A DNA stretch of 34,440 bases from Coleofasciculaceae cyanobacterium SM2_1_6. Lineage in GTDB: Bacteria; Cyanobacteriota; Cyanobacteriia; Cyanobacteriales; JAAUUE01. The stretch lies in contig JAAUUE010000006.1 in assembly GCA_012031635.1 (NCBI GenBank), positions 1-34,440 on the forward strand, given 5' to 3'. Both the position numbers and the translations under genes were made by a program. The notes below the pieces were generated by a model. The model was not told the DNA's origin, ran no database searches, and was given only the letters and a program-made list of their open reading frames with translations. Below, piece after piece: positions 1 to 34,440 of this stretch (positions are counted from its first letter, which is position 1; every line of letters starts with the position of its first letter).

Positions 1-350
1 TCCCATCCCCTGCATCTTCGTCCACGTCCCCCTCCTCACCCCCCCAAAACCAACCAGAAATCCTCACCGACTTCAATCAAATTCTCCACAATTTATCTAA
101 AACAGATGAAAGAGTTAAGGATGTTAGTTTTACTGAAGATACAATAAATGTTGACTTGATGGATGGTAGAACAATTATCGTGCCTTTAATTTGGTATCCT
201 CGATTGTTTAATGGCACGATCGAGCAACGGCAGCAATGGCAAATCTGTGGTGGTGGCTACGGGATTCACTGGGAGGAGCTTGACGAAGATTTAAGTACAG
301 AAGGCATGTTACGAGGTGCACCTGCTCCTAGACCGCTTCAAAAAGCGTGA
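1..350 (+). CDS. DUF2442 domain protein, 3' part only
   Basis: The reading frame is open from the window edge, so the start lies outside. The first ~18 visible residues are Pro/Ser rich (a linker), followed by a short helix-like stretch and then a DUF2442 domain: RVKDVSFTEDTINVDL, DGRTIIVPLIWYPRL, CGGGYGIHWEELDEDLSTEG and a closing GAPAPRP. This is the form with WYPRL and GIHWxxLDEDLS, which is typical of stand-alone cyanobacterial DUF2442 proteins. The function is unknown; DUF2442 genes commonly sit beside DUF4160 in small toxin-antitoxin-like operons, as another copy does at 28519-28803. No DUF4160 is visible next to this copy. An internal TTG/ATG at 156/159 could start a shorter product, but the homologous domain begins well upstream of it. 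Confidence 0.8.
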   Translation, partial: PSPASSSTSPSSPPQNQPEILTDFNQILHNLSKTDERVKDVSFTEDTINVDLMDGRTIIVPLIWYPRLFNGTIEQRQQWQICGGGYGIHWEELDEDLSTEGMLRGAPAPRPLQKA

Positions 351-434
351 TGGATCAACCCTCTAACTACAAGCTACAATAGCAAAAAATATACAAATTC
401 CTGCTGATAATTATGCAAAATCTATCCCAAATTT

Positions 435-794
435 ATGGCACAGGAGGATGAAAGAAATCATAGACCTCCGAGAGGATTGCATCTGGCAGAAAAACATGTC
501 CAGAAACACTTACCAAATACACCACAAATGTTAAAGCGGCTGCAAGAAGATGGGAAAGTGCATGTGTTTAATGATAGACAAACTTTATTTAGGGTTACAG
601 AAGATTTGTTTGAGCATGGTCAATTTATTGGCATCGTGCGAGGTCACGAACGTTATGGGATGTATTTTGATCAAGCAATTGGCTATAGACCTGATCTAAA
701 AGGAAACCGATTACCATTATATTTTGCAGAAATGAAAATAATTAAAGGTGAATATCATGTCATTCCTCGGACAAAACCAAGCAAAGTTATCTAG
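435..794 (+). CDS. Small RNase-toxin-like protein (BECR-fold type), putative
   Basis: 119 residues. After a short basic leader comes a pattern LAEKHV...LKRLQEDGKVHVFNDRQT, then FIGIVRGHERYGMYFD and a beta-rich tail (LYFAEMKI). The order His/Lys-His-Val, Leu-x-Arg-Leu, Phe-x-Asp-Arg recalls the RNase A-like and related BECR-fold domains found at the C-termini of polymorphic (CdiA/Rhs-type) toxins, here encoded alone with no secretion domain. This is a pattern-based guess, not a firm family assignment. The next gene overlaps its end by 38 bases, as a toxin and its immunity gene often do. The start is the first ATG; no clear Shine-Dalgarno precedes it. It could also simply be a conserved DUF of other function. 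Confidence 0.55.
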   Translation: MAQEDERNHRPPRGLHLAEKHVQKHLPNTPQMLKRLQEDGKVHVFNDRQTLFRVTEDLFEHGQFIGIVRGHERYGMYFDQAIGYRPDLKGNRLPLYFAEMKIIKGEYHVIPRTKPSKVI

Positions 795-1023
795 CTGGCA
801 ATTTATTGAAATGTGGGTTGATCCAACTTCTGATCTTCCCTATGTCTTGATGTTAGTGGGAGATGTAGATGGTAGTTATAAAATTTATGACCCTACGGAA
901 GGTTATAAAATAGTCTATTCTGAGCAAGATTATGAGAAAGTAAAAGATTTTTTGTTAGAAGATGAATACGTGCAAATTGGCAACAGATATCAAGAGGATG
1001 AGCGTAATCCTTTAGTTGCATAA
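757..1023 (+). CDS. Small acidic protein, possible immunity partner
   Basis: 88 residues, acidic, with alternating beta-like segments (FIEMWVDPTSDLPYVLMLVG, SYKIYDPTEGYKIVYS) and an acidic helix (YEKVKDFLLEDEYVQIG). I chose the ATG at 757 because AAAGGTG lies about six bases upstream; a GTG at 748 is in frame but lies inside that ribosome binding site. It overlaps the 3' end of the preceding gene in another frame, so the two are probably translationally coupled. Small acidic proteins encoded immediately after a nuclease-like gene are typical of immunity or antitoxin proteins. I do not recognise the family, so that role is inference from context. Confidence 0.55.
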   Translation: MSFLGQNQAKLSSWQFIEMWVDPTSDLPYVLMLVGDVDGSYKIYDPTEGYKIVYSEQDYEKVKDFLLEDEYVQIGNRYQEDERNPLVA

Positions 1024-1046
1024 GGAAGATTGAAAGAGTTAAATAG

Positions 1047-1068
1047 GAGACTAGTTATAGACTAGCTC
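1047..1068. terminator. Hairpin between convergent genes
   Basis: GAG(A)CTAGT and ACTAGCTC can pair around a five-base loop, with one bulged A; it is followed on the plus strand by TATTTCATT. It sits between the stop at 1023 (+) and the stop at 1076 (-), where a bidirectional terminator would be expected. There is no strong U tract, so it is weak. Confidence 0.35.
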
Positions 1069-1075
1069 TATTTCA

Positions 1076-1417
1076 TTAAGGAGGTGGAAATTTACACTTG
1101 ACTTGAATTTCAAAGTTACTTTCTGCACAGGCTTTGGTGAGAATGGGCATTCCTGCTTCACCGCTAATTTTTAAGCCAAATTTAAGAGTTATTTCTTCTA
1201 CTTGCGCATCACTAAAATTTTTGAAAGCACCGATCGCATATTCTGTATAAAAGCGAATGGCTTCATGGACATCTTGTAATCTGGCGATCGCATCTTCTTT
1301 CACACCATAGGTTTCCCGCTCATTGTCAGCCTCTGGGGATGAAATTTCCTCGGATTTCCTAATTTCTAGGGTGAGAATTTCGCCATTTTCTTGTTCAACG
1401 TAAATTTTATGAGCCAT
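1076..1417 (-). CDS. Trypsin-co-occurring domain 1 (Trypco1/CU044_2847) family protein
   Basis: 113 residues beginning MAHKIYVEQENGEILTLEI, a beta-strand start, then a helix (IARLQDVHEAIRFYTEYAIGAF) and the segment QVEEITLKFGLKISGEAGMPILTKACAESNFEIQVK. The LKFGLKxSGEAGxPxLTKACAEAxFEVxVxW type ending is the signature of the CU044_2847/Trypco1 family. Established work on NTP-dependent conflict systems places these small domains beside trypsin- or caspase-like effectors and STAND ATPases, where they are thought to mediate protein-protein contact. Here the gene is divergent from a caspase-nSTAND1 gene with 87 bases between the two starts, so a shared control region is likely. The molecular role is not established. 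Confidence 0.75.
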   Translation of the reverse strand: MAHKIYVEQENGEILTLEIRKSEEISSPEADNERETYGVKEDAIARLQDVHEAIRFYTEYAIGAFKNFSDAQVEEITLKFGLKISGEAGMPILTKACAESNFEIQVKCKFPPP

Positions 1418-1504
1418 ATTTGCAGGATATTATGGAAAGATGCCTGTATTCTATGGGCATCAGGTCACGATCGCAATACTAAAATTTTCTGTAATGGTTT
1501 GTTT

Positions 1505-4302
1505 ATGGCTCGTTATGCTCTAGTTGTGGGGATTCCTGAATATAGTCATTTGCCTTCACCCCTGAGCAAGACCCAAGGGGATGCCGAGGCTGTTGCCAGT
1601 TTGCTGCGATTACATGGTGATTTTCAGGAAGTCACGCTCCTCAACCCCAAGAGATTAACGAAGGATGAGCTATTCAAGGAACTTGATCGACTTTTGATCC
1701 AGCAAGCGGTGGGTAGCGAAGTGCTGATCTATTACACTGGGCATGGAGTTTTAATGGAAGACTGTGGAGTAGTTAGGGGATTTTTAGCTCCTTCAAATTG
1801 TGTTTATACAAAAGAAAACGTCACTAACGGGATTCCCTTTGATAGTTTAAATCAGTTAATTGGCAAGTCTCAGTTGAGTAGTTTGGTGATGTTGTTGGAT
1901 TGCTGCCATAGCGGTTCTCTGCTCAAGTCTATAGCGAAGATTTTTACAGCTTTTAATTCGGAAAAAAATTACGCATTGATGGCGGCGTGTCGTGATTTTG
2001 AAGAGGCGGCAGCCATGAAGAAGGAACCCCACAGTATTTTTACCGGGGCATTGTTGCAAGGTTTGGCGAAAGAAAATGCCAACGATCGAGATCAGATTAA
2101 TACTAGTTTCCTCTTTGGATTTATTGAGGATCGTCTCCGGCTAACAGGTCAAGAGCCTGTCAAGCTCAGTTATGGTCAGAGCATCAAAATTGTTGATTAT
2201 CGAGCAATGCAGCCAGAGCAGCCGATCGTTGATATTTGTCCCTACGTGGGGTTGAATGCCTTTGATTTTGAGAAGGGGACGGCGGGATTTTTTAAGGGGC
2301 GCGATCGCTTTGTGCGGTTACTTTGGCAAAAACTACAGGAATCGAATTTTGTCCCGGTGATTGGGGCTTCGGGGAGTGGCAATCTTCCCTTGTCCGGGCA
2401 GGATTGGTTTCTATTCTCAAAGCTGAGGGAAATTGGCACATCTTGCCAGCCATCAAGCCGGGGGATTCCGTAACAGCTCCCATAACGGAAATCAGTCGCA
2501 TTCTCAGCCAACTTTGTCCCCGATCGGACACCAAAAAAGCCATTTACGCCCTGATTGATGCTGGGAATCTCGCTGCTGCCATCGATCGCTTACCGGGGCA
2601 AGAAAATCTGTTGTTGATCGTCGATCAGTTTGAAGAAGTATTTACCGTCTGCCCAGAAGAACAAGCCAAACAGAAATTTATTGATCTGTTGGTGGGTATT
2701 ACCCAATATCCCCAGTCTCGGTTGCGAGTGGTGACAACGATGCGGGCAGATTTCTTTGATAAGTGTCTTGCCTACCGAGCTTTAGGTACTTTGATCCAAG
2801 AGCATCAGGTGTTATTACTGCCCATGGAGCCGGACGAGTTGCAAGAAGTAATCGAGGAGCCGATCAAAGGCAAATACACCCTTGGTGAAGGCTTGCTACC
2901 AATGATTCTACGAGATATTCGCCAAGAACCAAATGTGCTGCCCTTGCTGGAGTTTGCCCTCACCCAACTCTGGGAGCAGCGTACAGACCGTTGCCTAACT
3001 TTGAGTACCTACGATGCTTTGGGGTGAGTCCTTGGGGCGCTAGATAAGCACGCCGATCGCCTCTATGAAGAGCTATCAACCTCAGAACAGGAGTGGGTTA
3101 AGCGCATTTGCCTAAAACTAGTCCGGACTGGACAGCAAGATCATCTCCAAGATACCCGCCAGCGCCGCCCCAAGGAAGAAATTTTGCAACTGGTGGGGGA
3201 GAGCGATCGACCAGCCCTAGAGGTTGTCCTAGAGCTATTGGTGCAGGAACGGCTATTGGCAACGGGGAGAGAGGGGGCAGCTTGGGTAGATATGGCTCAT
3301 GAAGCCCTGATGGAGAGATGGAAAAGATTTCAGGGCTGGCGACAAGAGCAACGAAATATCCGGTGGCTCTGCGATCGCCTTGGTGATGACTATGAAAAAT
3401 GGCTGCAAGTCCCTGACCCAGAAAAAAATAAGTTCCTGTTTCCGGAAGGGCTGGTGATGGAAATTGAAGCGGTAATCACAGAGATCAGGGAATATCTCAA
3501 CCCAGCGCAGGAAAAATACCTAGAGCAGAGCATCCACAAATACAAACCTTGGCTCAATCCAGCCAACTTCCCAGAAATGGTCGACATCCCCGCAGGACAG
3601 TTCTGGATGGGTTCCCCCGCAGGCAAAGGTGAAGATGATGAAAAGCCCTACCACCTAGTCACCCTCAAAGGATTTCGTATGGGTAAATACCCCATCACCC
3701 AAGCCCAGTGGAGCACCATTGCCCTCTCCCCTGAAATCAATCGACCTTTATATTCCTATCCTTCTCGCTTTCAAGGTGATTCTCTGCCCGTGGAGCAAGT
3801 TTCTTGGTATGAGGCTGAAGAATTTTGTGCCAGACTCTCAGACCTCACAGGAGACACCTATTATCTGCCCAGCGAAGCCGAATGGGAATACGCCTGCCGA
3901 GCCGGAGCCAAAAAATACACAGAATACTGCTTTGGGGATAGTAAAAGTAAGCTGAAAGATTATGCTTGGTTTGGTGATAATTCTAGAAATACTACGCACC
4001 CCGTAGGCGAAAAATTACCCAATGCCTTTGGTTTATATGATATGCACGGCAATATCTGGGAATGGTGCGCCGATGATTGGCACAAAAATCATGAAAAGGC
4101 TCCGGCAGATGGCACAGCATGGACGAACAATGATAATTGTTCTCAAGCAGATTATCTCACCAAAGTGCTTCGTGGTGGTTCTTGGTACAACGTTGCTAGG
4201 AACTGCCGCTCTGGGAATCGTGTTAGGGGCAATGCGGGCTACCATGACTTTAACTACGGTTTTCGGGTTGCCTGTATTTCATTTCTACCGAGGACTCTTT
4301 AA
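1505..4302 (+). pseudogene. Caspase (peptidase C14) - nSTAND1 ATPase - FGE-sulfatase protein, broken by a frameshift and a stop
   Basis: The start ATG at 1505 gives MARYALVVGIPEYSHLPSPL, the usual N-terminus of bacterial caspases. The catalytic pair is visible: His in YYTGHG and Cys in LLDCCHSG. From about residue 255 follows an nSTAND1-type ATPase (FFKGRDRF, VPVIGASGSG, Walker B LLLIVDQFEEVF, MRADFFD). The last ~250 residues are a formylglycine-generating-enzyme/C-type-lectin fold (PAGQFWMGS, PSEAEWEYACRAG, GLYDMHGNIWEWCADDW, GFRVA). Two lesions are seen. One base is missing at 2381-2382, exactly in the Walker A Lys codon (GASGSG then AA then TCT for Ser), and a TGA stands at 3025-3027 where Gly (GGA) would be expected. 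As written, only a ~323-residue caspase fragment would be made. The family is thought to act in regulated proteolysis or programmed death. The indel may be a sequence error; the stop is a substitution. Confidence 0.85.
4171..4302 (+). other. Candidate variable region (VR) of a diversity-generating retroelement
   Basis: The 3' end of the FGE-like domain reads GGSW-YNVARN-CRS-GNRVRGN-AGYHDFNY-GFRV, then ends in PRTL just before the stop. In cyanobacterial retroelement targets the same places are filled by Asn codons (AAC/AAT) in the template, and only adenines are changed. Here the corresponding codons are TAC, AAC, GTT, GCT, AAC, GTT, GGC, TAC, CAT, GAC, TTT, AAC, TAC: almost every one still ends in C or T, as expected for mutated AAY. 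The fixed parts (CRS, GFRV, the GGACTCTTTAACCC end) look like the conserved anchor. No template repeat or reverse transcriptase is present in this window, so the donor would have to lie elsewhere. Confidence 0.55.
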
Positions 4303-4466
4303 CCCTTTATTCTCTATATCCTTCTTCCTTTTCCCTCCCCCTTCGCCTTTGGCGTTGGCGCTAGCCTTGCAAAGCAAATCAAATTTTTTTTTCACCCCCC
4401 CGTCTATAGAGAACAGATTTCAACGACCCTCAGTCCTCGCATTGAAAGTATCTTCAGCATCTTGCT

Positions 4467-4826
4467 ATGATAAAAATAAATCGAACAGCGATCGCCATGA
4501 CTCCTCTAGAAATCGAACGTCAATTTCTCAATTTATCTCCCTGCGATCGAGCAGCAATGGTGCAAAGCCTAATCAAAACTCTCAGCATCGGTGGCAAGGG
4601 CATCACCAAAACTAACGGGGTTTGTGGGGGAGAGGCTTGTATTGCCGGAACCCGTATTGCTGTTTGGCTATTGATCGAAGCGCAACAACTAGGTATCACT
4701 GAAGCTCAGTTATTACAAGACTATCCTCACATTACTGCTGCAGATCTCGTTAATGCTTGGGCGTATGCCGACGCTTATCCCGAAGAAATTGCTGTAGCAA
4801 TTCATGCCAATAATGAGGTAGCCTAG
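4467..4826 (+). CDS. DUF433 antitoxin
   Basis: 119 residues. The N-terminal half is a helical piece (EIERQFLNLSPCDRAAMVQSLI) and the C-terminal half is a classic DUF433 domain: GVCGGEACIAGTRIAVWLL, LGITEAQLLQDYPHITAADL, AWAYADAYPEEI. DUF433 proteins are winged-helix antitoxins that pair with PIN-like DUF5615 toxins. The next gene, three bases after the stop, is exactly such a toxin, so the two form an operon. Two starts are possible: ATG 4467 (used here) and ATG 4497, which gives the more family-like beginning MTPLEIERQ; neither has a clear Shine-Dalgarno. The product probably represses its own promoter, as type II antitoxins do (inference). Confidence 0.85.
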   Translation: MIKINRTAIAMTPLEIERQFLNLSPCDRAAMVQSLIKTLSIGGKGITKTNGVCGGEACIAGTRIAVWLLIEAQQLGITEAQLLQDYPHITAADLVNAWAYADAYPEEIAVAIHANNEVA

Positions 4827-4829
4827 CCA

Positions 4830-5171
4830 ATGGCTCGATTGTATGCAGACGAACAATTTCCCAGAGAAGTCAGCAGACTACTTCAGTTTATGGGACATGA
4901 TATTTTAACAGTGCAAGAAGCTGGCAACGCCAACTTGGGCATTCCTGATGAGGAAGTATTAGCTTTTGCTATTAGCAATAATCGTGCAGTTGTCACCCTC
5001 AACCGCCAAGATTTTAACCGTTTGCATCGTGCTAATTCTCAACATTTTGGGATTATTACCTGTACTAACGATAGCGATCGATCCCGAATGGCAAACCAGA
5101 TCGACAAAGCGATCTCCACTCATCAATCCTTAACAGGCAAGTTAATTAAAGTTGTTCGTCCCGCATCCTAG
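4830..5171 (+). CDS. DUF5615 family PIN-like toxin
   Basis: 113 residues. It starts MARLYADEQFPREVSRLLQF, carrying the N-terminal Asp-Glu of the PIN-like fold, followed by GHDILTVQEAGNANLGIPDE, then NNRAVVTLNRQDFNRLH with the second acidic position, then HFGIITCTND. These are the hallmarks of the DUF5615/Mut7-C-like PIN nucleases, expected to cut RNA with metal bound by the acidic residues. It begins three bases after the DUF433 antitoxin stop, giving a complete type II-like toxin-antitoxin pair. It is full length for the family and looks intact. Confidence 0.88.
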   Translation: MARLYADEQFPREVSRLLQFMGHDILTVQEAGNANLGIPDEEVLAFAISNNRAVVTLNRQDFNRLHRANSQHFGIITCTNDSDRSRMANQIDKAISTHQSLTGKLIKVVRPAS

Positions 5172-5267
5172 CAAGACAATCGCATCCAAACATCAAACCT
5201 CTGTTGACAACCATAGTCGCCAAGGCTTAATAAATGCCGACTTCTCAGACTACATCAACGCCCGCCT

Positions 5268-6009
5268 TCAGAACGACAATGGGTTTAGGAGCGGTTGATT
5301 CACCAAATCCCTAAGTTCCACCGCTTGGAGAATACTTGCCCACTGGGGCAACGGCTGATTTCTCTGTAGTTGCGCCAGCAAAGCCACCGTATCATACCAA
5401 ATGCCCGCCCTACTCAAAAGTTCTGCCCGCTCGATCGCTGACATCCCCTGCAAAACCCTCGGTGATAGTTCCGGCGGAGTAGCCACTCTCTGGATCAAGC
5501 CATCCGCAACAATATCTTTGCTGCGATCGTTCCTTTGACAAATGATGGCAACCGACCAAATGTAACTTTTATTTAGCTCCAGACCCTGAAACCCAGAACT
5601 TTCTGGCAGAGAAATACTGGCAATCCCACTCCGACCATCGCCATTAAATCTAGTTAAGTAAATATCATTCCCAGCCAAATCACGCAGCACAAACTCGATC
5701 AGGGGCGGCGGCAGACCCTCTGGCATGGCTGGCAAATAAAATGAAAAATTAGGGTGAGATTTAATCGTTACCCCCAAAGGCATTCAGGGGAACTATCCCT
5801 ACCATCGGTGGGGAGTTTTCAGAAATTGGACACCCATAGGGCGATCGGGTTCCCGCCGGGCGGGTGCGTTCCGGAGTACCAACCTCCCTAGGGGGTTGAT
5901 AATTACCATTATTCCACTGGGCTAGCCCCGGAGCCGTCAAAGCACCAAAAAAGCAACTAGTCAGCCCCACCAGTAATAGCCGTTGGCAGGTTTGGGAAAG
6001 CAGAGTCAT
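5268..6009 (-). CDS. DUF928 exported protein, copy 1 (frameshifted as written)
   Basis: Starts MTLLSQTCQRLLLVGLT with a signal peptide ending near GLAQWNN, then the DUF928 pattern GTPERT...GCPISENSP, VPLNAFG, and in the next frame VTIKSHPNFSFYLP, SSGFQGLELNKSYIWSV, AIICQRNDRS, GIWYDTVALL, LQAVELRDLVNQPL. It matches copy 2 (6212-6979) along its whole length at roughly two thirds identity by eye. A run of five C (plus strand 5771-5775) holds one base too many: four would join NAFG directly to VTIKSHP. So this is either a one-base sequence error or a recent inactivation. DUF928 proteins are exported cyanobacterial proteins of unknown function. With copies 2 and 3 it forms a tandem family. Confidence 0.8.
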
Positions 6010-6211
6010 AAATATTATCCCTTGGGTTTGGATTGTGTTCGTGGGAGAAATTAAGAATCTGGATTAATTATCTAAAAAAACTGAGGCTCTAGGCAGTTCC
6101 TAAATCAAACTTCGATCGAGATGCTGACTAGAACCTAAGCAAACTCCTTTGCCCTCGTTCGACTGCGGGTACTCTGGCAAACTGGGAACTATTGATAACC
6201 CAAACTGGCAA

Positions 6212-6979
6212 CTAAGTATTAGGAACCCTCGCTGGGGTAGTAGAACTTCTGCCATCTAGTAGTGGTTGATTGATTAAATCTAGGAGTTCTACCGCCTGAA
6301 GAATATTTGTCCATTGGGTCAGGGGACGTTGGCGGTGAATTTCGGCTATCAACGCCACAGAATCATACCAAATACCAGCTCTGCTGAGGATTTCAGCCTC
6401 CTCAACTACCGATTTACCTTCCAAGGCACTAGGGGATAACTCCGGGGGAACCGCCACCCGCTGGATCAAACCTTCGGTGACAATATCTCTGCCTCGATCG
6501 TTCATTTGACAAATGATGGCAACCGACCACCGATAATCTTTATTCAGTTCCAAACCCTTGACCCCAGAACTTTCTGGCAGGGAAATACTGGCAATCCCGC
6601 CCTGACCATCGGTATTAAATCTGACTTTGTAAATATCATTGTCATCCAAATCCCGAATCACAAACTCCACCGGGGGAGGCGTTGCTCCCGCCGTCATCGT
6701 TGGTAAATAGAACAAGAAAGTCGGATGAGACTTGAGGGTCACTCCAAAGGTATTGTTGGGGACTACCGCCACCAGCGAGGGCGAAGTTTCCGCCACTGGA
6801 CACCCACGAGTACCCCTAGTCGCGCCTGACTGGGTACGGGTAGGAGTGCCGACATTCCCACTGGGGCGATAACTTCCACCATTCCACTGGGCTAGACTCG
6901 GCGCTGCCAGAGAACCTAGACACAAACTGGTAAGCCCGGCTAAGAATAACTTTTGGTAGGGTCGGAAAATCCTAGACAT
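6212..6979 (-). CDS. DUF928 exported protein, copy 2
   Basis: 255 residues, intact. It has an N-terminal signal peptide (MSRIFRPYQKLFLAGLTSL, small residues LAAPSLAQW at the likely cleavage site), then a Gly/Thr/Arg-rich linker, GCPVAETSP, and the DUF928 core: FGVTLKSHPTFLFYLPTM, PVEFVIRDLDDNDIY, GIASISLPESSG, YRWSVAIICQMNDRGRD, RAGIWYDSVALIAEI, ILQAVELLDLINQPLL. It probably acts in the periplasm. DUF928 genes are often found near TPR, CHAT/caspase and CHASE2 genes, and two caspase homologues are nearby, but no function is known. About 200 bases separate it from copy 1, and another ~220 separate it from copy 3, so the copies may have their own promoters. Confidence 0.85.
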   Translation of the reverse strand: MSRIFRPYQKLFLAGLTSLCLGSLAAPSLAQWNGGSYRPSGNVGTPTRTQSGATRGTRGCPVAETSPSLVAVVPNNTFGVTLKSHPTFLFYLPTMTAGATPPPVEFVIRDLDDNDIYKVRFNTDGQGGIASISLPESSGVKGLELNKDYRWSVAIICQMNDRGRDIVTEGLIQRVAVPPELSPSALEGKSVVEEAEILSRAGIWYDSVALIAEIHRQRPLTQWTNILQAVELLDLINQPLLDGRSSTTPARVPNT

Positions 6980-7201
6980 AATTTTGCTCCTTGTATATTT
7001 TGTAAGGTTTTGAGTTTGTATTTGGCTTTTAGGGTTTATTTTTAGACTGATTTTTCTCTAATAGAACTTAGACGAGGGTAAAAGGGAACTAGTAGATAGG
7101 GAACGAGGGACAAGAATAGAAAACTAGCAGTATTTGAGAATAATTTTAGTTGCCCAAGAACTGGGAGGAACTCTCAGAAATTCCAGCAATTCTCAGGAAT
7201 T

Positions 7202-8233
7202 TTACTGATCAGCACTAGAGGCCCTCAAGGAGATGGTTTGCTGAGCAATTTGTTCCAAGCCTACGGAGTTGAGTAGAGCCGCCCAGATAGCCTCAGTATT
7301 TTCTTCCTCTATCCTCGCCCCAACTTCCGGATTTAGAGGGGTAAGTACAGGGCTAGCTGTACCATTCGTTTGACTCGTCTGGCTAGGCTGGCGATCGGGC
7401 TGGAGACTAATCACCGAGGCAAGGGTTTCATACCAAAGACGAGCATTGGCATAGATAAAAACCTTCTCTGGAGGATTAGCTTGTTGGATTTGGGCTTGGA
7501 GGTCTGGATTGGATAGTAGACGCTGGACATAACCAGTGGTGTGCAAGTCACGAGTCCGATTATTGATGTCACAAATCAATGATACTTCCCATCGATAAAT
7601 ACTGCCCACTGTTAAGGGCTGAATCCCCACCTGATGAGGAATTTGCAAGCTCATCACCTGACCTTTTTCTGCTGGTACTGACCCTACAGGGGCTGGGGCG
7701 GGTTCTCCTTGGGTAGAACTGAGTTGAGGTTGAGAAAAAGCCGATCGAGCCAGAGTTGAGTTGCCCGGATTGAGAGCATACTGAACAGCATAGATTTCTT
7801 CGTCATTTTCATTAAACAGAATAAATTCCACCGCCTCCGCTAGGTTGGGGGGCATATACCAAGAAATTTGGGGGTAAGGTTCTTGAGTGATGCCAAAACC
7901 AGACGGGGGCACAAGGGCTGTGGGTGGGGGCAGGGCTGGGTTGATACAGTTCCCGCCGGGGTTCCTGCGTCCGCCACTCTGGGTACTCCGGGGCGAGCCA
8001 ATATTCCGGGGGGGGCGAAAATCACTCTGCTCCCACTGGTCGGGGATGCGTCTCGATCGATTGGCATTATTTTGTCCAGAGGCGATCGAGAGCATAGAGA
8101 GAAGGAAAACGATCGACACTACCGGGATCATCACCAAATTGCGACGACGGAGACCAAAAAGTCCGGGCAAGATTTGCAGATCACAGGGAAATTGATAATG
8201 GCCAGATGGCGGCTGTTTCTTGGGCATAGTCAT
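7202..8233 (-). CDS. DUF928 exported protein, copy 3 (long form)
   Basis: 343 residues. The N-terminus is longer and basic (FGLRRRN) before the hydrophobic export segment LVMIPVVSIVFLLSMLSIAS, so it may be a signal anchor. The DUF928 core follows: FRPPRNIGSPRSTQSGGRR, FGITQEPYPQISWYMPP, EAVEFILFNENDEEIY, YRWEVSLICDINNRTRD, YANARLWYETLASVI. Relative to copies 1 and 2 it has an insert of about 30 residues rich in Ala/Pro/Gly, and a longer Gln/Thr/Pro-rich C-terminal insert, so it diverged earlier than the 1/2 duplication. ATG at 8233 and at 8227 are both possible starts. Function unknown; exported location is inferred from the leader. Confidence 0.82.
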   Translation of the reverse strand: MTMPKKQPPSGHYQFPCDLQILPGLFGLRRRNLVMIPVVSIVFLLSMLSIASGQNNANRSRRIPDQWEQSDFRPPRNIGSPRSTQSGGRRNPGGNCINPALPPPTALVPPSGFGITQEPYPQISWYMPPNLAEAVEFILFNENDEEIYAVQYALNPGNSTLARSAFSQPQLSSTQGEPAPAPVGSVPAEKGQVMSLQIPHQVGIQPLTVGSIYRWEVSLICDINNRTRDLHTTGYVQRLLSNPDLQAQIQQANPPEKVFIYANARLWYETLASVISLQPDRQPSQTSQTNGTASPVLTPLNPEVGARIEEENTEAIWAALLNSVGLEQIAQQTISLRASSADQ

Positions 8234-8331
8234 AACTTCGGCTCAGCAGAATTGAAATTTACTTTTTCTCTACTTTTTTCTAGCGGTACTTTTCTTTAGC
8301 AGGAAAATCATTCAGGAGTGAGACAAGGAAA

Positions 8332-8419
8332 CTATAGCAGTCCTAAAGGATTTCACCCGACGGGTAGCATAACCTCCTAGCAGCAATCTAATTTAGAAAA
8401 TGATTTAGGATCGCTATAT
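8332..8419. repeat. MITE-like palindromic repeat, copy A
   Basis: Starts CTATAGCAGTCCTAAA and ends TTTAGGATCGCTATA, imperfect terminal inverted repeats of about 15 bases. An inner short palindrome ACCCGACGGGT and an AATCTAATTTAGAAAATGA segment are shared with a second copy at 16517-16610. There is no coding capacity. It is likely a non-autonomous element mobilised in trans (inference). Confidence 0.75.
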
Positions 8420-8420
8420 C

Positions 8421-8446
8421 TTGAACTTGGGCATTGAACTTGGGCA
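8421..8446. repeat. Two direct copies of a 13-base unit
   Basis: TTGAACTTGGGCA occurs twice in a row, directly after the MITE-like repeat. It is followed 22 bases later by ten consecutive G. Confidence 0.8.
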
Positions 8447-8835
8447 TTAAATTTGTGTAGATGCTTTAGGGGGGGGGGTTAAATAAATCATCAAAAAGTC
8501 TACTCAAATACATTTATATCAGAGGTATTTATGCATCAAGGAGAGAAAGTTGATCAGAATTAATATAGTTTTGATTAATGACGTTTTCTTCAACAAACTT
8601 TGTTGCTAAATCTCTGGGATAAATCTATGATAAGCAAATTCAAGCAAAACACCTTATTTACAGACTTTAACCCCAAATTAATCTCAGCATTAGTCCAAAC
8701 ACAGTAATTGCGTAATTATTACAATTATCCAGATTTAATGATCCAGAATAAGCAATCTGAGAACAATTAGGGTTACCTCTAGGTTTGAATGTGACTTAGG
8801 TATGGTTTATGTATACTCCTTCATCTCAATGAACT

Positions 8836-10533
8836 ATGATTCCCGAATCCACCTCTGGGCAAAATCTCCAGCAAAATCTCCAACAAAATTTCCGTAGGAC
8901 GATTCGACCCATCGGGGTAGCAGCTTTACATGGTATTGCCACCTGGGCAGGCAAATTAATTGCCCTTGATACTGTTAATGGCTATTTGCTAGAGATTGAC
9001 CCTACTACAGACAACACAAAAATCTTAAATCCTCAAAGGGATACGGATCTTTTGGATGCCAAGGGTTTAGCGATCGCCGGAGATACTCTCTGGTTAACTA
9101 AGCAAAATACCGTATATTCCAGTTCCCTGACTGGAGATTTGCTGTGGGATCCCTTTGTCCGCCTTGCCTACACAGCCGACGGAGTAGCCGTGGTGGATTC
9201 GACAGTATACATTACCTCCCAGAAAATTGGTTATATCCTCATTTTTAGTCGCTTCACCGGTAAGGAAGTAGCTCGATTTCCCCTGCCGGGAGTAGGGGTG
9301 GAAAATATCACAGTGTGGGGTGAAGAAATTTGGCTCTCGGATACGGTGGAGCAGACGGTGTATTGCCTCGATCGAGCCACCGGGGAAGTAAAGTTTAATA
9401 TCCTGACTCCCTTTGAATCACCCACGGGCTTGACTTTCTTTTCAGACCCAACCACCGGAGAATCGTTATTATATATTGCCTACTCCTTCCGCCAGCCCTA
9501 CCTCCGAGACAACCCCAACGCCGAACCCAACTACGAACTCCAGTACCGGGACTGCACCTTCATCCATCCCCTTGCCTACCACTACGATCAAGCCCGCCGG
9601 ATGGTCCGCTCCAATGGCTATCTCTTGGAAATGTCCTACATTGAAGAACTAGCTCCCCTAGAAGATGTGGAACTCAAGGATGTGGAATGGCGGATTGCCA
9701 TGCCTGCGGAGACCGATCGCCAAAAACTGCGCCAAATATCTCCCGTAGGAGTTCCCTTTACCGAAGAAGTCCAAAATGGGCAACGGGTCGCTGTATTTAA
9801 GTTTCCCCACCTCAAGCCCGGCGAGCGGCATATTTTTGGTTGGAAGGCTCTCCTCGAAGTTTGGAGTATTAAATACCAACTCAAGCCCAAGGATGTGGAA
9901 TCTCTGCCGCCTTTATCCGCCGAGTTTCAGAATCGTTACTTGATTGATGATGATGATTTGTCCATGGGGACGGAGATTATCCAGAGAGCGGCGCGGGAAG
10001 CGATCGGGCGAGAAACCAATCTGCTGCGGAAAATGTACAGTATTCGGAACTATGTGTACGACAAACTTTCCTACGGGATCAAGCCCCACATTGATACCCC
10101 GGATGTGGCTTTAGCGAGGGGCGTGGGTTCCTGCGGAGAATACTTGGGGGTACTGCTGGCTCTAGCTCGCTTAAATGGCATTGCCTGTCGCACGGTGGGT
10201 CGCTACAAATGCCCCGCCCAGCCAGACCTAATTGGTGTGCCTCTAGAGCCAGATTTTAACCATGTGTGGATGGAGTTTTATGTGCCGGGCTTTGGCTGGC
10301 TGCCCATGGAGTCGAATCCTGATGATGTTGTGGATGGGGGCCCCTATCCCAGTCGGTTCTTTATGGGGTTATCTTGGTACCATGCGGAAATTGGGAAAGG
10401 GATTACTTTTGAAACCTTAACCAGTGAAGGATTACCTGTTGCTAAGGAGAAAGCTTCGATCGGGGATTTGGCAATTAACCATGTCCGGTTTACCATTCTC
10501 CAAGAGTTACAACCAAGCAAAGTTGCTAGTTAA
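8836..10533 (+). CDS. Beta-propeller / transglutaminase-like domain protein
   Basis: 565 residues. Residues ~25-250 look like a YncE/NHL-type propeller with repeated short motifs (HGIATWAGKLIALD, LAIAGDTLWL, ADGVAVVDSTVYI, ENITVWGEEIWLSD). The C-terminal third is a transglutaminase-like (papain-fold) core: the Cys at about residue 433 in GVGSCGEYLGVLLALARLNG, followed by IACRTVGRY, the His at about 476 in NHVWMEFYVPGFGW, and the Asp at about 496 in MESNPDD. All three catalytic positions are kept, so a cysteine protease, transglutaminase or amidase activity is possible; the substrate is unknown. I see no signal peptide. A divergent cation-transporter homologue follows 26 bases after the stop, so the two are probably one operon. 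Confidence 0.82.
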   Translation: MIPESTSGQNLQQNLQQNFRRTIRPIGVAALHGIATWAGKLIALDTVNGYLLEIDPTTDNTKILNPQRDTDLLDAKGLAIAGDTLWLTKQNTVYSSSLTGDLLWDPFVRLAYTADGVAVVDSTVYITSQKIGYILIFSRFTGKEVARFPLPGVGVENITVWGEEIWLSDTVEQTVYCLDRATGEVKFNILTPFESPTGLTFFSDPTTGESLLYIAYSFRQPYLRDNPNAEPNYELQYRDCTFIHPLAYHYDQARRMVRSNGYLLEMSYIEELAPLEDVELKDVEWRIAMPAETDRQKLRQISPVGVPFTEEVQNGQRVAVFKFPHLKPGERHIFGWKALLEVWSIKYQLKPKDVESLPPLSAEFQNRYLIDDDDLSMGTEIIQRAAREAIGRETNLLRKMYSIRNYVYDKLSYGIKPHIDTPDVALARGVGSCGEYLGVLLALARLNGIACRTVGRYKCPAQPDLIGVPLEPDFNHVWMEFYVPGFGWLPMESNPDDVVDGGPYPSRFFMGLSWYHAEIGKGITFETLTSEGLPVAKEKASIGDLAINHVRFTILQELQPSKVAS

Positions 10534-10559
10534 AATCGCAATTTGGGAGGAAAAAAAGG

Positions 10560-11430
10560 GTGGCAAATCGGCTGCCAAAGAGTCGTATGTTCCTATTGGG
10601 GATACTCTGGCTGAGTTTATTAATTTTGTCAGTGAAAGTTGCAGTAGCTTGGACGACTCGATCGATTAGCCTCGGAGCGATCATTCTTCATACCCTAGTC
10701 ACTCAGTTTAGTATGCTACTCAATCTGCTGGCGAGCCTGAAACCTCCAGAGTACCAACGCTTTCAGGTAGAAGGGCATAGCTATCCAGAGACTCTGCTGA
10801 GTCTGGGATTGGGGATGGGGTTGGGGAGTGGCTCTGTTTATCTGGGGTCGATCGCCGTACCCCGATTATTTGGTTTAGTCCCGCCGCCGATTCCCCTCCA
10901 GTTAACCCCTCTACTCTGGCAATGTCTAGGGGTAATTTTCCTGAGTCAGGTATTTTATTGGCGGTCAATATCTACCAAACTAAGCGGAAACACCATCGGT
11001 TTTTGGGTTTTACGAATATTTGCTTAGTAAATGACCTCTGGATCACAGCGTTGGGAATCCTTTGTGTATTTTTCTTGGTGCAGGGAAATCTTGTCCCTGA
11101 TGCTCTGAGTGCGCTCCTCTTTAGTATTGTGAGTATGATTGACTTTTGGTTAGTGCTTCAGTGGCAGTTGCCTTTTTGGTCTGCCAGACAGCGATCGCCC
11201 CCGAAGCCCTTGCCCAGATTGCTTATTCCGTGGGCGGAGTCACCCTCTGTACCAATATCGACTCTAAAGGAATCGTAGGTCGATCGGTTTATATAAAAAT
11301 GACCATTATGATTCATCCCGGAGTCTTGGGTTACGAATCCGTAATTGCCGAACGCATTGAAAACGCCCTCAAGGAACGCTATGGTCTTGTTTCTGTCACC
11401 ATTCACATCAGCCCTCCACCCCATTCCTAA
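10560..11430 (+). CDS. Divergent cation diffusion facilitator (CDF)-like membrane protein (frameshifted as written)
   Basis: A GTG start at 10560 has GGGAGG nine bases upstream. Three successive frames together give one CDF-like protein of about 290 residues. Frame one has hydrophobic segments and the GHSYPETL that stands where CDF proteins have GHGRAE. Frame two has DLWITALGILCVFFLVQG and ALLFSIVSMIDFWLVLQ. Frame three has the cytoplasmic dimer domain (APEALAQIAYSVGGV, ESVIAERIENALKERYG, VSVTIHISPP). One base appears lost near the T run at 11000-11004 and one near 11173-11177. The Asp pairs that bind metal in TM2 and the His/Asp of TM5 seem absent (HTLVTQ; VNDLWIT), so it may not transport metal even if intact. 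The assignment rests on overall layout. Confidence 0.6.
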
Positions 11431-11467
11431 CTAAAACCTATTCCTAGCACCCATACCTAATAGACAT

Positions 11468-12670
11468 TTAGGAAACCTTGAGTCTAGTTTGTTGCTCCTT
11501 GTGGCAGAGACTTTTCACATGCTCATACTTTTTCAAAATCTCTTGGTGGCGATCGCTCAAGGGAGTTTGCTCGAGATGATACAGAGCCTTGCCGTAGTTT
11601 GCCTTGGCTTCCAATAGGTGGGGGAAAGCATAGGCAGCCCGCTTGCTTTGCAGGTACTGATGGTAGCCGAGACGAAAATATAATTCTCCACAACCTTCAT
11701 GGTTAAAAGGCAGATGAGTTTCTAGGGTATCAATGCCCGACTGCCAAGTATCGATCGCCTCCTCCGCCTCTCCCAAGGACAACAAAGCCGCCCCCTTCCC
11801 ATCCCAAGCCCGCCAGAAATTAGGGGCAATTTTCATCACCATTTCGTAGGCAAAGATCGCCTGCCGATGGCAGCCCAGATCTCGAAAGGCATTCCCCAAA
11901 CCATGCCAAGACAGATGATAGCGGGCGTTAATTCTAATGGCTTTCTCGTAGGCTTCAATCGCAGCGACGTATTCCCCCTTCGCCCGGCGTGTGTTCCCCA
12001 GTCCGTGCCAAGCATAATGAAAATTTGGCTCCAACTCCAGCGCCTTGTGGTAAGCGGCTGCCGCTTTATCATACTGCCTGGTATCCCGGAAGGCATTCCC
12101 CAAGCCATTCCAAGCCAAGTGAAAATCCGGAGCAATTCTCAACACATTCTGGTAAGCATTAATCGCCAAATCATAAACTTTTAGTTTCCGGAGGGCAATG
12201 CCCAAGTTGTACCAGTTGCTGTAACTATCCGGCTGGATTTCGATCGCCTTCATGTAGGCATCCGCTTCACTGGCAAAATCAAAATTGTGATAAGCCCGGT
12301 TGGCAACTTCCACCCAATAATCAGCTTGGTTAATGGTGCAGTGGGGCATGGTTTCGATCGAACTAGATACGTATCTAGCAGTGGGGACAAGCTCCAAAGA
12401 ATTCTTGTCCAAGGGTAAATCTTCTTCTTGGCGCAATTCTTGAGAATAATAAAGCTGATGGACTTTACTCTTAGAAACATCCGCCTCGTAATAGCGCCCC
12501 AACTCCCGGAGTGTAATACTATGCTTATCCCAGATATTGACGTTATTTGGCTCCAAGGTCAGAGCTTGATTAAAATACTCTAAGGCTGTCAAATAATTTC
12601 TGGCTCTAAGATAGTCTAATCCCTTGCTGTAGAAATCTTGCACACTGTTATTTGTTTCTAGTTGAACCAT
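11468..12670 (-). CDS. Tetratricopeptide repeat protein
   Basis: 400 residues starting MVQLETNNSVQDFYSKG. About seven TPR units are visible: one at residues ~12-45 (LRARNYLTALEYFNQALTLE) and six in a block from ~115 to 330, with repeated cores such as WYNLGIALRKL, WNGLGNAFRD, WHGLGNTRRAKGEY and WDGKGAALLSLGEAEEAI. The region between them (~50-110) is not repeat-like. The last ~60 residues are helical. I see no signal peptide or membrane segment, so it is likely a cytoplasmic scaffold. It is the usual sort of TPR protein that helps assemble complexes; the partner is unknown. It converges with the CDF-like gene and has ~870 bases of non-coding DNA upstream. Confidence 0.85.
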   Translation of the reverse strand: MVQLETNNSVQDFYSKGLDYLRARNYLTALEYFNQALTLEPNNVNIWDKHSITLRELGRYYEADVSKSKVHQLYYSQELRQEEDLPLDKNSLELVPTARYVSSSIETMPHCTINQADYWVEVANRAYHNFDFASEADAYMKAIEIQPDSYSNWYNLGIALRKLKVYDLAINAYQNVLRIAPDFHLAWNGLGNAFRDTRQYDKAAAAYHKALELEPNFHYAWHGLGNTRRAKGEYVAAIEAYEKAIRINARYHLSWHGLGNAFRDLGCHRQAIFAYEMVMKIAPNFWRAWDGKGAALLSLGEAEEAIDTWQSGIDTLETHLPFNHEGCGELYFRLGYHQYLQSKRAAYAFPHLLEAKANYGKALYHLEQTPLSDRHQEILKKYEHVKSLCHKEQQTRLKVS

Positions 12671-13544
12671 TTTCTGCTACCTAAATCTCATTAAACTGTA
12701 AGAACTGCATCAGTCAATTTGTCTCAATATATTCATGGTTTAAATATTCCTAATTGTTCTTAATTGATCACGATAGATAGTAGGTAAAACTTGGTTGAAG
12801 AACATGAAATTTTGGTTTCCTAGGAATCAAATTCCAGCGTCGGCAATAGTTTAGTATGTGCATCCCTGATTAGTAGTGTGTTTGAAATGATTTGTGCTGC
12901 GTCCTCAATACCTAAGTAATTTCTCTAGATTTTTTCTATGATGCTGATGGCAAGTTATGTTCCTGAACCCGTAGAATCCATTTAAAAAAAGAGTTTGTCT
13001 AAGTAGAATTACGGTCGCTCATCACCAAGCAAAAGAAGGCTTCAAGAGAAATTACTGATATTTTCTATAGGCATTGTACAACAACAATTAATAATCAAGC
13101 TACCTAGTATCCATGGCAAATTTCCTGCCAAACCTATTAAGAATTAATCAGCAATCTATTAGTAGATGATTGTAAATTACGGTTATACTCTGGCTAGAGT
13201 AAAAAAAATAGCTCAGGGATTAATTGCCGAATATGTCATAACACAGAGAAGGTAGAGCAACAGAGTTTGATGGAAACCTAACCTTTGATACTTTACCTAC
13301 ACAAAAAAATCTCCTAAGCAGAAAGCCAGAAAAGTCTGTGTTGCCTAGGATTTAAGATGAATTAGTGATGTTAGTTTCCACCTTTTTATTAGGAGCATCA
13401 TCCTTACTAGTATTTACTTAATTGGCTACTATAAAAAACCTATGGTTTCTTAGAATATCTAGGTAATTATTCAGAAAAATTACATTCTAAAGATTCTGTA
13501 AATAGCCAATTAAATGTACAAAGAAAATGAGTCCTGTCAGGAAA
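12671..13544. other. Long AT-rich intergenic region
   Basis: About 870 bases with no credible gene on either strand. It contains a nested inverted repeat (13418-13513) and a small hairpin ACTCT-GGCT-AGAGT at ~13187-13200 followed by eight A. The TPR gene reads away from it on the minus strand and needs its promoter here. I see no riboswitch or tRNA in it. Confidence 0.45.
13418..13513. repeat. Nested inverted repeat, possible small MITE or structured RNA
   Basis: TTAATTGGCTA (13418-13428) and TAGCCAATTAA (13503-13513) are a perfect 11-base inverted pair. Inside it TTAGAAT pairs with ATTCTAA and GTAATT with AATTAC. The whole could fold as one long hairpin of 96 bases. It lies just beyond the stop codon at 13545 of the minus-strand caspase homologue, so it could also serve as its terminator. 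Confidence 0.5.
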
Positions 13545-15605
13545 CTAGGGAGATTTTTTTCCTTGTTGCCACAAAGCTATTGTTGTTTGGGCTTGAGTGT
13601 ATAAAGGAGTATTTTCTGGTAAGAAGGCAGCGGCGGCGATCGCTCCTTGAAAATCACCCCTACTTGCTCGCTGCTGAGCCATCTGCCAAATTTCCAAACT
13701 CCAGGTATTAATCAATTCTTGGGCGAGTTCGTAGCCCGGTTGTCCGGCGGGAATAGCCTTGTTTGTATCAATGGCTTGGCGATAGGAGTTGGCTTGATTG
13801 GGACGAATTAATCGTCTTGCCTTTTGAATTTGTTGGAGATTCACATCCCGTTGTTGGATCAATTGCTGCCAGCGACTAATCCAAGTCTGGGCATCTCGAT
13901 AAATAGCTTGATTAACGGGAGGAATGGTTTGCGCCGTGCTAATTGCCCCAGTCCAGTCGCCAGAGGTCGATCGACCATGCGCCAGATCCATGATCACCGT
14001 ACTCCACCGAGCAATATCCGCCTGAGCTTGTTTATACAAAGGGTCTGTGGGTTGGACTTGACTGGCGACTTGAATGGCTTGGCTAAATTGGGTGGCTTGA
14101 TCGCTCCGCAGCAGGCTTCTAGCACTTTCTAGGGTGACTTGGTTAGCCTGTTGCCTGTTTAAGGTTAAGGCCGGAGCGGCGGGATTAGTCACTGCGGGAG
14201 AGGGAACTGCTGGGGAGCTAGGGGCAATGGGAGTAGGGGAAGTTGCCGTGGCTGGGGAAACCGTGGGGCTGGGGGCAGTGGTGGGAGCAGGGCTAGGAGC
14301 CGCCGGACTAGGTGCAGTTGCGGTGGTGGGGGCGGGACGTGGGAGGCCGCAGGGCTAGGGGAAGTCGCCGTAGTCGGCGCAGTGGTGGGAACGGGCGGCA
14401 ACCCCGGAGAGACTGAGGGCGAAAGGGTCGGGGTAGCGATCGGGCCCGATTGTCCATCCCCAAGGAAAGCATCAAGGTTCCGCCAGAGGACTCCAAAGAC
14501 CATCAACAGAAACAGCAAAGTTGCACCACCAATCCACGGGAGGGCAGAATTAGAATTATCTTTTTTAGCCATAGATTTTGATTTTTTTGTGGGGGGATTA
14601 TCGGTAGATTTAGGGGGGGGAATCAGTAGTCGAACTAGCGGCTACATCGGCAGCAGGGGTAGTTCCGGGCTGAATTTTGGTATTGGGGGGCTGGATAGCG
14701 GTGCGTTCTGGTTGAATTTTGGTTTTTGCTTTAATAATTTTACTAGGGGGAACTTCAGGGGTGTCAGTACCCGATCGATAGCGGATCGGGTTAGGAGGAT
14801 GACTATCTAAACCATTTGCCCCCACCGCAGCCACAGCAGGAGGACGCTTGCCATTTTTAGAAAAGTTTTTGGCGGGCAGAATTAATTCTTCGAGGTCAGC
14901 AGTTTTGGCAAATTGCATCAGGGGATGCTGGGGAGGTGTGCCGTGGTGATTTCCCAATTCTGGCAAACGATCGACCAAGTACCGCCCCAGAGTTTGTAAA
15001 GTCAATTGCTGACGATGGTAGGATAGAGCCTCTCCCAAGGCTTGGGCAAATAATCCCCGTCCCAATTCTCGGCGCTCGTAGGAGCATTCTTGATTGCTCA
15101 CCGACTGGATCAAGTTTATATCTAATTCCTGGGCTAATTGACTAAACTGACTCCCCACCGGAGTTCCAGTCCCCAAGCCGGGAGAGCGATGGATATCGAG
15201 GAGGAGTAAAACTTGTTTGCCCTGTTGTTTCAGGCTCGTGAGGAGAGTTTCGGCACTAATTGCTTGCTGGGGAAGAGCCTCAAGACTGCCATCCATGGGT
15301 AATAGATAATCTTCGCCCCGCCAATGGACTCCATGCCCACTAAAAAAACACCAGAGCCAGTCTGAGTTTTCTAGGGCTGGGGGCAGGGAACTCAGTAAAT
15401 TAGTTAAATTGGCATAACTAGGATGAGCTGGTCGATCGACCACAGGAGGAGCCGCCTCGGTTGCTAACAGACAATTCTCCCGTGGCACCCCCAATTCTTC
15501 GACTAGAAACTTGACTAGTCCCTGGGCATCAGCCTCGGCGTGGCTCAGTGGTTCAACAAACTGATAGCGATTTATGCCAACTGCAATACAACCGTAATTT
15601 GTCAT
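13545..15605 (-). CDS. Membrane-anchored caspase homologue without catalytic Cys, fused to repeat region (frameshifted as written)
   Basis: Starts MTNYGCIAVGINRYQFVEPL, a C14 caspase fold. The catalytic His is kept (CFFSGHGVHW), but the place of the catalytic Cys reads LLLLDIHRSPG instead of DCCHSG, so it should be proteolytically dead. A Pro/Thr linker follows, then a transmembrane helix (WIGGATLLFLLMVFGVLW), a second Pro/Thr/Ala linker, and ~190 residues of helical repeats (LARQ/A-type units such as GDWTGAISTAQTIPP and GDFQGAIAAAAFLPE). Three reading frames must be joined: a run of eight G on the plus strand (14613-14620) is one too long, since seven lead straight into KSTDNPPTKKSKS before MAKKDNSN, and three G at 14341-14343 are one too few. 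Both are in homopolymers, so one ~686-residue gene is likely. Confidence 0.75.
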
Positions 15606-15708
15606 AGGTTTTGGGGGTGTGGTAGAAATGTTTTGTAATATTATGATTGGCTCTGAGGGCTTAGATTAAAATTAACCTAAACTAGAATATAGTCTAATAA
15701 CATACCCA

Positions 15709-16476
15709 GTGAGTACTAACATGTTTAGGTGGTTAAAGGCGCTTTCCAATTATCGCCGGATAAATAGTCTATCTCTTCCCAATTTATCTGTTTCCAATTT
15801 ACCTGTAGCACAGTCTTTTCTGGGAACTATGCCAATATCTACCAGAAGTTTTGTGAAAAATTCTGTAAAAAATTCTCCGAAAAATTCTGTAACTTCTGTT
15901 GTCAGTCTCTCTATTACTGCCTTATCTATTAGTTTATCGGGTAATTTCTGGATATTGTTAGGGGCGACTGGTGGCTGGTTGATCCATGAAGCGATCGCTC
16001 CCCGCTCTGTGCAAGCCTCCACTGAAAGAACTACGGTGACTATCACCCGGCAATCTAATGAAAATTATCAAAGTATGCTCCGGCGCGCCGAAACCGCCGC
16101 AAGGGCAGCAGTCCAGAGGAGTTTCGATCGAGAAGTTTTAACGACCAATGTGGTGGTGACGGTGATCGGGCAGAACGGTGGAGCCATTACCCCCATGCTA
16201 TCCATCGAGGTGAGTCGGCAAAACTGGCGGACTAGCCCCAGCCCCCAACAGTGGGCGACCTATTTTAACGAGGCTCAAGCCCTCCTGATTCCCACCGCTA
16301 CTGCGACTACCGCAACTCCAGCAACGACCCCTAGAGCAACTCCAGCAACTACCCCTAGACCCGCCCCCGTGGTAGGTAATCCCCTCAACCCTAGTAGCAT
16401 CAACGGAACCACTCCCTCTAGTCCAGAGAGAAATGTCGATACGCCATCGGCGGAAGAAGAATTGGTGATTTTTTAG
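15709..16476 (+). CDS. Exported protein of unknown function
   Basis: 255 residues. The start is GTG 15709 or, equally possible, ATG 15721 (MFRWLKAL). A basic N-terminus with a short Lys-Asn-Ser repeat (VKNSVKNSPKNSV) leads to a hydrophobic segment ITALSISLSGNFWILLGA, suggesting export or an anchor. The middle ~100 residues form a compact alpha/beta part: TVTITRQSNENYQSMLRRAE, TAARAAVQRSFDREV, NVVVTVIGQNGGAITPMLSI, VSRQNW. The last ~60 are Thr/Pro/Ala-rich with a repeated ATPATTPR-type unit, ending acidic. I recognise it only as a cyanobacterial type of small exported protein. It is divergent from the caspase homologue, 103 bases apart. Confidence 0.7.
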   Translation: MSTNMFRWLKALSNYRRINSLSLPNLSVSNLPVAQSFLGTMPISTRSFVKNSVKNSPKNSVTSVVSLSITALSISLSGNFWILLGATGGWLIHEAIAPRSVQASTERTTVTITRQSNENYQSMLRRAETAARAAVQRSFDREVLTTNVVVTVIGQNGGAITPMLSIEVSRQNWRTSPSPQQWATYFNEAQALLIPTATATTATPATTPRATPATTPRPAPVVGNPLNPSSINGTTPSSPERNVDTPSAEEELVIF

Positions 16477-16516
16477 ATGCCCTGATTTTCCCCTGAGTTA
16501 TCAGCAATCTAATAGC

Positions 16517-16610
16517 CTATAGCAGTCCTCAAGGATTTCACCCGCCGCCGGCGGGTGGAACAACCGACCATAAGCAATCTAATTTAGAAAATGATTTAGG
16601 ATTGCTATAG
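16517..16610. repeat. MITE-like palindromic repeat, copy B
   Basis: Starts CTATAGCAGTCCTCAAG and ends TTTAGGATTGCTATAG. It shares the flanks and the AAGCAATCTAATTTAGAAAA core with copy A (8332-8419). The inner palindrome differs (CCCGCCGCCGGCGGG instead of ACCCGACGGGT). An extra AGCAATCTAAT lies just before it (16503-16513). Confidence 0.75.
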
Positions 16611-16716
16611 ACTTGAATATTAGAGAAAACATCCAATTAAGTTATGTATAAACTAAATTTTGAACATCCAAAATATACAATGTAAGATTCATAAGATGAT
16701 GCCTAGGATATGAATT

Positions 16717-19209
16717 ATGCGAGTATCAGAGGGCGATCGATCAATAGCAGCTAGTCAAGATCAAGAAAATCTGGACTATGCCCTGTTGTATCGCCTCCAT
16801 CAGGCTCAAGTTGCATGGAATCACCTCAATAAAAAACTGACCCGCCGCCTACAGCAGTCCTTAAGTTTGCCGGAGATTTTGCAAACCACCGCCGAGGAAG
16901 TAAATAGTTTATTGGGATGCGATCGCCTTCTTTTCTATAGGTTTGACTCCGACTGGAGTGGTCAAATTATTGTGGAATCAGTGTCTGCGCCCCCATGGTC
17001 ACTGTTGAATCAGACAGTGCAGGATTCTTGTCTTCGTACTCATTGGCTCAATCCCTGCCCAGAAGAAGAATTTAGGGCGATCGAAGATGTCCTCAACGCT
17101 AGTCTGATCCCCTGTTATGGAGAATTTCTAGCCCGGTTTCAAGTTAGAGCCTATCTGGTGATGCCAATTTTCCGGGAATCTCATCTCTGGGGTTTACTAA
17201 TTGCCCATAGCTGCACAGCCCCTCGCCAGTGGCAAGTCCCAGAAATTGCAGGACTACAACAAACCGCCATTAATATCGGGCTTGCTCTCCAACAGTCATC
17301 CCTAGTCGAACAACTCCAAACCACCACAGCAGACCTCAACCTCCAAGTTGCCTTTCGGACAGAAAAACTAGAGCGGACTAACCAAGCCCTAGCCAAGGAG
17401 AGCCAAAAGCACTATCAAGCAACTATCGAACTCGCCCAAAGAGAAGAATTTTTACGGCAGGTATTGGATAGTCTCTTGACCTTTGTGGGTGTCTTGACTC
17501 CCGATGGGATTTTGGTCGAAATCAACCAGTATCCCCTAAATGTGGCTGGACTCCGCCGGGAAGATGTCCTTAATCAACCCTTGGCAGCAACTTACTGGTG
17601 GGTATATTCCCCCACAGCCCAGGCTCAAATTCGGGGGGCGATCTACCAAGCGAATCAGGGGATCTTCGTCAAATTTGATATCCCCATTCAAATTCAGGGG
17701 GGCGATCAGGTGCTCCTTGAGTTTTCCCTTAACCCCCTAAAAAACGCTCCGGGACAAATTACCCATCTCATTTTCTCTGGTATTGATATCACCGATCGCA
17801 AACAAACAGAATTAGCTCTCCAGCAGAGCGAAGCTAAAAATCAAGCCCTGATTCAAGCCATCCCTGATTTCCTGATCCAGATGCGCCGGGATGGTTTACA
17901 ACTTCAGGTAATTAATGAAGGTTTAATTCACTATCTCCGTCCTAAAAACGATCGTCCCCAGTACCATATCACCGAAGCCTTGCCCCCAGAAATTGCTCAA
18001 GAGCGAATTCACCTAGCCCAAATTGCGATCGCCACTGGACAGACCCAGTATCACGAATATAAATTTGTAGATCAAGGCAGTACTTACTATGAAGAAGCCC
18101 GCATTGCTCCCTTGTGGAATGAGGAAGTATTGGTGGTCGTCCGGGATATTACCAGCCGCAAACAAAATGAGCTAAAACTCCAACAGGCAAATCAAGAACT
18201 GGAGACTTCTATTGCAAATCTCCAACAGCGCAATCAAGAAATGCTCAGACTCAATGAGATGAGTGAATTTCTCCAATCCTGCTTGACGGAAGCAGAAGCC
18301 TGTCAGGCGATCGCCAATTTAGTTAAACCCCTCTTCCCCCACTGTGCCGGGAGACTCTTTATCATTGATGGCTCCCAGAATTTAGTCAAAAATGTGGGAA
18401 GTTGGGGTGATTATCTATGCTCTGTGCCGGAGTTTTTTCCCCAAGATTGTTGGGCTTTACGGCGGGGGAGAATTCACTTAGTAGAGTTGTTGAATCTGGG
18501 ATTGTACTGTCACCACGTCCCCCAAGATGCAGGGATTGCCACCACTCTCTGTATTCCCATGATTACCCAAGGGGAAACTATGGGCTTATTTTATCTCAGT
18601 ACCAAAATAACCGCCGCTTTACCAGCAGCCAAGCAACAACTAGGTCGCACCGTTGCCGAACAGTTAGCTCTGGCGATCGCCAACCTCCGTCTCCGGGAAA
18701 CCCTCCAAAATCGCAGCATCCGGGATTCCCTCACTGGACTGTTTAATCGCCGCTACCTAGAAGAAATCCTGATCCAAGAACTTGCCCGCGCCCAACGCAA
18801 ACATCACTCCCTTAGCTTGATCATGCTGGACATTGACCACTTCAAACTATTCAACGATACCTACGGTCATGAAGTGGGCGATTATGTCCTCCAATCCGTT
18901 GGGCAACTCCTCCGGGAAAGCATCCGGGATTCGGATACTGCCTGTCGCTATGGTGGGGAAGAAATAGTTCTAGTTTTACCAGAAATCTCCCTAGACCAAG
19001 CTCAAATCAAAGCAGAAGGAATACGGCGGGCGATCGCCCAACTGCCCCTATCCCACAATGGACAAAGTTTATTCCCTCTGACCATCTCCCTAGGGGTGGC
19101 AGCCTTCCCCCAACACGGAACTACTGGGGCAGCAGTGATCCAAGCGGCTGATGCTGCCCTCTACCGAGCCAAAGCCGCCGGACGAAACCAAGTCATTGTG
19201 GCTCTTTAG
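16717..19209 (+). CDS. Cyanobacteriochrome-type GAF - PAS - PAS - GAF - GGDEF diguanylate cyclase
   Basis: 830 residues. GAF1 (~45-200) looks like a bilin-binding cyanobacteriochrome domain: Cys105 in VQDSCL and Cys133 in LIPCYGEFLARFQVRAYLV. The two cysteines are 28 residues apart, the spacing known for DXCF-type cyanobacteriochromes such as TePixJ (DXCF Cys494, canonical Cys522). Here the motif is DSCL rather than DXCF, and Tyr134 replaces the usual His. PAS domains lie at ~245-365 and ~370-490 (each ends in DIT.RKQ), a coiled linker follows, and GAF2 is at ~515-650. The C-terminal GGDEF has GGEEI at ~746-750 with RDSD (I-site RxxD) at 737-740, so it should make cyclic di-GMP with product inhibition. 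It is likely a light-regulated signalling enzyme (inference). Confidence 0.85.
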   Translation: MRVSEGDRSIAASQDQENLDYALLYRLHQAQVAWNHLNKKLTRRLQQSLSLPEILQTTAEEVNSLLGCDRLLFYRFDSDWSGQIIVESVSAPPWSLLNQTVQDSCLRTHWLNPCPEEEFRAIEDVLNASLIPCYGEFLARFQVRAYLVMPIFRESHLWGLLIAHSCTAPRQWQVPEIAGLQQTAINIGLALQQSSLVEQLQTTTADLNLQVAFRTEKLERTNQALAKESQKHYQATIELAQREEFLRQVLDSLLTFVGVLTPDGILVEINQYPLNVAGLRREDVLNQPLAATYWWVYSPTAQAQIRGAIYQANQGIFVKFDIPIQIQGGDQVLLEFSLNPLKNAPGQITHLIFSGIDITDRKQTELALQQSEAKNQALIQAIPDFLIQMRRDGLQLQVINEGLIHYLRPKNDRPQYHITEALPPEIAQERIHLAQIAIATGQTQYHEYKFVDQGSTYYEEARIAPLWNEEVLVVVRDITSRKQNELKLQQANQELETSIANLQQRNQEMLRLNEMSEFLQSCLTEAEACQAIANLVKPLFPHCAGRLFIIDGSQNLVKNVGSWGDYLCSVPEFFPQDCWALRRGRIHLVELLNLGLYCHHVPQDAGIATTLCIPMITQGETMGLFYLSTKITAALPAAKQQLGRTVAEQLALAIANLRLRETLQNRSIRDSLTGLFNRRYLEEILIQELARAQRKHHSLSLIMLDIDHFKLFNDTYGHEVGDYVLQSVGQLLRESIRDSDTACRYGGEEIVLVLPEISLDQAQIKAEGIRRAIAQLPLSHNGQSLFPLTISLGVAAFPQHGTTGAAVIQAADAALYRAKAAGRNQVIVAL

Positions 19210-19224
19210 ACCTAGCTTGTAGTA

Positions 19225-19241
19225 AAGGCTTTAACCGCCTT
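19225..19241. terminator. Weak hairpin between convergent genes
   Basis: AAGGC and GCCTT can pair around a seven-base loop in the 39 bases between the cyclase stop and the DUF2252 stop. There is no T tract; it is a weak candidate for shared termination. Confidence 0.25.
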
Positions 19242-19248
19242 AGACCCG

Positions 19249-20628
19249 TCAAGGAATAATGGCATCAGTTTCCCTAGCGACAACTTTTCCAGATTTGATG
19301 GCTTGGACTAGGGCTTGATAGTCTTGGTTATTTTGTTGGGCATAGGCAGTGGCAAAATCGGCGATCGCAGTTTCAAAGGTTTCACTCTGCCCCAAGTAAC
19401 CGGCAATCTGTGCCGCATCCCCCGATCGAGCATGGGCGCGCGCCAACGCCCAACCACAAAATTCTCCGTACTCTTGAAAACCCGCCGGAGTCAAATCATC
19501 CAAATCTACAGAGCTTTTCATATCCTGCAACTGCCGCACATAGAAATGATGCCCCGCCTCACTCTGCATCCAGCCCAAGAAAATATCACTGGCGGCTTGG
19601 AGAAGACGTTGCCCGGTGACCACCCGTTGCCCTTGGGATTCATAAATACTTTTGCGGGTATAGGGTTCAAACACCGATCGCCTCGCCTCTTTGATTTGCA
19701 AAAATAATGGGTCTTGATCCCCCGCCATCAATAGGGCAATGGCACACCGAGTCCCCACACTGCCCACCCCTACTACCTTGAAAGCAATATCTACCAACTG
19801 ATAGCGATCGAACAACACCCGCACATCATCCCGGAGACTCGATCGATACTGGGGTAGAGCTGCTTGCATTTCTTCCAAAGTTTGATCATGCGCCTCTGGG
19901 TGGTAGACCAAGGGGGAATCATCAATAATCTGAGGTTGTCCATCTACCATTTGAGTAATTTTGGGCAGGAGCGCACTGGCAGCATGGTGATTTACGGGTT
20001 TATTTTTTAGGAGAGGCTTTTTATTTTGGCTCAATTCCATAATTTTTTCTACCGTCAACCGGGAATACCACACCTGCAAAGCTGTCATCTCCGCAAACTC
20101 TGCCAAACGCCGCCGATAACTCCGCACCGTCGCCACCACCGCCGATCGACATTTCCGCTCCCTAAAACCCATCTCCTGCCCCGCCACCAACACACTCGCC
20201 CCCAAGCGCTTCACATCCCATTCCCAAGGAGCCGGCAAGGTTTCATCAAAGTCATTGAGATCAAAAATCAAGTTCCGTTCTGGGGTGGCAAACGCTCCAA
20301 AATTCAGCAAGTGGCAATCTCCCACCCCTTGGACTGCTAAGCCCGTAGTCGGGGTCGTTGCCAAATCCTGCGCCATCAACAACGCACTACCCCGCAGGAA
20401 GGCAAAGGGCGATTTTGCCATGCGACTGTAGCGAATTGGCAACAAATTAGTTAGTCTGCCTTGGTTCGATCGCTCCAGTAGCTCAATAGGATCTGGGCGA
20501 TCGGCGGCGGGTTGCCATTGTCCGTGGCTCGATCGGGGCGTAGCTTTTCTGAGGGCTTTTCCTAGGGCTAATTTTTCTGAGAGTTGGGGCGAGAGTGTTT
20601 GAGGTGTAAGATTTTGCTCTGGAGACAT
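19249..20628 (-). CDS. DUF2252 family protein
   Basis: 459 residues starting MSPEQNLTPQTLSPQL. Family features in order: HGQWQPAADRPDPIELLE, LLPIRYSRMAKSPFAFLRGS, GLAVQGVGDCHLLNFGAF, FDLNDFDETLPAPWEWDVKR, VGSVGTRCAIALLM, PLFLQIKEARRSVFEPY, GQRVVTGQRLLQAASD, HFYVRQLQDMKSS, and the C-terminal CGWALARAHARSGD. DUF2252 has a kinase-like layout (the DFDE and HLLNFG motifs), but no accepted reaction. The length is normal for the family and it looks intact. It starts next to a truncated parE gene that reads the same way, so its 5' flank has been rearranged at some time. Confidence 0.9.
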   Translation of the reverse strand: MSPEQNLTPQTLSPQLSEKLALGKALRKATPRSSHGQWQPAADRPDPIELLERSNQGRLTNLLPIRYSRMAKSPFAFLRGSALLMAQDLATTPTTGLAVQGVGDCHLLNFGAFATPERNLIFDLNDFDETLPAPWEWDVKRLGASVLVAGQEMGFRERKCRSAVVATVRSYRRRLAEFAEMTALQVWYSRLTVEKIMELSQNKKPLLKNKPVNHHAASALLPKITQMVDGQPQIIDDSPLVYHPEAHDQTLEEMQAALPQYRSSLRDDVRVLFDRYQLVDIAFKVVGVGSVGTRCAIALLMAGDQDPLFLQIKEARRSVFEPYTRKSIYESQGQRVVTGQRLLQAASDIFLGWMQSEAGHHFYVRQLQDMKSSVDLDDLTPAGFQEYGEFCGWALARAHARSGDAAQIAGYLGQSETFETAIADFATAYAQQNNQDYQALVQAIKSGKVVARETDAIIP

Positions 20629-20672
20629 AGATTTGATTAGGTACAGTGATCCTTATTATCCTCATAAGGGGA

Positions 20673-20809
20673 GACTGAGCAACTAAATGGCATTGCGTCC
20701 TAAAACTTTCTACAAAACGCCTTGCTGCCGCTAAATTGTCCCAAGCAATATAGTTTTTAATTTCCCTCAAGTCGTATTTAGCTTGAGTGCTAAGAAAATA
20801 TTTACCCAT
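20673..20809 (-). pseudogene. ParE/RelE-type toxin, C-terminus missing
   Basis: About 45 residues of a ParE-like toxin are recognisable: YFLSTQAKYDLREIKNYIA, then NLAAARRFVESFRTQCHLVAQSP. The usual second half, with the Arg-containing beta strands and the YLIFYR-type motif, is absent; the frame runs on into the DUF2252 gene with no resemblance to the family. The toxin ATG overlaps the antitoxin end by eight bases, the normal arrangement, so the antitoxin side is original and the toxin has lost its 3' end. It is presumably inactive. Confidence 0.65.
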
Positions 20810-21071
20810 GAAGGGCCTGTTCTTCTAGGGTAATTTCTGCAAGTAATTCTGCAACAACTTCCTCCCCATCAAAAGTTTCTCCTCTATCTGACTGCTCAAT
20901 CCCGATACCAATTTCTTGACGGAGTTTTTCTATCCGCATTTGCCGCTGCAGATCTCGCTCTTCAAGCAGTCTTAGGGCATCTCTAATGACTTCACTAGCA
21001 GATAAATATCTACCACTTTTTACCTTTTGTTGGACAAAGCTCTCTAGTTCATGGGTCAGTGATACGTTCAT
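20802..21071 (-). CDS. ParD-like type II antitoxin
   Basis: 89 residues starting MNVSLTHELESFVQQKVKSG, with RYLSASEVIRDALRLLEERD, the ribbon-helix-helix DNA-binding pattern of ParD/CC2985-type antitoxins. The C-terminal half is acidic (IEQSDRGETFDGEEVVAELL), as needed to bind the toxin. Overlap of its last codons with the toxin start shows the original parDE operon. The partner toxin is truncated, so this is probably an orphan antitoxin that may still bind its own promoter. Confidence 0.85.
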   Translation of the reverse strand: MNVSLTHELESFVQQKVKSGRYLSASEVIRDALRLLEERDLQRQMRIEKLRQEIGIGIEQSDRGETFDGEEVVAELLAEITLEEQALHG

Positions 21072-21212
21072 AGCTGGATTGAGTTCCTTGGATACTTAAC
21101 GCTATTTTAGTAGTCATGTCAATCTTTGTTAAAGTTGGTTATCATACACCAGCAATTTTCATTGTGAATCTAGGAATACAAAGGCGATCGCTCTGATGCC
21201 ATAATTAAATTT

Positions 21213-22010
21213 ATGGTCAATCATGGTCAGCCCAAAAAAAAGAAACCCCTCATGCCACCCCGGGATAGCCTCCTAGACACAATGCCTAGGGAGGCAAGAA
21301 TTTGGGCAGAAAATTTATCTTGGAATGAGCGCCGCTATCTCCTCTCCATCTGTTATCTAATGAGTGGCTCCAACCCAGAAGCCCAAGCAAAATTCCTTGA
21401 TGAATATACTGCGGATGGTCTGGTATCCAGAATGTTAGCAGATTCGGATACCCTAGATAAAGTTAGAATCTACTTACAAAATCTCCAAGTCACTACTCCC
21501 CTGACTGAAACCGTCTTGCGAGATTATATCCGCCAGTTTTATATCCATTCTGCCCAAGATGTGCGGGTGCAACCCGAAATTTATCTCGAAGCTGCCCTCC
21601 GCCTCGTGGGTAAATCTGAGGAACGCTACGATGTTTTTAATTACATCCTTGGTTTTGAAGTCCTCAAGATCATTTTCCAGATGAGTTGGCTAGAGCAGGA
21701 GCGCCTCTACCGAGTCCAGAAAAATCAAGAGGAGTTTTTTCACAGCTACATCAAGCCGATTCAGTACACCCACAAAGTCAATGGCATTATTGTCCCCAAG
21801 AATGAAAAAATGTTTTTTGCCCGCCGGGATTACTATATCCAAAAACCAGAATTAACCCCCAGAAAAATGCTGGAGCTAATCATGGCAACTTTTACCACAA
21901 AGGTAGTGATTAATCTTGGATTTTCCTTAATTCGCAACACCAGATTCTTGATATTTGACTACGACTATATTTACAACGCCGAGCCGGAAGAAATATTTCC
22001 CAACGGGTAA
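21213..22010 (+). CDS. Conserved protein of unknown function
   Basis: 265 residues starting MVNHGQPKKKKPLMPPRDSL; a shorter start at 21252 is also possible. The protein is mostly helical and soluble: WAENLSWNERRYLLSICYLM, NPEAQAKFLDEYTADGL, a long middle helix pair, YDVFNYILGFEVLKIIFQM, EEFFHSYIKPIQYTHKVNG, KNEKMFFARRDYYIQKP, ending FLIFDYDYIYNAEPEEIFP. I see no known catalytic motif, signal peptide or membrane segment. It reads like a conserved cyanobacterial gene, but I do not recognise a family. It is not in an operon with its neighbours: parD diverges upstream, and the repeat at 22021-22231 and ridA converge downstream. Confidence 0.75.
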   Translation: MVNHGQPKKKKPLMPPRDSLLDTMPREARIWAENLSWNERRYLLSICYLMSGSNPEAQAKFLDEYTADGLVSRMLADSDTLDKVRIYLQNLQVTTPLTETVLRDYIRQFYIHSAQDVRVQPEIYLEAALRLVGKSEERYDVFNYILGFEVLKIIFQMSWLEQERLYRVQKNQEEFFHSYIKPIQYTHKVNGIIVPKNEKMFFARRDYYIQKPELTPRKMLELIMATFTTKVVINLGFSLIRNTRFLIFDYDYIYNAEPEEIFPNG

Positions 22011-22020
22011 GTTTTCTAAT

Positions 22021-22231
22021 TTAACGTCAGTTCGGGACAAGAAATACCTGTGATCTCGTTTTACGAAAATCATAACCATGACCGATGGCTGAGCGTAGTC
22101 AAAGCCAAAACCCCATCACAAATCTTCGATGAATTATCTTCATTGATGGCAAAAATTATCCCTTCGACTTCGCTCAGGGAACGTCTCTAGGCTTAGGGTC
22201 AGAGCTTTTACTTCAATCGAACTCACGTTAG
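22021..22231. repeat. MITE-like element with 14-base terminal inverted repeats
   Basis: The left end TTAACGTCAGTTCG and right end CGAACTCACGTTAG are inverted copies matching at 12 of 14 positions. Inside are two hairpin units in opposite orientation, GGCTGAGCGTAGTCAAAGCC (near 22087) and CCCTTCGACTTCGCTCAGGG (near 22161), both versions of a very common bacterial palindrome. There is no coding capacity. It fills the whole gap between the unknown gene and ridA. Confidence 0.7.
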
Positions 22232-22232
22232 T

Positions 22233-22625
22233 TTAAGGAACTACGGCAATACATTCGATTTCTACTAAGACATCCTTAGGGAGGCGGGCCACTTCGACGG
22301 TGGCTCTGGCGGGGGCTTGTCCTTCGGTGAAATAAAGAGCATAGACGGCATTCATGGCGGGAAAGTCTTCCATATTTTTGAGAAACACCGTAGTTTTCAC
22401 CACTTCCTGCCAACCAGTGCCGCCAGCTTTGAGTACCGCCGTGAGATTGTGCATTACTTGTTCCGTTTGCTTGGTTACATCTCCCGTACCAATGATTTCT
22501 CCACTCAGGGGATCGAGGGGAATTTGTCCCGCCGTAAATAGGAGTTTGCCGGTAGAAATAATGGCTTGATTGTAGGGGCCAACGGGGGCGGGGGCTTGGT
22601 CAGTACGGATAATTTGTTTGGTCAT
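22233..22625 (-). CDS. ridA: RidA family enamine/imine deaminase
   Basis: 130 residues starting MTKQIIRTDQAPAPVGPYNQ, the classical RidA N-terminus. It is followed by LLFTAGQIPLDP, TEQVMHNLTAVLKAGG, VVKTTVFLKNMEDFPAMNAVY and the signature ARATVEVARLPKDVLVEIEC with the Arg that binds the substrate carboxylate. RidA hydrolyses reactive enamine/imine intermediates, such as 2-aminoacrylate, released by PLP enzymes. The start codon ATG overlaps the stop TGA of the upstream PEP-synthase-like gene (ATGA), so the two are translationally coupled. An in-frame extension upstream to 22736 exists but lies inside that gene and is not expected to be used. It is full length. Confidence 0.95.
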   Translation of the reverse strand: MTKQIIRTDQAPAPVGPYNQAIISTGKLLFTAGQIPLDPLSGEIIGTGDVTKQTEQVMHNLTAVLKAGGTGWQEVVKTTVFLKNMEDFPAMNAVYALYFTEGQAPARATVEVARLPKDVLVEIECIAVVP

Positions 22626-25056
22626 AGATTCAAATTGCGGGCTAGATTTAATAACAGTTTTTGTTCGGCTTGATGGATCGATCGCTGCACCTGCTCTAGG
22701 GCGGGGACATCTACAGAAATGGAAGTAATTCCCCACCGCACCAGTTGCTCCACCAACTCAGGATAGTTTACCGGAGCTTGACCACAGATGGAACAGGGAA
22801 TATTTAATTTCCGAGCCGTGGTCACTAGTTGCTCCATCACCGCCACCATTGCCGGATGCCCGGCATTGAGCATACTCGTCCCGCCCTGGTCTCGATCGAT
22901 CCCCAAAATTAACTGGGTGAGGTCGTTGCTACCAATGGAAATCCCCTGGACTCCTGCTTTTACATAATCCTCCAACAGAAAAATCACCGAAGGCACTTCC
23001 GCCATGATCCACAACTGGAACTGGGGCTGGGCTGACAGCCCCACGGCTTGAACACGTTGGCGACAAAACTTAAATTCCTCCACCGTCCGCACAAAGGGCA
23101 GGAGCAGAGAAATATTGCCATAGCCCCGGCGCTGGACTTCTCGCAGAGCTGCCAACTCCCAGTCAAATAGCTGCGGATTGAGGGTATAGCGGAGGGTACC
23201 CCGTCTGCCGAGGACGGGATTTGCTTCTGGGGGTTCTTGGGTGTAGAGGGTGGGAAATTCGGTCGATCGCCAGTCCGCCGATCGATAAAATACAGGACGG
23301 GGAGCAAAGGCTGCGGTAAACTCCGTGATCTGATCCGCAAGGTTGGTAATCACCTGTTGGGCAACCAGAGGCAGCTGATTAGTCTGTTGAGCGATGAAAC
23401 CCAAGCGATTAATTTCTTGGAAGTTATCTAAATTGTGGTTGTGGAGAATCTCCGAGAGGATGAGTTCCGATCGCAACAATCCCACCCCATCAAAGGGCAA
23501 CTGCGCCGCCGTCAAAACTTTTTGGGGCTGACTCAGGTTCACCATCAACTTCGTCCCGGTGATGGGATTTCCCCAGCGGTCTTTTCTAGGGGCGGGGATT
23601 TCTGAGGGGCGGGGGTTTTCTGTCAGGGGTACTAATTTTGGGGCAATCTCTCCAACACCTGACCCGACTGCCGATAGACAATTCCCTGATCGCCATCGAG
23701 GGTTAAATCTTCCCCCGTTTGAATCAACTGGGTTGCCGCCGTCACCCCCACCACCGCCGGAATCCCCAACTCCCGGGCAATGATCGCTCCATGACTAGTC
23801 ATCCCCCCCTGCTCGGTGATAATCCCCGCCGCATCTCTCAGCAAAGGCAACCATTCCGGCAACACGATCTCCGCCACCAGGATTTTCCCGGACAAACCCA
23901 GAGGTTGAGCAGGAGCCTGAGTCAAGAGCCGAGACGCTGTTCCCTCATTTTCCTTAACTTTGCCATGCTCATAACCCTCCCGAAGATTCCCCAAGGCAGC
24001 CCCCACAACTATAACTTGGGCAGTTCCCCTAGCTTCCCCCCGGGCTACTCCCACCCCCTGCAAAGGTGCGAGGGCATTCACCACTCTACCTTGGGAAATC
24101 CGGGGTGCAAAACTCCTAATGGCTAGATGGGAGAGATGGGAGTTTTCAGGAGGTGAAATCTGCCAAGTCAAGCTAAAGTGAGGCATGATCATTTTCTGGA
24201 TTTGCTTACAAATTTGGCTGAGGCGGGCGAGATCCTCCTTAGAGAGGCTGTAGCTTTGTTGTTGGCTGGGACTGAGGAGGTAGGGGGTCAAGCATTCTAG
24301 GGGACTGGATTCTAGACTTGGTAAATTTAGATGGTAGCCCCGGGTTTTTGAGCCTAACTGTTGTTTGAGGACAATCTCTGACTGGGGGTGAATGGTGTAG
24401 CGATCGGGCAGGACTTCCCCTCGATCGATGGCAAAGGGAAATCCCCACGTTGACTCAATGCATAACTGCTCCGGCTGCGCTGCCACCGTCCCTGAGGCGA
24501 TCGTCTCCCCCAAGGGCTGTACCAACACCGCCAGATTTACCTGAGATAGTTTCAAGCCTGTCTGCCGCCAACAAAACAAATGATGCGCCCGAAACAATTG
24601 CCCCCAGACCTGCTTCAGCCCCGCCATCACCGCCTCAGACTGTGCTGGACAAACTACCGTTTCGAGAATCTCCGCTGGAGCCGGAAACCCTTCATGCTGT
24701 AAAAAAGGCTGCAAGATTACCAAGGGTGTAGAGATTTTTTGTAGTTGCTCCGTCAGAGCTTCTAGCCAAAAGGCGGGGGGACTGCCTTGGAGGATGCGGC
24801 GGCGCAGTCTTTGGGCGACATCCCGTAACTGGCGAGACTGATGCACATCCAAATGCAGATCAGAATCATGGAGATCCGCCAAAAGAACCTCTGATTCTCC
24901 CAAAACTTCGAGGTATTGCCACAGCACATCCCCCGGCAACACAAAACCATTCACCACTGGGTAGCCGTGGCGGTGGAGTTGACTTAAATAAAACGCCTGA
25001 TCTCGGTAGGGGAAGTTTTCTCCCAAGGATTGATCTAGCCAGTACAAATTATCCAC
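22622..25056 (-). CDS. Phosphoenolpyruvate synthase-like protein (frameshifted as written)
   Basis: About 811 codons. The swivelling phosphohistidine domain has the active His in GGMTSHGAIIARELGIPAVVG. The C-terminal PEP/pyruvate barrel keeps GVGLLRSE, FYRSADWRSTEFPTL, the basic start LGRRG, IGSNDLTQLILGIDRD and ICGQAP with its catalytic Cys. The N-terminal ATP-grasp part is unusual: the normal RSSATAED and FAGQ motifs are missing (STPLVILQPFLQHEGFPAP stands there), so nucleotide binding is doubtful. A one-base loss in a four-G run (plus 23640-23643) splits the frame after ERLPQ; five would give ERLPPKLVPLTENP, which continues unbroken to the barrel. It is coupled to ridA by an ATGA overlap. 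It could convert pyruvate and PEP, or be a regulatory paralogue. Confidence 0.8.
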
Positions 25057-25544
25057 TACGCATTATCGGTTTGAGTTTAACTATGGTCAGTTCACTCGAT
25101 CGGTGCAATCTCAACAATCAACACATAATTAAAATCTGTCAAAAAGAAGTTATCAAAAAAAGGTACTGAAAGCCTTAATCTAATTGCTTTAGGAATAATT
25201 GTCTAGGGTATTTGGCTAAAAAAATTATTTTCTTGGATATCAGGCTTCCTTAACTCTCAGCAACTCTCGGCTTAGTTATCGGCTTAACATACTCCCCTAG
25301 CTAAAGCGAGAGGATTCTCCCAACATCACTAGACCTCTTGCGTGAATCATGACCCTAACCCTAAATCCCTCTCCCTAGGGAGAGGGACTTTCCTCTTACT
25401 CCCCTTCTCCCTGGGGAGAAGGGGCTGGGGGATGAGGGGCTTTTTCCTTATTCACGCAAGGGGGCTACTGTTTGGGATTTCTGGGTAATCATTAATATCC
25501 TGAACTACTTAACCATCAAGCCGACCCTAAACCCAGCTGTCAAT
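25057..25544. other. Intergenic region with a repeat
   Basis: About 490 bases without a gene. It is AT rich in its left half, where the promoter of the PEP-synthase-like gene should lie, and carries a repeat with inverted ends at 25337-25460. Confidence 0.5.
25337..25460. repeat. MITE-like repeat with CTTGCGTGAAT ends
   Basis: CTTGCGTGAAT at the left and ATTCACGCAAG at the right are perfect inverted copies. Between them are CTCTCCCTAGGGAGAG (a perfect palindrome) and CCCCTTCTCC-ctgg-GGAGAAGGGG, with telomere-like CCCTAACCCTAAAT before them. No reading frame is present. It lies downstream of the branching enzyme gene. Confidence 0.75.
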
Positions 25545-27140
25545 CTAACTACCGAGGGGGCGATAAACTTGGTAATCAATGTCTGGGAAAATATTATCAA
25601 TGAGTTCGACCTTAGTGAGCCAACCACTATCTACCTTCCCAGCATTTAGGTCTTCATAGAGCTTATTAAAACGCTGGAGGTGCGATCGAGTCCGGCGGAC
25701 TGCGTAGGGAACCATTGTCCCTGTCCGCATAATAAACGCCCAGTCCGAAGATTGAGCCAAGAGTAGCTCCCGCGCCGCCTGATTCAAAGCCCGGCGTTGG
25801 AGTTCATCCTCTGGTTGGCGATAACTGAGGTGGATCATCCGCTCTGCCGCCTTGTGGAGATGGGGATAGACCCAAGCATTAGTTTCATTCAGCCAGTATT
25901 CATGGAAGCCCTTATAACCCCAGCTAGATTGGGAAGGTTTACACACCTGCTGGGTCGGATTCCCCCGCAGATAATCGGCAAGATGGGTCATCTCGTAAGT
26001 GCCTTGATCGTACCAAGACTTGCGGAACAGGTAATCAATAAACCAAGGGCCCTCGTACCACCAGTGACCAAATAATTCCGCATCGTAGGGAGAAACCACG
26101 ATCGGCGGACGCTGCATAATATCGTAGAGATGGCGGGTTTGCTGCTCCCGATTAAACATAAAATTTGCTGCGTGTTCTGCGGATTTTTCTCTTGCCCAGT
26201 AGGGATCGTAGAGAGCTTTGTCAGAAAGTCCTAAACCCCGCCCGGTGATCTTGTGGTACTTGATCCCGGTATTTTTGCGTTGTCCATTGGGCATAATGTA
26301 GGGCTTGATGTACTCATACTCTGCTTCCCAGCCCAAATCCTTATAAAATTCTCGGTACTCCGCAGCACCGGGATAACCGACCTCCGAAGACCAGACCTGT
26401 TGAGAGGATTCATGGTCACGCCCAAAGGCTGCCACCCCAGTTTCTGTGAAAATTGGCGCATAGCTACCATAACGGGGACGGGGACGGGCGTAGAGAATCC
26501 CGTGACCATCGGTGAGGAAGTAGCGCAATCCGGCATCAGCCAGCATCCGCTCCACCCCTTCATAGTAGGCACATTCCGGGAGCCAAATGCCCTTCGGTGG
26601 TCTGCCAAAGGTGGCTTCGTAGTGTTCACAGGCGACTTTGATCTGCGCCCACACCGCTTGGGGATACATTTTCATTAGGGGCAGATAACCGTGGGTAGCT
26701 CCACAGGTAATGATCTCAAGGTTGCCAGAGTCTAAAAATTGCTTAAAAGCCTTAACCAAGTCTCCCTGATAATGCTCCCAAGTTTTGCGGATACTGGTAA
26801 ATTCTTTTTGGTAGTACTCTGCTAGATAGCGCAAATGCCCGTTGTGCTGATTGTGGTCAATTTCTTTGGTAATCAGTTCCTCAAGTTGGGCAAAATGCTG
26901 CTCATAGCGTTCTTGGAGGAGGGGATCCATGAGCATAGAGATCAAGGGCGGGGTCATGCTCATGGTGATCTTAAAATCAATCCCGTCTCGCTTTAGCCCC
27001 TCAAATACTTGGAGCAGGGGAATATAGGTTTCTGTAATTGCTTCAAATAGCCATTCTTCTTCTAATACATAGTCGCTTTCAGGATGCCTTACAAAGGGTA
27101 AGTGAGCATGAAGCACCATCGCCACGTAACCGATCGCCAT
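25545..27140 (-). CDS. GH57 1,4-alpha-glucan branching enzyme (DUF1957)
   Basis: 531 residues starting MAIGYVAMVLHAHLPFVRHP, the first GH57 motif. The nucleophile Glu is at about residue 189 in WLPECAYYEG, and the acid Asp at about 353 in SPYDAELFGHWWYEGP. Other conserved parts are ITCGATHGYLP, YFLTDGHGILYARPRP and RDHESSQQVWSSEVGYPG. The C-terminal helical DUF1957 part contains WGYKGFHEYWLNETNAWVYP and AQSSDWAFIMRTGTMVPYA. This enzyme introduces alpha-1,6 branches in glycogen-type glucans; the length is normal for the short GH57 form, and cyanobacteria commonly have it besides a GH13 GlgB. The gene looks intact and stands alone, with ~170 bases upstream containing a short tandem repeat. Confidence 0.93.
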   Translation of the reverse strand: MAIGYVAMVLHAHLPFVRHPESDYVLEEEWLFEAITETYIPLLQVFEGLKRDGIDFKITMSMTPPLISMLMDPLLQERYEQHFAQLEELITKEIDHNQHNGHLRYLAEYYQKEFTSIRKTWEHYQGDLVKAFKQFLDSGNLEIITCGATHGYLPLMKMYPQAVWAQIKVACEHYEATFGRPPKGIWLPECAYYEGVERMLADAGLRYFLTDGHGILYARPRPRYGSYAPIFTETGVAAFGRDHESSQQVWSSEVGYPGAAEYREFYKDLGWEAEYEYIKPYIMPNGQRKNTGIKYHKITGRGLGLSDKALYDPYWAREKSAEHAANFMFNREQQTRHLYDIMQRPPIVVSPYDAELFGHWWYEGPWFIDYLFRKSWYDQGTYEMTHLADYLRGNPTQQVCKPSQSSWGYKGFHEYWLNETNAWVYPHLHKAAERMIHLSYRQPEDELQRRALNQAARELLLAQSSDWAFIMRTGTMVPYAVRRTRSHLQRFNKLYEDLNAGKVDSGWLTKVELIDNIFPDIDYQVYRPLGS

Positions 27141-27227
27141 ATCTTATCCACACAATCTAGATTATCTTCAGATTTTAAGTCAAAACAGTAACTATTATTT
27201 ATTACGTTTATTAATCATTTTTAAGCT

Positions 27228-27258
27228 GGGATCAATTTGGGATCAATTTGGGATCAAA
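27228..27258. repeat. Three copies of an 11-base direct repeat
   Basis: GGGATCAATTT occurs twice in a row and a third, partial copy (GGGATCAAACT) follows. It is upstream of the GH57 gene and just past the end of the aminotransferase gene. Confidence 0.75.
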
Positions 27259-27311
27259 CTTTGGTAGTCATCGGGAGGATTAAGGAAACTTGAGGGGAAA
27301 GCAAAGAGGGA

Positions 27312-28519
27312 TCAGGTTTTAGGGCGCAAATTTTGGAGGGCGGTAGCTAGGTATTGATACTGCTCTGGGGTGTTGTAGAGTTGGGCAGAAATTCTGAGTA
27401 GTTGTTGAGATGGTTGTGATTGTTGAGAGTTGCCTTGCCACGGAATAATCGGGACTTCGATCGCATACTCGTGAAATAACTTTTCTTGGATGGGGGGAAT
27501 TAGCTGCCCCGGAGCTAGGGTGGGGAAACTAGTGGGCAGGGGGATCGCCGCCATGGAGCCGATCATGGATTCGGGACAGGGTAATTCTACTTCTAAGGAT
27601 TCAGCAATCATTTTGCGGGCAGCGAGGGTTTGCCATCGATTGTCTTGTCTAAGTTTTTCCCAACCATAAATTTTTTCGAGGAAGTCGATGGCTTCAGGAA
27701 TACAAAAATAGGCGGTGGGATCCCCAGTCCCCATCCAATCAAATTCTAGCTGGAAGCGGGATCGATCGGTTCTAGGAGAGTTGGCTCCGTGGCTAATCAC
27801 AAGGGGACGCAGGTTAGATTGGCGATCGCTCTGCACATACAAAAACGCTGCCCCCTTGGGGGTACACAGCCATTTGTGGCAATTCCCGGTGTAATAGGTC
27901 GCTCCCAATTCCCGCAAATTCAAATCCACCATTCCCGGAGCATGGGCGCCATCCACAAGGCTAGGAATCCCCCATTGGTTCAAGTGGGCAATGAGTTCAG
28001 CAATGGGCAGGACTAGGGCTGTCTGGCTGGTAACGTGGTCGATCAATACTAGTTTGGTTTTGGGAGTGACGGCGGCAATGATGGCTTGATTAATCTCGGC
28101 AACATCTTGCACGGGAAAGGGAATTTTCACTACGACAATTTTTGCTCCGGTGCGATCGGCCAGATAATCTAGGGCATTGCGGCAGGCGTTGTATTCATGA
28201 TCGGTGGTCAGGAGTTCGCTATTTTGGTCAAGGTTTCCAGCAAGGGAATTCAAAACAGTATTCACCCCAGTGATGGCGTTGGGGACAAAAACCACATCGG
28301 CAGGATCAGCATGGATAAATCGGCTGAGGTGCGATCGAGCCTGATCCAAGAATCCCTCAAATTCCCGCATAAAAATCTCACAGGCTCCTGCTCTAACTGG
28401 GTTCTCAGTTGCTGCTGCACAGCCAAAACAGGCAAGGGACAAGCCCCGTGGGAACCATGATTTAGAAAAGTAATTTGAGGATCCAGTCCCCAATATTGCT
28501 GCCATTGATTTACTGCCAT
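27312..28519 (-). CDS. Class V aminotransferase family protein, isopenicillin-N-epimerase-like (frameshifted as written)
   Basis: About 402 residues. The ATG at 28519 gives MAVNQWQQYWGLDPQITFLN, then HGSHGACPLPVLAVQQQ, EQEPVRF. The frame then shifts at a five-A run (plus 28371-28375), where six would give EPVRFFMREFEGFLDQARSH and join the main part. Downstream are FVPNAITGVNTVLNSL, LLTTDHEYNACRNAL, VDGAHAPGM (PLP-phosphate site), TGNCHKWLCTPKGAAFLYV with the PLP Lys, and DWMGTGDPTAYF. The family removes or transfers amino groups from small substrates via PLP; the substrate is not evident. The start overlaps the stop of the DUF2442 gene by one base (TAATG), so it belongs to that small-gene operon. 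Confidence 0.85.
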
Positions 28520-28803
28520 TATGTCGTCACAAAGTTGGAGGAGTTATAATCTGGGATTGTCTGATGAGAAATTTTTGCATACAAAACATCGGGGTCTAGG
28601 TCTGCGCCGTTTTGCCATTGAATTGTACCAAGTTCGGGATTTACTTGGACATTAGCAAAAAAAGTCTGCTCTTTGAGGGGAGCAAATACTCCGGTAAATT
28701 CGATATGTTCAGCGATCGAGACTATTCCTTCTACTCCATCTTCAAATCGGAGAAAGAGTTGATAGTTTTCTAATGGCTCCACAAAAATTATATCTTTTAG
28801 CAT
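28519..28803 (-). CDS. DUF2442 domain protein
   Basis: 94 residues starting MLKDIIFVEPLENYQLFLRF, then EDGVEGIVSIAEHIEFTGVFAP, NVQVNPELGTIQWQNGADLD and PDVLYAKI. This is the common short DUF2442 form. Three bases separate it from the DUF4160 gene upstream, a pairing seen widely and usually interpreted as toxin-antitoxin-like. Its TAA stop shares one base with the ATG of the aminotransferase, so translation passes directly from one to the other. The function is not known. Confidence 0.9.
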   Translation of the reverse strand: MLKDIIFVEPLENYQLFLRFEDGVEGIVSIAEHIEFTGVFAPLKEQTFFANVQVNPELGTIQWQNGADLDPDVLYAKISHQTIPDYNSSNFVTT

Positions 28804-28806
28804 TTC

Positions 28807-29067
28807 TTACTCCAAAGGTTCTATCTTTTCTAGTGTTTTTTGTTGTCTGGCTAATTCCCAATTGTTTAGTAATTGTGATTGATGTATTGCTGCCCATTCA
28901 ATTACTAATCCTAAAACTCGTGGGGTCAGTTTTCCTTCCATCATTCTGAGTCTTTCAATATCAATTAATGCCTTTTGATTTCCATAACGCACATGAAAGT
29001 GAGGGGGCGGATGATCGCTATAGTTGATAGTAATAATAATCCCTAAAAATCTGCTAATCTCAGGCAT
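28807..29067 (-). CDS. DUF4160 domain protein
   Basis: 86 residues starting MPEISRFLGIIITINYSDHP, then PPHFHVRYGNQKALIDIERL, LTPRVLGLVIEWAAIHQSQL and NNWELARQQKTLEKIEPLE. The PPHFHVRYG motif with its two His residues is typical of DUF4160. It overlaps the DUF2283 gene end by eight bases and is followed by DUF2442. Its role is unproven; the conserved context suggests one half of a small two-gene module. Confidence 0.9.
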   Translation of the reverse strand: MPEISRFLGIIITINYSDHPPPHFHVRYGNQKALIDIERLRMMEGKLTPRVLGLVIEWAAIHQSQLLNNWELARQQKTLEKIEPLE

Positions 29068-29260
29068 TGCATTTTTCTCTAATCATTATAAAAGGATTTT
29101 CAACCTGTTTCGAGGCATCAAGAATTTCTATACCTACTAATTTACCTTGAATATCATAATCCATAATAATACCTTCCCTCTCTTCATCACTTTCTTCAAT
29201 CAGGGAGTCATCCAATATAATTCTTAAGATATCAATTTTAGGGTCATAAGTTATTTTCAT
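29060..29260 (-). CDS. DUF2283 domain protein
   Basis: 66 residues starting MKITYDPKIDILRIILDDSL, with EESDEEREGIIMDYDIQGKL and VGIEILDASKQVENP, the full DUF2283 pattern (D...D..G.VVGIEILDAS). Such small proteins often act as antitoxin-like partners of DUF4258 or neighbouring DUFs. Here it precedes DUF4160 with an overlap of eight bases, so it is the first gene of a coupled four-gene set running to the aminotransferase. Confidence 0.9.
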   Translation of the reverse strand: MKITYDPKIDILRIILDDSLIEESDEEREGIIMDYDIQGKLVGIEILDASKQVENPFIMIREKCNA

Positions 29261-29303
29261 GATTCTCTCCAGTATTTTTATTCATTGGAGTTCCTTAGAT
29301 AGT

Positions 29304-29594
29304 CTAGAAGACACGAATTGCCTCCTCTAAAACTGGTTCTCTTAAATGTTCCTTGAGAGCATCGGCTGTACCTAAATCAATAGAACATTCCAAAACATCT
29401 TCCAGATAATGTTTGATCCGAAAAAATTCAAAGAAACCTACGGATCCTTCTAGCTCCACTAAAAAATCCACATCACTCTGAGCATTAGCCTGATCTCGTG
29501 CTACTGAACCAAACAAATCCAAAGATATGACCCCCAGTTCTTGAAGTTGGGTTTGATGCGATCAAACTAACTCCAATACCTCTGCCCGTTTCAT
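29304..29594 (-). pseudogene. MNT-type nucleotidyltransferase with an early in-frame stop
   Basis: An ATG at 29594 gives MKRAEVLELV, then TGA (29564-29562) at codon 11, then in the same frame SHQTQLQELGVISLDLFGSV, ARDQANAQSDVDFLVELEG and ECSIDLGTADALKEHLREP. The nucleotidyltransferase core is complete (GSVAR, SDVD, third Asp in SIDLG). The N-terminal helix matches other MNT proteins across the stop, so the TGA is a nonsense change and not a wrong start. A short form from TTG 29522 could be made but would begin at the first core strand. MNT proteins act as antitoxins that modify HEPN toxins; no HEPN gene is nearby. Confidence 0.75.
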
Positions 29595-29655
29595 ATTTAT
29601 TTTAATGAGTTAAGAAAAAGGTGAATATTGTTCTATCCTTGATAACCTTTAGACC

Positions 29656-29880
29656 TCATCGAGACTCTAACAATTCTTCAACAGTTAATTCAATATCCTT
29701 AGCAATTTGCCTTAGAAGTCTAGGGGCAATATCACGCCCTTTATGAAATGGAATCGTCGTGCCTCGACCATCTGCGTGACGAAATTGTTTATGAGAACCC
29801 TTTTGACGAACCTCAACAAAACCTAAAGTTTCTAGAATACGTACTACCTCTTGGGGCTTCAGAACAGGAATGTTGCCCAT
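29656..29880 (-). CDS. hicA: HicA-like mRNA interferase toxin
   Basis: 74 residues starting MGNIPVLKPQEVVRILETLG, then FVEVRQKGSHKQFRHADGRG with the active His30 in GSHKQFRH, and TTIPFHKGRDIAPRLLRQIA. This is a classic HicA (double-stranded RNA-binding-like fold, cuts mRNA). Full length. It lies three bases after the stop of hicB, the antitoxin-first order, so production of the antitoxin precedes the toxin. Confidence 0.93.
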   Translation of the reverse strand: MGNIPVLKPQEVVRILETLGFVEVRQKGSHKQFRHADGRGTTIPFHKGRDIAPRLLRQIAKDIELTVEELLESR

Positions 29881-29883
29881 AGT

Positions 29884-30093
29884 TTAGGGAACCATGATTT
29901 GCTGTGTACCAACAAACTCTGTTTTGAATACCACTTCTTCATCCTCTAAAAGCATTTCAATTACTTCCCGGAGGTTCTCTTGTAACTCATCTAAAGTTTC
30001 TCCTTGGGAGTGTGCCCCCGCAAAACCGGGAACATAACCCACATAAAGGTTAGTTTCAGTATCTCGCTCAACGATCGCAGTAAAATTTTTCAT
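29884..30093 (-). CDS. hicB: HicB family antitoxin
   Basis: 69 residues starting MKNFTAIVERDTETNLYVGY, then VPGFAGAHSQGETLDELQENLREVIEMLL in two steps: the partly degraded RNase H-like HicB fold with its G(A)xxGxTxxEAxxN pattern. It ends soon after the fold (FVGTQQIMVP), so it has no separate C-terminal DNA-binding domain. It neutralises HicA encoded just downstream. Confidence 0.92.
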   Translation of the reverse strand: MKNFTAIVERDTETNLYVGYVPGFAGAHSQGETLDELQENLREVIEMLLEDEEVVFKTEFVGTQQIMVP

Positions 30094-30109
30094 TTTAGTT
30101 TAATCATCC

Positions 30110-30477
30110 TTAAAGTGATTTTTGAAAGGTTTTTAGAGCTTCTACATGATTTAGCATATTGACACAGCTTAATAGCAAATCTAAATTTATGCCCGGAACT
30201 TCTTCACTTTGACTTATCTTCTCATAGCGACTCTGCTCATTACCTACTTGCCGGAGATGATAAATATCTAAAACTCTCCATCCTCTCAAAACCAAACTTC
30301 AGGACTTTCCAGCCGTCTGTAGGCTTCCAGCTTGTTGATACCGCCACTGGTGAAGACAATTTCAATAACCAAGTCGGGATTCGATCGCCCCGCCGCCAAT
30401 TTATAGGACTTGCCCGTTTCTTGCTTCACCAACTCCAAGTCTTCTTGGCTGATTTTGCTAGAAATTACCGTCAGGTT
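30110..30477 (-). pseudogene. Uma2/DUF820 nuclease-like remnant
   Basis: The C-terminal half of a Uma2 protein: QEDLELVKQETGKSYKLAAG, NPDLVIEIVFTSGGINKLEA, YRRLESPEVWF, then TGA (30288-30286) where Trp (TGG) is expected, EDGE, and after a one-base shift at a four-A run (plus 30270-30273) LDIYHLR, EEVPGINLDLLLSCVNMLNH, VEALKTFQKSL. The conserved acidic PDLVIEIV is present but the N-terminal half is missing and the frame is closed by a stop at 30480-30478. It is decayed, not just mis-sequenced. It lies between hicB and sufR. Confidence 0.75.
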
Positions 30478-30489
30478 TCAATGTTTTGT

Positions 30490-31161
30490 TCAGACTTCTT
30501 GGCTAGTGATTCGGTAGCCGCAGCGATGCTCCCCATCGATCAGCCAGTGAGTGCGTTCTATTTTACAATCAGGAAGGAGGACAGCAAACATTTCTAGCTC
30601 ATGACCACACACGCTAGGGAAGGATGCAGCAACTTCGGAAATTGCACAGTTGTGTTCTGCCAAAATAAAACTATTACTATCATTTTCTACGGCATACCAT
30701 TCCGCCATGTAGCCTTCCGCCTGCCGCAGAGCCACCAAGTTTTTCACTCGATCGGCAAGGGATCCCTGTCCCAATCGATCGCTATACTCTTCCGCCTTCC
30801 GCTCCCATTGCTTCCGCAGAATCGAACTCACCTGCTCCTGCCCCACAGTTTCCGCCATTGTATCCAAAAAAGAGAGGGCAAACTCCCCGTAACCCTTGGG
30901 AAACTTTGCTTTGCCTTGGGGACTAAGTTGATAGCTGTGTTGGGGTCTGCCCAGACCTAACTGGACTGAGTGGTACTCAATCAATCCCTCCGCTTCCAAA
31001 TCCTTGAGGTGACGACGGATCGCTTGGGGGGTAATCCCTAGGGCAGTAGCTAGTTCGACCGCCGTAGCCTGACTACGCTTCATCAGCAGTTGGAGAATAT
31101 CTTGTTTCGTGGAAGTTTGGGTGGTAGTCATGGGTTTGGAGGTCAGGGGCTTAGAGGTCAT
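30490..31161 (-). CDS. sufR: SufR, iron-sulfur sensing repressor of the suf operon
   Basis: 223 residues. The N-terminal winged helix-turn-helix is STKQDILQLLMKRSQATAVE, LATALGITPQAIRRHLKDLE, LGRPQHSYQLSPQGK. The C-terminal part has four Cys at about 172, 185, 199 and 214 with spacing C-x12-C-x13-C-x14-C, the SufR cluster-binding pattern. In cyanobacteria SufR holds a [4Fe-4S] cluster and represses sufBCDS when clusters are plentiful. The gene is divergent from sufB, with two operator-like sites between them, so it likely also represses itself. A second start at 31131 (MTTTQTSTKQDIL) fits the family better; the first ten residues come from a 15-base direct repeat (TSKPLTSKP). Confidence 0.95.
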   Translation of the reverse strand: MTSKPLTSKPMTTTQTSTKQDILQLLMKRSQATAVELATALGITPQAIRRHLKDLEAEGLIEYHSVQLGLGRPQHSYQLSPQGKAKFPKGYGEFALSFLDTMAETVGQEQVSSILRKQWERKAEEYSDRLGQGSLADRVKNLVALRQAEGYMAEWYAVENDSNSFILAEHNCAISEVAASFPSVCGHELEMFAVLLPDCKIERTHWLIDGEHRCGYRITSQEV

Positions 31162-31278
31162 GGGCTTGACAAAAACTGGGAGAAATTAAATGTCTTAACG
31201 GTCTTAACGATAGCTGAGAAATATCTTTTAGAAATATCTGCAAAGCTACCTGAGAAAAAATACTTGAGGGGAGTTTGA

Positions 31279-31292
31279 CAACATCCTTGTTG
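31279..31292. promoter_or_regulatory. SufR operator 1
   Basis: CAAC-ATCCTT-GTTG, a perfect match to the CAAC-N6-GTTG inverted repeat established for SufR in Synechocystis. It overlaps a TTGACA (31275-31280) that could be a -35 box. Confidence 0.8.
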
Positions 31293-31318
31293 TTAATGTA
31301 CCTTAAAGAAGGGATAAA

Positions 31319-31332
31319 CAACAACTTTATTG
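31319..31332. promoter_or_regulatory. SufR operator 2 (imperfect)
   Basis: CAAC-AACTTT-ATTG, one mismatch from CAAC-N6-GTTG, with its centre 40 bases from operator 1. Two sites between sufR and sufB are what is known in Synechocystis. A TATGAT (31339-31344) follows and may be a -10 box. Confidence 0.65.
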
Positions 31333-31490
31333 TTTTAGTATGATCTCAGTATAGCTGGAGGTTGGGTCGATCACCCCTAATTTTTAAAGTGATTACCTTC
31401 TAGCCCCCTAGATTAAATCTCTAGGTTCAGCCTCTAGATCCAGCCCTAAGCTCCCAAATTAAGACCTAAACTAAGAAAGAACCCAAGCCC

Positions 31491-32930
31491 ATGAGTGCCA
31501 GCGTCAAAACCCTAGTTAATCAACCCTACAAGTACGGATTTGTCACCGATATTGAGAGTGACAGTATTCCCAAAGGGTTAAGCGAAGATGTAGTTAGATT
31601 AATCTCAAGCAAAAAAAACGAACCAGAATTCATGCTGGAATTTCGGCTCAAAGCCTATCGTCAGTGGTTAAAAATGACAGAACCCTCATGGCAAGAAGCT
31701 AGTTATCCCCCCATTGATTATCAAAATATTATTTATTATTCTGCCCCCAAACAGCCGAAGAAAAAGTTAGAGAGTCTAGATGAGGTAGACCCGGCTTTGC
31801 TGGAAACTTTTGAGAAATTGGGGATTTCTTTGTCAGAACAAAAGCGTTTATCCAATGTTGCCGTGGATGCTATTTTTGATAGTGTCTCGATCGCCACCAC
31901 CTTCAAGGAAAAACTAGCCAAAGATGGGGTAATTTTCTGCTCTATTTCTGAAGCCCTCCAAGAACATCCAGAACTAATTAAAAAGTACATGGGCAGTGTT
32001 GTGCCAGTGGCAGATAACTACTTTGCTGCCCTCAATTCCGCCGTATTTAGCGACGGCTCCTTTGTCTTCATTCCCAAAGGCGTAAAATGCCCCATGGAAC
32101 TATCTACCTATTTCCGGATTAATAGTGGAGACACAGGACAATTTGAACGGACTTTAATTGTTGCCGAAGAAGGTGCTTCTGTATCCTACCTAGAAGGTTG
32201 CACCGCTCCCATGTACGACACCAACCAACTCCACGCTGCGGTGGTAGAACTTGTGGCTCTAGACAATGCTGATATCAAATATTCCACCGTCCAAAATTGG
32301 TATGCCGGAGATAAGGAAGGCAAGGGCGGTATTTATAACTTCGTCACCAAGCGGGGTTTATGTCAAGGAGTCAATTCTAAAATCTCTTGGACACAGGTAG
32401 AAACTGGCTCGGCAATTACTTGGAAATATCCCAGTTGTGTCCTTGTTGGCGACAATTCTGTGGGGGAATTTTATTCCGTGGCTTTAACTAATAATAAGCA
32501 GCAAGCAGACACCGGCACCAAGATGATTCACATTGGCAAAAATACCAGAAGTACAATTATTTCCAAAGGGATTTCTGCCGGAGAATCAAAAAATAGTTAC
32601 CGGGGTTTAGTGAAAATTAATCCCAAAGCTCAAGGGGCAAGAAACTATTCTCAGTGTGATTCTATGCTTATTGGTGATAATGCCCAAGCTAATACTTTTC
32701 CTTATATTCAAGTCCAGAATAATACCGGAAAAGTTGAGCATGAAGCCTCTACTTCTAAGATCGGGGAAGATCAACTATTTTTCTTTGCCCAACGGGGAAT
32801 TTCCCAAGAAGATGCGATTTCCATGATGATTAGTGGCTTCTGTAAAGATGTCTTTAATCAGCTACCTATGGAATTTGCTGTAGAAGCAGATAAGCTCCTC
32901 AGCCTCAAACTAGAAGGTGCAGTTGGCTAA
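31491..32930 (+). CDS. sufB: SufB, Fe-S cluster scaffold subunit
   Basis: 479 residues starting [20 protein letters not shown], full length and intact. Conserved features: [70 protein letters not shown], and the scaffold region [20 protein letters not shown] with the functional Cys, then [20 protein letters not shown] with the His. With SufC and SufD it forms the SufBC2D complex, which accepts persulfide sulfur and assembles Fe-S clusters, mainly for photosystem I and ferredoxins in cyanobacteria. First gene of sufBC(D); regulated by SufR. Confidence 0.97.
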
Positions 32931-33036
32931 GTTTAATTAGTAAAGTCTAGAATTAGTGAAGTCTAGTTAGTTAAATCTATTTGGCTAGGTTTAGCTGATG
33001 AAGTTCAATGAATTAAATCTAGTTGGTTAAGTACAG
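32923..33036. repeat. Tandem array of eight ~14-base units between sufB and sufC
   Basis: Eight degenerate units, seven of 14 bases and one of 16, close to TTAGTTAAGTCTAG: for example TTAGTGAAGTCTAG, TTAGTTAAATCTAT, TTGGCTAGGTTTAG, TGAATTAAATCTAG and TTGGTTAAGTACAG. The first overlaps the sufB stop codon. The 14-base period is twice a heptamer, like the short tandem repeats common in cyanobacteria. Confidence 0.75.
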
Positions 33037-33065
33037 CGATCGTTAGAATTTATAGGTAATAGTTG

Positions 33066-33852
33066 ATGATTATTGAAAATAGTGAAGTAATTTTATCGGT
33101 AAAAGATTTAACTGCGAAGGTAGATGATACTCCTATTCTTAAGGGTTTGAATCTAGAAATGAAGGCTGGAGAAATCCATGCCATTATGGGGCCAAATGGT
33201 TCTGGGAAAAGCACTTTTTCTAAAATTTTAGCTGGGCATCCAGACTACGAAATTACGGGGGGCGAAGTTCTTTTCTATGGGCAGAGTATCCTTGAAATGG
33301 AGCCGGAGCAACGGGCTAGAATCGGCATATTTTTAGCTTTTCAGTATCCCCTAGAAATTCCCGGAGTTAGTAATCTCGATTTTTGCGAGTTGCCTACAAT
33401 TCCAAGCGGAAACACGCAGGGCTACCAGAACTAGATGCCTTTGATTTTGAGGATTTAGTCCACGAGAAATTAGATGTCGTGAAAATGGATGCCGCTTTTC
33501 TCGATCGCAGCGTGAATGAAGGTTTTTCTGGGGGTGAAAAAAACGTAATGAAATCCTACAAATGGCGTTATTAGAACCCAAGCTATCTATTCTCGATGAA
33601 ACCGATTCGGGGTTAGATATTGATGCCCTGAAAATTGTTGCCAATGGTGTTAATCAACTAGCCAATAAAGATAACACCATGCTCGTAATTACCCATTATC
33701 AAAGATTATTAGATTATATTATTCCCGATTTTGTCCATGTCATGGAAGCCGGAAAAATTATCACCAGTGGGGGCAAAGAATTGGCTCTAGAACTGGAAGC
33801 TAGGGGTTATGAATGGGTACGGGAAGAAGAAGCTCTGGAGGTGGCTAGATAA
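33066..33852 (+). CDS. sufC: SufC, ABC-type ATPase of the Suf complex (two frameshifts as written)
   Basis: Starts [20 protein letters not shown]. Walker [10 protein letters not shown], the Q-loop [10 protein letters not shown], then in the next frame [20 protein letters not shown], the signature SGGEK, and in a third frame [19 protein letters not shown] (Walker B, D-loop), AIVITH-type [13 protein letters not shown], and the C-terminus GYEWVREEE. Two single-base losses split it: a T5 run (33380-33384) where six give NLDFLRVAY, and an A7 run (33537-33543) where eight give [16 protein letters not shown]. Both restorations give the exact family sequence, so a homopolymer error is far more likely than a dead gene. 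Its ATP use drives SufB/SufD rearrangement. The stop overlaps the sufD start by one base. Confidence 0.92.
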
Positions 33853-34440
33853 TGAGTACGCAAACTATAACTAAACAGGGCTATTTAGTTGATTTGATCC
33901 AACAAATACGGCAAGTCCCCATGGTCAAACCTTGGCTCAAGGAAGCCCGCGATCGAGCCGCAATTATTCTTGAAGAATTAACCCTGCCCACTAAAAAAGA
34001 TGAAGCATGGCAATTTACAGATTTAGCCAATTTATACGCCACTAATTTTGTCTTGGCAACTAACAAGGCAGTAGCTATTCAAGATATTTCTCACCTAATT
34101 CTACCCGAAGCTGAAAATAGTCATTTAGTATTTATCAATGGCTTCTTTGCTGCTGAATTATCTTCTCGCCAAGCATTACCAGAGGGGGTATTTGTTGGCA
34201 ATTTATCTCAACTGCCCGACCCTTATTTAATTGAGAACTATCTCGGCAAACAGCAAGACAGTAACGAAGTATTTAATGCCATCAACACAGCAGGAATTAA
34301 CGACGTTGCCATAGTTTGGGTGAATAAAAACATTGTTGTCGAGGCTCCCGTACATTTTATTGTTTATTACTATTCCCGATGAAACTCCTACGGTGACTCA
34401 ACCCAGAGCTTTGGTAGTAGTAGAGGCGGGAGCCAAGCTA
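33852..34440 (+). CDS. sufD: SufD, Fe-S assembly subunit, 5' part (frameshift as written)
   Basis: Starts [20 protein letters not shown] one base inside the sufC stop (TAATG), so it is translationally coupled. It continues through ARDRAAIILEELTLPTKKDE, AWQFTDLANLY, LVFINGFFAAELSSRQALPE, FNAINTAGINDVAIVWVNKN and VVEAPVH. A T4 run (34355-34358) has one T too many: three give VHLLFITIPDETPTVTQPRA, which is the conserved SufD path and runs on to the window end (ALVVVEAGAK). The beta-helix core and the C-terminus lie outside the window. SufD pairs with SufB in the SufBC2D scaffold and is needed for iron acquisition. Confidence 0.93.

Follow-up and report, generated by a model that had tools for sequence, protein, structure and literature searches.

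Can a hypervariable protein segment be traced to a retroelement at a distance from it, and if so is that retroelement still at work? The question is raised by the 3′ end of a gene of Coleofasciculaceae cyanobacterium SM2_1_6, located in the 34,440 nt of contig JAAUUE010000006.1 (assembly GCA_012031635.1) that were analysed and are here called the window. Diversity-generating retroelements (DGRs) make adenine-directed errors in the reverse transcription of a template RNA, and the resulting cDNA, guided by a homing signal, replaces a variable region (VR). A preliminary description of the window had proposed that positions 4171-4302 are such a VR at the 3′ end of a domain like that of formylglycine-generating enzymes (FGE), and that the gene is a target served in trans.

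The gene has the domain order of STAND-type sensors, with an effector (Peptidase_C14), a STAND NTPase (nSTAND1) and a sensor (FGE-sulfatase), and the VR is at the 3′ end of the C-type-lectin/FGE part, as in DGR variable proteins (coordinates in Table 1). Its start at 1505 (MARYALVVG) was placed by alignment with intact homologues of 925-933 aa from Phormidium tenue FACHB-1050, Pseudanabaena SR411 and Pseudanabaena FACHB-1998, and the His-Cys dyad of the caspase is present (His at GHG 1739, Cys at DCC 1898). Modelled with AlphaFold2, the FGE domain resembles both PvdO (5hha; TM 0.80) and TvpA of Treponema denticola (PDB 2y3c; TM 0.79), a DGR variable protein with the FGE-type C-type-lectin fold, and to judge from the model the likeness to formylglycine-generating enzymes is one of fold. 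Sequence identity between the window FGE domain and TvpA is 28%. To our knowledge, the solved TvpA chain includes neither caspase nor NTPase.

Table 1. Features of the sensor gene and its divergent neighbour (positions in the window)
Feature	Position	Strand	Evidence
Trypco1 (trypsin-co-occurring domain 1) protein, divergent neighbour of the sensor gene	1076..1417	-	Pfam PF19493 E=2e-18
Sensor gene start: Peptidase_C14 caspase, then start of nSTAND1	1505..2383	+	Pfam E=5.5e-19
Frameshift, one base missing in P-loop (GGCAA-TCT), near 2383	2380..2386	+	Comparison with L036 GASGSGKSSL
nSTAND1 NTPase domain, second frame	2386..3024	+	Pfam PF20703 E=1.8e-50
In-frame TGA stop	3025..3027	+	Frame reading, comparison with intact homologues
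FGE-sulfatase / C-type-lectin-fold domain	3571..4272	+	Pfam PF03781 E=3.4e-54; AlphaFold2 pLDDT 87
Constant 5′ anchor RGGSW of the VR	4171..4185	+	Nucleotides identical in congener G001; conserved in relatives
DGR VR variable block, 24 codons, 20 NNY	4186..4257	+	Codon bias, TR columns, homologue comparisons
3′ constant part GFRVACISFLPRTL and stop, with GAGGACT 4290-4296	4258..4302	+	41/45 nt common to congener G001 VR gene
CCCTTT tail typical of cyanobacterial VR flanks	4303..4308	+	67/144 VRs, 0/21 TRs

The divergent Trypco1 neighbour recurs in six further loci, namely L036, L037, L038, L040 and L041 of Pseudanabaena/Phormidium and contig C316 of the same genome. Directly downstream of the sensor gene are DUF433 and DUF5615 genes (4467-5171), likely a toxin-antitoxin pair, and beyond them three consecutive DUF928 genes (5268-8233, minus strand). 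A short interspersed repeat at 25328-25471 is 92-98% identical to pieces of contigs C448, C201 and C281, and repeats at 16520-16616 and 8335-8418 recur on C316, C448 and C102 (74-85%). Rfam and tRNA scans of the window gave no match.

Read in the FGE frame, 4171-4302 translates as RGGSWYNVARNCRSGNRVRGNAGYHDFNYGFRVACISFLPRTL with a stop at its end, and the anchors GGSW, CRS, GFRV and PRTL named in the preliminary description are there, all four of them. The excess of codons ending in C or T (NNY) that it reported is real: they account for 20 of the 24 codons of the variable block (83%) versus 50.8% of the 329 upstream codons in the same frame (binomial P=0.001), the remainder of the block being two AGG, one GGG and one GCG. 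For comparison VRs and template repeats (TRs) were gathered from 100 related genomes and 77 named loci, with 18 bona fide TRs of the same length from relatives serving as the TR reference. At the ten columns that are AAC or AAT in at least 89% of these 18 TRs, 10 of the 10 window codons are NNY (P about 0.001), and it is at these columns that residue entropy across 99 VRs reaches 3.0-3.5 bits, the anchors having mostly less than 0.8 bits (maximum 1.3). Within the variable block of one Calothrix NIES-4105 VR (L056 at 10607) there is a tandem expansion, with a DFGNY unit repeated.

The 3′ end of the window VR, GAGGACTCTTTAACCCTTT, agrees with the VR-type homing signal of relatives. The codons of the PRTL anchor spell GAGGACT, and the CCCTTT that comes next is found after 67 of 144 VRs of relatives and after none of 21 TRs. 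In pairs from the same genome the base ahead of ACT is usually a purine in the VR (GAGGACT, GAGAACT) and T or C in the TR (AGTACT, AGCACT), and TRs continue into a conserved spacer with GTCAGA. This contrast, seen on contig C316 as GAGGACT in the VR versus GAGTACT in the TR and likewise in relatives, is not absolute, the TR of L247 having GAGGACT. VR 3′ flanks are alike, pyrimidine-rich tail first, at window 4303-4400, on contigs C448, C258, C287 and C203, and on C89 of the congener G001; most of them have a CGCCTYTGGCG hairpin and then a T run, terminator-like, some 40-60 bp past the homing signal.

Comparison of sister genes is in keeping with this. Over the 335 codons that precede the block the homologues at L036 and L038 are 82% identical, but within it identity falls to 38% (P=5e-6), and their differences at codon positions 1/2/3 number 12/10/4 in the block versus 40/29/70 upstream (P=0.001). 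The VR gene on C89 of G001 has a different N-terminal part from the window gene; the two differ at 216 of 576 nt in the upstream FGE part and at 4 of 42 nt after the block (P=1.6e-4), with 13/10/7 differences at positions 1/2/3 in the block versus 60/53/103 upstream (P=0.018). Such low divergence after the block despite different N-termini is as expected if related templates overwrote the cassette. Change is concentrated at positions 1 and 2 of codons that are AAY in templates, as in DGR variable proteins, and homologues do not share the same residues, so on this score, as on the VR at the 3′ end of an FGE domain and the caspase fusion known from other cyanobacteria, to which the Pfam matches and the TvpA-like fold model lend support, the preliminary description has held up.

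Where, then, is the template? A single true TR turned up in the genome: it lies on contig C316 (L166) at about 6190-6320 of the minus strand, N-rich at the variable columns and continuing into a spacer, GTCAGAACTGG, common to other cyanobacterial TRs. It was found via a protein search of FGE paralogues; a genome search with the window VR itself missed it and returned only a sister FGE gene. About 345 bp separate it from the sister gene of caspase-nSTAND1-FGE type that it follows (6663-9589, minus strand), itself with two frame changes, and all 8 body mismatches between this TR and the neighbouring VR fall on template A, the ninth difference being the homing-signal base (G in the VR, T in the TR; P=2e-5). 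Since TR and VR agree at all non-A body sites, copying must have been recent there, and the enzyme present recently or still. No reverse transcriptase (RT) is found at this locus, and between target and TR, where relatives keep the enzyme, there are only some 345 bp. As the template of the window VR the C316 TR was rejected, 32 of 99 sites differing, 13 at A and 19 elsewhere, and a reconstructed window-VR template searched against the genome found nothing better; in this incomplete genome, that is, no TR matches the window VR at non-adenine sites. TRs of Pseudanabaena-type genomes were similarly rejected as templates for the L036 and L040 homologues. In the congener G001 VR genes are present and no template was detected.

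The search for the enzyme used a profile of eight cyanobacterial DGR RTs; among 100 related genomes, 18 yielded 22 matches between them at E<1e-170. With it no DGR RT was found in the window's genome (G000, 87% complete) or in G001 (95% complete). The best score in the former was 97 bits, for the enzyme on C102 only, and G001 had no match; the C102 enzyme, the one RVT_1 match of the genome, was rejected as a DGR enzyme for scoring far below real ones, and its best NCBIfam match, at 293.7 bits a little short of the cut-off of 300, is to group II intron RT/maturase. A single-sequence search (E<10) added two short stretches, on C115 and C21, that match the C-terminal tail of the RT (SLPSWFAHLAHAHTWYLHQRIA versus SLQSWVAHLEHGDTWRLRQAIF) and may be relics of the enzyme. 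The tail concerned is SLPSWFAHLAxxHTWYLxQR, and each match (L210, C115:3052-3183, minus; L211, C21:5412-5492, plus) overlaps in opposite orientation with the 3′ end of a Uma2-like gene, the two such genes being paralogues. Because VR/TR repeats break assemblies and the genome is incomplete, in 449 contigs of which C201 ends inside a VR, the RT and the correct template may merely be missing from the assembly, and their absence is unproven. What the preliminary description foresaw, a template repeat beside an RT elsewhere in the genome, was thus encountered in part: a TR is there, with an A-only changed VR as its neighbour, while a template matching the window VR and a DGR RT, the latter in the congener also, are not found, and as far as these two go the finding is the one it had said would tell against it. 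Service in trans thus gains no support from these searches, and the gene itself is broken in this assembly.

The window gene is not one open frame in the assembly, a point absent from the preliminary description. A frameshift leaves the Walker A P-loop of the NTPase without the intact single frame of a STAND-type sensor, possibly through assembly error, and a nonsense codon follows. Among the testable FGE genes of this genome 6 of 10 are broken versus 2 of 38 other conserved genes (P=4e-4), a count that is suggestive and short of proof, and the FGE genes are also longer than average; in G001 none of 29 conserved genes tested is broken. The two broken non-FGE genes are, by names given from sequence reading, PilB (96% identical to G001) and PilC (91%), on C253 (L227 14840-19617). 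In the window itself there are further apparent frameshifts in a PEP-synthase-like gene (22233-25056, minus) and in a second caspase gene that has a proline-rich linker (13545-15605, minus), which together hint at frame damage throughout the assembly. Assembly error is a live alternative because unrelated genes show such damage, and for the same reason the breaks were rejected as proof of pseudogenisation. The homologue at L037, from a Pseudanabaena frigida MAG, also looks broken, its frame running uninterrupted for no more than about 73 codons ahead of its VR near 11063; no DGR enzyme was detected in that genome either.

On balance we consider it probable that 4171-4302 is a genuine DGR variable region, now orphaned as a remote target on a caspase-nSTAND1-FGE sensor. 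In the past a cDNA made from a template repeat, with mutations at its adenines, would have homed at the VR-type signal GAGGACT and rewritten the region, and the signature of the region points to such retrohoming. The whole protein would have acted like a STAND immune sensor, recognition of a ligand by the hypervariable lectin face leading to oligomerisation of the NTPase and so to activation of the caspase, and Trypco1 is a likely partner; that the lectin face senses and the caspase is the effector is proposed after the systems described elsewhere (PMC10907252, PMC7159879). The target is taken to be orphaned because template and DGR RT were not found; given this, the P-loop frameshift and the stop, the VR probably no longer diversifies and the product may no longer be made whole. 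The machinery seems to have been lost rather than left unassembled.

That last point is where the best surviving alternative parts company. It holds, somewhat improbably to our minds, that a complete cassette of RT and matching template in the unassembled part of the genome still rewrites the VR in trans, the lesions being assembly errors. Incomplete and fragmented as the assembly is, with a contig ending inside a VR and frame damage in other genes as well, this has its attractions: copying at C316 was recent, remote targets are common in cyanobacteria (PMC7517822) and trans activity has been proposed for other bacteria (PMC10907252). However, the more complete congener has VR genes and yet no detected RT or template, the C316 interval is without the RT that relatives have there, and broken frames are relatively more frequent among FGE genes than among the other conserved genes. 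It is decidedly improbable that the RT was lost in the genus and that about eleven diversified FGE genes have been kept by selection as fixed sensors, for while VR genes without a detected enzyme are retained by both genus members, no conserved G001 gene tested is broken and Anabaena PCC 7120 offers a parallel in remnant TR-VR homology without RT (PMC7517822), most testable FGE genes of the present genome are broken in the assembly and the match of the C316 TR to its VR suggests recent, not old, loss. Least probable of all, and already strongly disfavoured, is ordinary fast divergence or positive selection of a loop in FGE paralogues with a bias to C/T-ending codons, since although no template in the genome matches the window VR and the scaffold is common to FGE-fold enzymes without DGRs, the C/T rate rises from 51% in the gene to 83% in the block, the variable columns fall on the template adenine columns of 18 real TRs, a VR-type homing signal and, in the same genome, a real TR/VR pair are present, and sister genes are conserved upstream and not in the block.

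The orphaned remote target has relatives among known systems. Caspase-fused remote DGR targets have been described in cyanobacteria (2020, PMC7517822), and the window gene resembles them in its C-terminal C-type-lectin/FGE domain with 3′ VR, its N-terminal caspase and the position of its VR away from an RT. Those are tied to their template by TR/VR homology, whereas the window VR is without matching template or enzyme and its frame is broken; the same study found remnant TR/VR homology in Anabaena PCC 7120 with no RT nearby. The DGR-diversified STAND conflict systems of Thiohalocapsa PB-PSB1, a setting in which DGR loci that are degenerate have been described and activity in trans proposed (Dore et al. 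2024, PMC10907252), similarly combine an nSTAND1 NTPase with a C-terminal FGE-type lectin carrying a VR, with machinery missing or pseudogenised at the loci. Unlike them, the window protein has the caspase fused in the same chain, and no complete cassette is seen in the assembly. Trypco1 owes its definition to trypsin-like neighbours (Kaur et al. 2020, PMC7159879); as in those conflict systems it here adjoins a peptidase-sensor gene, and FGE domains are tied to DGRs in the cyanobacterial ones, but the neighbour in the window is a caspase-nSTAND1-FGE protein. Caspase-fused remote targets are thus already known; more unusual is that both genus members seem to be without the enzyme while there is a template that still matches its target. 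One survey says of itself that remote targets escape it (PMC8144416). A sequence rule, the VR-type GAGGACT with CCCTTT tail versus the TR-type GAGTACT with GTCAGA spacer, could flag orphan VRs without template in fragmented genomes that RT-first surveys pass over.

Beyond the single orphaned target, it is a tentative thought, and a doubtful one, that the genus has lost its DGR RT yet retains about eleven dispersed diversified caspase/STAND/FGE genes, a frozen and decaying ‘immune repertoire’ viewed just after the loss. The timing is suggested because the C316 template still matches its VR and because of the possible RT-tail relics on C115 and C21. That sensors with a death effector carry DGR targets is so far a prediction, and a genome with template and targets and no detectable RT bears on their fate: it would show what becomes of a hypervariable sensor set once diversification stops, whether fixed sensors or loss.

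Follow-up and report, generated by a model that had tools for sequence, protein, structure and literature searches.

We find that an open reading frame (ORF) in the window, the whole 34,440-nucleotide stretch of DNA from Coleofasciculaceae cyanobacterium SM2_1_6 analyzed here, encodes a predicted light sensor in which a GAF domain of the DXCF cyanobacteriochrome lineage is joined to a diguanylate cyclase. We put the probability that the former controls the latter by the mechanism proposed below at roughly 85%. If regarded as a diguanylate cyclase with a blue-sensing domain of the DXCF lineage, the protein would be one more of a known kind; what appears to be new, going by sequence, is a candidate three-cysteine pocket, uniting in one domain the nucleophile positions of separate dual-Cys classes.

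A DXCF-lineage GAF domain joined to a predicted cyclase

The ORF (16717..19209, + strand; ATG start, 830 aa) has the layout cyanobacteriochrome GAF-PAS-PAS-GAF-GGDEF, with Pfam matches to GAF, PAS_4 (two stretches), GAF_2, and GGDEF. The first GAF domain, GAF1 (aa 36-200; 16822..17316, +), is followed by PAS 1 (aa 244-365; 17446..17811, +), PAS 2 (about aa 371-485; 17827..18171, +; PAS_4, with limits from alignment with the orthologue described below), GAF2 (aa 524-655; 18286..18681, +), and the GGDEF domain (aa 666-830; 18712..19206, +). The last of these is a predicted diguanylate cyclase, scoring 196.8 bits against TIGR00254 (cut-off 37.4) and carrying a catalytic signature of the GG(D/E)EF type, GGEEI (aa 746-750; 18952..18966, +). 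Its inhibitory RxxD site, RDSD (aa 737-740; 18925..18936, +), starts at residue 737 and GGEE at 746, the canonical RxxD-x5-GG spacing, which bears out the statement of an earlier note on this DNA that both sites are intact.

Several lines of evidence identify GAF1 as a bilin-type domain. Cyanobacteriochromes are its best sequence matches in the PDB, at E values of 5e-33 to 3e-25 (4.7e-33 for 6oap and 1.4e-26 for TePixJ, 3vv4), so the likeness is not due to chance. Foldseek matched the AlphaFold model of GAF1 (pLDDT 85.5, pTM 0.82; least certain around Cys105-Cys114, with a pLDDT of about 64) to TePixJ (4glq, TMt 0.89), AnPixJ (3w2z, TMt 0.88), and 6oap. The protein has cysteines at 68, 105, 114, 133, and 166, among others, and in GAF1 the predicted canonical bilin-attachment residue, Cys133, stands in register and is followed by Tyr134 (17113..17118, +; motif PCYGEFL). 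The second Cys, Cys105, lies two residues after the Asp of a variant DXCF motif, DSCL (aa 103-106; 17023..17034, +), and 28 residues before the canonical Cys. The TePixJ row of 3vv4 (DPCF...ECH; aligned as DPCFREHWVEAY...LTECH) has the same 28-residue spacing and aligns without a gap, in agreement with the earlier note, which had likened the spacing of DSCL and PCYGEFL to that of TePixJ and had proposed such an alignment with DXCF cyanobacteriochromes as a check. All 20 GAF domains of alignment A1 retain both the DXCF Asp and the canonical Cys, the Cys133 column being invariant.

A quick tree of 137 rows with many weak forks pairs GAF1 with its orthologue (support, 100) and places the pair within a 25-row group (support, 88) in which almost every member has a DXCF-type motif, apart from the red/green group of NpR6012g4 and Slr1393g3; GAF2 of the same protein falls outside the bilin GAF domains. 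Here, as in the tree below, rows that did not cover most of the domain or were contained in another row had been removed. GAF1 thus groups with DXCF-type domains and not with non-bilin ones; a grouping with the latter is what the earlier note had named as refuting its proposal. Taken together, alignment, AlphaFold/Foldseek, and tree support GAF1 being a dual-Cys GAF domain of the DXCF lineage, and the proposal of a dual-Cys cyanobacteriochrome joined to a GGDEF domain with apparently intact motifs holds. The literal DXCF motif is absent, with Leu106 in place of Phe; since Leu is found there in 8 of 109 dual-Cys GAF domains and the orthologue has Phe, we file GAF1 as DXCF lineage with a variant motif.

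The orthologue, of 1,218 residues, is found in a genome of the same genus (G001), where the upstream gene order is conserved, and carries the motifs DPCF, NPYVEGE, and CYGEFL, with Tyr at the position of Cys114. By alignment, it (L080 1062-4715, -) exceeds the window protein by about three PAS modules, a clean gain or loss close to repeats of a DITDRKQ-like linker. The order GAF-PAS(n)-GAF-GGDEF recurs in 6 of 8 scanned proteins, one of which is the orthologue, the remaining two being a histidine kinase and a short GAF-PAS ORF. A first scan of genome contigs with the single protein as query returned no relative, and a plasmid search gave distant relatives only (best row, 40 percent).

With respect to selection, GAF1 differs from its orthologue with a dN of 0.154 and a dS of 0.693 (dN/dS 0.22, similar to the PAS and GAF2 domains), compared to a dN of 0.075 and a dS of 0.644 for the GGDEF domain. 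GAF1 is the faster evolving of the two (75 versus 86 percent identity), and purifying selection acts on it as it does on the other sensor domains. A pseudogene or decaying GAF1 was rejected because of the excess of dS over dN.

In the neighborhood of the sensor gene, we observe directly upstream a gene for a 255-aa protein (15709-16476, +; 69 percent identity in G001), which gave no Pfam or NCBIfam match, and nearby a caspase-domain (Peptidase_C14) protein (14610-15605, -; 90 percent identity in G001). Synteny with the G001 contig stops at the sensor gene (window 19249 onward), and a DUF2252 gene and almost everything beyond 19249 had no counterpart within the 60 kb of that contig compared. 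Elsewhere in the window, three adjoining ORFs of 171, 255, and 343 aa (5268-8233, -) all match DUF928, a tandem family also seen in G001, and two adjoining ORFs (22622-25056, -) share out the domains of one PEP-synthase-like enzyme, one having the C-terminal domain (PEP-utilizers_C) and the other the N-terminal and mobile domains (PPDK_N and PEP-utilizers; Pfam), as a split gene or frameshift.

Motif variants and a third pocket cysteine

The earlier note had derived an unusual color tuning from two substitutions, Leu after the second Cys and Tyr after the canonical Cys. We aligned 133 rows, after removal of repeats and of rows not spanning the motif region; they were gathered by similarity to GAF1 and by patterns from its relatives and are thus an unfair sample of all cyanobacteriochromes. 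Cys is present at both positions in 109 rows (the window is counted in all figures). In this set, the second Cys is followed by Phe in 97 rows, Leu in 8, Ile in 2, and Glu and Cys in 1 each, and the canonical Cys by His in 73 and Tyr in 36. The orthologue combines DPCF with CY, and we therefore do not regard either variant as special, nor the color argument as sustained. A Tyr that follows the canonical Cys has a bearing on the formation of phycoviolobilin, a point on which no argument here relies. Insert-Cys proteins also have Leu for the Phe of DXCF, and their authors assign this Leu no role in color (PMC5240096).

The earlier list of variants was correct in its sequence statements; it was incomplete, leaving out the rarest change, Cys114 of NPCPEEE (TGC; 17056..17058, +). 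This third pocket cysteine stands in a column that is Tyr in TePixJ, NpR6012g4, and 6oap, 19 residues before the canonical Cys, just as AnPixJ Tyr302 precedes Cys321. In the 109 dual-Cys domains, the position is Tyr in 87, Phe in 14, and His in 2, with Cys (the window), Thr, Ala, Asn, Ile, and Asp once each; going by these counts, the two substitutions named earlier are ordinary and Cys114 is not. Should GAF1 be spectrally unusual at all, Cys114 would be a likelier cause than either of those substitutions.

Tyr302 lies within the quantum (QM) region around the bilin in AnPixJ (PMC7727823), and in AM1_1186g2 the second Cys, Cys2510, at an unusual alpha3 position, is linked to C10 once the 15E photoproduct has formed (PMC6628166). 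The BV4 residues are H293, F308, H318, and I336 in AnPixJg2 (PMC8156171) and include Phe2501, Tyr2516, and Leu2526 in AM1_1186g2 (PMC6628166); in both proteins three of these residues are spaced by 15 and then 10, so that the two numberings differ by 2208 and Cys2510 falls at position 302. By this published numbering, and assuming no indel, we infer that Cys114 occupies the position of Cys2510, and Asn2508-Pro2509-Cys2510 indeed matches Asn112-Pro113-Cys114 of GAF1. With Cys114 at the position of a Cys that adds to C10, the pocket would hold three candidate bilin-linked cysteines.

In a DNA-level search of the class genomes, the three-Cys form was matched in 2/388, the Tyr form in 180/388, and the His form in 0/388, all three patterns missing part of the GAF domains because they require Ala-Ile-x-Asp. 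A looser pattern matched 11/371 order genomes, of which five (the window genome, G564, G452, G573, and G570) hold a true three-Cys bilin GAF domain and the other six gave chance matches. With G265, this brings the three-Cys GAF domains to six, and uniqueness of Cys114 to the window was rejected. The five further domains with a DXCF/L Cys, a Cys at the 302 position, and the canonical Cys lie, by sequence, at L177 1300-1788, L170 1300-1782, L171 1315-1797, L172 1303-1818, and L167 421-918; that of G570 is also DXCL, and the other readable three-Cys ORFs are mostly histidine-kinase-like, as judged by eye. On a tree of 141 rows, from which both GAF2 rows and two long rows of L148 had also been left out, Cys at the position of Cys114 requires at least four changes, with L040 of the window's own genome, whose Cys in this column stands beside a gap and is not accompanied by a second Cys, scored as not Cys.

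Proposed mechanism and competing readings

The best-supported reading is that GAF1 would sense blue light in its dark state and form a green or orange photoproduct; the analysis itself establishes the lineage, the cysteines and their register, the cyclase motifs, the genes for bilin synthesis, purifying selection, and a syntenic orthologue, and covalent attachment, a photocycle, and the direction of control are what we infer from relatives that have been studied. Phycocyanobilin would be made in the cell itself, since the genome encodes a single heme oxygenase and a single bilin reductase of the ferredoxin-dependent type. The bilin would be bonded through ring A to Cys133, and in the dark 15Z state Cys105 would add to C10, shortening the conjugated system and thereby giving blue or violet absorption. 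Light would then isomerize the 15,16 bond and release Cys105, yielding a longer-wave form, green if the bilin has been isomerized to phycoviolobilin and orange if not. The signal would pass along the PAS-PAS-GAF linker to a GGDEF dimer, so as to raise or lower c-di-GMP; we count 21 GGDEF matches in the genome. Three observations count against this reading: there are only two PilZ matches in the genome, both in one ORF; Leu106 and Cys114 both alter positions of the pocket; and the model is least certain around Cys105-Cys114. At the beta2 position, which is Phe in NpR6012g4, GAF1 has Ile84 in the PDB alignment; we take the NpR6012g4 residue aligned with Ile84 to be the beta2 Phe. A teal-type trapped twist is therefore less likely in GAF1, given the role described for that position (PMC5240096).

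Within the reading of GAF1 as a blue-light sensor, the likeliest case is that Cys114 has replaced the pocket Tyr and is tolerated there, although it may have a role, standing as it does where AM1_1186g2 has a Cys that attacks C10. The alternative to be weighed most seriously, which we nevertheless consider doubtful, is a triple-Cys photocycle in which Cys105 would add to C10 in 15Z and Cys114 in 15E, like Cys2510 of AM1_1186g2. The photoproduct would then also be blue or violet, or a green or orange form would be transient, fading in the dark. The alignment with Tyr302, in the QM region of the chromophore, the numbering that puts Cys2510 at 302, the N-P-C common to both proteins, and the recurrence of all three cysteines in five further GAF domains, by at least four changes on the tree, speak for it. 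However, N-P is also found in the orthologue (NPY), so that the novelty is confined to the Cys; Phe (14/109) and other residues are tolerated at the position, and a change there may therefore be neutral; and Cys is not clearly favored over His, being ahead among genomes (2/388 versus 0/388) but behind in the aligned set (1 versus 2 of 109). In addition, the equivalence of Cys2510 and 302 assumes no indel, AM1_1186g2 being compared by published numbering only. The general form of this idea, that two cysteines of different dual-Cys classes add to the C10 of one bilin, one per isomer, making both states blue-shifted or timing the photoproduct by the second adduct, and that this has arisen several times, is to our minds likewise doubtful.

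Considerably less probable is a redox switch, in which a Cys105-Cys114 disulfide, or other oxidation of Cys114, would make the second linkage, and with it blue sensing, redox dependent: only nine residues separate the two on the DXCF segment, which the model predicts least rigidly, yet that same segment is of low model confidence. We give as little credence to GAF1 no longer being a photosensor and the protein being a constitutive or PAS-controlled cyclase. Leu106 and Cys114 do differ from the DPCF and NPY of the sister protein, and GAF1 evolves faster than the GGDEF domain, but its dN/dS resembles the values for the PAS and GAF2 domains, and Asp103, Cys105, and Cys133 are retained. Finally, Cys114 may reflect a sequencing or assembly error, given that the genome of the window consists of 449 contigs at 87 percent completeness and that neither strict three-Cys match is in a better-class genome (0/333), but four of the five other three-Cys GAF domains come from genomes with a stated completeness of 90 to 99 percent.

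Because both nucleophile positions stand in one domain, single-Cys mutations would assign the C10 bond of each isomer to its Cys and thereby directly test how such sensors choose their blue states, with the sister species, Tyr at this position, as a natural control.

Relation to known systems

Literature searches for cyanobacteriochromes with a triple or third Cys found none among the papers listed; one of them listed 15 of 324 papers and is weak for that reason, and subscription journals were mostly outside their scope. Blue-light cyanobacteriochrome cyclases are already known: SesA is a cyanobacteriochrome with a GGDEF domain that makes c-di-GMP in blue light (PMC9090330). The window protein shares with SesA and SesC of Thermosynechococcus the joining of a cyanobacteriochrome to a c-di-GMP-making output; SesC also degrades c-di-GMP (PMC9090330), whereas Pfam found no EAL domain in the 830-aa protein.

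Insert-Cys cyanobacteriochromes resemble GAF1 in the Leu of their DXCF motif but have their second Cys in an insertion loop (PMC5240096), whereas GAF1 aligns with TePixJ at the motif without an insertion. GAF1 has in common with AM1_1186g2, a red/blue dual-Cys sensor, a Cys at the AnPixJ 302 position after Asn-Pro, by spacing and published numbering (PMC6628166). AM1_1186g2 is of the XRG lineage and, going by its description as dual-Cys with the second Cys at a unique alpha3 position, does not have the DXCF Cys; since GAF1 is not of that lineage on the tree, it is not a member of the AM1_1186g2 type. The TePixJ GAF domain (3vv4/4glq) agrees with GAF1 in its fold, in having the DXCF Asp and second Cys, and in the 28-residue distance from there to the canonical Cys. 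GAF1 differs from it in Leu for Phe, Tyr after the canonical Cys, and Cys114 for Tyr, and its output is PAS-GAF-GGDEF, whereas TePixJ is a methyl-accepting chemotaxis protein in the PDB entries.
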